From: a virus
Reading direction: 5' to 3' (one strand)
IMG/VR virus record: IMGVR_UViG_3300028610_000686
Location: 1 to 58,172 of that record
Length of the DNA stretch: 58,172 nt
A program made the position numbers and the translations under genes. Shown here piece by piece: positions 1 through 58,172 of this stretch (positions are counted from its first letter, which is position 1; each line of letters begins with the position of its first letter). The notes under the pieces are model-generated. The model did not search any database and was not told the DNA's origin. It was given only the letters and a program-made list of their open reading frames with translations.

Positions 1-2
1 GA

Positions 3-722
3 GAGCAGGACGGTTATAAATTAGCATTTGATAAATACACTTATGCAGCTCTTGCAATGCAATTGCATCAAGATGAAAAGCAAATGCATGATTTTGTATC
101 TGACTGCATAAACGAGTATAAACTTTTTAAGTGTAATGATAATTTTATTTATTCCAATTCTTTGTTAAGAAGGATGCAAAAAAAAGATAAAATATCAGAA
201 AAAAGAAGCAATGCAGCAAGTGTAAGATGGAACAAAAACAAAGACTTAGATGCAAATGCATTACAAAAGCAATCCATTTCCAATGCAATAAAAGTAAAAG
301 AAAAGAAAGTAAAGGAAATAGAAAGTAAAAAGAAAATATATTCCGAAGACTCTAACGAGTTTCGTGTGTCACTTTTTCTTTTCAATAATATTCTAAACAA
401 TAACCCTGATTTCAAAAAACCAAATCTTCAAAATTGGGCAACGGACACCGATTTACTTTTAAGAGTTGATAAAAGAAATCTTGAAGAAGTAAAAAAACTA
501 ATCGTATGGGTTCAAAAAGATGACTTTGAAAAGTCAAAAGTTTTATCCATTTCAAAACTCAGAAAAAGATACGATCAATTGAAAATGGAAATGGATCAAT
601 CAAAAGTTAAAAAATCAAACATTAATCAATATAGAAAAGAGAAGACACTGACCGAATTAGCAGCGGAAATGAAAGGTAAAAGTTTTGACATTGAATTAAC
701 AGATTATCAGGAAGTAAAATGA
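3..722 (+). CDS. Lin1244/Lin1753-like phage replication protein, 5' truncated by window edge
   Basis: The reading frame is open from base 3, so the N-terminus lies outside the window. The visible part starts with EQDGYKLAFDKYTYAALAM and includes SNSLLRRM and ISEKRSNAASVRWNK. This arrangement is typical of the Lin1244/Lin1753-like N-terminal domain (DUF4373) found in phage DnaD-like replication proteins. A Lys-rich linker follows, then a C-terminal helical part (about residues 110-220) that could be the DnaD-like or primosome-binding region. It overlaps the next gene by 4 bp (ATGA), so the two are translationally coupled. The family is recognised by its motif pattern only. An initiator role at the phage origin is inference. 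Confidence 0.7.
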   Translation, partial: EQDGYKLAFDKYTYAALAMQLHQDEKQMHDFVSDCINEYKLFKCNDNFIYSNSLLRRMQKKDKISEKRSNAASVRWNKNKDLDANALQKQSISNAIKVKEKKVKEIESKKKIYSEDSNEFRVSLFLFNNILNNNPDFKKPNLQNWATDTDLLLRVDKRNLEEVKKLIVWVQKDDFEKSKVLSISKLRKRYDQLKMEMDQSKVKKSNINQYRKEKTLTELAAEMKGKSFDIELTDYQEVK

Positions 723-1303
723 AAGAGGAAACTGTTTTAATGATACTTGAATCGTTAATGGCTGAAACTTCAAGGCGATTTACTGACAATGAGAGAACCT
801 TAAAAATAAGAAACTGGACAATTAAGCTAAAAGACATCACTGAAGAGCAAGGTATGAAGGGGTTAGAAAAAGCATTGGATTTACCATTAGATTTCATGCC
901 GTCAATTGGAACATTTAAAGAATATTGCTTAACCGACACCGGGCAATCATCGATAGAAGAACAAGGGATTGAGGCGTGGTATTTGGCTTACAATAATCTC
1001 AACCATACAGTTTCCCCAATATTTAAAAATTCAGCAATTGCAGAAACGATACGGAAAATGGGTGGGTGGGTTAAATTCTCAACTATGCTGACAAAAGATG
1101 AGCCATTTATCAAAATAGAATTCATCGAGTTATATACAGTCCTGAAGAGAAGAAGTCAAGAATACTACCCGTGTTTGTCTGGAACATATAAAACTAATAA
1201 ATTCATTGGGTATAAAAAAGAAGACGATCTCGCTCAAGTTTTGATAGAAATTGAGAAACATAAAAAAACTCAATCCACAATGTTGGAGATGTTGAATAAA
1301 TGA
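719..1303 (+). CDS. Putative replisome-loader-like protein
   Basis: 194 aa, coupled by ATGA to the upstream replication protein. It is rich in short amphipathic helices: an N-terminal helix set with RRFTDNERTLKIRNW, then FMPSIGTFKEYC, and a C-terminal IKIEFIELYTVLKRR segment. This pattern (FP/IGxFxE followed by a C-terminal helical tail) is seen in phage proteins next to DnaD-type initiators and resembles helicase-loader or lambda P-like partners. I see no Walker motif, so it is not an ATP-dependent DnaC-type loader. Position gives most of the support. The function is inference. Confidence 0.5.
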   Translation: MKEETVLMILESLMAETSRRFTDNERTLKIRNWTIKLKDITEEQGMKGLEKALDLPLDFMPSIGTFKEYCLTDTGQSSIEEQGIEAWYLAYNNLNHTVSPIFKNSAIAETIRKMGGWVKFSTMLTKDEPFIKIEFIELYTVLKRRSQEYYPCLSGTYKTNKFIGYKKEDDLAQVLIEIEKHKKTQSTMLEMLNK

Positions 1304-1482
1304 TATTATACGATTACTTCGAAAACGATACTCTTGATCATGTCCAAACAATTGGACATGTAAATCACGAAGAATTCAAAAGAGCTTGTTTTAAAGCTCA
1401 TCGATCAGTTCCGGCCAGAATTCAACATGAATTGGATAAGAATAAAAAACAGATCACAGTAGGATATTATAAACTCTATTAA
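1300..1482 (+). CDS. Small hypothetical protein
   Basis: 60 aa, beginning at an ATGA overlap with the previous gene. It has an acidic N-terminus (YDYFENDTLDHVQTIGHVNHEEF) and a basic C-terminus ending KLY. I recognise no family. The last codons and stop lie in the element AAACTCTATTAA, which recurs before three more genes downstream. Confidence 0.6.
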   Translation: MILYDYFENDTLDHVQTIGHVNHEEFKRACFKAHRSVPARIQHELDKNKKQITVGYYKLY

Positions 1483-1491
1483 TAGGTTAAA

Positions 1492-1701
1492 ATGGCTGGA
1501 AGAGATTATATAATATGTAAAAAGTGTAGCGCAAAAATAATATATGATGGTGACAACAACGGTAGGGATAGACTAGAGACAATGTGGGGAGATCCTGGTT
1601 CAGACATGTGGACAGTTGGTTTATTATGTCCTGATTGTATAAAAATATTAGAAAATCCTTGTCCAATTTGTAAATATGATCCTTATAAAAAGGATAAATA
1701 A
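1492..1701 (+). CDS. Small zinc-ribbon-like protein
   Basis: 69 aa with three CxxC pairs: CKKC near residue 10, CPDC near 48 and CPIC near 56. This suggests one or two bound zinc ions and a compact zinc-ribbon fold. The middle (GDNNGRDRLETMWGDPGSDMW) is acidic and loop-rich. It sits in a run of small accessory genes transcribed rightwards. Its role is unknown; nucleic-acid or protein binding is possible. Confidence 0.6.
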   Translation: MAGRDYIICKKCSAKIIYDGDNNGRDRLETMWGDPGSDMWTVGLLCPDCIKILENPCPICKYDPYKKDK

Positions 1702-1741
1702 ATGAAACCGAATCGAATTTATAAACTCTATTAAAGGAAAA

Positions 1742-2074
1742 ATGAAATACATAGCAAGCCAATACGTAAAATCAGAAACTCCAAACTGTTCGATCATAAA
1801 ACCAAAATGGTTACCGAATTGGTTGTTTAAAAAATTGAAATTAAAACCGGAATGGGTAAGAGAATCATTTACATTCGAAGTTGCTTCAGATGACGAAAAA
1901 GAAGCTATCAAAATAAGCGAAAAAATATTAAGATCATGGGAAAAAATAACAGAATGTAGCATGCGACCGCAAATATGGGGACGGCAAGTTGAGCGATATA
2001 TTTTCGTAACACCATACATGAAAGCAAATAATATTGAACCATCCGGGGAAAATATTTTACTCTATAGTGAATGA
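1742..2074 (+). CDS. Hypothetical protein
   Basis: 110 aa. It starts after a Shine-Dalgarno-like AAAGGAAAA that lies directly behind an AAACTCTATTAA repeat. It contains Trp/Pro-rich PKWLPNWLFKKLKLKPEW and then a mixed alpha/beta tail with VASDDEKEAIKISEKIL, which reads like a ferredoxin-like beta-alpha unit. No signature residues are visible and no family is recognised. It is followed by another copy of the same upstream repeat. Confidence 0.55.
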   Translation: MKYIASQYVKSETPNCSIIKPKWLPNWLFKKLKLKPEWVRESFTFEVASDDEKEAIKISEKILRSWEKITECSMRPQIWGRQVERYIFVTPYMKANNIEPSGENILLYSE

Positions 2075-2102
2075 AAAAATAAAACTCTATTAAAAAAGAA
2101 AA

Positions 2103-2273
2103 ATGGCCAGAAATCATTGGTGTGGTTTTAATGAAATTCCAAAATGTTGTCGTGGGTGCGGAGAATTAGATTCTCACTCAGTGGATGAATATTCACCGAA
2201 TGGATATTATTGCTGTAAAAATCTATTTCTTCCAACCAAAAAACAAACCTGCAAAAGGAAGCAAAAATCTTAA
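2103..2273 (+). CDS. Small Cys-rich protein
   Basis: 56 aa with eight or so cysteines, including CGFNEIPKCCRGCGE near the N-terminus and YYCCKN further on. It is probably a zinc-binding knuckle. It starts at ATG 2103 behind AAACTCTATTAA and a weak AAAGAAAA. The next gene starts 22 bp downstream behind another copy of the repeat. Function unknown. Confidence 0.5.
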   Translation: MARNHWCGFNEIPKCCRGCGELDSHSVDEYSPNGYYCCKNLFLPTKKQTCKRKQKS

Positions 2274-2295
2274 AAACTCTATTAAGAAAGGAATT

Positions 2296-2841
2296 ATGAG
2301 TGAGAATAAAAAATGGAATTGTAAAGAATGTGATAGTTGTTGTCAAATCATTACTTGTTGGTATCCGAACGAGTTTCTTAACGGGTGTAAATATGGTGCT
2401 AAATGGGTTCCAGAAAAACCCGTCGAGAAAGTCTCTTCACCAAAAAAATACAAATTGGTGATTCCTGGTCAGATATCAACTAAGGACACCAAATTAATGC
2501 AAAAAGCATTAACGTTGATGAATATTAAAGAAGTCAAAGAAGGTCAGCATTTTACGAATTATGGACTTTGTTTTTCGGAATGCAATATTCCCAGGAATTG
2601 GCTAGTCGAAATCAAAGACGAACCGATGACAGTTGAAGAAATCATAGATAAAATAGAATGCGAATCACAATGTGAGAAAGGGTGGCATGATTCCGATGTG
2701 CAAAAATCTGTTATTATTAGTGCCAAAAACGAAGCCCTGAAATACAAACCGTTGGTTGATGCTGTTGCTAAATATATCAATAATGATGATATTCAATTCC
2801 ATGAGAGTGGAATACAGGAAGAACTTGAAAAACTAAACTAA
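2296..2841 (+). CDS. Cys-rich hypothetical protein
   Basis: 181 aa. I chose ATG 2296 because AAGAAAGGAATT gives a good Shine-Dalgarno; the frame is open further upstream without one. The N-terminus has CKECDSCCQ, a further Cys and CKYG, which could bind zinc. The middle is basic, and the C-terminal half has scattered Cys (SECNIPRNW, ECESQCEKGW) and an acidic helix. It is the last gene in the block carrying the upstream AAACTCTATTAA repeats. No family recognised. Confidence 0.55.
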   Translation: MSENKKWNCKECDSCCQIITCWYPNEFLNGCKYGAKWVPEKPVEKVSSPKKYKLVIPGQISTKDTKLMQKALTLMNIKEVKEGQHFTNYGLCFSECNIPRNWLVEIKDEPMTVEEIIDKIECESQCEKGWHDSDVQKSVIISAKNEALKYKPLVDAVAKYINNDDIQFHESGIQEELEKLN

Positions 2842-2850
2842 AGGAATAAA

Positions 2851-3189
2851 ATGCTAAGTTCAAAAGAAATTAAAAGGAAGGAACGAAACAAGAAAAAAGG
2901 CGTTGTCCTTTACTTTCCAGCAATCACAGAGAAAAAACCAAACAGAAAAAAGGATAAAACTCTTAGACGTGTTGCGATAGACAACACAACGACTCACAGA
3001 ATATCGCCAACGATCCGGCCAGATCTTTGGAAATATTTTTACACGAGAATTATCAAGAGCAAAACAAGGCGACTTGATGGATCATGGGCAAAACAATACA
3101 AGTACATTCCGAAAAAGAAATTTAAACAAATAATCAAAAACTCTGAATATTTAATCAAAAATGGCCATTACAAGAAACGTAAAGCATAA
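2851..3189 (+). CDS. Small, very basic hypothetical protein
   Basis: 112 aa, with an extremely Lys/Arg-rich composition (KRKERNKKK, KKPNRKKDK, KKKFKQIIKN). It starts 9 bp after the previous gene behind AAAGGAATAAA. The charge suggests nucleic-acid binding. No catalytic motif or known domain is visible. Confidence 0.55.
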   Translation: MLSSKEIKRKERNKKKGVVLYFPAITEKKPNRKKDKTLRRVAIDNTTTHRISPTIRPDLWKYFYTRIIKSKTRRLDGSWAKQYKYIPKKKFKQIIKNSEYLIKNGHYKKRKA

Positions 3190-3198
3190 AGTAAACAG

Positions 3199-3243
3199 CC
3201 GGGGTATTCCTATTTTACATTCAATTTTCCCCGGTGATTTTTT
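3199..3243 (+). terminator. Possible intrinsic terminator
   Basis: CCGGGG (3199-3204) pairs with CCCCGG (3229-3234), followed by TGATTTTTT. The 24-nt loop is large, so this is a moderate candidate. It lies just after the basic protein gene. From here to 3401 I see no convincing gene: the frame that opens at 3161 starts inside the previous gene and runs through the hairpin. Confidence 0.4.
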
Positions 3244-3401
3244 AAGCCGTTTCCCCGGTTATAATTCGTTCATTTACCTCAGATACCAATTACCAATTAC
3301 GATGATCAATCAGTTTAAAAAACATAATGGAGTAAAAACCACAAACATCTATCGAAAGTGTTTTATGAGGTTAAAAACGTTTAATAACTTGAGGTTTTAA
3401 T

Positions 3402-3551
3402 ATGAAATTTCTAAACATAAAAAAAGATTTAACCGGCGGACAATATCTGATCATCATTTTTATAATTAGTGTTATATTTGGATTCGGCCATCATTTAGGG
3501 TGGTCGTTTTGTGAAAGTTTTTTATTCATGCTGGGTCTTCCGGTAGGTTAA
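3402..3551 (+). CDS. Small single-span membrane protein
   Basis: 49 aa. A hydrophobic stretch, LIIIFIISVIFGFGHHLGW, lies in the centre, flanked by a basic N-terminus (KFLNIKKDL). A short ORF of this type in a phage accessory block may be an inner-membrane protein, possibly for exclusion. The spacer to the next gene is 3 bp and carries GGTTAAAAT. Confidence 0.5.
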   Translation: MKFLNIKKDLTGGQYLIIIFIISVIFGFGHHLGWSFCESFLFMLGLPVG

Positions 3552-3554
3552 AAT

Positions 3555-3791
3555 ATGAAATGGATAAACGTAAACGATAAACTTCCAGACAGAAACACGA
3601 GATACGCCAGTAAGTACGGTGTCTCGGTATTGGGATTCGATATAAGTGATCACAGGCCCGAGCCATTCGAAGTAATTTTTAATTATGGTAAAAAATGGTT
3701 TGAAGAATTATGCCACGGGCCGGCAGGCGAGGAATGCTGGTTAAGTGCGAGTGTTAGCCATTGGATGGAATTGCCTAAAGGGGTAAAATGA
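3555..3791 (+). CDS. DUF551-family protein
   Basis: 78 aa. It begins MKWINVNDKLPD and ends VSHWMELPKG, the two hallmark ends of DUF551 (W-x-V-x-x-x-L-P at the start and hWMPLP at the end). This family is very common in phages and prophages and has no established function. The length is typical. It overlaps the next gene by 4 bp. Confidence 0.75.
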   Translation: MKWINVNDKLPDRNTRYASKYGVSVLGFDISDHRPEPFEVIFNYGKKWFEELCHGPAGEECWLSASVSHWMELPKGVK

Positions 3792-3970
3792 ATGATCCAG
3801 TATGGCTTACTCTTAAAAACATGATATCCGGATCAATTCTACAAACATACGTTCAAGACATTGGCGATTACTGGTTGTCAGTTTTTAATAATCCGGAAAC
3901 CAAAACACTTGACACTTTTTCTAAGAACGAATGGGAAATCAAAATATTAATGAATGGGGTTAGAATATGA
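3788..3970 (+). CDS. Small hypothetical protein
   Basis: 60 aa, starting at an ATGA overlap with the DUF551 gene and ending with an ATGA overlap onto the next gene. Such double coupling supports real translation. The sequence has mixed hydrophobic beta strands (ISGSILQTYVQDIGDYWLSVF). No family recognised. Confidence 0.55.
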   Translation: MNDPVWLTLKNMISGSILQTYVQDIGDYWLSVFNNPETKTLDTFSKNEWEIKILMNGVRI

Positions 3971-4149
3971 GTGATGATAAGATTGACATGTATACAGCAA
4001 TTGCTAATATTGTTAATGACATGGAAAACCATTTAAGATTAGTATTTATACGCGCAAAACTTTGCAGGGCATACTATTTAGGACTTGAGAAAGAAGGTTT
4101 TTCTGAATCTCAGGCGCTTGAACTCTGCAAAGAATTTAAAATGGGATAA
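3967..4149 (+). CDS. Small hypothetical protein
   Basis: 60 aa, mainly helical: MYTAIANIVNDMENHLRL, then AKLCRAYYLGLEKEGFSE and SQALELCKEFK. The second half (a helix that ends with GFSESQALEL) resembles short phage proteins of the type 'A...Y..L...G.s...AL.L'. Coupled by ATGA. Function unknown. Confidence 0.55.
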   Translation: MSDDKIDMYTAIANIVNDMENHLRLVFIRAKLCRAYYLGLEKEGFSESQALELCKEFKMG

Positions 4150-4156
4150 AATAAAA

Positions 4157-4516
4157 ATGACAAAATGCGAATGCGAGCCATTTCAAAAATGTCTTTGTGA
4201 AAAATCAGAAACAGAAATTGAAAAAGATATCATAGAATATCTTGAATCAATCACTCACTGTATGGCCTACAAAACATCCACGAAAGGTAGGAAAATAGGA
4301 AAACAGAGAGTAAAGGCGACAAAGAAAGAAAAGCCTGGGAAATCTGATATTGTTTGTTGTTACGATGGACTATACATCGCAATTGAAGTAAAATCAAAAG
4401 ATGGGACACAGCAAAAAAACCAAGAAGATTTTGAGAAAGAAGTGACTGCGGCCGGCGGTGAATATTGGTTAGTTAGATCACTTGAAGAAGTAATTATAAA
4501 ATTAGAGGGCAAATGA
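4157..4516 (+). CDS. VRR-NUC-type nuclease domain protein
   Basis: 119 aa from ATG 4157; the frame is open upstream but overlaps the previous gene. Residues 61-90 hold the VRR-NUC core: GKSDIVCCYDGLYIAIEVKS then TQQKNQ. Asp64, Glu77 and Lys79 correspond to the PD-(D/E)xK acids and lysine, and the Gln-rich helix follows as expected. The N-terminus has an extra Cys cluster (CECEPFQKCLC). Stand-alone VRR-NUC proteins are common in phages and are presumed structure-specific DNA nucleases used in replication or recombination. It is coupled to the next gene by ATGA. Confidence 0.8.
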   Translation: MTKCECEPFQKCLCEKSETEIEKDIIEYLESITHCMAYKTSTKGRKIGKQRVKATKKEKPGKSDIVCCYDGLYIAIEVKSKDGTQQKNQEDFEKEVTAAGGEYWLVRSLEEVIIKLEGK

Positions 4517-4725
4517 AACTGAATCCAAAGCAAATAATTAAAATAGACAAAATAGAAACAGAAGCTTGGAAATATTTAGGGAACATGATCGATCAATTAC
4601 ACAAAGTTGGATTTATTGTAGGGGGAGATTATAAAAAAATAGAACGTAAATTTAATGGATGGTTGCAGTCGTATGGCATGAAACGACAACCGCTTGACAA
4701 GCTTGGTAAAACTGGTAAAAAATAA
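4513..4725 (+). CDS. Small hypothetical protein
   Basis: 70 aa and basic, translationally coupled to the VRR-NUC gene by a 4-bp overlap. Helical, with KIDKIETEAWKYLGNMIDQL. Coupling suggests a partner role, but there is no recognisable domain. Bases 4726-4818 after it hold no gene that I can support. Confidence 0.5.
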   Translation: MKLNPKQIIKIDKIETEAWKYLGNMIDQLHKVGFIVGGDYKKIERKFNGWLQSYGMKRQPLDKLGKTGKK

Positions 4726-4818
4726 ATAGAGATACGATGTCGATAGAAGATGCTTAGAAAGCAATGGATATTTTGAGGCAATTGAGAATTTTATTAATGT
4801 TCCGCAAGGAGGTTGAAA

Positions 4819-5055
4819 ATGGTATTCGGATTAATTGGCAATGTAATTGGAAAAGTTGTTGATGAGGTTGACGAATTTGCGAGCAATCCGGTTGGATATG
4901 TAGTCGACGCCGCAGCAAAACCAATACGTGACGGACTTGAAGTTCTTCAAGGATTAACAGAGGGCGAGTTAAGGGTTAAAGCAATAGCACGTTTCGGCGC
5001 TGACGCCGTAGTCGGCATGGGGTCCGCCGAATTAATTGATTTATTAATGAGTTGA
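4819..5055 (+). CDS. Small Ala/Val/Gly-rich hypothetical protein
   Basis: 78 aa from ATG 4819. It has the best Shine-Dalgarno in this region, AAGGAGG, 6 bp upstream, which decides the start. The N-terminus (VFGLIGNVIGKVVDEVDEF) is amphipathic and the remainder has GVTL-like helices rich in Ala and Asp. It could be a small amphipathic membrane-associated protein. Composition (higher GC, GCC codons) differs a little from the neighbours. Confidence 0.6.
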   Translation: MVFGLIGNVIGKVVDEVDEFASNPVGYVVDAAAKPIRDGLEVLQGLTEGELRVKAIARFGADAVVGMGSAELIDLLMS

Positions 5056-5059
5056 TAAA

Positions 5060-5233
5060 ATGCCTGATCAATATACATCAATTGATAATTCAGCTAGTGT
5101 AAATCTCAATGATAATGATTATGCGAATTATCTGAAATACAAAAAGCAACTAATTGATGATGGCGAAACATTCGAAGAAATTGAAAAAATATTAACCGGT
5201 TATATTTGGGATGAAATAGAAAATTATGATTAA
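5060..5233 (+). CDS. Small acidic hypothetical protein
   Basis: 57 aa, starting 5 bp after the previous stop. It is rich in Asp, Asn and Glu (NLNDNDYANYLKYKKQLIDDGE). The helix DGETFEEIEKILTGYIWDEIE follows. It overlaps the next ORF by 8 bp. Unknown. Confidence 0.5.
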   Translation: MPDQYTSIDNSASVNLNDNDYANYLKYKKQLIDDGETFEEIEKILTGYIWDEIENYD

Positions 5234-5372
5234 AAAAGAAAATGATTATATTACGTATCCAGGAATCAGGGTAAGTGAATATACTATTAAATGCGCGGCC
5301 ATCCCTAAATGGATTATAAAAATTTTAGAGACCACGTTCAACAAAAGAATTAACGGAAAAGGGAAAAGATGA
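5226..5372 (+). CDS. Small hypothetical protein
   Basis: 48 aa, basic at both ends (MIKKEND and FNKRINGKGKR), with overlapping junctions on both sides. The only support is compact coupling with its neighbours. No family recognised. Confidence 0.4.
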   Translation: MIKKENDYITYPGIRVSEYTIKCAAIPKWIIKILETTFNKRINGKGKR

Positions 5373-5539
5373 TTAAAAAAATAATTATTGAAATCGACGG
5401 GAATGAAATCGAATTATCAAAAGAGCAAGCGATAAAATTAAGGAATGATTTGAACGAAATAACGAATCATTCAACGATCCAGTTTGTTCCTTATGAACCC
5501 TATGTGCAACCAAACTATCCATTGTATCCTCAGTTTTAG
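5369..5539 (+). CDS. Small hypothetical protein
   Basis: 56 aa, coupled by ATGA. The N-terminus KKIIIEIDGNEIELSKEQAIKLRNDLNEI forms a beta hairpin plus helix. The C-terminus is Pro/Tyr-rich (VPYEPYVQPNYPLYPQF). The N-terminal pattern 'I.I.G..i.Ls..eA..L...L' is frequent in small phage proteins of unknown role. Confidence 0.5.
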   Translation: MIKKIIIEIDGNEIELSKEQAIKLRNDLNEITNHSTIQFVPYEPYVQPNYPLYPQF

Positions 5540-5594
5540 ACGACAGACATTACAGATGGCGGTAATTAATAATCGAGATTTCATAAGGGGATAA

Positions 5595-5810
5595 ATGGAA
5601 CATGAAGAAAAAGAAGCGATTCACGAGACATTAGATAAAATTCTAAAACACATGGCTAATTGTGAATTCAAAATGATGTACACTCAGATTGAATATCTTG
5701 TGCAACTTGTGGAAAATGATTCGCAAACTGAATGCGAAACAAGGCAGGTTATTGCAGAATATTTTGAAACAATTAATACTATCCGCTCCAATCTAGAAAA
5801 AACTAAATAA
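5595..5810 (+). CDS. Small helical hypothetical protein
   Basis: 71 aa, behind AAGGGGATAA, the typical strong Shine-Dalgarno of this phage. It is entirely helical and acidic (EEKEAIHETLDKILKHMANCEF, then EYLVQLVENDSQTECET). It may form a coiled coil. No family recognised. Confidence 0.55.
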   Translation: MEHEEKEAIHETLDKILKHMANCEFKMMYTQIEYLVQLVENDSQTECETRQVIAEYFETINTIRSNLEKTK

Positions 5811-5864
5811 AAACAATCTAATAAAACTTTCTATGAATTATTTTGCTTATTTGAGATAAAAAAC

Positions 5865-5893
5865 TTGACACATTTGATCAACAAGAATAGAAT
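5865..5893 (+). promoter_or_regulatory. Sigma70-type promoter, first of a duplicated promoter-leader pair
   Basis: TTGACA (5865-5870), 17-nt spacer, TAGAAT (5888-5893). The spacer starts CATTTGATCAA, nearly the same as in the promoter at 47423-47451. Both leaders end with CTCGGAGAAAGT directly before the start codon. Confidence 0.6.
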
Positions 5894-5954
5894 CATAATT
5901 AAGAGATCAGCAATAAAGCTTAGGTCTCGAAACACGGAACTCTCGGAGAAAGTG

Positions 5955-6206
5955 ATGAAAAATTTAAATGAAATTAAAGCAAGCGACTGGGAAAGAACTG
6001 GAAAGCATCAAGTATTTGATAACTCAGAAGGAACATTTTGCTCATTTTACAACGAGTCTGAAGAGAAAAATCTCCACGTTTGGCATCAATTAGATGGGAG
6101 AGTAAGGTTATTAGACGAAAATATGTGTTTCGAGTATGGTGATAAGGATTCAGATGAAAACGATCAAGAAATTGATAATATTCATGAACTGTTATCGGTT
6201 CTTTAA
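5955..6206 (+). CDS. Small acidic hypothetical protein
   Basis: 83 aa. A longer frame opens at 5865, but its apparent TTG start is the promoter -35 box, so I take ATG 5955, preceded by CTCGGAGAAAGT. The protein has a beta-rich middle (SEGTFCSFYNESEEKNLHVWH) and an acidic C-terminus (EYGDKDSDENDQEID). First gene after a promoter; function unknown. Confidence 0.55.
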   Translation: MKNLNEIKASDWERTGKHQVFDNSEGTFCSFYNESEEKNLHVWHQLDGRVRLLDENMCFEYGDKDSDENDQEIDNIHELLSVL

Positions 6207-6213
6207 AAAACCA

Positions 6214-6228
6214 GGCGCTCTAAGCGCC
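6214..6228 (+). promoter_or_regulatory. Leader hairpin upstream of 6245
   Basis: GGCGCT (6214-6219), CTA loop, AGCGCC (6223-6228): a GC-rich 6-bp hairpin with no T-run after it. CACCAGGAG follows as the Shine-Dalgarno of the next gene. It is more likely an RNA-stability or translation element than a terminator. Confidence 0.5.
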
Positions 6229-6244
6229 ACACCAGGAGAAAAAA

Positions 6245-6532
6245 ATGACTGAAAAATTTGTAAAAGGCAAAACAAAGTTTGTATGGGGACCGGTAGTCAA
6301 AGTTCATGAAGTCGGAGAATATCAGATAATTGAATACAGAGAGGCGATATTCGAGGATGGTTGCAGTACCGGAAAACACGAACCCGAAAAGACAACTTTC
6401 TATGTCCACGGACAAAGTGTTTCTTATGAATCGCTGGACATGGCGTTAATTGGCGCTGTTTGCCTTAAGTATGATGGGCGCAATACAAGAGCGCCTGAAT
6501 ATATCTTTAACATGTTGAAGATTAATCAATAA
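6245..6532 (+). CDS. Hypothetical protein
   Basis: 95 aa, with strong CAGGAG Shine-Dalgarno. Predicted beta-rich with alternating strands (KFVWGPVVKVHEVGEYQIIEYREA) and a Cys/His pair (CSTGKHEPEKTTFYVHG). The C-terminus has GRNTRAPEYIFNML. The preceding GC-rich hairpin suggests it is well expressed. No family recognised. Confidence 0.6.
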   Translation: MTEKFVKGKTKFVWGPVVKVHEVGEYQIIEYREAIFEDGCSTGKHEPEKTTFYVHGQSVSYESLDMALIGAVCLKYDGRNTRAPEYIFNMLKINQ

Positions 6533-6644
6533 AACGGCTAGCTGGTAAGCGCCTGAATTTTGAATTTGAGATAGTGAAAACTAATTTATCATTTCAGAAT
6601 TGACACCCATCGAGCTTGTATTAGAAACGAAATGCCGCGCCGTT
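6533..6644 (+). ncRNA. Candidate structured RNA, tRNA-like outline
   Basis: There is no ORF between 6533 and 6675. AACGGC (6533-6538) pairs with GCCGTT (6639-6644) as a closing stem. Inside are GCT-GGTA-AGC (6541-6550), CTGAA (6553-6557) pairing with TTCAG (6593-6597), and TAGT-GAAA-ACTA (6572-6583), which is capped by a GNRA loop. The layout recalls a tRNA acceptor plus D-arm, but no clear T-arm or anticodon arm is visible. Class uncertain. Confidence 0.4.
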
Positions 6645-6675
6645 AAAAAAATAATAACATCAAACGGATGACATA

Positions 6676-7137
6676 ATGGAAATAACAGACGAAATATTGA
6701 TCGTTGCCGTTAGAAAAGCAGTAGAGATTGGACTATTGCCAAGTCGCAATGTCCCGACAGAAGAATATCTAAAGAATTGGGATCTGATAAAACAAATTTT
6801 ACAAGCTGCTTTTGATAAAGCACAACAACATCAATCACTAAAGGAAAAAATGACTGAAGATGAATACTATAAAAAGAAATTAGAAATAGAAGATTTGAAA
6901 AAGGAATTAGCTCGCGAATATGCAGAATCAAACAACCCTTATGAAATAGGTGATGTTATTCGTGATCATATAGGGTGTATTAGAATCGAAATAATAAACA
7001 CATATACCACGATGTATGATTTGCCGAGTTGCAGTTATAGCGGTCTATGCCTAAAGAAAAACGGGGAACCTTATAAATCTGGTGAAATAAGAGAATCATA
7101 CCAACAAAATGTGATTGAAAAAATCAATCCTAAGTGA
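6676..7137 (+). CDS. Hypothetical protein with coiled coil
   Basis: 153 aa. N-terminal helix (TDEILIVAVRKAVEIGLLP), then a charged coiled coil around residues 50-85 (KEKMTEDEYYKKKLEIEDLKK), then a beta-rich C-terminal half with GDVIRDHIGCIRIE and a Cys pair (CSYSGLCLKKNGEPY). The C-terminal strand pattern 'G..Y.v.....C.Y.G.....dg.p' looks like a small modular domain but I cannot assign it. Confidence 0.6.
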   Translation: MEITDEILIVAVRKAVEIGLLPSRNVPTEEYLKNWDLIKQILQAAFDKAQQHQSLKEKMTEDEYYKKKLEIEDLKKELAREYAESNNPYEIGDVIRDHIGCIRIEIINTYTTMYDLPSCSYSGLCLKKNGEPYKSGEIRESYQQNVIEKINPK

Positions 7138-7212
7138 GTTAATTATAGATTAAAATATTGCTATTTTTGATCACATATGATAGATTTAAATATAAAAAAG
7201 GGAAAGGATAAA

Positions 7213-7524
7213 ATGCTAAAAACAAAATGCCAACATTGTAAAGAAATAATAGAATGTTTAGAGGATGAGTGTTGCCCTATATGCGGTCTAAGAATAAATA
7301 TTGAAGACGTCCCAAAAGAGCGATGTCCCGAATGTAAAAGGGAATTAACATGGATTGACGAATATTATTGCATAGAAGGCAGACAGTCAACATTTGACAC
7401 ATTCGAAGCGCATAACCTTCTTATTATTAGGCACTATTGTACATGTGGCCGTCAAGTAGCGGTACAAATGGATACTAACTATGGCTCTGAGGTTTTTATT
7501 AATTCAGAAAATATTGATTATTAA
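7213..7524 (+). CDS. Zinc-ribbon protein
   Basis: 103 aa from ATG 7213, with GGGAAAGGATAAA as Shine-Dalgarno. There are four Cys pairs: CQHC, CPIC, CPEC and CTC, spaced as two zinc ribbons (about residues 6-27 and 38-82). Between them is a hydrophobic strand region. Multi-ribbon proteins of this sort often bind nucleic acid, but no exact family is recognised. Confidence 0.6.
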   Translation: MLKTKCQHCKEIIECLEDECCPICGLRINIEDVPKERCPECKRELTWIDEYYCIEGRQSTFDTFEAHNLLIIRHYCTCGRQVAVQMDTNYGSEVFINSENIDY

Positions 7525-7565
7525 TCACTTGTTATTTCGTTTTAAAATATAAAAGGGAGAAAATT

Positions 7566-7787
7566 ATGGAAGGTTTAGAAGATTATGAAATCGGGGGAAT
7601 TGCTGTATTTAGATATATTGAACCAAGATTTCAAAAAGTTTCTGATGAAAATATTATCAGATTATACAGCAAATGGAGTAATGAAAATTACGCTGCTTCA
7701 TGGGCATCTGTTGATAATAAAATGACTGAAGAGTTCTGTAAATGGGCATATTCAGCACCTGTAGATCAAATAAAAGAAAAGGATTAA
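7566..7787 (+). CDS. Small hypothetical protein
   Basis: 73 aa, behind AAAAGGGAGAAAATT. Mainly helical in the second half: IRLYSKWSNENYAASWASV and TEEFCKWAYSAPV. The pattern 'iy..WS...f.A.W......tv..Fv.WA.saP' is familiar from small phage proteins next to small regulators. Function unknown. It is followed 2 bp later by an XRE-type gene. Confidence 0.55.
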   Translation: MEGLEDYEIGGIAVFRYIEPRFQKVSDENIIRLYSKWSNENYAASWASVDNKMTEEFCKWAYSAPVDQIKEKD

Positions 7788-7789
7788 TT

Positions 7790-7999
7790 ATGGATGGTGA
7801 CGAGTTAAGAAAATTCAGAAAAAAACACTTCCCTGGAAAGATGTCCCAAGAAATGATGGCGCTTAAATTCGGCGTTAAATATCACACGCTCAGAAGATAC
7901 GAGGGTGTTAATTGTAATCCGATTCCGGAAGGATTGCAGCGATCGATTGAATTCTTTGAGGAAGTTCAGAGGTTGGAAATTCTTGTTAAGGGGAAATGA
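7790..7999 (+). CDS. XRE-family helix-turn-helix protein
   Basis: 69 aa from ATG 7790. DELRKFRKKHF, MSQEMMALKFGVKYHTLRRYEG and IPEGLQRSIEFF match the five-helix Cro/C1-type fold, with the recognition helix around KYHTLRRYEG. It consists of the DNA-binding domain only, so it probably acts as a dimeric Cro-like regulator. It lies in the same direction as the surrounding genes. Target sites are not identified. Confidence 0.7.
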   Translation: MDGDELRKFRKKHFPGKMSQEMMALKFGVKYHTLRRYEGVNCNPIPEGLQRSIEFFEEVQRLEILVKGK

Positions 8000-8000
8000 A

Positions 8001-8276
8001 ATGATCAAATGTAAAATCAATTGGCAGGAAAAGGATTTAACAAAATACAGTAATTATCTTTATTTCGAATTTTTACCGGACAAAGGTGATTTTCTTGACG
8101 TTCCCATCGGTAAAGATTTCATCCAAGGCAATTATCAATTTAAAACATTGAAATTTAATAAAAATGACTATTGTGAAAATATTTTATGGGTAGAAATATT
8201 TGATCAAAGCGCCGATCTTTCGTTGTCATACACAGAAGAATACCAAGAATATATCGACGCCAATCAGGACAAATAA
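8001..8276 (+). CDS. Hypothetical protein
   Basis: 91 aa from ATG 8001 after GGGGAAATGAA; the frame is open upstream but would overlap the XRE gene. Beta-rich, acidic, aromatic (YLYFEFLPDKGDFLDVPIG). It has no signature residues. It overlaps or abuts its neighbours tightly. Confidence 0.55.
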   Translation: MIKCKINWQEKDLTKYSNYLYFEFLPDKGDFLDVPIGKDFIQGNYQFKTLKFNKNDYCENILWVEIFDQSADLSLSYTEEYQEYIDANQDK

Positions 8277-8309
8277 TGCAAATCATCATATCTAAAGCGA
8301 AAACAAAAA

Positions 8310-8471
8310 ATGAAAACAATGGCAGAGTACAAAAGAGATGAGCGGGAACGAAAAAGAAAATCTGGTAAAAAACGGGTAGGGTTTTGGATCGATCCGGTTA
8401 ATGAAGCCAGGATAAAAAGCTACGTTTATCAACTTGAGGAAGATGTCAGAATAATAAAAAGTAACCATTGA
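8310..8471 (+). CDS. Small ribbon-helix-helix-like protein
   Basis: 53 aa from ATG 8310 (ATG 8319 is also possible). The sequence is basic at the N-terminus (KRDERERKRKSGKK), then RVGFWIDPVNEARIKSYVYQLEED. This fits a single beta strand plus two helices, as in MetJ/Arc-like regulators. Its stop codon overlaps a perfect palindrome that could be its operator, and it is directly upstream of the cassette at 8530-13531. Confidence 0.55.
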   Translation: MKTMAEYKRDERERKRKSGKKRVGFWIDPVNEARIKSYVYQLEEDVRIIKSNH

Positions 8472-8488
8472 TATTGACCGGTCAATAT
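8471..8488. promoter_or_regulatory. Perfect 18-bp palindrome, candidate operator
   Basis: ATATTGACCGGTCAATAT reads the same on both strands. It begins on the last base of the stop codon of the ribbon-helix-helix gene and lies about 40 bp upstream of the next gene. Two-fold symmetry of this length is typical of a dimeric repressor site. No T-run follows, so it is not an obvious terminator. Confidence 0.6.
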
Positions 8489-8529
8489 TATAAAGTTAAG
8501 ACAGATTAAACAATTAACAAGGGGATAAA

Positions 8530-8694
8530 ATGGAACTAACAGTTGCCCAATACAAAACATTAAAATCGTTAGAACGTGCTTTGGACGAATGCACCAAAGC
8601 AAATCTTGAAATAAAAATAATTAATGGTGAAATAAAATATGAAGAAGCAGAAAAAAAATTACCATTCAGCACTTACGCAACCGCTGAAAATTGA
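8530..8694 (+). CDS. Small helical hypothetical protein
   Basis: 54 aa, behind AAGGGGATAAA. It is a coiled-coil-like helix (TVAQYKTLKSLERALDECTKANLEI) and ends inside the following gene, which starts at 8639 in another frame. It is the first gene after the palindrome, so it may be the head of the modification-like cassette. Unknown function. Confidence 0.55.
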   Translation: MELTVAQYKTLKSLERALDECTKANLEIKIINGEIKYEEAEKKLPFSTYATAEN

Positions 8695-9235
8695 AAAAGA
8701 ATTATCATATTATGGCAACAATGGAAATTTTGTAATCAAGAGAGATATCTGCAAAGGATTACCGGAAGAATTCAGGCTTTGCGATGTAATTTATTCGGAG
8801 CCATCTTGGCTGATGGGTTATGAAAAATTTCTAAGTAGGGCTAGCACGGAAGGAAGTGATTATAAAAAATATATTGAATCAATTTCAGGCATTATAAAGA
8901 AAACAAATAAACCGATTTGGATAGTAACAGGCCGACATGCTTTGAAACATTTCCCTATCCCCCATCATTCTCAAGAAATAAAACTATTCCACCATGATGC
9001 CTTCTTGCTAGGGTGGAATGATAGATCATTAGATTGGACAGATTTTGGTTCAATCAAAACAACTGATAACCTATTGGAAATTTTATCTGATACTTATGAC
9101 AGGGTTGGTGATTTTTGTTGCGGGTACGGGAACACGGCCAGAGCGTTTTTAAATAAAGGGAAAGAATTTGTGATGTCAGATATCAACGGAAAATGTGTTT
9201 ATTATATAGCAAAGGAGTTGATGGGATATGCATGA
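8639..9235 (+). CDS. SAM-dependent methyltransferase-like protein
   Basis: 198 aa; it begins inside the preceding small gene. Two methyltransferase signatures are visible in reversed order. DVIYSEPSW (about residues 50-58) looks like the catalytic D/N/S-P-P-Y/W motif IV. VGDFCCGYGNTARAFL (about residues 158-173) looks like the SAM-binding motif I (DPFCGSGT type), followed by VMSDIN, where the acidic motif II would be. The order IV before I is that of permuted beta-class DNA methyltransferases. SEPSW departs from DPPY, so the substrate may differ or the protein may not methylate DNA. It is overlapped by the next gene and heads the PAPS-reductase/ParB cassette. Confidence 0.65.
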   Translation: MKKQKKNYHSALTQPLKIEKELSYYGNNGNFVIKRDICKGLPEEFRLCDVIYSEPSWLMGYEKFLSRASTEGSDYKKYIESISGIIKKTNKPIWIVTGRHALKHFPIPHHSQEIKLFHHDAFLLGWNDRSLDWTDFGSIKTTDNLLEILSDTYDRVGDFCCGYGNTARAFLNKGKEFVMSDINGKCVYYIAKELMGYA

Positions 9236-9968
9236 TATCCAGTTTATAAAAGACACTTCGCAAGCAGAAATAGATAAACTTGATGGGGATGTTTTGGTTT
9301 TGTACCGTGAAGGATACAAATTACCAAAAATAGAAAGTGCTGAATACATGGAATTTGAAACATTCAGAAGTAAATACATTGATATTCATGCAAAAGTAAT
9401 TGTTTTAATTGGATTGATAAGAATGATTACACCGTCAAATAGATGTGACACTGTACACGAATACCTAACAACATTAACTCCTAATATCAGAAAAATAAGT
9501 ATTGATATTGAACCTTTTCTTGGAGAGCCTTGGCGGTTAATGTGGCATTATCTCTATACAAAAAATAATCATTTTAATGTCCCTCATAGCTATGCCTTAG
9601 AAACAGAATGGCAAAAATGGTTTTACCGGGATATTAATGATTCCAGAATATCCGGTAATAATATTAAAATGTTTATACAGAATACTTATTCTGACTTGGA
9701 CCAATTTAATTCAGAATTTGGTTTTTATGATTGTGCTTCAGAAGAATGGTATTCCGAGGCAAAAGACCATGTTTTCGCAAAATACAATACCCCGAAGCAA
9801 TTAATTAACAATCTTCTTAAAGAGTGCAATAAAAAGTTTGATATAAAATTCAGCTTTGAATCATACAGGGAAAGTAAAAAGTTTGAATTACCAGATCTAA
9901 AAGTATACCGATTTGTTACTGAGGAAGCTAAAAGAAGAATGTCAATTTATAACTCTGTGATATCATGA
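9228..9968 (+). CDS. Unknown protein of the PAPS-reductase/ParB cassette
   Basis: 246 aa, overlapping the methyltransferase-like gene by 8 bp and the next gene by 4 bp. The N-terminal half has beta-alpha repeats (DVLVLYREGYKLPKIES, KVIVLIGLIRMITP, RKISIDIEPFLGEPWRLMW), suggesting a Rossmann-like core without a clear nucleotide-binding motif. The C-terminal half is helical. ISIDIEPFLGEPW could hold an acidic active-site pair. I do not recognise a family. Its place between two enzyme genes suggests it is part of the same pathway. Confidence 0.55.
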   Translation: MHDIQFIKDTSQAEIDKLDGDVLVLYREGYKLPKIESAEYMEFETFRSKYIDIHAKVIVLIGLIRMITPSNRCDTVHEYLTTLTPNIRKISIDIEPFLGEPWRLMWHYLYTKNNHFNVPHSYALETEWQKWFYRDINDSRISGNNIKMFIQNTYSDLDQFNSEFGFYDCASEEWYSEAKDHVFAKYNTPKQLINNLLKECNKKFDIKFSFESYRESKKFELPDLKVYRFVTEEAKRRMSIYNSVIS

Positions 9969-11041
9969 AAATATACAATCCAGAAATAAATGTTCTTGAT
10001 GCTACCAGAGAAAGAATAAGCTATTTATTTGACGAATTTGAAACAATCAACGTTTCTATTTCATCCGGTAAAGATAGCACTGTTCTTTATTATTTATGCC
10101 TCCAGGAAGCAAAAAAACGGAATAGAAAAATAATAGCTTTCTTTCAGGATCAAGAAGCCGAGTATGCTGCATCAATTGAGATCATGAAAATACAAATGGA
10201 CCACCCAAATGTTATTCCGGCGTGGTACCAAGTTCCTATTTATCTAACTAACTCAACAAGCTATACAGATTATTTTTTATATGCATGGGGCAAGGGGGAT
10301 AAATGGATGAGGGAAAAGGACCCGGTTGCAGTTAAAGAAATTGACGAAGATTACCCACCTAGATTCTATGAGTTTTTTAAATGGTATGAGCAAAAGAATC
10401 CAGATGCTGCTTACTTAGTAGGTCTTAGAGCAGATGAAGGAGTAATTAGATTCAGAGCTGTTACTAAATATGTTGGATGGAACGGTATTAGATGGTCAAC
10501 AGAAACAGATAATATTAAAAAATTCTACCCTATTTATGATTGGGGATTCGCTGACATTTGGAAGTTTATTTATGATTATAATATTCCATATAACAAGATT
10601 TATGATTTGATGTTCATGGACAATTATAGTTTTTATAATAAAATGCGAGTGTCGAACCTGATTCATGAAAAATCATACAAATGTTTGATTGATCTTCCAA
10701 AGTATGAACCAGAGACTTACAATAAACTTTCAAAAAGAATCGGGGGTATTCCAACAGCTCAAAGATACGCAAGTGAAAAACTTGTTTTTAACAACAAGAA
10801 ATTACCGAGACATTATAAGACATGGAAAGATTTTAGAGATTTTCTTTTGTTGAATATTCCGGTTGAAGAACACCGGGAAAAGTTTATTGCCAGGTTTGAG
10901 AAACAAGAAAACTCAGAAAGAATTTATCAAGCACAAGTAGGGCAGCTTTTAATTAATGATTTTGAAAACAGCCGTGCTTTCAATACGAAAAAAACCCAGT
11001 ACGATAAAAAGGTAAAAGAAAAATGGATGAACATACTGTAG
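9965..11041 (+). CDS. PAPS-reductase-like (IbrA/DUF3440-type) ATP-pyrophosphatase, copy 1
   Basis: 358 aa. The N-terminus has the adenine-nucleotide alpha-hydrolase loop as SSGKDS (residues 33-38; the usual form is SGGKDS). FFQDQEAEY follows, then AAYLVGLRADEGVIR and IYDWGFADIWKFI, all hallmarks of the PAPS-reductase/DUF3440 group that includes E. coli IbrA. The C-terminal segment GGIPTAQRYASEKL...LPRHYKTWKDF is also typical of DUF3440. It should bind ATP and adenylate or transfer sulfur on an unknown substrate; reductase activity on PAPS is not implied. The ParB-like gene overlaps its 3' end by 19 bp, as ibrA/ibrB pairs do. Confidence 0.8.
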   Translation: MKIYNPEINVLDATRERISYLFDEFETINVSISSGKDSTVLYYLCLQEAKKRNRKIIAFFQDQEAEYAASIEIMKIQMDHPNVIPAWYQVPIYLTNSTSYTDYFLYAWGKGDKWMREKDPVAVKEIDEDYPPRFYEFFKWYEQKNPDAAYLVGLRADEGVIRFRAVTKYVGWNGIRWSTETDNIKKFYPIYDWGFADIWKFIYDYNIPYNKIYDLMFMDNYSFYNKMRVSNLIHEKSYKCLIDLPKYEPETYNKLSKRIGGIPTAQRYASEKLVFNNKKLPRHYKTWKDFRDFLLLNIPVEEHREKFIARFEKQENSERIYQAQVGQLLINDFENSRAFNTKKTQYDKKVKEKWMNIL

Positions 11042-11550
11042 AACAAAAAGCAACTGAAGTTATTGTGGTGCCATTGGAAAAGATGTTTTCGAATGATTAT
11101 AATCCAAATCGGATGCCAGATACAGAAATGGATCTATTAAAACAATGCATTGTAAAGTATGGTTTTTTATTCCCAATACTTGTTACTTGGGTAGAAGAAA
11201 AACAAATGTATCGTATTATTGATGGATTCCATAGATATGAAACACTTAAACGAATTGGAGCAAAAGAGGCTTCAATTATCGATATGAAACTGCCATATCA
11301 TGACGCGGTTCAATTGACTGTATTAATGAACCGGATTAAAGGATTGCATCAAGTGGAAATGATGAGCGATTTAGTTTTGAAGCTTGAGAATTTAGGGCTT
11401 GAAGACACTGAAATATGTGATAACCTAGGCATGGAAAGTGAGGAGTACATGAGACTCAAGCAACAATTGGGAATAGCCCATGCCTTTAAAAACCACGAAT
11501 ACAACTCGTCATGGGCTATTGACAAGGAAACATACGGATTGAAAAAATGA
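11023..11550 (+). CDS. ParB-like (IbrB-type) protein, copy 1
   Basis: 175 aa. The N-terminal ParB/sulfiredoxin-like fold is shown by VPLEKMFSNDYNPNRM, then LLKQCIVKYGFLFPILV and IIDGFHRYETL, where DGFHR is the conserved G-x-H-R nucleotide-binding motif. A helical C-terminal part (VEMMSDLVLKLENLGL...ICDNLGMESEEYMRL) resembles the ParB helix-turn-helix. IbrB-type ParB proteins pair with IbrA-type proteins; this gene overlaps copy 1 of that partner. It may be a CTP/ATP-dependent subunit guiding the partner to DNA; that is inference. Confidence 0.8.
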   Translation: MDEHTVEQKATEVIVVPLEKMFSNDYNPNRMPDTEMDLLKQCIVKYGFLFPILVTWVEEKQMYRIIDGFHRYETLKRIGAKEASIIDMKLPYHDAVQLTVLMNRIKGLHQVEMMSDLVLKLENLGLEDTEICDNLGMESEEYMRLKQQLGIAHAFKNHEYNSSWAIDKETYGLKK

Positions 11551-12068
11551 ACTTTAAAAACGAACCGGTTTCAAATGTGCAATGGGTTCATTCATCAACT
11601 ATTGCAAAGAACTCATACAACCCAAATCATGTCGCAAAACCCGAACTTGAATTATTAAGAAGGTCAATTGAAATCAATGGTTTTACACAGCCGATAGTTT
11701 GCTGGAATGATTCAGGTCGACTTGAAATAGTTGATGGATTCCATAGGTCATTGGTAGGCCAAAATACAGAATCTATCAGGAATAGACTCAATGGATTTTT
11801 ACCAGTAGTCATACTGAATAAAGAAAACACCGGCAAGAATGACAGAATAGCCGCCACGATAAGGCACAACAGGGCAAGAGGTAAACACAATATGTCAGCA
11901 ATGTCTGATATCATTATCGAACTTAAAAGACGCAATTGGAGAACTTCAAGAATCTGCAAAGAGCTTGGAACTGACGAAGATGAGGTTTTAAGATTGATGC
12001 AGATTAATGGATTAATTGAAATGTTTTCTGATAATGATTACTCTGAAGCGTGGGAATATGAAATATAA
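11547..12068 (+). CDS. ParB-like (IbrB-type) protein, copy 2
   Basis: 173 aa, coupled by ATGA to copy 1. It has the same layout: WVHSSTIAKNSYNPN at the start, LLRRSIEINGFTQPIV, IVDGFHRSLVG (the G-x-H-R motif), then ATIRHNRARGKHNMSAMSDII and a C-terminal helix-turn-helix (RTSRICKELGTDEDEVLRL). RHNRARG is the second conserved ParB motif, clearer here than in copy 1. The two tandem copies probably come from duplication and may form a heterodimer or serve the two PAPS-reductase-like proteins separately. Confidence 0.8.
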   Translation: MNFKNEPVSNVQWVHSSTIAKNSYNPNHVAKPELELLRRSIEINGFTQPIVCWNDSGRLEIVDGFHRSLVGQNTESIRNRLNGFLPVVILNKENTGKNDRIAATIRHNRARGKHNMSAMSDIIIELKRRNWRTSRICKELGTDEDEVLRLMQINGLIEMFSDNDYSEAWEYEI

Positions 12069-12459
12069 ACCATATTGGATACGAGAAGATTATTTAAACG
12101 GGATGTTTAATACGACAACAAAAAATGATGAGTTATCTATCAAAAAAGTTGAACGACTTTTTAAAAGCGAAAAACGCACAATAAAGGCGATGTATTCAGT
12201 AATACAAAAATGGCATCACTCAACAGGACATAACCTTACCAACAGGTCGATAAATAGAATTGCTTGGCTTGGACAAGCGGCTTGCTGCTATTCGTTAAAA
12301 GTCCCGGACTATATTACTAAAAAAGCTTGGTGGAATCTCCCGAAAGAAATACGAAACAGAGCGGATAAAAACGCCAAAGATTTAATAGAATCTTATGAAA
12401 ACAAAACTAAAAATCAATGTATTGGAAGCCGCAAAGCAGAGAATCAACTTTGTTTTTAA
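12058..12459 (+). CDS. Unknown helical protein of the PAPS-reductase/ParB cassette
   Basis: 133 aa from ATG 12058, overlapping ParB-like copy 2. It is helical and basic. NRSINRIAWLGQAACCYSLKVP and KKAWWNLPKEIRNRADKNAKDLIESY are notable. The CC pair could bind metal but has no partner Cys visible. It overlaps the second PAPS-reductase-like gene by 65 bp. I cannot assign a family. Confidence 0.6.
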   Translation: MKYKPYWIREDYLNGMFNTTTKNDELSIKKVERLFKSEKRTIKAMYSVIQKWHHSTGHNLTNRSINRIAWLGQAACCYSLKVPDYITKKAWWNLPKEIRNRADKNAKDLIESYENKTKNQCIGSRKAENQLCF

Positions 12460-13531
12460 TACATTTGAAAAGATTTATCTTTGTTTTTCAGGTGGCAAGG
12501 ATTCGACTGTTATGTTTCATTTAGCTGCAGCCGAAGCAATCAAAAAAAAAGTCAAGATTGATGTTTTGTTTATTGATTTAGAAGCTCAATATAAGGCCAC
12601 GATTGATCATGTAAAAGCAATGTTTGGATTATACAAAGATCATATCAATATCCATTGGGTTTGCATTCCATTAACTCTGAGAAATTCGCTGTCAGTATTT
12701 CACCCTAGTTGGATATGCTGGGAACATGGAAGAGAGTGGGTGCGGGAAAAACCAAATAATGACAGTTTCGTGTTTTGCTATCCATCAATGGAGTTTGAAG
12801 AGTTTACTTATTGTTTCGGTAAGTGGTTTGCAAAAGATAAATTAACCGCTTGCCTGGTTGGAATCAGAACAGACGAAAGTTTAAATCGTGAAATGGCGTT
12901 GCAGTCAATTAAAGAAAGTTACAATCAATGGACAACAAAAATTCATAAGAATGTTTTTAACTGTTATCCTATTTATGACTGGAAAGTTTCTGATTTATGG
13001 GTTTATACGCGGAAAGAAAACAAGATGCACAATAAAATTTATGATCTGATGCAGCAAGCGGGTGTCCCGTTAAAAGATCAAAGGATATGCCAGCCATATG
13101 GGGATGACCAGAAAAAAGGGTTGTGGCTTTATCATCTACTTGAGCCTGAGACATGGGACAAAGTTTTAAATCGGGTGTCAGGAGTAGGTGGTCACGAACA
13201 TACCAAAGAAAGCAAAATAAACAAACCGGATAAATTGTCATGGAAAAAATATTGTGAGCTTTTAATTAATTCAATGCCAGCAACTACAAAAAATCACTAT
13301 ATCGAACGAATCACAAAATATTGTAAATCATGGGAGAATCGAGGGTATGGAGATGGGATATGTAATATTGTTCCGGATAACATCGAGCGCAGAAACATAG
13401 CACCATCATGGAAAGCTATTTCAAAAGCGATATTGAAAAATGATTATTGGTTTAGATCTATTAACATGACTCAACCGTTTAGCAAAACATACGGGGAGTA
13501 TTTAAAAATAAGAGATGGAATCATAAACTGA
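12395..13531 (+). CDS. PAPS-reductase-like (IbrA/DUF3440-type) ATP-pyrophosphatase, copy 2
   Basis: 378 aa. It carries the canonical SGGKDS P-loop (residues 32-37), then DVLFIDLEAQYKATIDHV, ACLVGIRTDESLNR and IYDWKVSDLWVYT. The C-terminal part (RVSGVGGHEHT, LSWKKYCELLINSMP, and NDYWFRSINMTQP) is the usual DUF3440 end, which copy 1 lacks. It is thus the better preserved of two divergent paralogs. The family belongs to the ATP-pyrophosphatase superfamily that activates substrates by adenylation before sulfur or nitrogen transfer. Substrate unknown. It is the last gene of the cassette; a 93-bp gap precedes the terminase genes. Confidence 0.85.
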   Translation: MKTKLKINVLEAAKQRINFVFNTFEKIYLCFSGGKDSTVMFHLAAAEAIKKKVKIDVLFIDLEAQYKATIDHVKAMFGLYKDHINIHWVCIPLTLRNSLSVFHPSWICWEHGREWVREKPNNDSFVFCYPSMEFEEFTYCFGKWFAKDKLTACLVGIRTDESLNREMALQSIKESYNQWTTKIHKNVFNCYPIYDWKVSDLWVYTRKENKMHNKIYDLMQQAGVPLKDQRICQPYGDDQKKGLWLYHLLEPETWDKVLNRVSGVGGHEHTKESKINKPDKLSWKKYCELLINSMPATTKNHYIERITKYCKSWENRGYGDGICNIVPDNIERRNIAPSWKAISKAILKNDYWFRSINMTQPFSKTYGEYLKIRDGIIN

Positions 13532-13624
13532 AATAACTTGCAAAAAACGCAAAAAAAGAGGATATTTAGATAACACTTCAAAGAGGTATCAATAAAAGGG
13601 CAAACCCACACATGAAATTCCAAA

Positions 13625-14227
13625 TTGGCAAAAAAGAAACAAAACAAGCCTAAAAATGGCAGAAAAAAGGGCATTACACCCAAAAATGCAAAGTTTATTG
13701 ACGAATATATCAAAACAAGTGATTTAAGCAAGTCATGGATCGCCGCCGGGTATAGTGAAAACAACCCTTCGAGCTGTGCTGCAAAATGTTTGAAAAAACC
13801 CCAAATAAAACGAGAGTACAAGAGAAGGCTTAAAGAGATAGGACGGAAAGTAAACTTTGATGCGATCGATGTCATAAACGAACTTGGTAAAATAGCCTTT
13901 TCAAATTCAGATGATTATATTGACTGGCATGAAATAAAGATAGACAAGGTGACTCCCACCGGTGAGGTTAAAAAAGAGATAGTTTCAAGGGCATACCTTA
14001 AAGCAGGTTCCGAGGTAACAAGAGAAATGAGAGCGGCGATCTCAGGAATTAAAGAAACAATAAACGGAGTCGAGGTAAAGTTTCACAGCAAGACACAGGC
14101 GCTTGAAAGTCTCAAAAAGTATTTTGGTATTGATGATCCGAGAGAGATTGAGAAGGCTAAGAGGATAAAAGACGGAGGCGGCGCAACAGATATCAATATT
14201 ACGATTACGAGAGATTCAGATGTGTAA
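13625..14227 (+). CDS. terS: Terminase small subunit
   Basis: 200 aa, starting at TTG 13625 because the frame is closed just upstream and no earlier ATG exists. The N-terminus is Lys-rich. ITPKNAKFIDEYIKTSDLSKSWIAAGYSENN gives the helix-turn-helix of the Terminase_2 family, and KPQIKREYKRRLKEI follows. The C-terminal part (ALESLKKYFGI) is the usual tail. It recognises the packaging site and recruits the large subunit, whose gene overlaps it by 8 bp. Confidence 0.85.
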   Translation: MAKKKQNKPKNGRKKGITPKNAKFIDEYIKTSDLSKSWIAAGYSENNPSSCAAKCLKKPQIKREYKRRLKEIGRKVNFDAIDVINELGKIAFSNSDDYIDWHEIKIDKVTPTGEVKKEIVSRAYLKAGSEVTREMRAAISGIKETINGVEVKFHSKTQALESLKKYFGIDDPREIEKAKRIKDGGGATDINITITRDSDV

Positions 14228-15593
14228 CCCCCTAAAAATAATCGTACCATACAAATTCAAAGCAAGATCATATCAACAAAACATATTCAAGCAAGTAGGC
14301 AGTGATATCCATAAATTAAAAAGGGGCGTAGCTGTTTGGCACAGAAGGAGCGGGAAGGATAAGACATTTCTTAATTTTGACATTCGTGAGATGCACTACA
14401 GAATAGGCGCTTATTATTACATATTCCCAACCTTAACCCAGGGACGTAAAATTATATGGGATGGGATAGACCGCGATGGATTCAAATTTATGGATCATTT
14501 CCCGAGAGAGATGGTTCAATCCAAAAATAAGTCTGACATGCAGGTCAAGCTTAAAAACGGATCAATTTTTCAAATAGTAGGAACTGATCATCTAGACAGT
14601 ATAATTGGAACAAACCCTGTAGGAGTAATATTTTCGGAATATTCGTTACAGAACCCAATTGCTTGGGATTTTATAAGACCAATTCTTTCAGAGAACGGTG
14701 GGTGGGCTTTATTTAACTATACATTTCGTGGCAAGAACCATGGATGGGACTTATACGAAATGGCCCGACAGAATGACAAATGGTATTGTGAATTACTCAC
14801 TGTAACCGATACCAAACGTGAAGACGGAACACCGGTAATTTCATCAGAGGCAATAGACGAAGAACGCCAAGCCGGGATGGATGAGGATTTAATAAACCAG
14901 GAATATTATTGTGATCCATCCGCAACCGATAAAGGTGCTTTTTATTCAGATCAATTAAAATGGATTGATGAAAACAACCGGGTCCGTGAAGTAAATTACG
15001 AGCCTGATTTGCTGGTAATGACATTTTGGGACATAGGACGAACCGATTACAATTCAATATGGTTCACACAGAAGGCAGGCGAAGAAATAAGGATAATAGA
15101 TTTCTACCAGAATCACAATAAAGGAATTGATCATTATATCGATTTTATACTTGGTGAAAAAAACACCGATGGCCGAAGAGTTGGTGGGTTGCCCTATAAA
15201 AAATATAAGCATTGGGCACCACATGACATCAAAGTTACAGAGTATACTAGCAACCAATCAAGGATAGAATACGCTAGGTTAAACGGTGTTGATTTTAATG
15301 TCGTTCCGGATATATCAATTCAGGATGGAATTGACGCAGGGAGAAGGGTTTTGAAATATTGCTATTTTGATAATAAAATTGGGAAAAGGACATCTGACAA
15401 CGGGGAACACGGGGTTAACTTCGGGCTTAACGCCTTGCGATCTTATAGAAAACTATTCGATGAAAAAAGAAAAACCTATAAAGATATTCCGCACCACGAT
15501 TGGGCAAGCCATCCAGCAGATGCTTTCAGGTATCTTTCAATTGGGATAGCTGTATCATATGGTGTACCAGGGGTTAGAATTCAAGCATTTTAA
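14220..15593 (+). CDS. terL: Terminase large subunit
   Basis: 457 aa. Walker A is the phage variant HRRSGKD (residues 41-47). Walker B is VGVIFSEYS, and LFNYTFRGKNHGW is the coupling region. The nuclease domain has FWDIGRTDYNSIWF and, later, HWAPHDIKVTEY and HDWASHPADAFRY, with the acidic residues of an RNase-H-like fold. The length is normal for Terminase_6-type proteins. It pumps DNA into the prohead through the portal. It follows TerS directly. Confidence 0.92.
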   Translation: MCNPLKIIVPYKFKARSYQQNIFKQVGSDIHKLKRGVAVWHRRSGKDKTFLNFDIREMHYRIGAYYYIFPTLTQGRKIIWDGIDRDGFKFMDHFPREMVQSKNKSDMQVKLKNGSIFQIVGTDHLDSIIGTNPVGVIFSEYSLQNPIAWDFIRPILSENGGWALFNYTFRGKNHGWDLYEMARQNDKWYCELLTVTDTKREDGTPVISSEAIDEERQAGMDEDLINQEYYCDPSATDKGAFYSDQLKWIDENNRVREVNYEPDLLVMTFWDIGRTDYNSIWFTQKAGEEIRIIDFYQNHNKGIDHYIDFILGEKNTDGRRVGGLPYKKYKHWAPHDIKVTEYTSNQSRIEYARLNGVDFNVVPDISIQDGIDAGRRVLKYCYFDNKIGKRTSDNGEHGVNFGLNALRSYRKLFDEKRKTYKDIPHHDWASHPADAFRYLSIGIAVSYGVPGVRIQAF

Positions 15594-15596
15594 AAC

Positions 15597-15794
15597 ATGG
15601 AATCATATTTAACAATAGAAATTTCTGACACAATCGAAGAACTTAATTGCGATGGATGCGGAAAGATAATCCGAAAAGGAGACAAAATGTTGACAAATAT
15701 AGATTCATGCTGTGGTGGTGGTTGCGTAAGAAGTATTTGTATTGATTGCTTAGAATACGCTTATAAACAACTGGCAGAGCACAAAGTATTTTAA
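15597..15794 (+). CDS. Small Cys-rich protein
   Basis: 65 aa, starting 4 bp after terL. CDGCGKIIRKGDK, then CCGGGC and CIDCL form two CxxC-type pairs, so a zinc-finger fold is likely. It falls between terminase and portal, where small accessory genes are inserted in this genome. Function unknown. Confidence 0.6.
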   Translation: MESYLTIEISDTIEELNCDGCGKIIRKGDKMLTNIDSCCGGGCVRSICIDCLEYAYKQLAEHKVF

Positions 15795-15798
15795 TATT

Positions 15799-15987
15799 AT
15801 GGATTACAAAATAATAAAAGAAGAATCAATCGAAGAATTAGAAAAAACAGTCAATAATTTTTTAAAAATTGGTTATAATGCGGTCGGTGCCGTGGTTCCA
15901 CATGTGGTTCATTTTTGGAAGAATGGAGAAGTATTGACCGAATGTACCTACATGCAAACATTAATTAGAAAAAAGGGGATGTCATGA
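15799..15987 (+). CDS. Small hypothetical protein
   Basis: 62 aa. IIKEESIEELEKTVNNFLKIGYNAVGAVV follows the pattern of the DUF1737-like group of small proteins (Y-K-V-I...L...V...L..GW...G), with a beta strand, a helix and G-x-x-x-x-G-x-V. Resemblance only. It is coupled by ATGA to the next gene. Confidence 0.55.
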   Translation: MDYKIIKEESIEELEKTVNNFLKIGYNAVGAVVPHVVHFWKNGEVLTECTYMQTLIRKKGMS

Positions 15988-16175
15988 AATTAAATATCAA
16001 TAATAGGATATTACTTGTCATTGTAAAAATGTTTTTTTCAGTCTGCCTTGGACTTTTAGCATTAAGCTTAATGCACCACTATTTAGGATTAAAAGACATT
16101 GAAAATCTATATATTATTTTGATTGGCCTTTCTTGTTTTTTTCTGATTGGGATTAACAATTGGGGCGAAAAATGA
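15984..16175 (+). CDS. Small membrane protein, two spans
   Basis: 63 aa. Two hydrophobic segments, ILLVIVKMFFSVCLGLLALSL and LYIILIGLSCFFLIGI, are separated by a short polar turn. It is coupled by overlap to a second membrane protein gene. A pair of small membrane proteins suggests holin-like or exclusion roles, but the position (not next to the lysin at 40788) argues against a standard holin cassette. Confidence 0.55.
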   Translation: MKLNINNRILLVIVKMFFSVCLGLLALSLMHHYLGLKDIENLYIILIGLSCFFLIGINNWGEK

Positions 16176-16399
16176 AACAATTAATAAACTATTTCAAAGA
16201 ACTTATACCAGCATGGTTATTCGAAAAATATAAAATTAAACAATTGATTGGATTTTTCATATTGGGTGGACTTATTACGCTGGTTGTCACAATGATGATT
16301 ATTTGGAGTTTTCACTCTGTGCTTGTAGCTAATGTATCAGTTTTATGTATTATAATAGGGCTGTTGAATTTTGGCTTGTTTTTAATTAAAAATGATTGA
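16172..16399 (+). CDS. Small membrane protein, two spans
   Basis: 75 aa from ATG 16172 with GGGGCGAAAA as Shine-Dalgarno. A basic amphipathic N-terminus (INYFKELIPAWLFEKYKIKQ) is followed by IGFFILGGLITLVVTMMIIW and VSVLCIIIGLLNFGLFLI. Same reservations as for its partner upstream. Confidence 0.55.
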   Translation: MKQLINYFKELIPAWLFEKYKIKQLIGFFILGGLITLVVTMMIIWSFHSVLVANVSVLCIIIGLLNFGLFLIKND

Positions 16400-16511
16400 T
16401 TATGAGGCATTCAATAGACCCTTAACAAATTATCCAGATCAAGTTGATAAAAAAATTGATGAAAAAAAACGGGAGGGGGATAATCATGAAAAGAAAAGTC
16501 AACATATTTGA
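16392..16511 (+). CDS. Very small charged ORF
   Basis: 39 aa, overlapping the end of the previous gene and the start of the next. It is charged and lacks hydrophobic content (DKKIDEKKREGDNHEKK). It could be a translated coupler or chance. Low support. Confidence 0.3.
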   Translation: MIDYEAFNRPLTNYPDQVDKKIDEKKREGDNHEKKSQHI

Positions 16512-16908
16512 AATGACAAACGCTGACGGCAGATTAATTTATAAAATCGGGGAGGGAACATTCCATGAATTCGTCCATAAATTTATAATGGTTGGTGATC
16601 TTGCCAAGTCCGAACCGACGGCAATAATCGAAATGGACGACGGGATTGTTAAGAATATTCCAATTAGCCTTATTCAGTTTCAAAAACAAGAAAGAACCTT
16701 TGCTGAGAATCATATTGAATTATTGGTCGATAGGTGCAAAAAGTTAAGATATACATTGGCAATTGCGTCAAGTATATTTTATCACGGGAAATTTATAGTC
16801 GAGACCCCAAACGAGAAACTTCTGAAAGACCAGTTAATAGAATTGGGGATGTTTGCAAACACGGAAGATGAATTAATGGACATTCTTGAAAAATATGGGG
16901 ATAAATGA
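16486..16908 (+). CDS. Hypothetical protein
   Basis: 140 aa from ATG 16486, which has the Shine-Dalgarno GGGAGGGGGAT. The N-terminus reads as a small beta barrel (EMTNADGRLIYKIGEGTFHEF), with IIEMDDGIVKNIPISLIQF following. The C-terminal half is helical (ENHIELLVDRCKKLRYT). No family recognised. Coupled to the next gene by ATGA. Confidence 0.6.
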   Translation: MKRKVNIFEMTNADGRLIYKIGEGTFHEFVHKFIMVGDLAKSEPTAIIEMDDGIVKNIPISLIQFQKQERTFAENHIELLVDRCKKLRYTLAIASSIFYHGKFIVETPNEKLLKDQLIELGMFANTEDELMDILEKYGDK

Positions 16909-17093
16909 AAAAACTTGATATTGGTCTTATAATATTTCATCAACCGACGCATGGAAGCTTAATACTGGAGGTGACAGAAGATATTAGACCTTCCGAAGGA
17001 GAAGAATATTACACGGTTGAATTAGAATTCGACGCACTTGAAAAGTGGGTTAAGGAATGTAGAGAAGAAATTGATAATAAAAGGGATAAATGA
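16905..17093 (+). CDS. Small acidic hypothetical protein
   Basis: 62 aa with overlapping junctions on both sides. It is acidic, with VTEDIRPSEGEEYYTVELEF and a C-terminal helix. No recognisable domain. Translational coupling supports it as a real gene. Confidence 0.5.
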   Translation: MKKLDIGLIIFHQPTHGSLILEVTEDIRPSEGEEYYTVELEFDALEKWVKECREEIDNKRDK

Positions 17094-17395
17094 AACTAAA
17101 AATACTATCATACGAATTCGATCTAATTTTTGAAAAAGGATTCGCCGACAATAAAAGCGGGAACAATATTCGAGGATTGTTAGGGCATATTGATTACAGC
17201 AACCACCAAATAAAAATAGATTCTGGACATCCGGAAGAACAGGGAATATTATTACACGAAATACTTCACGGCGTGGCGAACTACTTTTCAGTCGATTTAA
17301 GCGAAAAAGATGTTGAAAGATTAAGCGAGGGCCTTTATTGTGTTCTAAAACAGAACGGAATGTTAAACGATTTTCCAAAGGGGGAAAATGAATGA
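17090..17395 (+). CDS. ImmA/IrrE- or SprT-like zinc metallopeptidase
   Basis: 101 aa. GILLHEILHGVANYF has the HExxH zinc site (residues 56-60), and DVERLSEGLYCVLKQNG provides the downstream Glu that usually completes it. The N-terminal beta strand part (GLLGHIDYSNHQIKID) matches small phage proteases of this type. In ICE elements ImmA cleaves the ImmR repressor; a similar anti-repressor action on one of the XRE proteins here is possible but unproven. Confidence 0.7.
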   Translation: MKLKILSYEFDLIFEKGFADNKSGNNIRGLLGHIDYSNHQIKIDSGHPEEQGILLHEILHGVANYFSVDLSEKDVERLSEGLYCVLKQNGMLNDFPKGENE

Positions 17396-17693
17396 TATTG
17401 AATGGAGTATAGAATTAAAAGAGAATCATGGGGATTTAACACAAGTTGACGGAAAATTATTTCTTGTGATTAATGCAAGAAAAGACGGATTGCACAGAGA
17501 AGTTGTATCCTGTGCTGATAAAGTAATAAATTTTGATGACATAATCAATGAACATATACTTCCGTCTGTTTATTCTTTGTGGAAAGATTTTATTGGAAGA
17601 GAAGAATCTGACAAAGAATATTTAGAAAAGATAGCTATTTCAGATTTTCTTAAAGAGGACTTGTTCGATCTTTATAACAAAATGTCAACCTGA
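17388..17693 (+). CDS. Hypothetical protein
   Basis: 101 aa, overlapping the peptidase gene by 8 bp. Beta-rich first half (EWSIELKENHGDLTQVDGKLF) and acidic helical second half. No family recognised; likely to be coexpressed with the peptidase. Confidence 0.5.
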   Translation: MNDIEWSIELKENHGDLTQVDGKLFLVINARKDGLHREVVSCADKVINFDDIINEHILPSVYSLWKDFIGREESDKEYLEKIAISDFLKEDLFDLYNKMST

Positions 17694-17707
17694 GCCAAAG
17701 GAAAAAG

Positions 17708-17965
17708 ATGGCAAAGAAAAAAAGTGAGAAAGTTGAATCTGAAGAAATCAAAGACAAAGAATCAAAAGATGTTATTGATGAGTTCTTTAATTCGACCGAT
17801 ACGGCGTCTGAGTTTTTTGAAGAAGAAAAACCATCAGAGACAAAAGATCGATTAGTCGTTGAAAATCCGAAACAAGCAACGATCAAAAGAAATCGGGAAA
17901 TAACAGCGATCAGAAAGAAACAAAGACTGCAAAGAACACGAGTTAATTGTGGTGTTTTGGATTAG
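17708..17965 (+). CDS. Highly charged hypothetical protein
   Basis: 85 aa. Low complexity: Lys/Glu/Asp/Ser-rich for the first 55 residues, then a basic tail (IKRNREITAIRKKQRLQRTR). It precedes the head operon promoter. The sequence suggests an unstructured protein with a nucleic-acid-binding end. Confidence 0.5.
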   Translation: MAKKKSEKVESEEIKDKESKDVIDEFFNSTDTASEFFEEEKPSETKDRLVVENPKQATIKRNREITAIRKKQRLQRTRVNCGVLD

Positions 17966-18000
17966 AAAAATACTATAATATCAGTACATTACAAATCAAT

Positions 18001-18030
18001 TTGACAAACGACATAGTTTATTGAGATAGT
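18001..18030 (+). promoter_or_regulatory. Promoter of the portal gene
   Basis: TTGACA (18001-18006), 18-nt spacer, GATAGT (18025-18030). The -10 is weak, but the promoter at 19520 has the same spacing and ends AATAGT, so the two look related. Confidence 0.5.
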
Positions 18031-18049
18031 GGTGCTAATTAGAACCACT
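18028..18049 (+). promoter_or_regulatory. Leader hairpin before portal
   Basis: AGTGGT (18028-18033) pairs with ACCACT (18044-18049) across a 10-nt loop. It is one of a series of hairpins that lie directly before the Shine-Dalgarno of successive virion genes. It overlaps the -10, so transcripts from this promoter would carry only part of it. Confidence 0.45.
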
Positions 18050-18059
18050 AAGGTAAATT

Positions 18060-19523
18060 ATGTCAGTTCAAGATTCAAGTCCGCAATATTCATATCTACA
18101 ACCTATCTGGCACAAAATCAGGATAGCAGCGCGAGGCCAGGAGGCAGTCAAGTCTGAAGTAAATCAAACAACGTATCTACCATGCCCGGCTGGGTATGAT
18201 CCATCATGGTATAATGGAGCACTGCAAAGAGCTTATTGGTTAGATGCGACAGGGTGTGCCGAGAGATTGTCTCAAGGTTCTATTTTTCGAAAATCCCCAA
18301 CAATAACGCCTGACCCCACAGAACAACAAAAAGAATTCCTAGATTCAGTCGATAAAAATGGAAATGATCTTAATACTTTTGCTACAAACGTTGTCAATGA
18401 TGTAACTAAAACATCTTACGGTGGAATCCTTATTGATTATGATGATACTCATGGGCAAATTCTCACACAGGAGCAAGCTGAAGAACTCGGAATAAAAGCG
18501 CGTCTCATTTTCTACCCCGCTGAGTCGATTTTCAATCCTGAAAAAAATAGTATTAGGCTTTGGGAAGTATATCATGAGCAAATAGACGAATTTACAGCGG
18601 AAGCAAAAAAACAGATTAAGGTTCTAGACTTTGTATTTGATACAGACAGCAATAAAAAAGTCTATCGCCAAAGAATATTCCGAGAAATTGAAAGTGATAA
18701 AAAAAAGAAAGAGTGGTTACAATTTGGAGCTGATATTTTTCCAGCGTGGCCAGGTGGCGAAAAATTAGATTTCATCCCGTTTCAGTTTATCGGTGCAAAG
18801 AATAATGATTCGGATCCAGATACACCAATTCTTGAAGGACTGGTAAATGCTAATTTCCAACATTATGGATTATATTCTGATTTTAGAGAAGCATTGCATT
18901 GGATAAGGCCGATCACATATAGAACGGGTGAGGTTGACGACGCAAAAGCACCACAAACGCTTAATTCAAATGTAATGTTGACATCAAGGTCCCCGGAAAC
19001 AAAATTCGGAATTTTAGAATTTAGGGGTTCAGGACTTGAATGGGACGTCAAGGCACTTGAAATATTAGAAGCACAAATGGCTGCGATGGGTGCCGAAATG
19101 CTGAAAAGCAAGAAAAAGGCTTCTGAATCAGCTGATAAAGCAAGAATCGACAAATCCGGGGAGGCGTCAATTTTAGCAACAATGGCGAATAACATTTCTT
19201 CAGCGATCACTATTTCAATTAATATCATGCTGAAATGGAATGGCGAGGAAGGGGAAGAACTAACGTATCAACTCAACACGGATTACGATGCTACTTTGTT
19301 TGATGCTCAATTGATGACATCAATAAATAAATCTGTCGAATCAGGAACAATGTCACAACGTTCAGCAATTCACAATTATAAAAAAGGGGAACTGTTACCG
19401 GATGGTATCAGTGTTGAAGACGAGACGTTACAAATTGAGGCAGAAGCTTCAGGATTAGGAGGAACGGAGGAGTTGCACGAAACGATCAGAAACATAGTAG
19501 GTTCAATGAGTGAGGAAACTTGA
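18060..19523 (+). CDS. Portal protein, DUF4055 type
   Basis: 487 aa. PQYSYLQPIWHKIRIAARGQEAVK, YLPCPAGYDPSWYNGALQRAYW and RLSQGSIFRKSP are the N-terminal marks of DUF4055 portal proteins. GGILIDYDDT and EALHWIRPITYRTGEV come next, and a long clip/stem helix region near KALEILEAQMAAMGAEML follows. It forms the dodecameric ring at the packaging vertex. Length and its place after terL fit. The C-terminal end is acidic. Confidence 0.85.
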   Translation: MSVQDSSPQYSYLQPIWHKIRIAARGQEAVKSEVNQTTYLPCPAGYDPSWYNGALQRAYWLDATGCAERLSQGSIFRKSPTITPDPTEQQKEFLDSVDKNGNDLNTFATNVVNDVTKTSYGGILIDYDDTHGQILTQEQAEELGIKARLIFYPAESIFNPEKNSIRLWEVYHEQIDEFTAEAKKQIKVLDFVFDTDSNKKVYRQRIFREIESDKKKKEWLQFGADIFPAWPGGEKLDFIPFQFIGAKNNDSDPDTPILEGLVNANFQHYGLYSDFREALHWIRPITYRTGEVDDAKAPQTLNSNVMLTSRSPETKFGILEFRGSGLEWDVKALEILEAQMAAMGAEMLKSKKKASESADKARIDKSGEASILATMANNISSAITISINIMLKWNGEEGEELTYQLNTDYDATLFDAQLMTSINKSVESGTMSQRSAIHNYKKGELLPDGISVEDETLQIEAEASGLGGTEELHETIRNIVGSMSEET

Positions 19524-19549
19524 CATTTCTGTTATCAGTTTGCAATAGT
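19520..19549 (+). promoter_or_regulatory. Promoter before the scaffold-like gene
   Basis: TTGACA (19520-19525) overlaps the stop codon of the portal gene. An 18-nt spacer leads to AATAGT (19544-19549). Similar to the promoter at 18001. Confidence 0.45.
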
Positions 19550-19568
19550 TAGATAGCACGAATTTTAA

Positions 19569-19602
19569 ATTAGTAACACACCTGGATTGGAATGTTACTA
19601 AT
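19569..19602 (+). promoter_or_regulatory. Leader hairpin before scaffold-like gene
   Basis: ATTAGTAAC (19569-19577) pairs perfectly with GTTACTAAT (19594-19602). A 9-bp stem with a 16-nt loop; no T-run follows. Confidence 0.55.
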
Positions 19603-19652
19603 TCACTGGTGAGACTGGATTGTCTTATCAAAATCCTGGATTGGAGATTTTA

Positions 19653-20492
19653 ATGACTTACGAATACAAAAAAAACGAAGAGGGAGAACGACAACATGAT
19701 GAAAGTGGTAATTTTATCGTAATTGACAGCAAGACAAAAGAAGAACGGGTTACAGATCTTTTGGTTTTGTTGAATGATAAAATCCCTACAAAAAATTCAG
19801 AAGCAGAGGCGAATCGAAAAGAAAACTCGAAGTTAAAGGCGAGTCTCAAAGAAATAAATGAAAAATATTCTGTGATAGGCGACCCTGAGGAAGCTCTAAA
19901 ACTGATCAACATTGCAAAATCTGTCAGTGCGAAAGATTTAGTAGACGGGGCAAAAGCGGAACAGGCAAAACTCGATTTACTTGCTGACAGTAAACAGCAA
20001 ATTGAGACACTTCATAAAGAATATGGTTCCAAATTGCAAATTATCGCTGATGAAAACACAAGTTTGAAAGAGGATGAATTCAAAAATTTCAAACTTGGGG
20101 AATTAACGAATGCAAAAGCGCTCAAAGGGACGATATACGAAAATCACTTAAAAGGTGCTTTAAATGAATTTGGCCCAAACATCAAACGCGATGAAGAAGG
20201 CAAAGCGGTGGTAGTAGATTGGACCGGGAATATAATCAGAACAACCGACCCGGAAAATATGGGTCAACCTGCGCAGATCGGTGAAGGGCTAAAAAAACTG
20301 ATTGAATCACATCCGAATAAAGGAAATATTTTAATGGCAGGCACGGGTGGTGACGATAATTCGAATCCATTGCTTAAATCGGACGGCGGTGCCGTGAACG
20401 TGACGCGCGCACAAGTCAAGGCACCGGCTGATTATAAAAGAATAACCGAACAAGCAGCAAAAGAAGGTGTAAAAGTCAACATTGTAGACTGA
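19653..20492 (+). CDS. Scaffold-like head assembly protein
   Basis: 279 aa from ATG 19653, preceded by GGAGATTTTA; a TTG at 19620 in the same frame would add 11 residues. The protein is acidic and largely coiled coil (residues about 30-150 with many Lys/Glu heptads), then a C-terminal half with Gly/Asp-rich flexible stretches (LMAGTGGDDNSNP). Position between portal and major capsid gene and the coiled-coil make-up are typical of scaffolding proteins in P22-coat-like siphophages. Sequence similarity to a named family is not evident. Confidence 0.65.
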   Translation: MTYEYKKNEEGERQHDESGNFIVIDSKTKEERVTDLLVLLNDKIPTKNSEAEANRKENSKLKASLKEINEKYSVIGDPEEALKLINIAKSVSAKDLVDGAKAEQAKLDLLADSKQQIETLHKEYGSKLQIIADENTSLKEDEFKNFKLGELTNAKALKGTIYENHLKGALNEFGPNIKRDEEGKAVVVDWTGNIIRTTDPENMGQPAQIGEGLKKLIESHPNKGNILMAGTGGDDNSNPLLKSDGGAVNVTRAQVKAPADYKRITEQAAKEGVKVNIVD

Positions 20493-20507
20493 CAGTATAG
20501 GACCGTG

Positions 20508-20554
20508 CAACCTCATATTGTCTATTTTTTTAATTGCACAATTTTATGAGGTTG
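20508..20554 (+). promoter_or_regulatory. Leader hairpin before major capsid gene
   Basis: CAACCTCATA (20508-20517) pairs perfectly with TATGAGGTTG (20545-20554), and the stem can extend by TTGT/ACAA. It ends 4 bp before the start codon and includes the GAGG Shine-Dalgarno in its 3' arm, so folding could regulate initiation. Confidence 0.6.
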
Positions 20555-20558
20555 TATT

Positions 20559-21746
20559 ATGGCCAATACTCTTGGTGCTTATAATCCGATTTTCTACGCT
20601 CAAGAAGTGTTGCGGATTATGATGGAAATGTACGGAATGATTAATCGTGTCAACCGTACTTTTGAAGATGAAAGAAAATCTTTTGATAGAGGTGAATATA
20701 TCTCGATCAAACGCCCTTCCGCAATGACTACGCAAGCAGGCGCGAACGGAACCATTGCAGATCTTACCACAGAAACCGTTCAAATTCAATTATCAAACTG
20801 GCGTGAAGTAAAATTTGCGGTCAATGATAAAGAATACGCTTTTTCTAAAGATGAACTGATTCGCGACCACATCGCACCAGCCGCCTACGCTCTAGGCAAT
20901 TATGTCAATACTCAGTTGACATTACTCGCAAAAGACATCCCTTGGTTTTCTCCGTGGACTGGCACAATCGTTTCTTCTGATGTGACAGCCGGAATGAAAG
21001 TGTTGAAAGACACCGGCGCAGGTGTCGCTGGTGATTCTGAAAATATTCATATGGGTATTGATACCACCGTTTCCGCAGCATTGCAGGGGTTGAGCGATTT
21101 TAACGCGGCGAATATCGCTGGAAATACCAATACGGCACTTGTCAATGGAAAAAATCCAGGACGTTTCGGCGTTGGTGATTTCTTCGATGATCAAACTTTT
21201 GCAAGTTTCACATCAGGCACGATTGTTTCCGGGGCAAGTGATCTTGCCGGCGCATTGTCTGCCAACGTGGCGCTTGGAGCTACAAGTTTTCCAATGGACA
21301 GTTTGGCAGCATCAGAGACAGTTGTAAAAGGTGATTCGTTTGTCGTTGCTGGTTCTTCTCAGCGTTATGCGATTACGGCACCTGTCACGTTAAGTTCAAA
21401 TGCGATGACGGTTGTTGTTACTCCTCCCGCTGCGATTGCTTACACAAGTGGTGACGTTGTGACATTTGAAACAAAGGCGACGGCTTATGCGGATGCATAC
21501 GAGCCTAATCTTCTTTTCCACCGTGACGCTTTTGCACTAGTTACGGCCCCTCTACCCGATGCTTCTCTCGGAAATCTTGGTGTTGATGTTTTCACGGCGA
21601 CCGATCCAGTTTCCGGGCTTAGTGTTCGTGCAAGACGTGCATATGTTGATGCAAGCTCCAAAGTGGCAGTGACTGTTGACGTTCTGTTTGGAGGTAAGAC
21701 ATTGAATCCAAACTACGCGGTTGTGATGCGTAGAAACACTCCTTAA
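20559..21746 (+). CDS. Major capsid protein, P22-coat-like
   Basis: 395 aa. The N-terminal part (YNPIFYAQEVLRIMM, then DRGEYISIKRPSAMT) and WREVKFAVNDKEYAFSKDEL with HIAPAAYALGNYVN match the P22 coat/gp5-like HK97-fold family. Residues about 220-310 are Ala/Ser/Val-rich and low in charge, likely the inserted domain. The C-terminus FGGKTLNPNYAVVMRR is the typical end. It is the most GC-rich and codon-biased gene nearby, as expected of the most abundant protein. A stable hairpin precedes it. Confidence 0.85.
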   Translation: MANTLGAYNPIFYAQEVLRIMMEMYGMINRVNRTFEDERKSFDRGEYISIKRPSAMTTQAGANGTIADLTTETVQIQLSNWREVKFAVNDKEYAFSKDELIRDHIAPAAYALGNYVNTQLTLLAKDIPWFSPWTGTIVSSDVTAGMKVLKDTGAGVAGDSENIHMGIDTTVSAALQGLSDFNAANIAGNTNTALVNGKNPGRFGVGDFFDDQTFASFTSGTIVSGASDLAGALSANVALGATSFPMDSLAASETVVKGDSFVVAGSSQRYAITAPVTLSSNAMTVVVTPPAAIAYTSGDVVTFETKATAYADAYEPNLLFHRDAFALVTAPLPDASLGNLGVDVFTATDPVSGLSVRARRAYVDASSKVAVTVDVLFGGKTLNPNYAVVMRRNTP

Positions 21747-21765
21747 TCTTTATTTTCCATAATCC

Positions 21766-21787
21766 GATGGCTCATTCGTGGGCCGTC
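21766..21787 (+). promoter_or_regulatory. Hairpin between capsid gene and 21805
   Basis: GATGGC (21766-21771) pairs with GCCGTC (21782-21787), one G-T pair. It precedes an AAAGAGGTAA Shine-Dalgarno. Confidence 0.5.
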
Positions 21788-21804
21788 AGAGAAAAGAGGT
21801 AATC

Positions 21805-21948
21805 ATGAAAACATTTGAAACAGTTCGAATTTACAAGAACGGAAAACCGGTTCAAGTAAATGTGAAAGATAAAGAAAAGTACCTTGAAAATAAGAAGGGG
21901 TTTAAGGGGTTTTCGGAAAAAGAAGAAAAAGTTGGTTTGAAAAAATAA
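21805..21948 (+). CDS. Small head-associated hypothetical protein
   Basis: 47 aa, behind AAGAGGTAATC. FETVRIYKNGKPVQVNVKD is a beta hairpin, then a Lys-rich tail. Small proteins right after the coat gene often decorate or complete heads. No family recognised. Confidence 0.55.
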   Translation: MKTFETVRIYKNGKPVQVNVKDKEKYLENKKGFKGFSEKEEKVGLKK

Positions 21949-21974
21949 GTGGAAAAAGTTCAGGTAAATTAGCA

Positions 21975-21990
21975 GGGCCATTAGTGGCCC
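21975..21990 (+). promoter_or_regulatory. Leader hairpin before 22009
   Basis: GGGCCA (21975-21980), TTAG loop, TGGCCC (21985-21990). GC-rich, tetraloop-capped, no T-run. It lies about 10 bp before the Shine-Dalgarno AGAGGAAA. Confidence 0.55.
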
Positions 21991-22008
21991 CTAAAACTAC
22001 AGAGGAAA

Positions 22009-23451
22009 ATGGCTATTCAACAAAAAGATACTTACGGTCATGAAATTGCGACATATGACAACGTCATAAATAAATGGGGGTCCGCTCCCGATATTGACAC
22101 CGCTGATACTACCGCCGGAGCGCAAATCATCTGGCCGGTAAAAGCAGCAACACAACTATATTTGTTCATTGATTCACCAATTGCGTTAACAGTTGTTTCA
22201 ACGGATACTGAGGATACACCGGCGGTGGGAACACTGACTTTAGGTGCTCAGATGACGGATACCGAAACAGTGACAATTGGCACTAAAGTATACTCATTTC
22301 AGACAACTCTAACGGACGTCGACGGCAATGTTTTAATTGGCATCGATGCTTCAGCTTCCATTAATAACTTAATTGCCGCGGTCAATCTTGCGACGGGTGC
22401 GGGGACTACTTACGCGGCGTCGATGACTGAGAATGATGCTGGTGTTTTTGCTATTGTCGGGGCCGGTGACACAATGACTCTATACGTCACGACTGCAACC
22501 GCAATTGCGACTACAGACGTTGCAATTGGGATACTTACGATAAGTGGCGGGCTACCCGCCGATACTCAAACAGTTACAATGGCATCTAAAGTTTATACTT
22601 TCCAGACAAGTTTAACTAATGTTGATGGCAACGTACAAATAGGGGTTGATGAATCCGCTACTATTGATAATCTGATCGCTGCAATTAATTTAGGAGAAGG
22701 GGCTGGCACAGCTTATGCGGCTGCGATGACTGCGAACGCCGCGCCCACATCAGCTTTTGAGGGTGCTGGGGATACAATGGTACTCCATGCTGATACTAAT
22801 ATAGCGACTACTGACACAGCGGATAATACCGCATGGGGCGCGGCAAATGCAGTTGAGAACACTACTTGGGGAGCTGCGGCAGCGGTTTTGGGAACTGGAG
22901 CGCACTCAGCTAGATTTTATTATCATGATTTCAACGGGTACGCATGCGAGGTCGATTTGCCATTACGCGGCGTTGACACGGTTCCGATTAGTTCTGAAAA
23001 CTCATACGGTGTTTTTAGAATAGAACTTTTAACGTCAGGAACCGACAACGCAAATGCAGGCCAATTGAAAGTGATGAATTCAACAAATATTTATGCAACT
23101 GTTGAAATTGGTGAAGGTCAAACGCAAATCGCAGTACAAAGAGTTCCGAATGACCATACCGGAAAAATAACATCGCACCATGTCGATTATGGAAGGGCTT
23201 TGCCATCGACTAATACTGCAACCACGCGTTTTAAAGTCAGAAAAGTTGATGGAACAGAGCTAACCAAACATGATCCTTTTATTTCTAACGTAAAACCTCA
23301 GGACGATCATGAATACCCAAATGGTGGCATTATTGTTGGTGCTGGTGAATGGGTGTTTTGGGAGGCCATATTAGTATCCGCAAACGATACGTCAATCCAT
23401 GCCGGGTTTGATTTGGAATTGACTCGAATACCTGATTTTGAACAGGGATAA
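22009..23451 (+). CDS. Head decoration or fibre-like structural protein with internal repeat
   Basis: 480 aa. Residues about 85-170 and 190-275 are two copies of one module: each reads T-V-T-[IM]-x-[ST]-K-V-Y-[ST]-F-Q-T, then VDGNV-IG-D-SA-I-NLIAA-NL, then AGT-YAA-MT and GAGDTM. This module is common in phage structural and fibre proteins as an adhesive beta domain. The N-terminal 80 and the C-terminal 170 residues are distinct and beta-rich. It is preceded by a tetraloop hairpin and lies after the coat gene, so a head decoration or vertex fibre is likely. Confidence 0.65.
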   Translation: MAIQQKDTYGHEIATYDNVINKWGSAPDIDTADTTAGAQIIWPVKAATQLYLFIDSPIALTVVSTDTEDTPAVGTLTLGAQMTDTETVTIGTKVYSFQTTLTDVDGNVLIGIDASASINNLIAAVNLATGAGTTYAASMTENDAGVFAIVGAGDTMTLYVTTATAIATTDVAIGILTISGGLPADTQTVTMASKVYTFQTSLTNVDGNVQIGVDESATIDNLIAAINLGEGAGTAYAAAMTANAAPTSAFEGAGDTMVLHADTNIATTDTADNTAWGAANAVENTTWGAAAAVLGTGAHSARFYYHDFNGYACEVDLPLRGVDTVPISSENSYGVFRIELLTSGTDNANAGQLKVMNSTNIYATVEIGEGQTQIAVQRVPNDHTGKITSHHVDYGRALPSTNTATTRFKVRKVDGTELTKHDPFISNVKPQDDHEYPNGGIIVGAGEWVFWEAILVSANDTSIHAGFDLELTRIPDFEQG

Positions 23452-23491
23452 TTCTTGATATAATTATCAAGCGATATGCGGGTATAATGGG

Positions 23492-24049
23492 ATGACTCCC
23501 ATTTCAAAAAAGGTCGGTATGTTGGACGGACTAGCAGGGCAATACGTTGTAGGGTCGATTCAGGAAAATTTGTTTATTGGTGGCAATTCATTCTCGTACG
23601 TGGACTATTTAAGTTTTGCAGATTCAGAGGTTAAGACATTTGTTTTTGATGGGACGGCCTGCACGTGTGAACAGATTGTATTTAACACTATTCTTTTTTC
23701 TGCCACAGCCGGCCCTGTCCTGATTGATTTTTATGCTGGAACAACAGCGGATAGTGACGGAACGCTACTAGGAGTATCAAATAGACGGGCAACTAGTCCA
23801 ATTGTAAATGAGGGAGTACTACGGCTAAACCCATCAAATATAACACTTGGAACTCGTTTTAGCGGTGATATGGTCCCAGCAAATGCAGCACAAGGAATTG
23901 GGAGTTCAAATCAAGGCGCACAAAGTAGTCAAGGTCTGCCATTTGAAATTGATTTCAGTATAAAATATGCGTTTACTATCACAAATACGAACGGCGCGGG
24001 TGTTTACGTCAAAATAGATGCAACATGGTTTGAGGTTCCGCTGGTTTAA
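23492..24049 (+). CDS. Structural protein, beta-rich
   Basis: 185 aa from ATG 23492; ATG 23519 (MLDGLAGQY) is an alternative, and neither has a strong Shine-Dalgarno. All-beta, Ser/Thr/Gly-rich, low charge (SYVDYLSFADSEVKTFVFDGTACTCEQIVF). It resembles phage head-fibre or decoration proteins by composition only. Confidence 0.55.
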   Translation: MTPISKKVGMLDGLAGQYVVGSIQENLFIGGNSFSYVDYLSFADSEVKTFVFDGTACTCEQIVFNTILFSATAGPVLIDFYAGTTADSDGTLLGVSNRRATSPIVNEGVLRLNPSNITLGTRFSGDMVPANAAQGIGSSNQGAQSSQGLPFEIDFSIKYAFTITNTNGAGVYVKIDATWFEVPLV

Positions 24050-24050
24050 T

Positions 24051-24473
24051 ATGCAACCATTACAAGAAATTATTTATAAATTGCTCAAACTGGACCGGAA
24101 AGCGAAAAAATTAGGCAAGGATATCCACGGAAACGAGCGATGGTTTGGTGAAGGGTATCATGGTTTAGTTGATGTGGATAGTTTCGAACCGATCAAATTA
24201 TATCAAGAATGGAAACCGATAATCACGGGCAATGAGGTTCGGATTGACTCAAGACATAAACATTATGATATCAGGAAAATAAAGGTTTCTTCTGTTGATT
24301 ATATTACAAGAATAATGTTCTCGACAGATAAACAATCGGACATTTCCGAAATATTAGTTGATGAAAAAGGTATTTATCTCATTGACTCGGAACCGATTGA
24401 AATAGGTGTCCGAACTTATGCTAAAACTATAGGTGGAGATGCTGAAATATATCTAGGAATTGTAGGGATATAA
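24051..24473 (+). CDS. Hypothetical protein in head module
   Basis: 140 aa from ATG 24051, immediately after the previous stop. An N-terminal helix (LQEIIYKLLKLDRKAKKL) is followed by a beta-rich domain with a GEGYHGLVDVD turn. Unknown; probably a virion component given its place. Confidence 0.5.
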   Translation: MQPLQEIIYKLLKLDRKAKKLGKDIHGNERWFGEGYHGLVDVDSFEPIKLYQEWKPIITGNEVRIDSRHKHYDIRKIKVSSVDYITRIMFSTDKQSDISEILVDEKGIYLIDSEPIEIGVRTYAKTIGGDAEIYLGIVGI

Positions 24474-24475
24474 AT

Positions 24476-24907
24476 ATGCTAAATGCTGAAACAATAAAGG
24501 GTGCTTTTGATCTGACATATATGATTACTATCGGGACGCCAATCGTCGCGCTGGCGATTTTCTGGTATAAAATATCAAACTCACAAAAAGAGTTGGTTGT
24601 GATGGTTGCCAAGGTTTTGAATCGGCAACTTAAAAATAGTGAAAAAACTGATTTGTTTTATCAGCAAATTGAGAATGATGTTAAAGCATTCAAAGAGGAT
24701 AACGCGAGACAGCACGGCCTTTGCTCGACTCACAACAGGTCAATCGCGACAATAGTATCGAATCAGAAAGCACAAGAGATTACTCAGAATTACATGAAGG
24801 ATCTCTTTGACGATATCAAACAATTACAAATTGCGACAAACGAAGCAATAGCGAACAACACCGGAGTATTAACGAGGCTTCTTTTTATGATAGAGGAGCG
24901 GAAATGA
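24476..24907 (+). CDS. Membrane-anchored coiled-coil protein
   Basis: 143 aa. One transmembrane span at about residues 14-32 (YMITIGTPIVALAIFWY), then a long charged coiled coil (NRQLKNSEKTDLFYQQIENDV to the C-terminus). The topology (N-terminal anchor, helical tail) resembles the XhlA/hemolysin-type and Rz-like accessory proteins, but the lysin gene is 16 kb away. Function unclear. Coupled by ATGA to the next gene. Confidence 0.5.
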   Translation: MLNAETIKGAFDLTYMITIGTPIVALAIFWYKISNSQKELVVMVAKVLNRQLKNSEKTDLFYQQIENDVKAFKEDNARQHGLCSTHNRSIATIVSNQKAQEITQNYMKDLFDDIKQLQIATNEAIANNTGVLTRLLFMIEERK

Positions 24908-25086
24908 TCATAAAATGGTTGATCGAACATAAAGAATCCGGCCTTTGCATATCAAAAGACAGAGGGCTTGAAAAAGCGGTTGATTATCATGAATTAATTA
25001 ATTTTGATGACAAACGAGATGCTCAAAGATTTATCAATACATTAAAATTCAACAAAACTTATTTTGTATCGGAACATAAATATTAA
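24904..25086 (+). CDS. Small hypothetical protein
   Basis: 60 aa, overlapping both neighbours by 1-4 bp. IKWLIEHKESGLCISKDRG, then DYHELINFDDKRDAQRFI. No family recognised. Confidence 0.5.
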   Translation: MIIKWLIEHKESGLCISKDRGLEKAVDYHELINFDDKRDAQRFINTLKFNKTYFVSEHKY

Positions 25087-26204
25087 TGGCTGACGAGTAT
25101 CAAAAAATAGTAAATGCGACTTACGACCACGCAACTGATCTTGAGTTATTGAGTAATACTCAAACGCGCAAACTATTAGTTGATATCCGGAAACTTCAAA
25201 AAGATTTAAAAGAGCAATTGCGAAGAATTGACCCAACATCACCAACAAGACCACGAACGAAACAAAAACGATTAGAACAGTATCTTAAAATATCAGATAA
25301 TTTGATCAATACTGTTTATTTGAAACTTGGAAAAACACAAGACGGCTACCTGGAAAATCTTGTCAAAATGGAAGATCAGGCGACGAAGAATATCGTAAAT
25401 AATTCTCTTGGGGATCCGGTTTTGACTGTAAATATTGACAGCAATCAATTAAATATTCTGTCACGTCAAACACTGGCTGAAGGACTACCGGCTGATAGTT
25501 GGTTTAAAAACAAATTACCGAATGACTTTAAATCAACAATGGTTCGCCAATTACAAACAGGAATCGCACAAAATGAAACGATTCAGCAACTAACGTCACG
25601 GATAAATAAAAGAACGGATATCGAAAGACGTCACGTTGAAACATTGGTTCGAACCACGACAAATGCAGTTGCAAATAAAACCCGTGATCAGGTTTATATA
25701 AACAATGATGATGTGATTGAAGGCGAAGAGCATCTTTCAACGCTTGATTTAAAAACTAGCGACATTTGCAGAGCACGCGACGGACTGGCTTGGACTATCC
25801 CGGATCATAAGCCGATTGGTGGGCACGGTGTTAGGTGGCGTCCATTCCCTTTGCACTTCAATGAGCGTTCAACCTGGGCACCTATTTTTCGAAATATTGA
25901 CGACATAACAGGTGTTGATACTTCTGGTTGGAGTGAAGGCACACGAGCGGCAATGGATGGCCCAAATAAAGCAACGGATAATTATTCTCAATGGTTTTCT
26001 AAGCGAAATAAGAGCAGACAATTAGAAGTTTTGGGACCAGGGAAACTTAAACTTTACAAAGCTAATAATCTTTCAATGAAAGACATAGTCCATGCCGATG
26101 GATCATCATTAACAATAGAACAATTGACAGAAAAAGTTAACAAAAAAGGATTCAAACCAAAACCCGAAGTTGTCGAAATTCCGGGCAAGGATGAGGCAGC
26201 ATGA
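25086..26204 (+). CDS. Minor head protein, SPP1 gp7/Mu gpF type
   Basis: 372 aa. The C-terminal core has the family signature: HVETLVRTTTNAVANKTRDQVY, then EHLSTLDLKTSDICRARDG and HGVRWRPFPLHF, with the D-x-x-T-x-x-x-C motif in place. N-terminal residues 1-170 are helical (ELLSNTQTRKLLVDIRKLQKDL). The C-terminal tail is Lys-rich. Such proteins are carried inside the head and help DNA ejection or head assembly. Confidence 0.8.
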   Translation: MADEYQKIVNATYDHATDLELLSNTQTRKLLVDIRKLQKDLKEQLRRIDPTSPTRPRTKQKRLEQYLKISDNLINTVYLKLGKTQDGYLENLVKMEDQATKNIVNNSLGDPVLTVNIDSNQLNILSRQTLAEGLPADSWFKNKLPNDFKSTMVRQLQTGIAQNETIQQLTSRINKRTDIERRHVETLVRTTTNAVANKTRDQVYINNDDVIEGEEHLSTLDLKTSDICRARDGLAWTIPDHKPIGGHGVRWRPFPLHFNERSTWAPIFRNIDDITGVDTSGWSEGTRAAMDGPNKATDNYSQWFSKRNKSRQLEVLGPGKLKLYKANNLSMKDIVHADGSSLTIEQLTEKVNKKGFKPKPEVVEIPGKDEAA

Positions 26205-26377
26205 AAGAAAAAACGACGCGGTTGAGCATAAGAATAAACAAAAGGATTCTAAGCGCTTTTGGAATTATGGTTGGTGGAATTAGTTGGGGTGCTATTTACT
26301 TTTTCATTGCATTCAGTAACCCGGAGTTAACCAGCACACAAGTTTTAATAATCATGATCGATTTCTTTTTTGAATAA
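26201..26377 (+). CDS. Small two-span membrane protein
   Basis: 58 aa, starting by ATGA overlap. Basic N-terminus (KEKTTRLSIRINKR), then ILSAFGIMVGGISWGAIYFFIAF and VLIIMIDFFF. It may be a holin-like protein or a small exclusion factor, and its odd place in the head module leaves this open. Confidence 0.5.
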   Translation: MKEKTTRLSIRINKRILSAFGIMVGGISWGAIYFFIAFSNPELTSTQVLIIMIDFFFE

Positions 26378-26385
26378 AGGGGATT

Positions 26386-26655
26386 ATGTTTATAGATATC
26401 ACTTACAAAAACGCTATGAACTCATTTGTATATGACAAGAAAAATGACAATCTCATTAATAATTGTATTTGGGCAGACGATAAAACTGGGGAATACTGCT
26501 TAATAAAGTTTGACAGTGAAAACAGAATTATAATGGATGAAAATGGAATTCACGAAAAAGAAATAAGAAAAGGTGACATAGCAGTATTAAGCCTTAACTG
26601 CTTAAGCCATCATGATTTATTGAAAAGGTTAAGACCATCATTACCAATACCATAA
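26386..26655 (+). CDS. Small hypothetical protein
   Basis: 89 aa, behind AAGGGGATT. Acidic and beta-rich first half (YKNAMNSFVYDKKNDNLIN) and a C-terminal helix with a HH pair (NCLSHHDLLKRLRP). No family recognised. Confidence 0.5.
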   Translation: MFIDITYKNAMNSFVYDKKNDNLINNCIWADDKTGEYCLIKFDSENRIIMDENGIHEKEIRKGDIAVLSLNCLSHHDLLKRLRPSLPIP

Positions 26656-26684
26656 ATATTTTTTTCGAATAAGGGTAAAGATAA

Positions 26685-26945
26685 ATGCTAGGACACAATA
26701 TAATCAAAGCTCAAACAGTAGCGAAAAGAATATTTAGAAAATATCATGGCCACGAAGTTGATCTAAATATGGACCATTATCAAAATAGTCAAAAAAGAGT
26801 TGATCAAATACGAGGCACATATAAAAAGACAAAAGTACCTTGTTCATGGTTTTGTTGTGGAAATCCACGTAAATGGACCGGGAAACAAACATTACAGGAA
26901 ACAAAATCAGATATGTCATTTGCAGAACAATTAATGGAGATTTGA
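26685..26945 (+). CDS. Small basic hypothetical protein
   Basis: 86 aa. It carries a Cys/Trp cluster, CSWFCCGNPRKWTG, which could bind zinc with upstream His residues (KYHGHEVDLNMDH). Basic. The pattern NPRKWFG-x-x-T-x-Q-E occurs in small phage proteins of unknown role. Confidence 0.5.
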   Translation: MLGHNIIKAQTVAKRIFRKYHGHEVDLNMDHYQNSQKRVDQIRGTYKKTKVPCSWFCCGNPRKWTGKQTLQETKSDMSFAEQLMEI

Positions 26946-26946
26946 C

Positions 26947-27489
26947 ATGGCTTTCACAGTAGGGACAAATAGTTTCGTTAGTCTAGACGATGCAAACGCA
27001 TATTTTGTTGATCGTGGGAATACAACTTGGGCAAATGCAAGTGATCCAAATAAACAGTCTGCATTAATTAGAGCAACGGATTATCTTGTTCAAAAATATA
27101 CTGAGCGATGGAAAGGTGAGCTTGTAAGTTTCACACAAGCGTTGCCATGGCCGAGGGTGGGTGTTTATACTGCAGATGGAAAACAGATTTCAAGTGGAAG
27201 CATCCCGGAAGCAATCGAAAACGCAACTTCTGAAATGGGGTTGAGAGCTTTGAGCAATAGCGATCTTTATGCCGACGAACAAGCCGGTAGGGAAAGTCTG
27301 AAAAGAAATAAAGTTGATGTTCTGGAAAAAGAATATTTTCAAGGTGGCACGACACAAAATAAATATACGATTGTCGAAGAGATGCTAAAAGATTACACAA
27401 TCAGTTTCGGAAATGCCGTTCCCCTTACTCGTCACCCATACGGATATAATCAAGGCGGGTATTGGGGATGCTATACTCTGAGGCATTAA
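26947..27489 (+). CDS. Head-tail connector, DnaT-like (gp6-type) adaptor
   Basis: 180 aa. NSFVSLDDANAYFVDRGNTTW, ALIRATDYLVQKYTERWKG and LPWPRVGVYTADG follow the pattern of the 'DnaT-like ssDNA binding' family, which in siphophages is the head-tail adaptor. The C-terminal HPYGYNQGGYW is an extended tail. It sits first in the connector set, followed by closure, completion and terminator genes. Confidence 0.75.
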   Translation: MAFTVGTNSFVSLDDANAYFVDRGNTTWANASDPNKQSALIRATDYLVQKYTERWKGELVSFTQALPWPRVGVYTADGKQISSGSIPEAIENATSEMGLRALSNSDLYADEQAGRESLKRNKVDVLEKEYFQGGTTQNKYTIVEEMLKDYTISFGNAVPLTRHPYGYNQGGYWGCYTLRH

Positions 27490-27855
27490 ATGTCACAAGA
27501 ATCAAGAAATTTAGAAGTTTATAACGATTTGGTTTCAACCGAACAATCGATCATTGGAAATTTCACGCATAAAAGCGGCGGAACATTTAACCCGGTGACT
27601 GAAGTTCACACGAACCAGATAACTACAGTTTCATCTTGCGTGGTTGTATTTGTGAAGGCTTCAAAAAATGAAGCGACCCCGGACGATTTTCAACTTGAAC
27701 GTGGTGACAGAGTTTTAATTTGTGCAGCATTGGGACAAGTTCCGGCACACGGTGACTTCCTGACATTAAACGCTGATGATTGGGAAATATTAACTTCAAT
27801 CGAGTCAAGTGCCGGTGATAATTCATTATTTCGTTGTTTTGTTAAGAAAGGATAA
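27490..27855 (+). CDS. Head closure/connector protein
   Basis: 121 aa, adjoining the adaptor gene with no gap. Beta-rich, with a C-terminal DDWEILTSIESSAGDNSLFRCFVKKG, the barrel-like end common in head-closure proteins. Position in the standard order (adaptor, closure, completion, terminator) gives most of the support. Confidence 0.55.
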   Translation: MSQESRNLEVYNDLVSTEQSIIGNFTHKSGGTFNPVTEVHTNQITTVSSCVVVFVKASKNEATPDDFQLERGDRVLICAALGQVPAHGDFLTLNADDWEILTSIESSAGDNSLFRCFVKKG

Positions 27856-28338
27856 ATGGCTAACTTAAAAGGAAATCAAATTCCCAAAGGCAGGAGAGTT
27901 GAACCGGTCGAAGTTTGGGGTGCAAAGAAGCGGGTTAGCCGAAGCGGTGAAAAGTTCGCGTCTGCTTTGAATGAACTCGGTAAAAACATGGAAGGGAATT
28001 TCAAATTATTCACAAAGCAACAAGCTTTAAAAATATTCGCTGGAATAATAAAAGAGCATCCTGTCAAAACAGGTTATGCTCGATTCAATTGGTTTTTTGG
28101 GATTACACCAACTAAAGAAATTAAACCTAAAATCGAAAACGCCGGTGATAATTCATACCCAGTCCCAAGTGTTGGTGAAGCGTCAAAAAGTACAAGCGCT
28201 TCTTACATTTATTTTCTCAATAATAATTTGCCATATATTGAGGCGCTTGAGGCAGGATCGTCAAATCAGCAACCAACAGGTTTTATCGCAAATACAATTT
28301 TTAGAATTGCAAAAGACATGCAGAGGTCTAAAAAGTGA
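27856..28338 (+). CDS. Tail completion protein, HK97 gp10-like
   Basis: 160 aa. LGKNMEGNFKLFTKQQALKIFAGIIKEHPVKTGYARFNW has the helix followed by the P-V-x-T-G-x-x-[RK] motif of HK97 gp10-like proteins, and NNLPYIEALEAGSSNQQP is the conserved L-Y-x-x-x-L-E-x-G-x-S-x-Q segment. The gene product is needed to join head and tail. Confidence 0.8.
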   Translation: MANLKGNQIPKGRRVEPVEVWGAKKRVSRSGEKFASALNELGKNMEGNFKLFTKQQALKIFAGIIKEHPVKTGYARFNWFFGITPTKEIKPKIENAGDNSYPVPSVGEASKSTSASYIYFLNNNLPYIEALEAGSSNQQPTGFIANTIFRIAKDMQRSKK

Positions 28339-28739
28339 CAACGATATTAGAAGCGACAACGATCATTACAACACAGTTCAATAGTAATTACAGTACAACG
28401 ACCGTGCGTTGGCCAAATGTTGCTTTTGAAGAACCCGAAGACGGAACACCCTGGGTGTCATTTAATATTTCAATAGCAGATGCAATAATTCAAACAATAT
28501 CAGTAAAACACAACGATCAATTGGGGATGGTGTTAATCAATGTATTCACAAAAGCCAGGACTGGTATGATCGCAAATAATACATTGGTTCAAGAGGTACG
28601 AGCAATTTTTAATCGACTTACGATTACCGGCATTCATTTTGAAGCACCGGAAATCCGTCAAGTCACAACGAATTCAGACGATATATGGTTCAACCAATTG
28701 GTCAGGATTCCTTTTGTGTACAACGAAGCACTTAGTTAA
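28335..28739 (+). CDS. Tail terminator protein
   Basis: 134 aa, coupled by ATGA to the gp10-like gene. TTVRWPNVAFEEPEDGTPWVSFNI and GMVLINVFTKARTGMIANNTL follow the tail terminator pattern (W-P-N...P-x-x-x-x-W and a G-x-x-x-I-x-V-F-x-x-x-x-x-G). It caps the tail tube at the head-proximal end. Confidence 0.75.
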   Translation: MTTILEATTIITTQFNSNYSTTTVRWPNVAFEEPEDGTPWVSFNISIADAIIQTISVKHNDQLGMVLINVFTKARTGMIANNTLVQEVRAIFNRLTITGIHFEAPEIRQVTTNSDDIWFNQLVRIPFVYNEALS

Positions 28740-28750
28740 GAGGTAAAATT

Positions 28751-29698
28751 ATGACTATTGCGAGAGGTGAAAACAGTTGGTTTAGATATATCGTGGAAGC
28801 AACGTGGGGAACTCCACCAACAACCGGTACAATGCAACCGGTTGCGATTGTTTCTGAAGCGTTGAAATTCGTCAAAACTAAAAACCCGTCAAACTCGATT
28901 AATGATCACGGCAATATTGTGACATTGATTAATTCTCCAAATTCCGTGTCAGGTAACTCAGTACACGAATTGAGATATGGAGAATTTGACACGATTTTTG
29001 AAAGTGCGATGGGTGCTGCTTGGGCTACAGATGTTTTAACGAATGGGCAAACGGAATCCAGTTTATCATTTGAACGTGGGCTTTTTGATATCGAGGTTTT
29101 TCATTTGTTTCAGGGCGTTCGTGCATCCGGATTCAGTCTGTCTGTTCCAAGCGACGCGCGTAAAGTCGATTTAACATTTAACTACATCGGCAAGGACGAA
29201 CTTATTCCTGTTCCAAGCGGCACGGATGGCGATTGGGTCGGTGATAACGTCGGTGTCACATTAGGTACAAATCCAGCGGCGGCAAAATCACCGATGTATT
29301 TGGAATGTGGTGAGCTGAAAATCGATGATACAACGGTAAGCGTAATTACTGGCTTAAATCTTGATGTCAATCGTCAATTAGCACCGGTTAATACGGTTGA
29401 TTGTGACGACCCAATTGAATTAAGTCGAACAGGGTTGATTACTGTTACTGGAAACCTGAACGGTGTGATTGAAGATAATGACATGTATAACCGGTATATC
29501 AACGACACTGTGTTTACTCTAGATCTGCAATTCACAGATGGTACCAGTACCTATCTTTTTGTCATGGATCATGTTGAATTAACTGATTCAGAACAGCCGA
29601 TCGCAGGGCCAGGTGATGTTGTTAACAATTCACCGTTTCAGGCGTTTTATGATTCCACTTTGACGGGATCTTTGCAAATCACGAGATCGGCAACATAA
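28751..29698 (+). CDS. Major tail tube protein
   Basis: 315 aa, behind AAGAGGTAAAATT. ENSWFRYIVEATWGTPPTTG, GNSVHELRYGEFDTIFESAM and the middle FNYIGKDE are features of the Phage_tube_2 family of tail tube proteins. The C-terminal half ends with an added beta-rich segment. High Ser/Thr/Gly content and a strong Shine-Dalgarno suit an abundant virion protein. Confidence 0.8.
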   Translation: MTIARGENSWFRYIVEATWGTPPTTGTMQPVAIVSEALKFVKTKNPSNSINDHGNIVTLINSPNSVSGNSVHELRYGEFDTIFESAMGAAWATDVLTNGQTESSLSFERGLFDIEVFHLFQGVRASGFSLSVPSDARKVDLTFNYIGKDELIPVPSGTDGDWVGDNVGVTLGTNPAAAKSPMYLECGELKIDDTTVSVITGLNLDVNRQLAPVNTVDCDDPIELSRTGLITVTGNLNGVIEDNDMYNRYINDTVFTLDLQFTDGTSTYLFVMDHVELTDSEQPIAGPGDVVNNSPFQAFYDSTLTGSLQITRSAT

Positions 29699-29722
29699 TT
29701 TTTAATTTAAATAGGGGATAAC

Positions 29723-30145
29723 ATGGAAAACGAAGAAAAAGAATTTATTGAGGAAGTTGAATATTTCGACATTGCTGAAGAATTTCGGATTACTGATGAA
29801 ATGGAAGCCGGAAAAGAATATCCACTGACAAAAGACGCGAGTATTACGATCCGTTCATTCCAGTCAAAAACATATTTGAAAGGTGTTTCAAAACTGAAGG
29901 AAGATAACCCGGAAAAAACAGACACGGAACTCTTGATCATGAGTATTGCTAAATATGGGATTGTCGATAACCAGAATGTAGTAATCAATGGAAAAATTGT
30001 TGAAAATACTTATGAATCCAGAATGGAGGCGTTAGAATTTCAGTCCGATGAGGATTCGAAAGGGCCGTTTGTTATGTTTGTTTTGACAAGGGCGCAAATA
30101 AAAAACTTCGACGGCGCGGGAAGTTCACTGATGCAGAACGCTTAA
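29723..30145 (+). CDS. Tail assembly chaperone, short form (gpG-like)
   Basis: 140 aa. The N-terminal half is acidic and beta-rich (FDIAEEFRITDEMEAGKEYPL), with DASITIRSFQSKTYLKG. It is followed by a C-terminal part ending SSLMQNA. A slippery heptamer at 30100-30106 allows -1 frameshifting into the frame of the next ORF, producing the longer gpGT-like form. Its location between the tube and the tape measure genes fits this role exactly. Confidence 0.75.
   Translation: MENEEKEFIEEVEYFDIAEEFRITDEMEAGKEYPLTKDASITIRSFQSKTYLKGVSKLKEDNPEKTDTELLIMSIAKYGIVDNQNVVINGKIVENTYESRMEALEFQSDEDSKGPFVMFVLTRAQIKNFDGAGSSLMQNA
30100..30106 (+). promoter_or_regulatory. -1 ribosomal frameshift site
   Basis: A AAA AAC in frame with the upstream ORF (ATA AAA AAC, codons at 30098-30106). 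After slippage the ribosome reads CTT at 30106 and then runs LRRRGKFTDAERLNDFAARY into the downstream ORF, with no stop. A AAA AAC is among the strongest known -1 heptamers in bacteria. Confidence 0.8.
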
Positions 30146-30549
30146 ACGATTTCGCCGCGCGTTACATGTCTGAAAGAAAAGAACTGTCTGATTATTTTAA
30201 GGATTGTGAACAGTACAAGCAAGTAATCAGACAGAAATTGCGAGTTAAATTTTTTCAGGATCATAACCAGAAACACGTAAATGCATTAAACAAATATTTA
30301 GCAAAAATCAAGAAAGTCAGACCGTCACTAGTTGAAATACCGTATCGATGGTATGAAGCGTTTCAAGGTTGGGAATATCTAGCTAAGTTCGGTCGACCTT
30401 CTTCAATGGGGTTGCAGCCACAGGGTTTTGAGACAATTTATAAATATGTGTCTCTATTGAGCATCGAAAAAAAGTATCATCTAATATTAATTGATCAAAT
30501 CATAACGATTGATATTGAGTTTGTTAAAATCCATTCCAAAAAAGATTAA
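30106..30549 (+). CDS. Frameshift-extended half of tail assembly chaperone (gpT-like)
   Basis: This region is translated by -1 frameshift at 30100-30106, giving a fusion of about 275 aa starting at 29723. An independent start at ATG 30166 has no good Shine-Dalgarno and would discard FTDAERLNDFAARY, which reads naturally as coding. The extension is basic and helical (KDCEQYKQVIRQKLRVKFF). In lambda and its relatives the extended form binds the tape measure and recruits tube subunits. Coordinates given are those of the extension only. Confidence 0.75.
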   Translation, partial: LRRRGKFTDAERLNDFAARYMSERKELSDYFKDCEQYKQVIRQKLRVKFFQDHNQKHVNALNKYLAKIKKVRPSLVEIPYRWYEAFQGWEYLAKFGRPSSMGLQPQGFETIYKYVSLLSIEKKYHLILIDQIITIDIEFVKIHSKKD

Positions 30550-33500
30550 TGGCTACTGAGACATTTGAAATTAAAGTAGATAGTTCGGGGGCCGTTAACA
30601 ATCTCAAAAAGGTGGAAACCGGTCTTGACAAGACTGGTAAATCTGCAAAAGGTGTCGGAAAAGAAGTCAAAGGCGCTGAATCCTCTATAAAATCACTCGC
30701 GAAATCATTAGTTGGTGCAGCTGGCCTAGCCGCTGCCGTTGCTGTAACTACTAAAGCCGTTTTTGCATCTGTGGACGCATGGCGCGTATATGAAAAAGCG
30801 CTCGTTGGCGTTGCAAAGACAACCAATCTAAGCGGCAAAGAACTCCAGCAATTTTCAAAAGATATCACCCAACTTTCAAGAGATTTAAAAGGTGCGGCGA
30901 CCGCTGAAGAATTACTTGGTATTGCACAAGCTGCGGGCCAATTAGGTGTCAATGGTGCTGAAAATATAAAATTATTTACAGCGACAATTGCAAAACTAGG
31001 GCAAGCCTCAGACCTTTCAGGTGATTTAGCGGCGACCACTCTTGCAAGAATTTTGACGGTAACTGGGGAAGGTGTCGGAAAGATTGATATTTTCGCTTCT
31101 CAGATTGTAGCACTAGGAAACAATTTTGCGGCGACAGAATCAGAAATCGCAAGAATGGCGAACGAGGTTGCCAGAGCAACCGCACAATTTGACGTTAGCG
31201 CAGGGGAAGCGGCGGCGTTAGGAACGGCAATGAAAGCGATGGGCGTCCAAGCTGAATTAGGTTCTTCAGTGATGGGTAAGTCGTTTAGAGTAATCGACAA
31301 AGCTGTCCGCCAAGGTGGTGAAACATTAAAGGATTTGGTAGAATTAACCGGAGTTACGGGGGATGTACTTAAAAAAACATTCGAAGAAGATGCAGTTGCA
31401 GCTTTTACTCTGTTTGCGGAAGGTCTAGGAAGAGTAGCGGGAGCTAATGGTGATGTCACGGCGGAGCTTGAAAAATTTGGGTTAAAAGGGGAAGAGGTCT
31501 TAAAAGTATTACCAGTGCTTGCTAAAAATTCTGAATTATTGGCACTCACTCTTAAAAAAATAAAAGAAGAGGCGGAGAATGGAGGTGAAGCGCTTGAAAA
31601 AGAATTTGGCGCGGCTATTGATACTCTTGATTCAAGAATAAAATTATTAGATATTACTTTCAAGAACTTAAAGACAAGTATAGGTCAATCAAGTTCTGGT
31701 ATTACTAATAGTATTGTGACAATGGCAACGGCGTCAATCAAAGGATTGGATGATTTACTTAAGAAATGGGATGAAATCAAATTAAATCTAGCAGATCGCG
31801 AAGAATTAATTGCGGCTGGTAAAGAAATAGGATTTGAATTTTCAACGTTGAGTAAGATCATTGGCATTGGTACTGATGAATTACAAAGAATACGTGAAGC
31901 TGTTGAATTATTCGAAAAAGCAAAAGAACAGAGAAGTAAGGCATCGGCGCAACCGACACTTCTTGAACTTGCTACAAAAGTAGCTGAGGCAGAAGTAAAA
32001 ATAACAACGGATCGAGTTAAAAACGCGAAAGAGATCGCGGAAATATCTAACAATGTTATCAGAGATTGGACAGACTTTATGAAATTTCAGTCTTCTGAAG
32101 TGAATAAACAAGCAGCAATACAAACTGCTTTAATTGCATCAAGAAAATCAGCACTTGATAAAGAACTTCAACGATTGGCTGACAATAGAGCGCAAGAAAA
32201 AGCGTTATTTGGCAGAGAAATAAGTAGAGGACAAACAACCGGTGTTTTTAAAGATCAACGATCTTTAGATAATGCAACGCAGGCAATGAATCTTCTAGTC
32301 CGTGAATTATCAGAAGGTAGAGGCGGTATTTCAGACGCCCAGATTGAAAAACTGGAATCGGCTATAAAAGAAGGTCAAGCGGGCGGGGGAAGTGCGGCTG
32401 ATGCAGTATCCGAGGTTACAGAAATATTCACTTTGGCATTTGTTCCCGTTATCGGGCAAATAGCCACGCTAATAAAAACAATTGCAGCGTTACCAGAAAC
32501 AATCAAAAGTTTCGTCAATGGTGTATTAGACGCTTTTGCATCTTGGGACGATACCGTTGAAAAATTCTTTGATGAATTACCGCAACGCATCGAAGCGGCT
32601 TTTTTGGGTGTTGCCGACGCCATAGCCAGGATATTCAGCGCAGAAACCGCCAAGTTGATCTTTGCAGCAATGGAAAGCGCAGTTACCGGTTTTGTTGATG
32701 CAATTGCCGTTCTCTTTGGTGGTTCAGTTGATCGCCGTCAAACAGTAGGAGAAACGGCACAACTAGAGGCCCTTATTGTTTCAATCAATAAGCAGTCACA
32801 ATCAATCGAGCGGGCCGGGTGGGGTAATAGTGATTGGCAATCCGAATTAACTAAATTAACAGCGGAAAAATCAGCGTTGGACAGACAGGCCGTTGATTTC
32901 TGGGAAAGTTTTATTGATATTTCTCAATCTGAATTTGACGCAATAAAACAACTTAATACTACTCAAGAGGAAGCATTATCAACATTAAAAAATATCGTAA
33001 ATACACTTGAAGATACAATTAATACTCTGTTGGGATCGACATTCAATCCTGACCAAACATTTGCAACCGCGCAAGCCACTTATGAAAAATTATTAGAACA
33101 AGCAAGCGCCGCTGGTTTATCACCATCAGAAAGGGAAGACGCGGTTGCCGGATTAACTAGTTTTATCACAGGATTTTTAGAAAAAGCGCAAGCTCAATTC
33201 GGGTCAAGCGCAGCTTATCAAAATCTTTTTGCACAAGTCTTAGAAGATTTAGCGAATATTCAAGGGTTTGTTTCTGGTGACGTGGCCACAACTGCGAGCG
33301 ATTTGGTCGATACAACCGCACTGTTAGAAGAACTAGCGAGAGTCGTTGGTGATGCAATTGCCGAAAGCGTCAACGAAGCGGGCGAAACTATTTTTGAAAA
33401 TATTTTAGCAATCTTAACAGATATCTGGAATTTTTTCGATGGTATATGGAGAGCTTTCATTAAATTGTTTGAAACATTTGTGGGTGTTATACAAACTGTT

Positions 33501-33932
33501 TTTGACGGTATTTCGGGTTTTTTAGCATCAATAGAAACATTTTTGAAAAACATTGGCGATGCACTCGAAGCATTAGTGTCAGCAATTGAGGGATTAGGTG
33601 GGGGTGATATAAGTTTGTTTGCAGACGGCGGTATCGTAAATAAACCGACAATTGCTATGGTTGGTGAAGCAGGGCCGGAGGCATTCATCCCGTTAAAAAA
33701 TGGGTCTGTTCCGGTGTCATTTTCTGGTGGTGGCGGTGGTGGGGATAACGAGGCAACAAATCAATTATTACGACAACAAAACAGTTTATTAATGACTCTA
33801 ATAAACACAACTGAGAACGGATTGCAAATTGATGGTCAATCGTTTAATAACAGATCTGCAAGAGTTGCTGACGGTGTTTTTCTGGAAAGGTTCAACCGCG
33901 GTGTTGATTTAGAAGCGGGGTTAGTATTATGA
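30549..33932 (+). CDS. Tape measure protein
   Basis: 1127 aa, the longest protein in the window. Residues 1-60 are charged; then Ala/Gly-rich helices typical of the PhageMin_Tail-type domain (KGAATAEELLGIAQAAGQLG). Hydrophobic segments lie around residues 630-680 and 950-1000. The C-terminal part has the frequent tape-measure signature FADGGIVNKPTIAMVGEAGPE, then FIPLKNG. Length predicts the tail length. The chaperone pair upstream and the tail-tip gene downstream support it. Confidence 0.9.
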   Translation: MATETFEIKVDSSGAVNNLKKVETGLDKTGKSAKGVGKEVKGAESSIKSLAKSLVGAAGLAAAVAVTTKAVFASVDAWRVYEKALVGVAKTTNLSGKELQQFSKDITQLSRDLKGAATAEELLGIAQAAGQLGVNGAENIKLFTATIAKLGQASDLSGDLAATTLARILTVTGEGVGKIDIFASQIVALGNNFAATESEIARMANEVARATAQFDVSAGEAAALGTAMKAMGVQAELGSSVMGKSFRVIDKAVRQGGETLKDLVELTGVTGDVLKKTFEEDAVAAFTLFAEGLGRVAGANGDVTAELEKFGLKGEEVLKVLPVLAKNSELLALTLKKIKEEAENGGEALEKEFGAAIDTLDSRIKLLDITFKNLKTSIGQSSSGITNSIVTMATASIKGLDDLLKKWDEIKLNLADREELIAAGKEIGFEFSTLSKIIGIGTDELQRIREAVELFEKAKEQRSKASAQPTLLELATKVAEAEVKITTDRVKNAKEIAEISNNVIRDWTDFMKFQSSEVNKQAAIQTALIASRKSALDKELQRLADNRAQEKALFGREISRGQTTGVFKDQRSLDNATQAMNLLVRELSEGRGGISDAQIEKLESAIKEGQAGGGSAADAVSEVTEIFTLAFVPVIGQIATLIKTIAALPETIKSFVNGVLDAFASWDDTVEKFFDELPQRIEAAFLGVADAIARIFSAETAKLIFAAMESAVTGFVDAIAVLFGGSVDRRQTVGETAQLEALIVSINKQSQSIERAGWGNSDWQSELTKLTAEKSALDRQAVDFWESFIDISQSEFDAIKQLNTTQEEALSTLKNIVNTLEDTINTLLGSTFNPDQTFATAQATYEKLLEQASAAGLSPSEREDAVAGLTSFITGFLEKAQAQFGSSAAYQNLFAQVLEDLANIQGFVSGDVATTASDLVDTTALLEELARVVGDAIAESVNEAGETIFENILAILTDIWNFFDGIWRAFIKLFETFVGVIQTVFDGISGFLASIETFLKNIGDALEALVSAIEGLGGGDISLFADGGIVNKPTIAMVGEAGPEAFIPLKNGSVPVSFSGGGGGGDNEATNQLLRQQNSLLMTLINTTENGLQIDGQSFNNRSARVADGVFLERFNRGVDLEAGLVL

Positions 33933-36820
33933 CCATACTTTTAAAGGCAACATTCGATTCAATTGATTATTATCTGACTGAACAAGGTGGCGGTGTTTAT
34001 GCAACTACGGAAGCATCGGAACAATATTGGGTTCCAAAAATATCATCGATCGGTAAAATTCAATGGAGGCTTTCGAAGATAAATGGTGGCCGGGTTAAAA
34101 TAAATCTTGGATCATTTATTTTGTTTCCAGACGCAACAATATTTCCGGCACCTAGAATTATGGATGTAATTTGCTGGAAACAGTTAGATTCCGGAAATAT
34201 GTTTTTGTTTGCAGGAACGGCTGTCCTAGGAGACTTCAAACCGCTTGGGCTGAATTATCGAATGTACGAAAAGGAGCTTGACGTCGACTTATTAGACGAT
34301 GCTCCCGACTTAGGTAGTACTACCGACCGCGTTTATCCCCTCGCGATTGGTGCGGTTAATCTCGTCAAGCCGCTTCAAGTTGGTGGCACTACCGATTATC
34401 AGTATTGGAAAGCTGGGATCACGGAAACAGTTCCAGGCTCCGGAATTTATAATATTTATGACAACAACAGTGTAAAAATTCTAACGATTGATGATCAAGC
34501 CACTGAATTTCAATCAATTACAAAAGAGGTATGGTTAAACGGTACATCAATTGAAAGTAGTTTTTCTGATGGCGATACGGCAACTGTGTTAGGAACGGGT
34601 ACGCCAACTGATTATATCGGAACTTATATAGTAACCAGTACAAGGACAAACGGAATTAAAATAAGATTACGTACAAGCCAAGGATATGGCGATTATACAA
34701 GCGGAAATACAGTTGGGGGTGTTTCAGTTACAAGTGTTGATTTGATTCCAGGTAAACCGGTTGCTGATATTTTGTTTTCAGGCACCGGTGCTGATTCAAC
34801 ATTGATTGATTTTTTCGATTTCGCAAAAGACAGGATTAACACAGCATTGTCAACCAGTTATACGCTAACAACTACAAACGCTTCAGCCGTTACTATTTCC
34901 GGATACGAAACTCAGCAAAAAAACATATTTGATTTTTTGAGCGAACTATCAGCCGCTTGTAATCATCTATATTATATTGACGATGAAAACGACGTGATTC
35001 ATTTAGTTGACATGCAAAAGAATAATGGAACATTGGCACCGGATGAATTCAGTTTCTTTTCTAATCAGCCACGTTATCAAAATCCAATTAAAAATGTTGT
35101 TCACAAATGGGTCTCAAAAGTAATCGAACTCGATGACCAAGGATATCCAAAATTAATTACAGCACAGGAAGAGCAATCAATAATATTGGACAGTCCGGTC
35201 GGTAAAGCCGATGTGCCGATAAAAGTTTATGATCGAGTAAAAGCAAATATTGAAACGTTATTGGACGCATGTGGTGTAAGTTATCAGGCTCCAATATCAA
35301 ATATTGATTTACCATTTCAGACGGGGATTGCGCCAGGTTTGAGTATCACATATCCAGATAGTAGATTCCCGACGACACAAAGCACGACAATGAGGGCAAG
35401 GACAATCGAATTCGATCCGGATGTTGAAAGAATAAAAGTTGAGGGCCATGTTTCTATATCAGGTTTACTAACAGTTCCGGGAACACCGGCGGTAGGACAA
35501 TACAGTCAGAATATTGAAAATGATGCGTTGAATGATATCGCAACGCAACAACGAGAAAGCTTTGTAACAGTTGCGACAAATGAATTTGATGGGCAATATG
35601 GAAGTTTTTTTGAAGGCTTTGAAGCAATTGAAGACACGGGCGGAACTGTTTTGATGAAAGAAGGTGTTTATTATTGGGATTTGCCGAGTGAAAAAATTGA
35701 ACCGAAAGCATTTTCCTATAATTTTATCGGTGTCGGAAAAGGACTCGTCACCCTTAAAATAAAATACGATGGAACCATAAAGGCATTTGATGACTCATCG
35801 CCTAGTATTTGCACTGGTTTGAAATTTGAAAATATCGATATAGAATGGGAGACAACAAGCTCAAATGAGCAATTTATAATTTTTATGGATGGTGATGGGT
35901 CTACTCCTAATCTGGGTAAGGTTGAAATTCGTGATTGCACTATGGGTTTCACAGATGGCACAACAAAAACTGTGGCTGAAATTGCGGAATATGATTTAAG
36001 AATCGATGGTTGTGTTTTTGACGCGAGTGATACCTGTATAGATAGTCGTGATGATGTGTCGATACCGGCAACAACAGTGAAAACTATAACTAATACAATA
36101 TTTAAAAATAACGAAGTATTTTTATTGGCAATTAGAGGTAAATCAGTGTCTGTTCTTTCTTGTTCATTTTTAAATTATACAGGGGAAGCTTTAAACGTCG
36201 TTCAACCGTCTTCCGGCGCTGGTGTTCTAGGGTGGAAGACATATATAAATAACAACACATTCGAGAGGTCTGGCAGTTTTGGTGGTGACATGGTGGATAT
36301 AAGGGTGTTTTCGCCAGTACTGGAAATAATAGACAATAAATTTAAATATGACATAACTATTTCAACAGATAATGATTTAACATGTATTGACGTGTCAATT
36401 CCGGCTGATTCAACAACAGGTGGATCAATAAATATAAAAGGTAATGTAATTGATGTTGATTATACTATTAATTTGAGCAACACAATATCAGGTGTTAGAG
36501 GAATAGAAATTACTAATGTTACATCCGGGACAGGTTTTGTTATACCTACAGAAGCCAGCGGAAACAAAGTAAAAATGGTGTTTTCATCAACATCATCAGT
36601 TAGTGGAACTGGATATGGGGTAAGGGCGATTGGAAGCGACAGATTACAGGTTTTGAACAATTCTCTTGATATTTCAGGCGCAAATTTGTCAACAGCACGA
36701 TACGGAATTTACTTGCAAAATGATTATAATATTGCGACAGGAAACAGAATCATAAATTTTACAACCGCTATTCGATCAGTGGGCGGTAATGATGTAATCA
36801 CACCCAATATACTAGCATGA
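33929..36820 (+). CDS. Tail tip protein with C-terminal beta-helix
   Basis: 963 aa, coupled by ATGA to the tape measure. N-terminal residues 1-250 form the tip or hub part (WVPKISSIGKIQWRLSKINGG, DVICWKQLDSGNMF). Residues about 250-520 contain a central hub-like region. From about 560 onward the sequence becomes a regular parallel beta-helix (VGKGLVTLKIKYDGTIKAF, then repeated I-x-N-x-x-F/I-x-N turns such as TNTIFKNNEVF and INNNTFERSG), as in tailspike/pectin-lyase domains. A fused spike on the tip is unusual but known. It may bind or cleave surface glycan. Confidence 0.7.
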   Translation: MTILLKATFDSIDYYLTEQGGGVYATTEASEQYWVPKISSIGKIQWRLSKINGGRVKINLGSFILFPDATIFPAPRIMDVICWKQLDSGNMFLFAGTAVLGDFKPLGLNYRMYEKELDVDLLDDAPDLGSTTDRVYPLAIGAVNLVKPLQVGGTTDYQYWKAGITETVPGSGIYNIYDNNSVKILTIDDQATEFQSITKEVWLNGTSIESSFSDGDTATVLGTGTPTDYIGTYIVTSTRTNGIKIRLRTSQGYGDYTSGNTVGGVSVTSVDLIPGKPVADILFSGTGADSTLIDFFDFAKDRINTALSTSYTLTTTNASAVTISGYETQQKNIFDFLSELSAACNHLYYIDDENDVIHLVDMQKNNGTLAPDEFSFFSNQPRYQNPIKNVVHKWVSKVIELDDQGYPKLITAQEEQSIILDSPVGKADVPIKVYDRVKANIETLLDACGVSYQAPISNIDLPFQTGIAPGLSITYPDSRFPTTQSTTMRARTIEFDPDVERIKVEGHVSISGLLTVPGTPAVGQYSQNIENDALNDIATQQRESFVTVATNEFDGQYGSFFEGFEAIEDTGGTVLMKEGVYYWDLPSEKIEPKAFSYNFIGVGKGLVTLKIKYDGTIKAFDDSSPSICTGLKFENIDIEWETTSSNEQFIIFMDGDGSTPNLGKVEIRDCTMGFTDGTTKTVAEIAEYDLRIDGCVFDASDTCIDSRDDVSIPATTVKTITNTIFKNNEVFLLAIRGKSVSVLSCSFLNYTGEALNVVQPSSGAGVLGWKTYINNNTFERSGSFGGDMVDIRVFSPVLEIIDNKFKYDITISTDNDLTCIDVSIPADSTTGGSINIKGNVIDVDYTINLSNTISGVRGIEITNVTSGTGFVIPTEASGNKVKMVFSSTSSVSGTGYGVRAIGSDRLQVLNNSLDISGANLSTARYGIYLQNDYNIATGNRIINFTTAIRSVGGNDVITPNILA

Positions 36821-37557
36821 GAGCATTATACGACACAATTAGCAGCATAACGATGACGAACGAAGACGGGAGTTTTCCGATTGCCAATTCACAAACAGAA
36901 TTCCAAGGGCAGTTATCAAAAGCGACTGGAACGACGTCAACGCTTGATATTTCAGTGGATGATTTTGGAAATGCTGTATTTATCGGCAATACAAATGCTA
37001 CACAGGCGACGATTAGAGTTTATGATTATCTTAATGCTTTGCAGGAAACAGAAACAGTATATTTTGATTATCAGGACACTCTTACATACAATATAACAGG
37101 AGAATCAAGACAGGGTTTCATTGAAATGTTTCATACTTTCACGAATCAGGATGAAAATTACCGACTTGAAATTGATCTCGTAACAGATGCGGCCGCACTT
37201 GAGTTCGGAATTGTCAGAGCTGGGTTTGCAGGTCACTGGTCAAGTCCGGATTACGGTTGGTCTAATTCTAGTCAAGATACTTCGATTATAAACCGAACAA
37301 ACAACGGCGCCCGGTATGTTAAAAACCGTCAAAAAATAAGAACATTCAGTGGAAACTTTATGTCATTAGATCATGCCGAATTCATGAAATGGCAAGACCT
37401 TTTTATAAAAAACGCTAATAAAAATTTAGCTTTGGACTTCTGGGACAATGCAAATACGAGACAAATTGTTTTTGGATCAATCAATCAAACACCAAATAAA
37501 ACGTTCAATAATCCAGGGGTGGCAGCAATAACAATCAATATCGAGGAATCATTATGA
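36817..37557 (+). CDS. Tail protein
   Basis: 246 aa, coupled to its neighbours by 4-bp overlaps. Beta-rich; GARYVKNRQKIRTFSGNFMSLDHAEFMKWQDLF near residues 165-200 and the C-terminal part GSINQTPNKTF read like a distal tail or baseplate component that connects to the receptor-binding proteins. No precise family assigned. Confidence 0.6.
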   Translation: MRALYDTISSITMTNEDGSFPIANSQTEFQGQLSKATGTTSTLDISVDDFGNAVFIGNTNATQATIRVYDYLNALQETETVYFDYQDTLTYNITGESRQGFIEMFHTFTNQDENYRLEIDLVTDAAALEFGIVRAGFAGHWSSPDYGWSNSSQDTSIINRTNNGARYVKNRQKIRTFSGNFMSLDHAEFMKWQDLFIKNANKNLALDFWDNANTRQIVFGSINQTPNKTFNNPGVAAITINIEESL

Positions 37558-38933
37558 CAACATTTTCTGATATTTTTGTTGATAATAAAACACCACTGCA
37601 ATCTACTATAATCCGGGCAAATGATACATCTCGAACGGGTCAATTAAACCAGATATCAGCACAATTAGATACTACTTCAGCGTCAAATTATACATTTGTG
37701 CAATCAGGGACGCCAAGTGCAACACAATCAGGTGAAACATGGTTAGATACTGACGATGGGAAAGTATATAATTCTACAGGATCAGGCACCGGTAATTGGG
37801 TATTCGCGTATCAAGTTGTTTTAGTTGATACGTTGAATCATGTCCCAAATAAGCAAAATGACCTCAATTTAATTGGCAGTGCTGGTGGTTACGGCTCTGA
37901 AACATTTACGCGCTCAACAGTCGTTAACCATATTGATCGGTATGGAATTGTTCAGCAGGCGGGGGTTGACAATCCTGCATTTGAAAAAGAGGGTCTTTTA
38001 CTTGAAGGGGCAAGTACAAATCAGTTGTTACACTCAAAAGACCATTCTGATGTAGTATGGGTTAAAGCAAAAACACCATCCTCGACGACTGAAACGGCCC
38101 CTGACGGAACTGGCACAGCGTACAAAGTAACCGGTCTATTTTCAGGCGGCGGGCAAGTTGTTAGGCAGTCGGTTACATACGATTTTACGGACGACATTGC
38201 AACCGGATCATTTTTTCTGAAAGGCATATCCGGACAAACTATCGTTTTTCAAATTAACAATACTGACAAAGAGGCTTTCAACCGAGTCACGCATACATTC
38301 ACCGGTGGATGGGATAGAGTCGAAAATAAAGTAGACACCGACGGGGCAACTAATAATAACTATCAGTTTTTTATAACTGTTCTAGCAGCTAGCACAGCCA
38401 CAGAAGTAACATATTGGGGCGGACAGTTAGAACATTTACCATTTATGAGTTCATTTATTATAACGACAGTCTCATCGGTGACTAGAACTGTTAACAAGTT
38501 CGAAATTCCATACACTAATAATTTTTCCGCTCCTGGTGATAATGTTACTGTGATTGTAGATTTTGATTTTTTAGGTGTTGCAGCATCCAATGATTTTATA
38601 TTTGGCGTCCCTGGTGAGACATCAAGATTCATGATGATTAACAGTGGTGACCTAAAATTAAGGTTAGCGCACGGCTCTACATTCTTGCAGGGTGTTACAG
38701 CACTCGTAGCCGGTGCACAATACCGCGCCGCTTATGTTAACGACGGGACTAATCTGTTATTGTATTTGAACGGTGTGTTTGAGGCGTCCATTGCCCAGGG
38801 AACTGTGACCGGAACGGCCTCACGTATATCTGTAGGGATGGCCGATGCGGCCGGAAACGCTACCTTACACGGCCATATTTCAAATTTTAAAATTATCAAT
38901 CAAGCGTTAACTGCTTCAGAAATAAGAATATAA
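37554..38933 (+). CDS. Receptor-binding or tail-fibre-type protein, copy 1
   Basis: 459 aa. The N-terminal 100 residues (SDIFVDNKTPLQSTIIRAND and a GETWLDTDDGKVYNSTGSGTGNW module) are the attachment part. The middle has GSETFTRSTVVNHIDRYGIVQ and EKEGLLLEGASTNQLLHS, the pattern of phage capsid/tail proteins with concanavalin-like domains. The C-terminal part (YRAAYVNDGTNLLLYLNGVF and HISNFKIINQALTASEI) is a LamG/Con-A-like lectin domain. A paralog follows, sharing 144 bp exactly. Confidence 0.7.
   Translation: MTTFSDIFVDNKTPLQSTIIRANDTSRTGQLNQISAQLDTTSASNYTFVQSGTPSATQSGETWLDTDDGKVYNSTGSGTGNWVFAYQVVLVDTLNHVPNKQNDLNLIGSAGGYGSETFTRSTVVNHIDRYGIVQQAGVDNPAFEKEGLLLEGASTNQLLHSKDHSDVVWVKAKTPSSTTETAPDGTGTAYKVTGLFSGGGQVVRQSVTYDFTDDIATGSFFLKGISGQTIVFQINNTDKEAFNRVTHTFTGGWDRVENKVDTDGATNNNYQFFITVLAASTATEVTYWGGQLEHLPFMSSFIITTVSSVTRTVNKFEIPYTNNFSAPGDNVTVIVDFDFLGVAASNDFIFGVPGETSRFMMINSGDLKLRLAHGSTFLQGVTALVAGAQYRAAYVNDGTNLLLYLNGVFEASIAQGTVTGTASRISVGMADAAGNATLHGHISNFKIINQALTASEIRI
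37709..37852 (+). repeat. 144-bp direct repeat, copy A (in receptor-binding gene 1)
   Basis: Identical base for base to 39104-39247, as far as I can compare by eye. It encodes the GETWLDTDDGKVYNSTGSGTGNW module and the stretch after it up to NHVPNK. Confidence 0.85.
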
Positions 38934-38948
38934 ATATCGAGGATCATT

Positions 38949-40438
38949 ATGACAGCATTTTCAGATCTATTTCTGCCCAACGGGACACCCCAGCAAGCAA
39001 CAACGATGCGAGCCAATGACGTGAATCGTACAATTCTACTAAATGCATTATCAGTACAGCTCGATACTGTGAGCGCTGCTAAATATGATTTTATTGAGCC
39101 TCCGACGCCAAGTGCAACACAATCAGGTGAAACATGGTTAGATACTGACGATGGGAAAGTATATAATTCTACAGGATCAGGCACCGGTAATTGGGTATTC
39201 GCGTATCAAGTTGTTTTAGTTGATACGTTGAATCATGTCCCAAATAAATTGGAAATATAGATTCGCCGCTTGTTGATTTTGCTCTTCAAAATGATTTGAA
39301 TCTTGTTCGTAGCGCTGGCGGGTATGGTTCTGAAACTTTTACAAGATCGACTGTTAAAAATTATATTGATCGATATGGAGTAGTTCAACAAGCAGCAATT
39401 GACAATCCCGCATTCGAAAAAGAAGGACTTTTACTTGAGGGGCCAAGCACGAATAAATGTCTTCAATCAGAGGATTTCGATACTACGTGGTCAAAAGATG
39501 GCGGGGCGACTGTGACCATAAACGACACCAACGCCCCGGATGGAACAGCTACAGCGGATAAAATAATTATAGGTTCTGGTGGTGGTGGAGAACGATTATC
39601 GCAATCTATTGCTATAACTGATACAGGGCAAACGGTATGTATTAGTGTTTTTGTAAAAGATAGTACTATTACTAATATAAATATAAGGGCATTTATTTCA
39701 GGCGGGACTCCACAAGATGCCAACATAGATTTTAATATATCAACACAGGCTATAACGGAGGGAACTGTTGATGATTCTGGTTTTGAAACATTAGATGACG
39801 ATTGGTTTAGAGTCTGGTTCACGATTACTTTGAATAATACTGGGCAAACAAGTATAGATTTACGCGTGGGTGGGGAAATTATCGGTGGTTCATCAACGGG
39901 TGATTTTTTCGCCTGGGGCGCGCAATTAGAGGAATTATCTCTTGCATCTTCTTATATTATAACGACAGTATCAGCAGTGACGAGGACAGTTAATTTATCA
40001 TCAATACAATATGCGGGAAATTTACCAGCCCCCGAAGATGATATGACAATCCTTATTGATATTAATACCATAGGTACAGTCTTACCCAATGACTTTATAT
40101 TGAAGATAATAGGAGAGGCAAATAGAGATATATTTAATCGTAGCGCGGACAATAAAATTATTTTCAGACATGGGACAACCCAATTATTGTCAACGTTTGG
40201 GTTGACAATCGGACAGACATATAGGATCGGATATGTTAATGATGGGACATCTTTATTGATGTATATCGACGGGGAACTTAATAATAGTGTGGCGCAAGAG
40301 GCTGTTACTGGTACAGCAACAGGGCAAGTAGCAATTGGGTCTAACTCAACGGCGGGGGGTATACCATTTTATGGTCATATTTCAAACATGAGAATTTTAA
40401 ACAGAGCCTTAACCGATTCAGAAATGAGGATAACATAA
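38949..40438 (+). pseudogene. Receptor-binding-type protein, copy 2, interrupted by a frameshift
   Basis: It reads as two ORFs: 38949-39260 (103 aa) and 39296-40438 (380 aa). The first shares its start and the 144-bp block with copy 1 and then stops at NHVPNKLEI. The second, in another frame, continues where copy 1 continues (LNLVRSAGGYGSETFTRST), and its frame is open back through DSPLVDFALQND. One base of frame shift near 39248-39262 would rejoin them. So it may be a broken gene, a phase-variable gene, a rare programmed shift, or an assembly error. The C-terminal LamG-like part (YRIGYVNDGTSLLMYIDGEL) is intact. Confidence 0.65.
39104..39247 (+). repeat. 144-bp direct repeat, copy B (in receptor-binding gene 2)
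   Basis: Identical to 37709-37852. The copies diverge sharply on both sides, which indicates recent gene conversion or duplication limited to this segment. The frameshift of copy 2 lies within 15 bp of its right end. Confidence 0.85.
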
Positions 40439-40779
40439 TGGATATAATAACATATTGTACAGACACACAAGCATTAATCGAAGAGCTTAAAGAAAAATAC
40501 CCGGATTATGTAAGTGAAGGTAATTTTTTAATTGATAAAACGCCGATTGTCCGAAATGATAATGAGACAATGACGTTGATTCGCATTAGTCAGGAACAGG
40601 TTGCTTTAATTGCAGAATTAAAGAATTTGACAATCCTTGGAACATATGAAGAAGTATTTGCCGATTCATCGAAAAAAGAAATTTATGATAGAGTGTATCC
40701 GTTAGAATACAGCTACACCAGTGATGAAGGCACAGAAGAAACAGGTGTTAAGCCGGAAAAATTTTGTGAATTTGCATAG
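40438..40779 (+). CDS. Hypothetical protein in tail module
   Basis: 113 aa, overlapping the preceding gene by one base. MDIITYCTDTQALIEELKEKYPDY and VRNDNETMTLIRISQEQV; acidic with a beta-alpha pattern. It sits between the receptor-binding genes and the lysin, as a fibre-assembly or accessory protein might. Unknown. Confidence 0.6.
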   Translation: MDIITYCTDTQALIEELKEKYPDYVSEGNFLIDKTPIVRNDNETMTLIRISQEQVALIAELKNLTILGTYEEVFADSSKKEIYDRVYPLEYSYTSDEGTEETGVKPEKFCEFA

Positions 40780-40787
40780 AGGGATAA

Positions 40788-41333
40788 ATGAAAATAGCAT
40801 TATCAGTACCGCATACACCAAATCGGCCAGGGGCTAGTGCTTGCGGTGTAAATGAATATGGTCTTGGGTGTGCTGTGATTGGTGATTTGATTTACAGATT
40901 AACTAAAACAGGTCATGAGGCGTGGTTAATCGGCGCAGATAATAATCTTGAACAGATTAATCAAATCAATAAATTGAATGTTGATTGTGGCCTAGAACTT
41001 CATTTTAATGCTTTTACAAAAGATTCTATGAAAGGAACTGAGGTTTTACATGCCAATTCAGAAAAAGGTATTTTGTTGGCTGATTGCATTCAGAAATCAC
41101 TAGTTAAAAGGTTAGGCACTAGAGATCGCGGCATCATGATTGGTCATTTTCGCGGTAACGTAAGAAAGCCTATTCTCGGGATGCTTCAGAATACAAATTG
41201 CCCGTTTGTTATTCCTGAACCTTTGTTTTTGAGCAACCCGGGGGATTTCAGCAAAATTGATGTCTTGGCTATTTCATGGGCTATTTTTACTGGCCTGGAA
41301 AATTATGAACAAATTTTAAAAGGGGAATTATGA
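40788..41333 (+). CDS. N-acetylmuramoyl-L-alanine amidase (endolysin)
   Basis: 181 aa, Amidase_3-like. The zinc ligands are placed as usual: His9 (SVPHTPNRPG), Glu23 (GVNEYGLG) and His72 (GLELHFNAF), with catalytic Glu144 (VIPEPLFLSN). It cuts the amide bond between MurNAc and the peptide stem. No signal peptide or wall-binding domain is visible, so it needs a holin for export. Coupled to the DUF1353 gene by ATGA. Confidence 0.8.
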   Translation: MKIALSVPHTPNRPGASACGVNEYGLGCAVIGDLIYRLTKTGHEAWLIGADNNLEQINQINKLNVDCGLELHFNAFTKDSMKGTEVLHANSEKGILLADCIQKSLVKRLGTRDRGIMIGHFRGNVRKPILGMLQNTNCPFVIPEPLFLSNPGDFSKIDVLAISWAIFTGLENYEQILKGEL

Positions 41334-41791
41334 AACTTTTTGAAGAATATCGAATTGTTGATCCATCAGGAAATGATTTTACATGGAAGAAAATCAAACA
41401 TCCTGAATTTAAATATGAAGTGACGAAGAGATATTCTGTTCAGCTTTCGTATTGTCCACCGACACCGATTCGAACAAGATATTTTTCATTTCTTAAAAAC
41501 GGCGTATTGACGGTTGAAATTGGTTACCGATGGGATGGTGCAAGCGGCCCAACGATTGACACAATATCGACTATGCGGGGATCATGTTGTCATGATATAC
41601 CATATCAAATGTTTCGTGAAGGAACACTTAGTAGAGAATTCAAGGAAAATGCAGATCGAACATTACAATTAATGTTAATGGAAGATTATCACCCGGAAAA
41701 CATTTTTGAAGAGGTATGGTCAACTACTCGCGCTGGTTATTATTACCAAGCTGTTAATCTTTTTGGATGGTGGGCTTGTCGAGCGAGTTGA
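41330..41791 (+). CDS. DUF1353 protein
   Basis: 153 aa. RWDGASGPTIDT and CCHDIPYQM are the DUF1353 marks (DGAS-x-P and the HD pair). The family is common next to phage lysis genes, and no activity has been shown for it. The C-terminus (GWWACRAS) overlaps the convergent minus-strand gene by 38 bp. Confidence 0.8.
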   Translation: MKLFEEYRIVDPSGNDFTWKKIKHPEFKYEVTKRYSVQLSYCPPTPIRTRYFSFLKNGVLTVEIGYRWDGASGPTIDTISTMRGSCCHDIPYQMFREGTLSREFKENADRTLQLMLMEDYHPENIFEEVWSTTRAGYYYQAVNLFGWWACRAS

Positions 41792-41948
41792 TACGCAGTT
41801 GTTTAAAAATCCGTATCTTTTCTTGAATTATATCGTCCTCATTATGTTTACAAAATGAATTAACACAATCCGCCGCATCATATAGGAATTCAGTTTGATT
41901 TTTTACATGCGGCGACAAGCAAAATATTCTATTTTTTAATTCAGTCAT
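41754..41948 (-). CDS. Small hypothetical protein
   Basis: 64 aa, read leftwards. GTGAGATAAA precedes the start. Cys at ACDS-like positions (DAADCVNSFCKHNEDD) and a helical fold. It overlaps the end of the DUF1353 gene on the opposite strand. Last gene of the minus-strand run. Confidence 0.5.
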   Translation of the reverse strand: MTELKNRIFCLSPHVKNQTEFLYDAADCVNSFCKHNEDDIIQEKIRIFKQLRINSLDKPTIQKD

Positions 41949-41957
41949 TTTATCTCA

Positions 41958-42404
41958 CTAATTGATGTTATAACATTCGCACTGTTCGCGGATTGCGATC
42001 GCGTGATCCTTGGCAAAGTATTCTTGATAAATATCACGCTCCGCAAGAATTGAAACCTTTGAAATTAGTTTGCATTTTTTACATGATACTTTAAGTATTA
42101 AACTTAATGTGTTATCATTGAAATAAAAACTATCTATATTTAACCCGCACTTTTCAAATGTAGATTTTATATTTGGTGGAATAGTTGGTTTGAAAATTAA
42201 TGGTTGTATTTTAGGTTTACAACTTGTTCTTAGGTCTGTAGTAGTAAGAATTTCAGAAATCCTGAAATTCAAAAACAAATCATAAATCACCTCTGACATA
42301 TCATTAAAAATGTAGTTGAAATGCTTGCTTATTTTCTTCGCAAACCAAACAGACACCAAAAACCATGCAATTAATTTAACCAGTATTTTTGTCAATCGTT
42401 CCAT
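41958..42404 (-). CDS. Membrane-associated hypothetical protein
   Basis: 148 aa. One hydrophobic N-terminal segment (ILVKLIAWFLVSVWFA) and a soluble remainder with a C-terminal CKKCKL and CEC, possibly a metal site. The gene lies in a run of five small minus-strand genes downstream of the KilA-N gene, spaced by a few bases. Unknown; exclusion or lysis-related roles would fit a membrane protein there. Confidence 0.55.
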   Translation of the reverse strand: MERLTKILVKLIAWFLVSVWFAKKISKHFNYIFNDMSEVIYDLFLNFRISEILTTTDLRTSCKPKIQPLIFKPTIPPNIKSTFEKCGLNIDSFYFNDNTLSLILKVSCKKCKLISKVSILAERDIYQEYFAKDHAIAIREQCECYNIN

Positions 42405-42405
42405 T

Positions 42406-42603
42406 TTAACGATCTTCCAGTATTGAAGAATTAGAGTGATAATATCTCATGTGATTAGCTTCTTCGATCTGGTCGTCAGCGTAGTCTAACTTTTTGATAG
42501 TGCCGCCTCTTTTTAGATATTCTTCGACAGTTTCCTTTGGCTTTTCCTTCTGATCTTTTTCAGATACATATCGCGCGTTAAATACTCTTTTGTGTTTTGT
42601 CAT
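42406..42603 (-). CDS. Small charged hypothetical protein
   Basis: 65 aa. SEKDQKEKPKETVEEYLKRGGTIKKL includes 'V-x-x-Y-L-x-x-G-G-x-I-x-x-x', a pattern found in short phage proteins that follow regulators. Function unknown. It is preceded by AGGTTGAA, a plausible Shine-Dalgarno. Confidence 0.55.
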   Translation of the reverse strand: MTKHKRVFNARYVSEKDQKEKPKETVEEYLKRGGTIKKLDYADDQIEEANHMRYYHSNSSILEDR

Positions 42604-42609
42604 TTCAAC

Positions 42610-42795
42610 CTATTTTGCGACAAGTTTTAAACAATCTTTTTCAACACTTGCTATCATTTTTGAACAAGCGTGAATTCTTTGTGCTGCAGCATCTGTATAC
42701 TCAACTTTAGTTACATATTCCCAACTGACTATACCGGCAACAATAAAGCCAATTGACATTGCAATGGCTATAAAAAAAATACTAACTTCGTTCAT
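42610..42795 (-). CDS. Small single-span membrane protein
   Basis: 61 aa. IFFIAIAMSIGFIVAGIVSW is a transmembrane helix at the N-terminus, followed by a periplasm- or cytoplasm-facing helix with Cys residues. Shine-Dalgarno AAAGGGGAAAC precedes it. It might be a holin or a Rz1-like protein, given that the lysin lies nearby on the other strand, but this is uncertain. Confidence 0.5.
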   Translation of the reverse strand: MNEVSIFFIAIAMSIGFIVAGIVSWEYVTKVEYTDAAAQRIHACSKMIASVEKDCLKLVAK

Positions 42796-42819
42796 GTTTC
42801 CCCTTTTGGATTTAACGGA

Positions 42820-43065
42820 TTAAAGTTTATTTTTATCAATGAAAAAATTACATTTACCATTGAATGTATCGTGTTCGTTGCGTGGTATCATTTTATGAAG
42901 AATTGAATTCTTATTATTACATTCTTCATAATTGTGCATCATATGGAGAAAGAATATAGGACAACCATGCTCTTGCCCTTTGTGAATTAAAACTTCTCTT
43001 GCGCAATTATTGCAATACTTCTCTTCGTATTGATCGCCTTCTGTCCCGTTTGAGAAATAGCCCAT
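42820..43065 (-). CDS. Cys/His-rich small phage protein
   Basis: 81 aa. It starts GYFSNGTEGDQYEEKYCNNC and continues with HGCPIFFLHMMHNYEECN and a C-terminal MIPRNEHDTFNGKC. This set (FSNGTE, YCxxC, LH-x-x-x-N-Y-x-x-C, IP) is that of a widespread small phage protein that presumably binds zinc. No function is established. Confidence 0.65.
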   Translation of the reverse strand: MGYFSNGTEGDQYEEKYCNNCAREVLIHKGQEHGCPIFFLHMMHNYEECNNKNSILHKMIPRNEHDTFNGKCNFFIDKNKL

Positions 43066-43066
43066 G

Positions 43067-43723
43067 TTATTCTATCTGTTTTTGATTTGCAATTTGATGT
43101 TGTTCTGTTAGCACTTTTTTTCTTTCACTGTATGGCATCCCGATTTTAATGTATGCAGTATTGTCGCTTTCTAATACGGCAATCTGTTCTAATTGGTCTT
43201 CCTTGGCAATATCTCTGATATTTTTTTGGTGCATTCCGAATACTATTTTATTGATCATTTTGGCTTCATTTGAAAAATGGTGACTTTTGGCGGGATCATG
43301 GGCATTTTCAACGGCATTTGACATTATTTTATAGTTACGGGAAGCCAACACGCGGACCATGTTCCAGTTTTCTTTTCGCTGGGTCCCATCCCTATATGCT
43401 AACAATACTTTTAGTTTAAATTCAGGCGATATCCACATTGCAAATTCCATTGCTACTAAATCATGAGCATAAGTTCCTCCATTATATTTTCCACGTCTTG
43501 TGACTATCGATTTTAAATCACTTGAATTCGAGGTATTTAGATATTCATCAACAACGTCAATAAATTCTTTGGTTGTGCTGTTTGATCTCCAATTATCCAT
43601 TCTTTTATGAGGATAATAAACAGCGAGGTCATTTAAACAGATATACCCGTTTTCATCTACTTTTATTTCACCACAAACATCATTAAATGACATTCTCAAT
43701 ACTAAAGCTTCTCTCAGTTCCAT
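43067..43723 (-). CDS. KilA-N domain protein
   Basis: 218 aa from ATG 43723 (complement), preceded by AAAGGTG; a GTG two codons earlier is possible. ENGYICLNDLAVYYPHKRMDNWRSNSTTKEFID and KYNGGTYAHDLVAMEFAMWISPEFKLKVL give the whole KilA-N DNA-binding domain (residues about 15-115). The C-terminal 100 residues hold a helical domain typical of phage anti-repressor-type proteins (NRDIAKEDQ-like). KilA-N proteins often act as regulators or antirepressors in temperate phages. The gene is divergent from the lipoprotein gene. Confidence 0.8.
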   Translation of the reverse strand: MELREALVLRMSFNDVCGEIKVDENGYICLNDLAVYYPHKRMDNWRSNSTTKEFIDVVDEYLNTSNSSDLKSIVTRRGKYNGGTYAHDLVAMEFAMWISPEFKLKVLLAYRDGTQRKENWNMVRVLASRNYKIMSNAVENAHDPAKSHHFSNEAKMINKIVFGMHQKNIRDIAKEDQLEQIAVLESDNTAYIKIGMPYSERKKVLTEQHQIANQKQIE

Positions 43724-43746
43724 AATCACCTTTTAAATTATTTTAA

Positions 43747-43775
43747 TTGACTTTCATTAAAAGGTATAATATAAA
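43747..43775 (+). promoter_or_regulatory. Rightward promoter in the divergent KilA-N/lipoprotein region
   Basis: TTGACT (43747-43752), 17-nt spacer, TATAAA (43770-43775). A mirror-image TTGACT lies on the minus strand (43789-43784), so an overlapping leftward promoter for the KilA-N gene is plausible. Its -10 is weaker. Confidence 0.55.
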
Positions 43776-43852
43776 TAGATTGAAGTCAAATAGATTTTTA
43801 ATAAAACATTATATGAGATTAATAAATAACTAATTTTAAAGGAGCGGGCAAA

Positions 43853-43894
43853 ATGCACAGCCCACTAAAAATGGGCAACAAAAAACATCATTAA
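43853..43894 (+). CDS. Possible 13-aa leader peptide
   Basis: ATG CAC AGC ... TAA, 13 codons (MHSPLKMGNKKHH), behind the strong site AAAGGAGCGGGC. A hairpin (GCCCA at 43860-43864, TGGGC at 43872-43876) lies inside it. It is the only reading frame in 43730-43922, between the divergent promoters and the lipoprotein gene. Translation is not proven. Confidence 0.3.
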   Translation: MHSPLKMGNKKHH

Positions 43895-43922
43895 TTATTT
43901 AAATCATTCAAAAGGGGATAAT

Positions 43923-44312
43923 ATGAAAACAACATTGATAATTCTAATAACATTTTTCATTAGCTTTTTATTTACTGGCTGTGATACAGATGCCGATATT
44001 GCATCAAGAAATTTGTCAAAGGCAGCAGAACAGTTTGAAATTGAAAGACGCATTGTTTTTTATAACGGAGTCACTGACAAATATATTCTTAGTATTGAGG
44101 GATTGTGTTCAGTTGATTTTTACACTTTAAAATTTGTAGTTACGTGCAAAACTGGCAGAAATGAATATAAAAAACATTATTTAGGAAGAGCCGATAACGT
44201 TTTCCCATTTATTGAACAACTGAAAGAAGTAAAAGTTGGCGTCTATCACTACAGGGTGATTTTTAAACCTGAGTCTATTATTCCGAACGTTGACTTAAAA
44301 ATTAGTCCTTAA
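43923..44312 (+). CDS. Phage beta-sandwich lipoprotein
   Basis: 129 aa. N-terminal signal (KTTLIILITFFISFLFTGC) ends in the lipobox FTGC, so the mature protein would be lipidated at Cys20. ADIASRNLSKAAEQFEIERRIVFYNGVTDKYIL and KKHYLGRADNVFPFIEQL match the short beta-sandwich lipoproteins of many siphophages (S-x-N-L-x-x-A-x-x-F-x-x-x-R-R-x-x-x-x-N). These are thought to sit in the outer membrane, perhaps for superinfection exclusion. It implies a host with lipoprotein processing. Confidence 0.75.
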   Translation: MKTTLIILITFFISFLFTGCDTDADIASRNLSKAAEQFEIERRIVFYNGVTDKYILSIEGLCSVDFYTLKFVVTCKTGRNEYKKHYLGRADNVFPFIEQLKEVKVGVYHYRVIFKPESIIPNVDLKISP

Positions 44313-44376
44313 AAACAATTCCCCCATGGCCTCGGTATAAATAGATCGTGGTCGTGGTTAACCAAAAAGGATAAAG

Positions 44377-44589
44377 ATGCCAGCAAGCACAGGGAAAAAA
44401 GGCGGTAAAAAATTCGACCGGTGCAAAAATAAACCATGCCATAAGCGTTACAACGCTGAAAACAGGCGTGAAAAAAATTTAATTGTGAAAGCCCGCCGGA
44501 TTGCAAAATTGATGAAAAAGTTTTGCAAATATAAACCGTTTAATATTACGCCGAGCTTATCTAGAATGGTTGTAGATATTGCTGGTTAA
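44377..44589 (+). CDS. Small basic hypothetical protein
   Basis: 70 aa. Strongly basic (STGKKGGKKFDRCKNKPC, RREKNLIVKARRIAKL) with two Cys, suggesting binding to nucleic acid. It is the last gene before the structured RNA region. Confidence 0.5.
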   Translation: MPASTGKKGGKKFDRCKNKPCHKRYNAENRREKNLIVKARRIAKLMKKFCKYKPFNITPSLSRMVVDIAG

Positions 44590-44689
44590 TTTAATGGAAT
44601 ATTCAATAAACAACCTATTCATAGGCCACGAAAGGACTTTTAAAATTGAAAGTTGCTTGATTCAAAACAACCAAACCAAAAGGAGAAAA

Positions 44690-44905
44690 CCGCGCTTTCC
44701 AATTACGATTGGATATCCAAGCGGGTTTGCTTGACTTTAGGCATTGACTGAAAAAATGCCCGGTCACATATAAAGCAAGCTTCTTGATTTTGGTATATTA
44801 ATTCACGAGGGATAATGCGACTCCCCAAAATAGCCGTTTAGTGGGCGGCCCTAAATGTAGGGCAATATTTCAAAAAGCTGAGCGTTTTAAACGTGCCAAA
44901 ATCAA
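44690..44905 (+). ncRNA. Structured RNA island, proximal part
   Basis: There is no ORF in 44590-45092; nearly every part pairs. CCGC/GCGG (44690-44693, 44721-44724) encloses TCCAAT-TACG-ATTGGA (44698-44713). GCTTG plus bulged A plus CTTTA (44729-44739) pairs with TAAAG/CAAGC (44771-44780), topped by GGCATT/AATGCC. A 12-bp stem (44784-44795 with 44894-44905, one G-T) encloses GCCCTA-AATG-TAGGGC (44848-44863) and smaller hairpins. The density is far beyond a simple terminator. No Rfam-type family recognised. Confidence 0.5.
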
Positions 44906-44944
44906 ACACAGGATATTAATCCGAATAACTGAATCAAGACAAGT

Positions 44945-45072
44945 AGCAGAGATAGGCGAAAAGTAGACGCTATTATCTGAGATCCCGGCTGCGAGCTGTG
45001 TTCAACTCACGGCATAGATTACGGTTATATAGGACCGGGACGTTTCCGGGTATCAAATCCCGGTCTCTGCTT
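44945..45072 (+). ncRNA. tRNA-like element with a long inserted domain
   Basis: AGCAGAGA (44945-44952) pairs with TCTCTGCT (45064-45071) like an acceptor stem. GGCG-AAAAGTAGA-CGCT (44955-44971) resembles a D-arm whose AGTAGACGC follows tRNA-Leu. CCGGG/CCCGG (45046-45050, 45059-45063) around TATCAAAT resembles a T-arm but has an 8-nt loop. Between them, TCCCGG (44983-44988) and CCGGGA (45035-45040) enclose GCTGTG-TTCAACT-CACGGC (44995-45013). Canonical anticodon arm and CCA are lacking. It shares layout with 53620-53738. Confidence 0.45.
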
Positions 45073-45092
45073 TCAAATTTCAAAAGGAAAAA

Positions 45093-45437
45093 ATGGATAA
45101 GCCAAATAGATTTCTCGATAACATGGCCAGTTATGGACTTGGCAATCTTGTTGATGAATTAGCAGATTATCAACAGAAAGTTATTGAAGCAGTAAGAACA
45201 ACGCGTAAAATGGGAAAACTCGTTCTTGAGTTAAAATTCAAACCAAACGGGAAACACCAGATCGAAGTCGAAGCAGTCACGAAACCGACAATTCCAAGGC
45301 TTCCGGTTGAACGCGTTCAAATGTTTGCGGATGATGAAAATCTTTTGCACGAGCAGGACCCGGATAACAAGCAAACATCGTTTGCGGATAACGTATCGAG
45401 TATCAACGAGCATAAAAAGGAGGTGAAAGACGCATAA
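45093..45437 (+). CDS. Hypothetical protein upstream of DUF2303
   Basis: 114 aa, 20 bp after the tRNA-like element with AAAGGAAAA. YQQKVIEAVRTTRKMGKLVLELKFKPNGKHQIEVEA, then an acidic tail. The same kind of small protein (helix, then strand pairs with 'G.i.v...v..k.P') sits before DUF2303 genes in other phages. It is joined to the next gene by a one-base overlap. Confidence 0.6.
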   Translation: MDKPNRFLDNMASYGLGNLVDELADYQQKVIEAVRTTRKMGKLVLELKFKPNGKHQIEVEAVTKPTIPRLPVERVQMFADDENLLHEQDPDNKQTSFADNVSSINEHKKEVKDA

Positions 45438-46330
45438 TGAGTGGTGAATTAACCGAAAATGAAGTCGAATCAATCTTGAAAGCCGGCGAGGAGCGCGGAA
45501 AGTTTCAGGAAGTCATGGAAAACGGGGATACAAAAATATTTCTCGTTAAAAAAGGATATGAAGTTGAACATTTCAGTACTGGTTATGACCGTCCGAAAAG
45601 AAAAAAAGGTGTGAGATCGTTCAACGATCTCAAAAGTTTTTCATCGTATGTGAATAAACACAAGATCGAAGATGAAACGATTATCATTGCAGATGAACAC
45701 AAGGCCGATGTCAAAGCAGTTTTTAACGACAACGGAAAGGAGCCTGCTTGGGGTGATTTTGGCGCGGTATTCAAGATCGGATTTTCGAAGCAGTGGCAAA
45801 CTTGGTTTTGCAATTCCCATTCTCAACGCAACCATTTATTCGATCAATCCGAGTTCTCAGATTTCCTTGAAGACAACCGGTCTGATCTGATGTGCGGGAA
45901 CTTCGAAGACAGGGATGGAAACAGTGTTGAAAACATTTCGTATTTGGAAATGACCAACATTATTCAAAATCTGAATGTTACCAAAGAGGAAAAGTTTGCA
46001 TCCAAAGTTGATCCGGTTTCCGGTACTGTTAGCATGATGTATGAAAATGAGGAATCTGGGAAAGGCAGTATTAAAATTCCTCGTGAATTCTGGCTTGTCG
46101 TGCCTGTCTTTTTATCCGGTGATTTATGGCGTATTAAAATCAGATTACGCCACAGGATAAACGGTGGTTCAGCCAAATTCTATTACATCATTGATCAAGT
46201 TGAAGACGTGAAGGAAAAAGCCTTTTCGTCCATTTGCGATATGATTGAAAACGGAAACGCTGGATCAGAAGAAGATAAAAAGAAGCTTTTTTCTGGAACC
46301 GGAATTGAAGTTTACAAGGGAACATTCTAA
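45437..46330 (+). CDS. DUF2303 (YfdQ-like) protein
   Basis: 297 aa. ETIIIADEHKADVKAVFNDNG, AWGDFGAVFKIGFSKQWQTWF and LMCGNF-type middle region, then GSIKIPREFWLVVPVFLSGDLWRIKIRLRHRI, match DUF2303, which is found in many phage recombination/replication modules. Function is not established. The product could be a DNA-metabolism accessory protein since SbcC-like and Bet-like genes follow. Confidence 0.8.
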   Translation: MSGELTENEVESILKAGEERGKFQEVMENGDTKIFLVKKGYEVEHFSTGYDRPKRKKGVRSFNDLKSFSSYVNKHKIEDETIIIADEHKADVKAVFNDNGKEPAWGDFGAVFKIGFSKQWQTWFCNSHSQRNHLFDQSEFSDFLEDNRSDLMCGNFEDRDGNSVENISYLEMTNIIQNLNVTKEEKFASKVDPVSGTVSMMYENEESGKGSIKIPREFWLVVPVFLSGDLWRIKIRLRHRINGGSAKFYYIIDQVEDVKEKAFSSICDMIENGNAGSEEDKKKLFSGTGIEVYKGTF

Positions 46331-46375
46331 TCAAAAAACCCGGTCAGAAATGGCCGGTAAAACTGTGAGGTAAAA

Positions 46376-46684
46376 ATGCAAGAGAACAGAGATGGTTCAT
46401 TCGGGCCTATTGAGGATTCTGAAAGTTTATTTGAGAAATTTCAGAAAATGCATGAAGAAGAGTTATCAAAAGTAAGATCAGTGCATTTTGGCACAGTATC
46501 AGAACTTGAAGAAATAAGACTGAAGAAAAGTCTGGAATCAAGAGTTGATGAGCTTGAAAAGCAACTAAATGAGTCACGCCAAGAAAAATCAAAATTTATT
46601 ACAGAGCCGACACATGATCAAGTGAAGCAATTCGGCTACCCGATGAAAAAGGAAACATTAAAATCATTTATCGCTATATTATGA
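46376..46684 (+). CDS. Coiled-coil hypothetical protein
   Basis: 102 aa, behind GTGAGGTAAAA. Charged heptads in the middle (ESLFEKFQKMHEEELSKVRS, RVDELEKQLNESRQEK) make a coiled coil. It is followed by an ATGA overlap. Unknown. Confidence 0.55.
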   Translation: MQENRDGSFGPIEDSESLFEKFQKMHEEELSKVRSVHFGTVSELEEIRLKKSLESRVDELEKQLNESRQEKSKFITEPTHDQVKQFGYPMKKETLKSFIAIL

Positions 46685-46860
46685 GAACAATGAAAGCCGA
46701 TCTGCATTATAACGGGTTGCCAGAACCAATCGATTCAATTGAATTCGACTCCACGAGCATGAGTGAGAAAGAAGCACTTGAAGAAATCGAGAGACAATTC
46801 CTATCCAAAATAACAATAAAATACGATGAAAAGAACGTTTTTAAGAAGAGGGTAAAATGA
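46681..46860 (+). CDS. Small acidic hypothetical protein
   Basis: 59 aa, linked by overlaps to both neighbours. PEPIDSIEFDSTSMSEKEALEEIERQFLSKI. Unknown; supported by coupling and frame-consistent overlaps. Confidence 0.5.
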   Translation: MRTMKADLHYNGLPEPIDSIEFDSTSMSEKEALEEIERQFLSKITIKYDEKNVFKKRVK

Positions 46861-47225
46861 AACCAGAGGATAAAGTAGCAACTCAAGTGCAGAGTCAAAA
46901 ACTTATTGAGCTTGGTTTTAAAATTGAAACGGAAAAGTATTGGCAACCTACCAGAGTTGGATACTTTTTAGGGGCAAGTGACATAATAGCGCTTGGTGTT
47001 AAATCTATACCCGCACCGGACGTTGCCGAACTTGGAGAGATATTACCGGATGAGATTTGGAATAGTGACAAATCGAAATGTCTTTGGACTTTTGAAAGTT
47101 TGGGAAAATTAGAAACTAATTACGGGCATTGGTTGTTACATGGAAAATATTATAAAACAGAAGCTCAAGCCCGTTGCGCCGCGTTAATTTGGCTAATCGA
47201 AAACAAACACATTGAGATAAAATGA
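46857..47225 (+). CDS. Hypothetical protein
   Basis: 122 aa. QKLIELGFKIETEKYWQPTRVG is followed by PAPDVAELGEILPDEI and by GHWLLHGKYYKTEAQARCAALIWLIEN. The 'PAPdvaELGe.LP' segment is recognisable from phage proteins often annotated only as hypothetical, associated with replication genes. Coupled at both ends. Confidence 0.6.
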   Translation: MKPEDKVATQVQSQKLIELGFKIETEKYWQPTRVGYFLGASDIIALGVKSIPAPDVAELGEILPDEIWNSDKSKCLWTFESLGKLETNYGHWLLHGKYYKTEAQARCAALIWLIENKHIEIK

Positions 47226-47419
47226 TACCAGAAGAAATAACGGACTTCGTGAACAGCAAGGAAGGCGAAAAAGTATTTGAAGAACTATGCGAGGCGAAAA
47301 ATCCGCAAATGTTAAGAGATCGAAAGAAAAGTTTCTTTAACCCTCCCTGTAATGTAAAGCGCTGGTACAGAATGTTCAAGACATTAAGTTACATGACAAT
47401 GATTAAAAACAAGAAATAA
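47222..47419 (+). CDS. Small hypothetical protein
   Basis: 65 aa, coupled by ATGA. Helical and basic in the C-terminal half (DRKKSFFNPPCNVKRWYRMF). Last gene before the second copy of the duplicated promoter. Confidence 0.5.
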   Translation: MIPEEITDFVNSKEGEKVFEELCEAKNPQMLRDRKKSFFNPPCNVKRWYRMFKTLSYMTMIKNKK

Positions 47420-47422
47420 ATC

Positions 47423-47451
47423 TTGACACAATTGATCAAATAAAATACTCT
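47423..47451 (+). promoter_or_regulatory. Promoter, second of a duplicated promoter-leader pair
   Basis: TTGACA (47423-47428), 17-nt spacer beginning CAATTGATCAA, then TACTCT (47446-47451). The downstream leader ends CTCGGAGAAAGT (47495-47506), the same as at 5942-5953. A small stem CTTGA-AAA-TCAAG precedes it. Confidence 0.55.
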
Positions 47452-47507
47452 GAGTATAACAAGTCATCACTAAGATAAGACTTGAAAATCAAGACTCGGA
47501 GAAAGTC

Positions 47508-47654
47508 ATGAAAATTTATTCAATTGTTGATATGATGGGAATCGTGATTTATGCAACTGAATCGCTGGAAGATGCGAAAGATTTCATTGATTTTAAAACA
47601 CGCGACAATAAAAGCCGTGGGATATATGACGAGCTTGAAATCGAAACTGTTTGA
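47508..47654 (+). CDS. Small hypothetical protein
   Basis: 48 aa, starting right after CTCGGAGAAAGTC. KIYSIVDMMGIVIYATESLEDAKDFIDF; beta-alpha-beta-like with an Asp-rich C-terminus. First gene after the promoter; unknown. Confidence 0.5.
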   Translation: MKIYSIVDMMGIVIYATESLEDAKDFIDFKTRDNKSRGIYDELEIETV

Positions 47655-47808
47655 TACAGTATTCAAAAAGATAGTAGTAAAAATGATTGAATCAGGAATC
47701 ATTGATATAAAATGGTTCCTTGATCATTTTGAAACTAATGACGTGCTCGACAAGATTCCGATTGAGAAAGTCATAATTTATGCGTCGGACAATAACCCTT
47801 TTGACTAG
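47626..47808 (+). CDS. Small hypothetical protein
   Basis: 60 aa from ATG 47626, overlapping the previous gene by 29 bp; the frame is also open upstream. LFDTVFKKIVVKMIESGIIDIKWFLDHFE and IPIEKVIIYASDNN. The start is uncertain. Unknown function. Confidence 0.4.
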   Translation: MTSLKSKLFDTVFKKIVVKMIESGIIDIKWFLDHFETNDVLDKIPIEKVIIYASDNNPFD

Positions 47809-47816
47809 GTGTTATC

Positions 47817-47909
47817 ATGTTAGAACAAATCCTAATATTCATATTGCTAATGTCAGCAATAATTCTGCAAATATTATTAGTCGAAAGGAATAAAAAGAAA
47901 AAAGACTAA
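47817..47909 (+). CDS. Very small membrane protein
   Basis: 30 aa: a hydrophobic helix (LIFILLMSAIILQILLV) with a Lys-rich C-terminal end. Short membrane peptides of this type are common in phage accessory regions. Weak Shine-Dalgarno (AGGTGTTATC). Confidence 0.4.
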   Translation: MLEQILIFILLMSAIILQILLVERNKKKKD

Positions 47910-47947
47910 TATTTGCACATTCGGAAACTTTTTTATGGGGATAAAAA

Positions 47948-49930
47948 ATGAAACTAAAATCACTACACCTAGGATATTGGAAAGGTGCGATTGACGAGAA
48001 GATAAACTTTCAAGACAAAACAAATATTTATCTTGAAAACGAAGGCGGGAAAACAAGGATTCCGGAGGCTATTCTTTGGATATTCTACGGCAAACATCCC
48101 AAAGGAAAAACTGACATCGATATTAAAACACGATGTACCAGCCGCACAAAAAGCCATTTCCCAGACAATAAAATTGGTGATGTAATCCACAACTTGAGTC
48201 ATTCAGCAACCCTTGTAATCGAACATGAAGGCCGAGAAATCGAACTGAAAAAAACGTTTAAGGAAACCTGGGGAACCACAGCAGTAATCTTAGATCGTCA
48301 CCTTAAAACTCACACCACAAAATATGAACTCGATGGCCACAAATGCGCAAAGAAAAAATACGAGGAAGAGCTTTCAAAAATAATTGATGAGAAAACATTC
48401 CGAATGTTGACCGACCCGCTTTATTTCAGCTCAGATGAAAACTCTGGTGGAATCCATTGGTCAGAACGTCGAAACATTCTATTATCGATGGGTGACGAAG
48501 TCGATAATTCGAAAATCAAAGGCTATGAAGAAATAAAAGATTTGATTGCATCTTGGTCGCCGGAAGAGAAAAAGATTGATCTAAAATCGGAAATCAAAAA
48601 GATTGGAGAAAAAAAGGAAGAAATACCTATAGCAGTTAAAGAAAATCAGCGCCATTTCATCGATATTGATGATAATGGAACCTTACTATCAATTGACGAA
48701 TTGAACGCAAATAAGGCCGAATATCAAGAGAAAATCAATTCAATCAAAACCGATTCAGGTCAACAAGAGATAAAAAACAAGATTTCCACAATTGATAATG
48801 AAATTTTGCAAAAAACAACAGAATTCAACACGGATAAGCAGAAAAAAATTGATACGTTGGTTCAACAAGAATCGACAACGAAAGAGGCAATCACATCTGT
48901 TAATCATCAAATTGAATTGCTCAAGAATGAGAATGAGGAAAAACAAAGAGTTGTCGACATTAATGAGTCAACTATGGAAACCGAGCGGGGTAATTACAAA
49001 AAAATTGTCACAAATAAAGAGGCATTGATTAAAGAGGTTCGTATTTTCGATGATAAATGCTACAACCCTGTTTGCAAAAAACCTCTTGATCCAGATGTTA
49101 TCGAAAAAAGTAAAGAGGAATACAATCTTCAAAAGGCCGATATACTTGAGGAGTTTACTACTGCACTGAATAAAATAAGTGTCGATGGCAAATTGATGAA
49201 AACTGCAACGGATAGTATGGAACTTCACATTATCGGAAACACCGGCAAGATCGAACACAAAAACAAAGAGATTGTCAATTACAAATTAAGCCGGGATTCG
49301 AAACGCATCAAAATTGATGAGTTAAAAGAAACAGCTCCGGACTTATCAGAACTTGAAAGTAAAAAATCGGAACTTGAAAAGAAGATCGGTCAAAATGATG
49401 CTCCGGACACTTCACATTATGACAATCTGATTGTCGAAGCTGACAACCAAATAAATCAGATCAACCAGAGAGCTTTGGATATCACGAAAAACAAGGATTA
49501 CACGGCACGTATTGAAGAACTTGAAAAGCTTGAAAAGAAACTGTCACAAAACCAAGCTGATTTAATAGGACAGCTTAAAAAACTTGAACTATTCATTGTC
49601 GCGTGTGTTGAGAGTCAAGCCGAGGCAATAAACAGCATGTTTAAAATTGCGTCATTTAAAATGTTTGAAATCCAAGTCAATGGCGGCATTAATAACGAGT
49701 TTTGCGAGACCATGAAAGACGGCGTTCACTTTAAATCTGTTAATTCTGCTGGGCGGGTGCAAGTTGGGGTAGATATAATCAAAGGGTTACAGAAGTTTTA
49801 TGGCCTTGAGATGCCGATATTCGTAGACAATCGCGAAGGGTGCACTAATATTCCAGAAATCGGATCTCAGGTGATTTCCTTATATGTTTCCCCTAAAGAT
49901 GTTGAAATGCGGGTGGAATATTTACCTTGA
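47948..49930 (+). CDS. SbcC/SMC-like ATPase
   Basis: 660 aa. The N-terminal LENEGGKTRIPEAILWIFYGK (from residue 29) is a degenerate Walker A: the canonical first Gly of GxNGxGKT is missing (L-E-N-E-G-G-K-T). A long coiled coil spans about residues 190-560, interrupted by CYNPVCKKPLDP (Cys371, Cys376), a zinc-hook-like CxxxxC. The C-terminal end has MPIFVDNREG (Walker B-like) and ISLYVSPKD. It is likely the ATPase subunit of a phage recombination nuclease of Rad50/SbcC type. No separate SbcD-like gene is adjacent, although the MBL-fold gene at 51674 is near. Confidence 0.75.
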   Translation: MKLKSLHLGYWKGAIDEKINFQDKTNIYLENEGGKTRIPEAILWIFYGKHPKGKTDIDIKTRCTSRTKSHFPDNKIGDVIHNLSHSATLVIEHEGREIELKKTFKETWGTTAVILDRHLKTHTTKYELDGHKCAKKKYEEELSKIIDEKTFRMLTDPLYFSSDENSGGIHWSERRNILLSMGDEVDNSKIKGYEEIKDLIASWSPEEKKIDLKSEIKKIGEKKEEIPIAVKENQRHFIDIDDNGTLLSIDELNANKAEYQEKINSIKTDSGQQEIKNKISTIDNEILQKTTEFNTDKQKKIDTLVQQESTTKEAITSVNHQIELLKNENEEKQRVVDINESTMETERGNYKKIVTNKEALIKEVRIFDDKCYNPVCKKPLDPDVIEKSKEEYNLQKADILEEFTTALNKISVDGKLMKTATDSMELHIIGNTGKIEHKNKEIVNYKLSRDSKRIKIDELKETAPDLSELESKKSELEKKIGQNDAPDTSHYDNLIVEADNQINQINQRALDITKNKDYTARIEELEKLEKKLSQNQADLIGQLKKLELFIVACVESQAEAINSMFKIASFKMFEIQVNGGINNEFCETMKDGVHFKSVNSAGRVQVGVDIIKGLQKFYGLEMPIFVDNREGCTNIPEIGSQVISLYVSPKDVEMRVEYLP

Positions 49931-49955
49931 CATATATACATTAATGTAATACCTA
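49927..49955 (+). promoter_or_regulatory. Candidate promoter for a leaderless transcript
   Basis: TTGACA (49927-49932) overlaps the stop codon of the ATPase gene. 17-nt spacer, TACCTA (49950-49955). The start codon at 49962 is where transcription would begin, and no Shine-Dalgarno is present. Confidence 0.4.
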
Positions 49956-49961
49956 TAGCAC

Positions 49962-50111
49962 ATGAAAACATTAAAAAAATTAACGTGCTTACGATGTGAA
50001 AAGACATGGTGGCCACGCACAGAAGAAAAACCAAGAACTTGCCCTAAATGTAGGTCTGTCAATTGGGACAGACCCAGAAGAAAGGAAAAAGATGGACAAA
50101 GAGAAGCATAA
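49962..50111 (+). CDS. Small zinc-ribbon protein
   Basis: 49 aa. KLTCLRCEKTWWPRTEEKP, then RTCPKCRSVNWDRPRR: two CxxC knuckles with the conserved 'C..C...W.PR......CP.C.S..W..PRR' layout of a widely spread prokaryotic mini zinc ribbon (PHA/archaeal type). It probably binds nucleic acid. The start codon is preceded by a promoter-like element and lacks a Shine-Dalgarno. Confidence 0.7.
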   Translation: MKTLKKLTCLRCEKTWWPRTEEKPRTCPKCRSVNWDRPRRKEKDGQREA

Positions 50112-50343
50112 AAAAGCCGATGAATTGCAATGTGAAATAGAAAACGCCAGATTAAGGATAGAAAAATTTATTTCGATTTCAAATACACCACCGGGGCAAA
50201 TCGAAAGCAGGATTGTTACTATTCAATCTTTCGGAACTTCTATCACTGTAACTGGAGCATGTTTTAAAAATGTTTCAGGGATAATAACTGAATCACTAAA
50301 ACAAGAACTTTCAGAACTCGAAAAACAATATGAGGAATTATGA
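50092..50343 (+). CDS. Helical hypothetical protein
   Basis: 83 aa from ATG 50092, behind AGAAGAAAGGAAAAAG, within the 3' end of the zinc-ribbon gene. KADELQCEIENARLRIEKFI, then a beta-strand pair and a C-terminal coiled coil (SLKQELSELEKQYEEL). Coupled to the next gene by ATGA. Unknown. Confidence 0.55.
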   Translation: MDKEKHKKADELQCEIENARLRIEKFISISNTPPGQIESRIVTIQSFGTSITVTGACFKNVSGIITESLKQELSELEKQYEEL

Positions 50344-50510
50344 TATCAAAAGAAGATTATCTAAATCAAATAATACCATTAATAATGAAAGTTAATCTAG
50401 ACAGCCGTGATATTTTAAAATTATTTGAAGATTGGAAAGAAAATGACGGATTTAAAAAAGGACTTGAATTGATTTTGTTGCATCAATCAAAAATTAAAGG
50501 GGAATTATGA
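50340..50510 (+). CDS. Small hypothetical protein
   Basis: 56 aa, coupled by ATGA on both sides (to 50343 and to the Bet gene at 50507). Helical, mildly acidic (DSRDILKLFEDWKENDGFKKGL). Adjacent to the recombinase; role unknown. Confidence 0.5.
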   Translation: MISKEDYLNQIIPLIMKVNLDSRDILKLFEDWKENDGFKKGLELILLHQSKIKGEL

Positions 50511-51352
50511 GCGAAGAAAAAGCACTGGTAACAAGTCACAAGAGTTTGCAAAATGTCAACGAATTTACTGCAAATGACATCAAAAAATATATCTGTCCAA
50601 CGGCGACAGAAAAAGAGTTTTTCGAATTCTGTCAGATCGTGAAAGCAAGAAACCTTAATCCGTTTCTTAAAGAGGTTCATTTTGTAAAATACGGCAACAA
50701 TCCCGGTGAAGTTGTCGTTGGAAAAGACGCAATCATTAAACGAGCAAAAAAAGTTGAAGGATACAAGGGTTTTAAGTCTGGGTGGTTTAATGAAACGGGC
50801 GAAAAACTTGAATTCCCAATTGGCAAAATTCACGGCGCTTGGTGTGAGGTTTACGCGGAAAACAAAGAAACGTTGTTTGTCCCGGTTCTAATGACAGAAT
50901 ATACTAGCGGAAAAGCCACTTGGAAAACAAAACCAGCGACAATGATCAGGAAAGTTGCAGTCGTACAAGCTCATAGGGAATTTGCACCGGAGGAGACCGG
51001 CGGACTTTATGAGGAAGAAGAATTGAGCCAAGGCGGGTATGACAACGAAGAAATTGCAATTGTAAAACTTGTTTCATGTGATAATTTGATCGAACTGGAA
51101 AGGCTCTGTGTTCAATACAAAGATGACCATGGGAGCGGTACAACCGGTTGGGCTTCTGAAACCTGGAAAAATGTCACAACGGTAATGAAAAACGTTAAGG
51201 CAGATCTTGACAAGCAATTTGCTAATAATTTTGAGCAACCGGAAGAGAAATCAACAGAGCAGAAATCGGAAGAACAGCCGCAGCAAACTGAGCCGACAAA
51301 AGAAGAACAAGTAAAAAAAGAACCACCAATGCAAGACGGGCCGGGGTTTTGA
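50507..51352 (+). CDS. bet: Phage recombination protein Bet (RecT/Redbeta superfamily)
   Basis: 281 aa. FTANDIKKYICPTATEKEFFEFCQIVKARNLNPFLKEVHFVKY and VVVGKDAIIKRAKKVEGYKGFKSGW, then PVLMTEYTSGKATWKTKPATMIRKVAVVQAHREFAP are the core Redbeta signatures. It anneals complementary ssDNA for recombination. The C-terminal tail (residues about 240-281) is Glu/Gln/Lys-rich and unstructured, a usual region for binding partner proteins, here probably SSB or the exonuclease. Good Shine-Dalgarno AAAGGGGAATT. Confidence 0.92.
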   Translation: MSEEKALVTSHKSLQNVNEFTANDIKKYICPTATEKEFFEFCQIVKARNLNPFLKEVHFVKYGNNPGEVVVGKDAIIKRAKKVEGYKGFKSGWFNETGEKLEFPIGKIHGAWCEVYAENKETLFVPVLMTEYTSGKATWKTKPATMIRKVAVVQAHREFAPEETGGLYEEEELSQGGYDNEEIAIVKLVSCDNLIELERLCVQYKDDHGSGTTGWASETWKNVTTVMKNVKADLDKQFANNFEQPEEKSTEQKSEEQPQQTEPTKEEQVKKEPPMQDGPGF

Positions 51353-51353
51353 T

Positions 51354-51677
51354 ATGAAATATAAAAAAGAACAAATCAAAGAGGTTTTAAATCATGACTG
51401 TTTTAATAAAGCCCAATATTTTGGGGGCATGTTTTGGGAGTTTTTAGCTGGATGTCTAAAAGAATTATGGAAGGAAGGTGAGTGTTTTTCCGGTAAACGT
51501 CCAATTTGCGATTCGGGATGGGAATATATAGCAGGAGAAGCACTGGCAATATTAGAGCCAAAGATAGGTTATTATGATAAAGAGGATGGGTGTTTTATTG
51601 TTGATGACAATGAACTTTATTTAAAAACTTTTGATTGGCTCATAAATTATATTTTTAAGCAGGTCGTGAAACAATGA
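51354..51677 (+). CDS. Hypothetical protein beside the Bet gene
   Basis: 107 aa, joined tightly to Bet and to the following gene. GGMFWEFLAGCLKELWKEGECFSGKRPICDSGWEYIAGEALAIL contains repeated aromatic motifs and two Cys. This 'SGKRPfGdSGW.y....AL' pattern is seen in phage proteins but is without known function. Confidence 0.6.
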   Translation: MKYKKEQIKEVLNHDCFNKAQYFGGMFWEFLAGCLKELWKEGECFSGKRPICDSGWEYIAGEALAILEPKIGYYDKEDGCFIVDDNELYLKTFDWLINYIFKQVVKQ

Positions 51678-52342
51678 AAATTCAGACTTTCGCCAGCGGG
51701 TCAAAAGGTAATTTACATCTGGTAGAGATAGCAGATAAAAAAATCCTAATCGAAGCCGGTTTACCAATCAGTAAAATAATGGAACATCTTGAATACGATA
51801 TAAACATTGATGCTTGTTTGATTTCACATTATCACAAGGACCACGCAAAAAGTGCCGGAAAGCTGATGCAGGCCGCTATTGACGTGTATTGCTCAGATGG
51901 CACAGCCGATAAAATAGACCACTCATGCTATCGGCTTAAACGCGTCAAAGAGCGATTCAAGATCGGTGATATTGATGTATTCACATTCCGAACGGACCAC
52001 GACACAGAAGGCTCAATTGGATTTTTAATTTCTCATGGATCAGAGCGACTAATGTTCGCAACAGACACGGGCAACATGCCTTACAAGTTTCCGGGAATGA
52101 CTCACGTCATGATCGAGTGCAATTATAGTGAAGAAAGAATAAAAGACTTGGAGCCAAAAGAGATTGGTCGAGTCCGAAAGACGCACATGGGATTAGAAGA
52201 CTGCAAACGATTTTTAAACTCTAATGACCTGTCAAAATTAAAAGAGTTGCATCTAGTGCATTTGTCAGACCGCAATAGTGATCCTGAATTGTTTAAAAAA
52301 GAATGCCAAAAAATATGTGGGGTTCCCGTGTTTATTTCTTGA
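51674..52342 (+). CDS. MBL-fold hydrolase, YycJ-like
   Basis: 222 aa. The N-terminus FASGSKGNLHLVEIADKKILIEAGL and CLISHYHKDHAKSAGKLM contain HYHKDH (residues 52-57), the zinc-binding motif. Then FRTDHDTEGSIGFLI, LMFATDTGNMPY and a final HLVHLSDRNSDPE. This order matches the YycJ-like metallo-beta-lactamase-fold nucleases/phosphodiesterases. In phages it is often placed next to recombination genes and may be the nuclease partner of Bet; the activity is inferred. Confidence 0.8.
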   Translation: MKIQTFASGSKGNLHLVEIADKKILIEAGLPISKIMEHLEYDINIDACLISHYHKDHAKSAGKLMQAAIDVYCSDGTADKIDHSCYRLKRVKERFKIGDIDVFTFRTDHDTEGSIGFLISHGSERLMFATDTGNMPYKFPGMTHVMIECNYSEERIKDLEPKEIGRVRKTHMGLEDCKRFLNSNDLSKLKELHLVHLSDRNSDPELFKKECQKICGVPVFIS

Positions 52343-52367
52343 CAAATTAGATAAGAGTAGGTAATAG
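52339..52367 (+). promoter_or_regulatory. Candidate promoter for a leaderless transcript
   Basis: TTGACA (52339-52344), 17-nt spacer, TAATAG (52362-52367). The expected start of transcription lies at the ATG of the ribbon-helix-helix gene. Confidence 0.5.
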
Positions 52368-52368
52368 T

Positions 52369-52560
52369 ATGGCTATGATTAAACAAAATTACAGCATAAG
52401 TAAAGAACAAGACGAAGAGCTACGAGCGTACTGCAAGGATACAGGTTTAAAAATGTCAACAGTCGTCCAAATTAGCCTAAATATGTACTTTGCCGCCGCT
52501 AAATTCAAAAAAAAGAAAAATGAAACTGATAAAAAAAACAGGACTAAAAAAAATAATTAA
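52369..52560 (+). CDS. Small ribbon-helix-helix-like protein
   Basis: 63 aa (57-61 if ATG 52375 is used). NYSISKEQDEELRAYCKDTGLKMSTVVQISLNMYF follows the Arc/CopG layout: beta strand, then two helices. The C-terminal tail is very Lys-rich. The -10 element abuts the start codon and no Shine-Dalgarno is present. It probably regulates a nearby promoter; the HNH gene overlaps its end. Confidence 0.6.
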   Translation: MAMIKQNYSISKEQDEELRAYCKDTGLKMSTVVQISLNMYFAAAKFKKKKNETDKKNRTKKNN

Positions 52561-53089
52561 TTCGTATTCTTATTGTGGGATGTTTGTATGTACTTTTTGT
52601 AGTTCCGAAGTGGAAAAAACTATCAGTAATGGCAAAAAATCAAAATCGTGTGGATGTAGAAAAGGAAGTATTACACATGGATTATCCAAAACTAGAATTT
52701 ATAGTGTTTGGCGTGATATTAAACGTAGATGTTATGACCCTAGTGTAAAAGCTTATAAAAATTACGGCGAAAGGGGGATACAAGTTTGTGATGAATGGAT
52801 GAATTTTATCGTTTTTTATAAATGGTGCTTGTCTAATGGATATGACGGGAAATTAGAAATAGATAGAATTGATAATAATAAAAATTATAATCCTGAAAAT
52901 TGCAGATTTGTAACTAAAACAATTAATCTGAGAAATTCAAGGGCGACAAAATTAAACTGGGAAAAAGTAAATGAAATAAGGTCAATATATATTAATAAAA
53001 AATTAACTCAAGTTGAAATAGGTAAAATATTTAATGTTAGTCAGGTCCAGATAGGCAGGATAGTAAATAATCAATCATGGGAATCTTGA
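52520..53089 (+). CDS. HNH homing-type endonuclease
   Basis: 189 aa from ATG 52520, overlapping the ribbon-helix-helix gene. CTFCSSEVEK, then CGCRKGSITHGLSKTRIYSVWRDIKRRCYDP and YGERGIQVCDEWMNF belong to the phage HNH endonuclease module with an N-terminal zinc-ribbon. LEIDRIDNNKNYNPENCRFVT is the HNH core (RIDNN-x-x-Y-x-P-x-N-C-R-F-V). The C-terminal NQEWES-like segment (EIGKIFNVSQVQIGRIVNN) is a helix-turn-helix DNA reader. It is a mobile gene, so its insertion at this point may be recent. Confidence 0.8.
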   Translation: MKLIKKTGLKKIINSYSYCGMFVCTFCSSEVEKTISNGKKSKSCGCRKGSITHGLSKTRIYSVWRDIKRRCYDPSVKAYKNYGERGIQVCDEWMNFIVFYKWCLSNGYDGKLEIDRIDNNKNYNPENCRFVTKTINLRNSRATKLNWEKVNEIRSIYINKKLTQVEIGKIFNVSQVQIGRIVNNQSWES

Positions 53090-53129
53090 CCATGGGTCTT
53101 AATTCAAACGCATAAAATCAGGGGATATT

Positions 53130-53621
53130 ATGTCAAATTTCATCGATTTCAAAGAAGCAGTTCAACGGCAATTAACCAGGATGATTAAAACGGGACTACT
53201 TGTTACTGACGTTGATAAAGATATTATGTGGAAAACGTATTTGGAAAGTTTCCCTGAAGGAACGAACAAGATTTTCGGAAAACGGCGTGAATACGACTGC
53301 CAATGCTGTAAACATTTTGTCAGAACATTTGGGAATATAGTGACGATTACAGACGCAAAAGTTGTGTCGATTTGGGATTGTCAACCTGGTGGTTATTTTC
53401 AATATGTATCTAAGGCAATGTCAAATCTTGTAAAAACAGCCACAATAAAAGATGGGTTTTTTAATCATGGGAAAGATCTTGGGACTGATTTCAATCATCA
53501 ACATGTTTCATATCCGGGAGCGGGACAGGGTGTTATAAAATTTGATCATTTTTATTTCAAGTTTCCTGAACCGGAAATAGTTTGGGAAAGATATCAATTG
53601 CATCCTAATTTCTTAAAATAG
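53130..53621 (+). CDS. Hypothetical protein, possibly truncated, ending at a tRNA-like element
   Basis: 163 aa. VDKDIMWKTYLESFPEGTNKIFGKRREYDCQCCKHFVRTFGNIV and GQGVIKFDHFYFKF. The 'W..YL.SFP.GTN.I...R.ehDC.cCk.FIr..GnvV' N-terminal pattern belongs to larger phage proteins (a few hundred residues). Here the protein is short and its TAG stop (53619-53621) lies in the first bases of the tRNA-like element at 53620. That suggests truncation by insertion of the island, or a short natural variant. No function known. Confidence 0.6.
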   Translation: MSNFIDFKEAVQRQLTRMIKTGLLVTDVDKDIMWKTYLESFPEGTNKIFGKRREYDCQCCKHFVRTFGNIVTITDAKVVSIWDCQPGGYFQYVSKAMSNLVKTATIKDGFFNHGKDLGTDFNHQHVSYPGAGQGVIKFDHFYFKFPEPEIVWERYQLHPNFLK

Positions 53622-53738
53622 CGGGGTGGTGCAACGGTAGACACGCTCATGAACTGAGTTGAAAAGATGGGTGCTAAAAGTTAGAGGTTAACCAACCCTA
53701 ATCAACTTTTCGTCCGGTCTCGATTCCCGGTCTCGCTA
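53620..53738 (+). tRNA. tRNA-Leu-like element with a long insert, possibly degenerate
   Basis: AGCGGGG (53620-53626) pairs with TCTCGCT (53731-53737), and A53738 would be the discriminator. GTG-CAACGGTAGA-CAC (53629-53644) is a D-arm with the exact GGTAGACACGC of tRNA-Leu. CTC-ATGAACT-GAG (53646-53658) could be the anticodon arm, with GAA in place, though C37 is odd. CCGG-TCTCGATTC-CCGG (53714-53730) is an imperfect T-arm. The variable region is about 50 nt and contains AGTTGA/TCAACT (53657-53662, 53702-53707). Decoding ability is doubtful. No CCA. Confidence 0.45.
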
Positions 53739-53745
53739 CTAACAT

Positions 53746-53826
53746 CCAGGCAACCCGGTTGAATATTGATTCGCTCCGAGCCGCGTAAGCGGGAATTGAT
53801 ATTTTTGATAGAGCTGGGCTGCCTGG
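53746..53826 (+). ncRNA. Long GNRA-capped hairpin
   Basis: CCAGGCAACCCGG (53746-53758) pairs with CTGGGCTGCCTGG (53814-53826), 12 of 13. Inside, AATATTGATTC (53762-53772) pairs with GAATTGATATT (53793-53803) using two G-T pairs. The tip is CCGC-GTAA-GCGG (53781-53792). There is no T-run and no ORF, so this is a stable RNA or processing element rather than a terminator. Confidence 0.55.
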
Positions 53827-53835
53827 TTCCAACAG

Positions 53836-53905
53836 TGCGGTGAATTCATAATTTAAGATAACAGTTCATTTGAGCTAATCTTATTGGGGTTATCAGTTCA
53901 CCGCA
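53836..53905 (+). ncRNA. Second long hairpin of the island
   Basis: TGCGGTGAA (53836-53844) pairs perfectly with TTCACCGCA (53897-53905). The interior has competing stems: TAAGAT/ATCTTA and GATAAC/GTTATC, which are mutually exclusive. It ends 19 bp before the next start codon, so it could control that gene. Confidence 0.5.
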
Positions 53906-53924
53906 TTTAATTTATGGGGACATT

Positions 53925-54116
53925 ATGACAGGCGAATCAAAATTTTACGAATCTTTAGGAAAGTTGTCAGAAATAGCAAGACAACAAGGGTTAACCAATG
54001 AATTTGAAGAATTCAAGGAAACTATTCAAAAACTGATCAGTTTGCTTGACGAAGGATACGGAACAATTACTTTAGGAATGCAAGACTGGAAACATCGTAT
54101 TGGGTGGGATGAATAA
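53925..54116 (+). CDS. Small acidic hypothetical protein
   Basis: 63 aa, downstream of the hairpins, with TATGGGGACATT as Shine-Dalgarno. Helical and acidic (LGKLSEIARQQGLTNEFEEFKETIQKLIS). Convergent with the minus-strand gene at 54316. Unknown. Confidence 0.5.
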   Translation: MTGESKFYESLGKLSEIARQQGLTNEFEEFKETIQKLISLLDEGYGTITLGMQDWKHRIGWDE

Positions 54117-54150
54117 CAATTGGCAAAGGAATGAAATCAACTAATGTTTT

Positions 54151-54294
54151 CTTTACACAACCTGCAAAGTTTTCATTACTGGTTAGCTTGTTTTGTTGAA
54201 TTGTTTAGTGTAAAGCTTTCTTTGCAGGTATACCCTGAAAGCCAACAAAATAGTCAAAAACCTTTCTTAATACTGGGTAAAGTTTTCTTTGCTG
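54151..54294. repeat. Interleaved inverted and direct repeats in a convergent gap
   Basis: CTTTACAC (54151-54158) and CCTGCAAAG (54161-54169) are complementary to GTGTAAAG (54208-54215) and CTTTGCAGG (54220-54228), in an order that makes the two stems cross. An 18-nt direct repeat with two mismatches, GTAAAGCTTTCTTTGCAG-like, lies at 54210-54227 and 54277-54294. No ORF here. The gap lies between convergent genes. Confidence 0.5.
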
Positions 54295-54315
54295 TTTATA
54301 TATAGCCATACAATA

Positions 54316-54735
54316 CTATTTTTTTCTCATGAACCCAATCTTACGAACAGATTTTTCTCTAGGTTTGATTTCAAAATCGTTTTTGCCGTACAGTTTCCAC
54401 ATTTCACTTAATTCGAATTTACTATAATCACCTTGGAGGCCACCACCTAAATGAGTTTGAATAATAAACCCATGTTCAATCAAATCTGTTAACGCTTTTG
54501 AGAAAACAGGTTTTGAAATACCCAATCTTTTATTTGCTTCTTTATAAGTGAAAGAAATGTGTTTATCAGGGTTTGGAATCCATCTCTCATTATTAAGTGA
54601 CTTTACTTTTACATACTCGGTTTTCAGGTGAAAATGAATCAAAACTTTAATACCTGTCTTATTCAATTCATTGAAAGCTTTTGAGTAAAACAATTCGCGA
54701 AAGAACCACAACTTACCGTTTGAATTATTGCCCAT
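54316..54735 (-). CDS. Winged-helix DNA-binding protein
   Basis: 139 aa. N-terminal helix (KLWFFRELFYSKAFNELNKTGIKVLIHFHLK), then FTYKEANKRLGISKPVFSKALTDLIEHGFI and GDYSKFELSEMWKLYG. This is the winged helix-turn-helix with a wing, of the kind found in phage replication-region or MarR/Rep-like regulators. An initiator role is possible. It is transcribed leftwards, opposite to the genes on both sides, from the control region at 54736-54850. Confidence 0.65.
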   Translation of the reverse strand: MGNNSNGKLWFFRELFYSKAFNELNKTGIKVLIHFHLKTEYVKVKSLNNERWIPNPDKHISFTYKEANKRLGISKPVFSKALTDLIEHGFIIQTHLGGGLQGDYSKFELSEMWKLYGKNDFEIKPREKSVRKIGFMRKK

Positions 54736-54749
54736 CTAACCTCTAATAC

Positions 54750-54765
54750 TTGACTTATACGTCAA
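54750..54765. promoter_or_regulatory. Inverted repeat, candidate operator
   Basis: TTGAC-TTATAC-GTCAA: 5-bp arms separated by 6 bp. It lies 15 bp upstream of the winged-helix gene, so it could be bound by that protein or by the XRE protein. Confidence 0.45.
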
Positions 54766-54826
54766 ACATATGTATCTGTAGAGGTACAGACAAGGCCTGC
54801 GAAGTTTCGTCTATCCTCTATAAACT

Positions 54827-54847
54827 AGCCCCTTAATCGGGGCTTTT
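54827..54847. terminator. Intrinsic terminator
   Basis: AGCCCC-TTAATC-GGGGCT (54827-54844) followed by TTT on the plus strand, and by AGTTT on the minus strand. It lies at the 3' end of the minus-strand XRE gene (54854-55054), so it most likely ends that transcript. Confidence 0.65.
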
Positions 54848-54853
54848 CACCTT

Positions 54854-55054
54854 TTATTTTCCCGCTAATTCATCCAAGCTGCATTCAAGAACTTCACTCA
54901 TTTTAATGAGAAGATCTACATTCGGCTTAGACACTCCTCTCTCATATTTACTCACCTGCCCTATTTTAATTCCAATTAATTTACCAAACTCAGGTTGAGT
55001 TAATCCTTTACGTTTCCTTAGTAATAGCAAATTTTCTTTAAATATCCCTTTCAT
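54854..55054 (-). CDS. XRE-family repressor, DNA-binding domain only
   Basis: 66 aa. LLLLRKRKGLTQPEFGKLIGIKIGQVSKYERGVSKPNVDLLIKMSEVL is the complete Cro/C1-type helix-turn-helix (recognition helix IKIGQVSKYERG), and CSLDELAGK ends it. It has the typical length of a SinR/Cro-like repressor with no oligomerisation domain. It is divergent from the nucleotidyltransferase gene, whose promoter at 55087-55114 is the natural target. Confidence 0.8.
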   Translation of the reverse strand: MKGIFKENLLLLRKRKGLTQPEFGKLIGIKIGQVSKYERGVSKPNVDLLIKMSEVLECSLDELAGK

Positions 55055-55086
55055 AATTACCTTTATAAATAATGTTGTTTATGTTA

Positions 55087-55114
55087 TTGACAGTAACAGT
55101 TTGATTATTATAAA
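55087..55114 (+). promoter_or_regulatory. Promoter of the nucleotidyltransferase operon
   Basis: TTGACA (55087-55092), 16-nt spacer, TATAAA (55109-55114). TGTTA/TAACA arms flank TTGACAG, so a repressor half-site may overlap the -35. Confidence 0.6.
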
Positions 55115-55122
55115 GTCAAGTT

Positions 55123-55166
55123 AAACTGAAATTACATAAGGGTAAAACTGAAATTACATAAGGGTA
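55123..55166 (+). repeat. Two tandem 22-bp repeats containing the ribosome binding site
   Basis: The unit starts AAACTGAAATTACATAAGGG and runs to 22 bp (55123-55144 and 55145-55166), identical. Each unit includes AAGGGTA, so the transcript carries two ribosome binding sites, only the second being properly spaced from ATG 55170. Confidence 0.75.
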
Positions 55167-55169
55167 AAA

Positions 55170-56159
55170 ATGATAAACAAAATAAAACAACACATAAAAG
55201 ATTTCGACAAGTTGAATATAATATTTCTAACCAAATTTGGTTCCCATTTATACGGGACCGATTCGGAATCATCCGATATTGATATTAAAGGCGTATTTCT
55301 CCCGACGACTGAACAGTGCTTTCTAAACGAAATTCCAAAATCACTTTCTTATTCATCTGGAAAAGATGACTCGAAAAATTCCAGTGATGATATTGATATC
55401 GAACTGTACTCACTGCATTATTATCTCAAGTTGCTGCAAAAAGGGGATACCGGCGCAATCGATATGTTGCACGCTCCAATGGCTGTTATTATACAAACAA
55501 GCGAGTTATGGGAGCAATTACATGATGATAGGAGAGAATTCTATACTACAAATCTCAGCGCATTCGTTGGCTATTGCAGGACACAGGCGAGCAAGTACGG
55601 AATAAAAGGGAGTCGTCTGAGTGATGCTAAAAAAGTACTTGACTATTTAGAACCTTTTAAAGATGAAGAAAATTCTCGAAAATTATTTGAAATATGGGAT
55701 AGTTTACCAACTGGGGAACATATACATAAAATCCCATCTAATCCTGAATTGAGAATTGATCACCCCATGTATCAAGTCTGTGGTAGAAAACTGCAATCAA
55801 CCGTGCCAATTTGGAGGGCTTATGGGTGCATTAATCATTTTTATCAAGAATACGGCAAACGAGCCAAACTAGCAGCGGAGAACAAGGGGATTAACTGGAA
55901 AGCCGTTAGTCATGCAATTCGTTGTGCATTCGAAATGCACTCGATTTATTCACAGGGAGGTCTCACATTTCCATTACGCCAAGCAGATTATATCAAAATG
56001 GTGAAAAACGGCGAACGTGATTATAAAGCCGTTGCTGAGAATCTTGAAACATTAATGGATCAGGTTGAAAACCTGGCAGCAAATTCGAAATATCCTAAAA
56101 AAGTGGATATGAAAAAATGGAATGATTGGTTAATCGATATTTACAGAAATCATGAATAA
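55170..56159 (+). CDS. Nucleotidyltransferase, YcgL/COG3541-like
   Basis: 329 aa. TKFGSHLYGTDSESSDIDIKGVFLP holds the pol-beta-type GS (residues 24-25) and the two catalytic Asp (36 and 38); DDIDIELYSLHYYL supplies the third acidic residue, near residue 75. Later come HAPMAVII, IKGSRLSDAKKVLDYL and KAVSHAIRCAFEMHSIYSQGGLTFPL, which follow the COG3541 order. The superfamily transfers nucleotides to RNA, protein or small molecules. The substrate here is unknown. It is the first gene of its operon and lies under the XRE repressor. The next gene overlaps by 8 bp. Confidence 0.8.
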   Translation: MINKIKQHIKDFDKLNIIFLTKFGSHLYGTDSESSDIDIKGVFLPTTEQCFLNEIPKSLSYSSGKDDSKNSSDDIDIELYSLHYYLKLLQKGDTGAIDMLHAPMAVIIQTSELWEQLHDDRREFYTTNLSAFVGYCRTQASKYGIKGSRLSDAKKVLDYLEPFKDEENSRKLFEIWDSLPTGEHIHKIPSNPELRIDHPMYQVCGRKLQSTVPIWRAYGCINHFYQEYGKRAKLAAENKGINWKAVSHAIRCAFEMHSIYSQGGLTFPLRQADYIKMVKNGERDYKAVAENLETLMDQVENLAANSKYPKKVDMKKWNDWLIDIYRNHE

Positions 56160-56409
56160 AAATCATCAATTCCCAATCCAAGGTATTATAAGCCTAGAGA
56201 GCGGTGATTATCTCTTCCGTGGTGATGTCTATGCAGACCAAAAATATTTTGCATGGATGATCGAGCATGACAATCTGACAGACCGCGTAAAATGTCACAA
56301 ATGGACGAAGCTACCAAGACCGAAAAAGAAGCTATTAAAAGGCGATGTTATTTTATTCAATGTTGATGATCCACCGCGAACGATTCCTTGGTTACCTATT
56401 TTGGATTAG
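56152..56409 (+). CDS. Hypothetical protein coupled to the nucleotidyltransferase
   Basis: 85 aa, overlapping the upstream gene by 8 bp. ISLESGDYLFRGDVYADQKYFAWMI and KGDVILFNVDDPPRTIPWLPIL suggest a small beta-barrel domain. Tight overlap indicates a shared function. Unknown. Confidence 0.55.
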   Translation: MNKNHQFPIQGIISLESGDYLFRGDVYADQKYFAWMIEHDNLTDRVKCHKWTKLPRPKKKLLKGDVILFNVDDPPRTIPWLPILD

Positions 56410-56424
56410 AAAGGAGAATTAAAA

Positions 56425-56547
56425 ATGTGTATTTCAAATGTTGAGGCAACAGTTATCAGTTTGTTAATATTTCTATCACTTGTGTTTTTTCTGTGTGCTT
56501 TTTGGAAAATCTTTCAAAAAGTGATAAATGTAAAAACTTTCAGATGA
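56425..56547 (+). CDS. Very small membrane protein
   Basis: 40 aa behind AAAGGAGAATTAAA. A single hydrophobic helix (VISLLIFLSLVFFLCAFW) with a basic C-terminus. The good Shine-Dalgarno supports translation. Confidence 0.5.
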   Translation: MCISNVEATVISLLIFLSLVFFLCAFWKIFQKVINVKTFR

Positions 56548-56557
56548 TGTTTTAATC

Positions 56558-56587
56558 TTGACATATTAAGAACATTATAAATATACT
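56558..56587 (+). promoter_or_regulatory. Promoter of the pentamer-array operon, leaderless type
   Basis: TTGACA (56558-56563), 18-nt spacer, TATACT (56582-56587). The start codon at 56594 falls at the expected transcription start and there is no Shine-Dalgarno. Confidence 0.6.
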
Positions 56588-56593
56588 ATAAAC

Positions 56594-56758
56594 ATGAAAA
56601 CAAAAACCATAATGGTCATGGTGACCGAGGATTTTAAAGAAAGGGTTCGAAAAGCTGCCAATCATGACAATAAAAGCTTGAGTGCTTATGTTATCGATTG
56701 CTTGCTTGTTGATCTCAAAAAACGAAAGGTTGAAAATATTAAATCTTTCAGTAAGTGA
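56594..56758 (+). CDS. Small ribbon-helix-helix (Arc-like) protein
   Basis: 54 aa. KTIMVMVTEDFKERVRKAANHDNKSLSAYVIDCLLVDLKKR shows the beta strand, two helices and the S-x-x-x-[YF]-[VI] turn of Arc/CopG proteins. First gene of the operon whose spacers contain the 5-nt arrays, and starting at a likely leaderless position. It could be an autoregulator, or possibly bind the repeated arrays as DNA. Confidence 0.7.
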   Translation: MKTKTIMVMVTEDFKERVRKAANHDNKSLSAYVIDCLLVDLKKRKVENIKSFSK

Positions 56759-56763
56759 AAACC

Positions 56764-56863
56764 GGCCAGGCAAGACGAGACATGGCGGGTCAAGGTGCGA
56801 CTTGGTCAGACTGAACCGGACAGGACAACGCACGATTCGACGAGTCAATTCAAGGCAAGATTT
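56764..56863 (+). repeat. Pentanucleotide-periodic array 1 (20 units)
   Basis: From GGCCA at 56764 the spacer splits into 20 consecutive 5-mers of type G-R-Y-N-N, for example GACGA GACAT GGCGG. Of the first 19 units, 16 begin with G; the exceptions are AACCG, CGCAC and TTCAA. It ends TTCAA GGCAA GATTT. No ORF. The 5-nt period rules out codon phase as the cause. It lies directly after the ribbon-helix-helix gene. Confidence 0.8.
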
Positions 56864-56886
56864 TTTAAACAATCAGGAGAAAAAAC

Positions 56887-57378
56887 ATGGATCAATCATT
56901 ATTTGAATTAAACGTTGATACACAAATCCTTTTTGATCGGCTTTCGACAATGAAAAAAGGTGATTTCATAGCTTACGAAACTTTGACTGATCTGATCAAA
57001 AAGAACGTTCAGATAGAAGGATATCGATATCTTTATACAGCCAGAAATATGATGCGCAAAATGCACGGCATTGTAATCGATGTAATCGAAAACGAAGGCT
57101 TAAGAGCTTTAACCGATGAAGAAAACATTGCATTGACCGGCAAAAGAGCTTTGAAAGGAATCCGTAACAAAGCGAAACTAGCAGCCTCGAAAATCACAAA
57201 GATTGATGATTTCAGCAAATTGAGCGATGAATCAAAAATCAAACACAATGCCCACCTTGGAATTTTCCAAATATTCATTGCAAACACCAGCAAGAAAAGG
57301 ATTGAAAAAGTTGAGAACAAGGTGGCTGAAACTGGTGAAAAATTGCCGATGAATGGTATTTTGGAATTGTTTAAGTGA
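56887..57378 (+). CDS. Unknown protein between arrays 1 and 2
   Basis: 163 aa, behind AATCAGGAGAAAAAAC. Mostly helical, basic: LFDRLSTMKKGDFIAYETLTDLI and RYLYTARNMMRKMHGIVIDVIENEGLRAL suggest a winged-helix-like N-terminal half. The second half is a charged helical tail (NKAKLAASKITKIDDFSKLSDE). A nucleic-acid-binding role is plausible. Both flanks are 5-nt-periodic arrays. Confidence 0.6.
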   Translation: MDQSLFELNVDTQILFDRLSTMKKGDFIAYETLTDLIKKNVQIEGYRYLYTARNMMRKMHGIVIDVIENEGLRALTDEENIALTGKRALKGIRNKAKLAASKITKIDDFSKLSDESKIKHNAHLGIFQIFIANTSKKRIEKVENKVAETGEKLPMNGILELFK

Positions 57379-57386
57379 TTATCCAG

Positions 57387-57451
57387 GGTGAGGCGTGGTT
57401 AGACAAGTCGTGATGAGTTGAGACAAGACGCGACAATTCAAGACAAGGATT
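57387..57451 (+). repeat. Pentanucleotide-periodic array 2 (13 units)
   Basis: 13 consecutive 5-mers from GGTGA to GGATT, G-first in 12 of 13. It contains GACAA GACGC GACAA and ends TTCAA GACAA GGATT, then AAAA. The same layout as arrays 1 and 3. Confidence 0.8.
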
Positions 57452-57482
57452 AAAATGGGGGAAACTTATGATTTAAAAACAA

Positions 57483-57552
57483 GACGTGACCAGACCTGGA
57501 GAGACGCGGCATGATGGGATGCGGCAAGACGGGACAATTCAAGGCAAGGATT
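57483..57552 (+). repeat. Pentanucleotide-periodic array 3 (14 units)
   Basis: 14 consecutive 5-mers from GACGT to GGATT, G-first in 13 of 14. It ends GACAA TTCAA GGCAA GGATT, matching the end of array 2. It precedes the last gene by 39 bp. The 31 bp between arrays 2 and 3 hold only a 19-codon ORF (57454 onward) that runs into array 3, which I do not count as a gene. Confidence 0.8.
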
Positions 57553-57591
57553 AAAACAAAACAATTCAAAACATTAAAATCAGGGGATTTT

Positions 57592-58152
57592 ATGAAAGTA
57601 GCAACAGTACAACTAAAAAGCATGGCTTCGTATTCACAGGGTCGATACCATGATACCGAAAAACTTAACAAAGAAAGCCACGCAGATTATGAAGAAAGAA
57701 CATGGAGAAACAAACTGCACGTAAACAAAGACGGATTTGTATTCATTCCGGCGATGGCTTTTAAAAATTGCATTTCGGAGTGTGCAAAATATCTGAGTAT
57801 TCAGATACCAGGAAAAGGGAAAGCGACGTATACAAAACATTTTGACGCCGGTGTTATTGTCAGTGATGCTTTAGTTCTGGATACCAAGGCGGAAGATGTT
57901 GAATGTGAAAGACTATTCATCCCGAATCCGGGGACAACCTCAAGAGTTAAAAAATCGTTTCCAATTATTCATGAATGGAGTGGCGAAGTTAAGTTTTTCA
58001 TTCTTGACGAAACGATAACAGAAAAAGTTTTTACTGACCACTTAAAGCAAGCCGGTCAGTTTATTGGAATCGGAAGATGGCGCCCGAGAAATCGTGGATT
58101 ATACGGACGTTTTACCGTTGAAAGTGTTGATTTTGCACCTTATGAAATTTGA
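57592..58152 (+). CDS. Unknown protein with glycine-rich C-terminal motif
   Basis: 186 aa from ATG 57592, behind CAGGGGATTTT. The N-terminal YSQGRYHDTEKLNKESHADYEERTWRNK and middle FVFIPAMAFKNCISECAKYLS are followed by a C-terminal QFIGIGRWRPRNRGLYGRFTV. This Gly/Arg-rich end (G-I-G-R-W-R-P...G-x-Y-G-R-F) resembles the glycine-rich loop of RAMP/Cas7-like RNA-binding folds and is conserved in phage proteins of this kind, but I cannot confirm homology. It is followed at the window edge by what may be a fourth array. Confidence 0.6.
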   Translation: MKVATVQLKSMASYSQGRYHDTEKLNKESHADYEERTWRNKLHVNKDGFVFIPAMAFKNCISECAKYLSIQIPGKGKATYTKHFDAGVIVSDALVLDTKAEDVECERLFIPNPGTTSRVKKSFPIIHEWSGEVKFFILDETITEKVFTDHLKQAGQFIGIGRWRPRNRGLYGRFTVESVDFAPYEI

Positions 58153-58172
58153 TGTGGGGTTGATAGGCAGGT

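Follow-up and report, generated by a model that had tools for sequence, protein, structure and literature searches.

Viral Interference Programmable Repeat (VIPR) systems, described in a preprint of April 2026 (PMC13142463), are built around Vipr, an ancestral RAMP protein of ~20 kDa that uses RNA to find and silence the DNA of rival phages. The guide RNAs, known as vrRNAs, consist of 9-16 alternating GGY/NN units followed by a 3' tail; the fixed triplet is the scaffold, and the NN letters are the guide, which pairs with double-stranded DNA while one target base is skipped, with the repeat being given as GGY/NN "or a related consensus" (PMC13142463). A glycine-rich loop, a thumb domain, and an invariable structured 3' tail are listed as hallmarks, helper genes are termed vap, and VIPR as a whole comprises seven types and represses competing phages (PMC13142463). 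The arrays of phage SUSP1 yield RNAs of ~100 nt that program DNA binding (PMC13142463). Two further RNA-guided systems invite comparison with the locus described below. The RAMPs of class 1 CRISPR-Cas, namely type VII Cas7 and Csm3, share with it an RRM-based fold and a glycine-rich loop, and assemble, as would be expected here, as oligomers on a guide RNA with periodically interrupted pairing, but CRISPR-Cas uses a contiguous spacer, whereas the arrays considered here place NN letters every 5 nt. TIGR-Tas (PMC12045711), in the part of its description drawn on here, is likewise phage-borne and RNA-guided with tandem short guides, but is built on another protein family, found from the Cas9 guide-RNA-interaction domain.

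The stretch of DNA that we analysed, hereafter the window, is a virus record of 58,172 bases, in which three in-register blocks of G-R-Y-N-N units lie on the + strand, each in a single register and all confined to two spacers, 56759-56886 and 57379-57591. The gene order of the module is array-vap-array-array-vipr, with a ribbon-helix-helix (RHH) gene at its head, and its features are as follows.

56558..56587, + strand: promoter-like site TTGACA-18-TATACT ahead of the module, 11/12 consensus matches
56594..56758, + strand: small ribbon-helix-helix protein of 54 aa, possible regulator (weak NikA/Arc-like RHH matches)
56764..56863, + strand: vrRNA array 1 (predicted), 20 units, 15/20 exact GRY, ~17 guide units plus terminal AA units
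56844..56863, + strand: 3' end of array 1, a variant of the shared tail, GTCAATTCAAGGCAAGATTT, read directly
56887..57378, + strand: putative Vap, accessory protein of 163 aa, SUSP1 vap1 homologue with a predicted winged-helix-like N-terminus and helical C-terminus
57387..57451, + strand: vrRNA array 2 (predicted), 13 units, 9/13 exact GRY
57432..57455, + strand: shared tail of array 2, GACAATTCAAGACAAGGATTAAAA, read directly
57483..57552, + strand: vrRNA array 3 (predicted), 14 units, 11/14 exact GRY
57533..57556, + strand: shared tail of array 3, GACAATTCAAGGCAAGGATTAAAA, read directly
57592..58152, + strand: predicted Vipr, 186 aa, a single RAMP/Cas7-like protein with the glycine-rich loop GIGRWRPRNRGLYGRF (fold model, profile match to PDB 36pp)
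58153..58172, + strand: spacer after vipr; the contig ends 20 bases past the stop

An earlier note on this DNA had described the blocks as 20, 13, and 14 consecutive units, and although its places, strand, and register stand, "consecutive" was too strong a word in view of the exact counts above; the misfit units keep the register and are mostly one base off (GTCAA, AACCG, CGCAC, TTCAA, GGATT). The periodic signal that it expected to exceed that of shuffled sequence does so clearly, with Viterbi array scores of 49, 28, and 37, where the highest-scoring shuffles gave 14.6, 14.1, and 15.7, and with none of 1000 dinucleotide shuffles reaching the score of the respective array. Elsewhere in the 58-kb window the next-best array score is 16.1, within the whole-window shuffle maxima of 12-20, and in the flanks around the window's vipr no period is stronger than 5. 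The repeat is best written GRY/NN, with A at base 2 in 57% of units and mostly G in the remainder. Arrays 2 and 3 close with an identical 24-nt end, GACAATTCAAGRCAAGGATTAAAA, of which a near copy, GTCAATTCAAGGCAAGATTTTT, closes array 1; no strong common fold of these tails was seen, nor a structured pseudoknot like that of SUSP1-clade tails. An Rfam search of the module gave no array match (one sub-threshold chance match fell outside the module) and a search of 18 relatives gave none, so no hammerhead ribozymes were found in either set. The tandem-repeat scan of the window yielded no CRISPR repeat-spacer array. Relatives carry a further array that begins ~570 bases after the vipr start, where the window is cut, and one of its arrays may thus be missing.

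Searches of Pfam, NCBIfam, and PADLOC gave no significant match for the protein encoded at 57592, which falls only into a PHROG without annotation, and scanning the module genes against the same three collections revealed no cas genes. Its predicted structure is confident (pLDDT 96.3), and in the PDB fold comparison, with E down to 2e-8, the best matches listed are all CRISPR RAMPs from type VII, III-A, III-B, and III-E complexes, led by type VII Cas7 and Csm3. Across 47 sequences, the loop residues G155, G159, R164, G169, and G172 are invariant, and R173 and F174 nearly so. The 56887 product belongs to no clear family; its model (pLDDT 94.8) gives weak matches to winged-helix proteins in the PDB, and the predicted fold is in keeping with a DNA-binding vap. 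Its homologues adjoin vipr in ~57 of the 63 relative loci introduced below, where no homologue of the 54-aa RHH protein occurs. The promoter-like site ahead of the RHH gene was the best of 12 sites in a scan whose total was no higher than in shuffles. Upstream, the module is adjoined by an RlaP-like nucleotidyltransferase gene at 55170-56159 (Pfam PF10127, E=4e-17; PHROG 388), and between that gene and a small XRE-like HTH gene (54854-55054, - strand) lies a 22-bp tandem repeat (55123-55173, 2.3 copies, 96% match) that adjoins a promoter-like site and possibly represents repressor operators. Far from the module, at 9965-13531, reading by eye picks out a pair of PAPS-reductase/DndC-like proteins (SGKDST motif) that enclose two ParB-like proteins, a cluster that hints at a role in DNA modification or sulfur transfer.

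A scan of IMG/VR returned 63 viral loci that encode relatives of the 57592 protein, and the same query returned none from GTDB genomes. Clear GRYNN arrays stand beside vipr in under half of these relatives, and several are far stricter than those of the window, such as (GACNN)25 and (GGCNN)22, with diverse NN letters. When motifs were instead learned de novo from the surroundings of vipr in the 64 loci that include the window, period-5 arrays were found in 64/64, mostly in the spacers that precede vipr, separate it from vap, or follow vap; their orientation is that of vipr, and in many relatives arrays also follow the last gene. The occurrence of arrays beside 57592 homologues, which the earlier note had proposed as a check, is thereby borne out: period 5 is the top period in 63/63 relatives (64/64 with the window) against 2 of ~62 unrelated viral stretches, and the lowest score of a vipr locus, 35.5, lies above the highest shuffle, 33.1, with 2/62 unrelated stretches also scoring >35.5. 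In many loci, whatever the triplet, NN is AA in the units that immediately precede the tail. The association also appears in reverse, as 14 of the 80 loci picked solely by the DNA pattern (GRCAA)x4 encode the 57592 family, while others encode a second array-linked family (IMFDRYAGDN type) with a profile-profile match of 97%. This second, RAMP-like family lies between GRYNN arrays at L079:4032-5522 and, on the - strand, at L126:5704-7282; a calcineurin-like phosphoesterase, recognised by a weak Metallophos match, is encoded beside it, possibly marking a nuclease-bearing VIPR type. A further viral contig (L129:1-11020) carries five period-5 arrays on both strands, of up to 445 bases, with an IMFDRYPGDN-type protein.

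The link to the described system is provided by SUSP1 (KT454805.2), on which our array scanner recovered three of the four vrRNA arrays, around the gene at 28474-29061. This gene matches the 57592 family at 39.5 bits, its product is contained letter for letter in a chain of PDB 36pp, "SUSP1 Vipr protein", and the 57592 family profile itself matches 36pp with E=3.2e-9; a profile-profile comparison of the family with the SUSP1/LESphi2 clade gives 99.5% over 172 columns, and the match between SUSP1 vap1 and the 56887 family scores 36.1 bits. In LESphi2 (Pseudomonas phage, OQ594955.1), a phage of P. aeruginosa LESB58, an unannotated VIPR occupies 4465-5944, with arrays at 4465-4759 and with vipr (WIL01370.1) and vap (WIL01369.1) both listed as hypothetical. 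On the grounds of the RAMP fold, the 36pp match, the vap1 homology, and the placement of the arrays, we file the window as VIPR, and we are highly confident that 57592 and its arrays form a VIPR locus of an uncultivated tailed phage that would be directed by vrRNAs against competitor DNA. The VIPR anatomy rests here on array statistics, protein homology and fold, Vap homology, and conserved placement, whereas the loading of RNA, the one-base-skip code, and repression are carried over from the experiments on SUSP1 (PMC13142463); that the system would work in the same way in this phage, and against whom, is likewise drawn by analogy. The earlier note knew of no named system that the arrays would match, and VIPR (PMC13142463) now supplies one. 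Its proposal of multivalent sites for an oligomerising, operon-encoded protein, best read as RNA, appears right in outline in the light of RAMP homology and VIPR anatomy, and of the three candidate binders it named, 57592 is the probable one, judging by its predicted RAMP/Cas7 fold and the match to 36pp.

By analogy with SUSP1, each of the three arrays would be transcribed into a vrRNA of pentanucleotide units followed by the short common tail, and several Vipr subunits would align along a single vrRNA, with one subunit gripping the G-R-Y triplet of each unit and leaving the two variable letters free for DNA. Read in order (NN-x-NN-x-NN), the NN letters would spell the target, such that the informative part of the arrays is presumably these hypervariable letters, which the earlier note overlooked. 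The complex would then attach to a competitor's double-stranded DNA, be it that of a phage or of a mobile element, and block its transcription, and Vap, as a DNA-binding helper, may strengthen the block.

The closest relatives of the locus in the literature, the type II clade of SUSP1 and Pseudomonas fulva (PMC13142463; 36pp; KT454805.2), are phage-borne like the window and share with it a small single RAMP, homologous by profile, a homologous vap1 adjoining vipr, and pentanucleotide arrays in the spacers around both genes, with variable NN letters and a fixed triplet. The differences concern the triplet, which is GRY in the window, with frequent G as well as A at base 2, and GGY in the SUSP1 clade; the tail, short and A-rich in the window and pseudoknotted in the SUSP1 clade; one loop position, occupied by Arg in the window's Vipr and by Asp in the SUSP1 clade; and the module itself, with its additional small RHH gene and its order of arrays and genes, unlike that of the SUSP1 clade.

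The triplet also varies among the relatives of the window, in which CGC, GGC, GAC, GTT, AGT, CAC, and AAC dominate at different vipr loci and CTC, AGC, GTC, and ATT occur as singletons; period 5 is kept at all loci with lineage-specific triplets (L028, L029, L017, L012, L041, L055, L058, L060, and others), among which L017 uses GGC, L028 GAC, and L041 CAC. Base composition does not simply account for this, with GTT found at 58% GC (L059) and CAC at 60% (L055), and the most parsimonious number of triplet changes is 25 on a quick tree with weak branches. Base 2 of the triplet covaries with the loop residue that corresponds to R162 of the window: loci with G have Arg in 32/32 cases and loci with a residue other than Arg have a base other than G in 15/15, a count in which the triplet phase of four loci, all with Arg, was set by hand. 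The association (Fisher 2e-8) is the best of 3440 tests, its column having been selected out of several hundred that were tested; when either trait was simulated on the same quick tree, the observed correlation was reached in 0/4000 runs in each direction, and an independent-pairs test offers too few pairs to reach significance. The rule is bound to this clade, since the distant SUSP1 clade combines Asp at this position with GGY repeats. There is, in our judgement, about an even chance that the scaffold triplet is a lineage dialect, switched many times and read by Vipr, with residue 162 reading base 2 (Arg for G), and that phages consequently carry mutually orthogonal VIPR systems, each deaf to the guides of the others; the window, with Arg162 and a mixture of G and A at base 2, would be an intermediate. 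Neither the dialects nor the covariation with the loop residue figures in the main text of the preprint (PMC13142463); some of the dialects may already appear in its supplement.

The repeat of the window is GRY instead of GGY and shows less regularity than that of several relatives, so some of its guides may be decaying. The most serious alternative carries this further and holds that the locus is VIPR by descent, but that its arrays are worn or non-targeting, the scaffold having drifted and the guides matching no current element. The exact GRY fit of the three arrays, compared with nearly 100% in L017, L026, and L028, speaks for such wear, as does the outcome of the target scans, which followed the one-base-skip rule with no mismatch allowed and found no convincing target among 2.9 million viral contigs for the three guides or among GTDB genomes for guide 1. 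Exact 8-unit scans of IMG/VR with guides 1, 2, and 3 gave match numbers near chance, with extension not beyond chance, and there is no self target in the window; one guide of the relative L017 found nothing either, and a low-power test of whether the NN letters resemble codon bases 1-2 revealed no excess. Nine units of guide 1 had 6 matches in GTDB genomes, one of which extends to 12 contiguous units (24/24 letters) in a bacteriohemerythrin gene of Sedimentibacter (L233:2842-2876); we do not claim it as a target, the match being weak and chromosomal, with the skip on codon base 2 and agreement in only 1/10 remaining letters. Against wear, three separate arrays retain their register and a common tail, neither vipr nor vap is disrupted and their residues are well conserved, uncultivated targets are under-sampled, and the scans tolerated no mismatch. 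We consider worn arrays unlikely, though the likeliest of the alternatives.

Less probable still is the TRAP-like autoregulation that the earlier note had suggested, in which an oligomer would bind the arrays in its own mRNA and control translation of vap and vipr; on this reading the NN letters would be uninformative. The arrays are indeed located 5' of vap and vipr, in spacers and near ribosome-binding sites, and one would naturally expect Vipr to bind its own mRNA as a by-product. The resemblance to TRAP, however, is limited to evenly spaced triplets with a step of ~5 nt: TRAP has another fold and another triplet (NAG, where the window has GRY), and the window shows no sign of a ring or of tryptophan logic. 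The 57592 protein is a predicted RAMP whose homologue in SUSP1 is a guide-RNA protein characterised by experiment, with arrays that give RNAs that program DNA binding (PMC13142463), and the arrays that follow the last gene in many relatives argue against a leader, which would be pointless there. That the arrays serve, together with the phage RecT gene (50507), as a single-stranded DNA tract for replication or for annealing, the latter also raised in the earlier note, can be set aside as highly improbable: the RecT annealing protein is encoded 6 kb upstream, but the arrays accompany vipr and vap across relatives, oriented with vipr, and their triplet varies between relatives while period 5 persists, which would be odd for annealing. 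Functionless expansion of simple sequence by slippage, suggested by short tandem units with variable letters, is equally remote, being contradicted already by the strict link to vipr at 64/64 loci, by NN letters so diverse within arrays that the units are not recent copies, and by Tandem Repeats Finder, which reports no array at the three blocks.

VIPR has been presented as a new logic of RNA-guided DNA recognition and is proposed to predate CRISPR (PMC13142463). To this picture the window adds a clade of VIPR from uncultivated phages, with at least 63 further loci, within which the period-5 rule is universal and the triplet is not, and it names residue 162 as one that may set the triplet. If this is true, scaffold recognition becomes testable by single swaps and orthogonal VIPR systems are suggested, and period-5 arrays in spacers provide a homology-free way to find further RAMP families.
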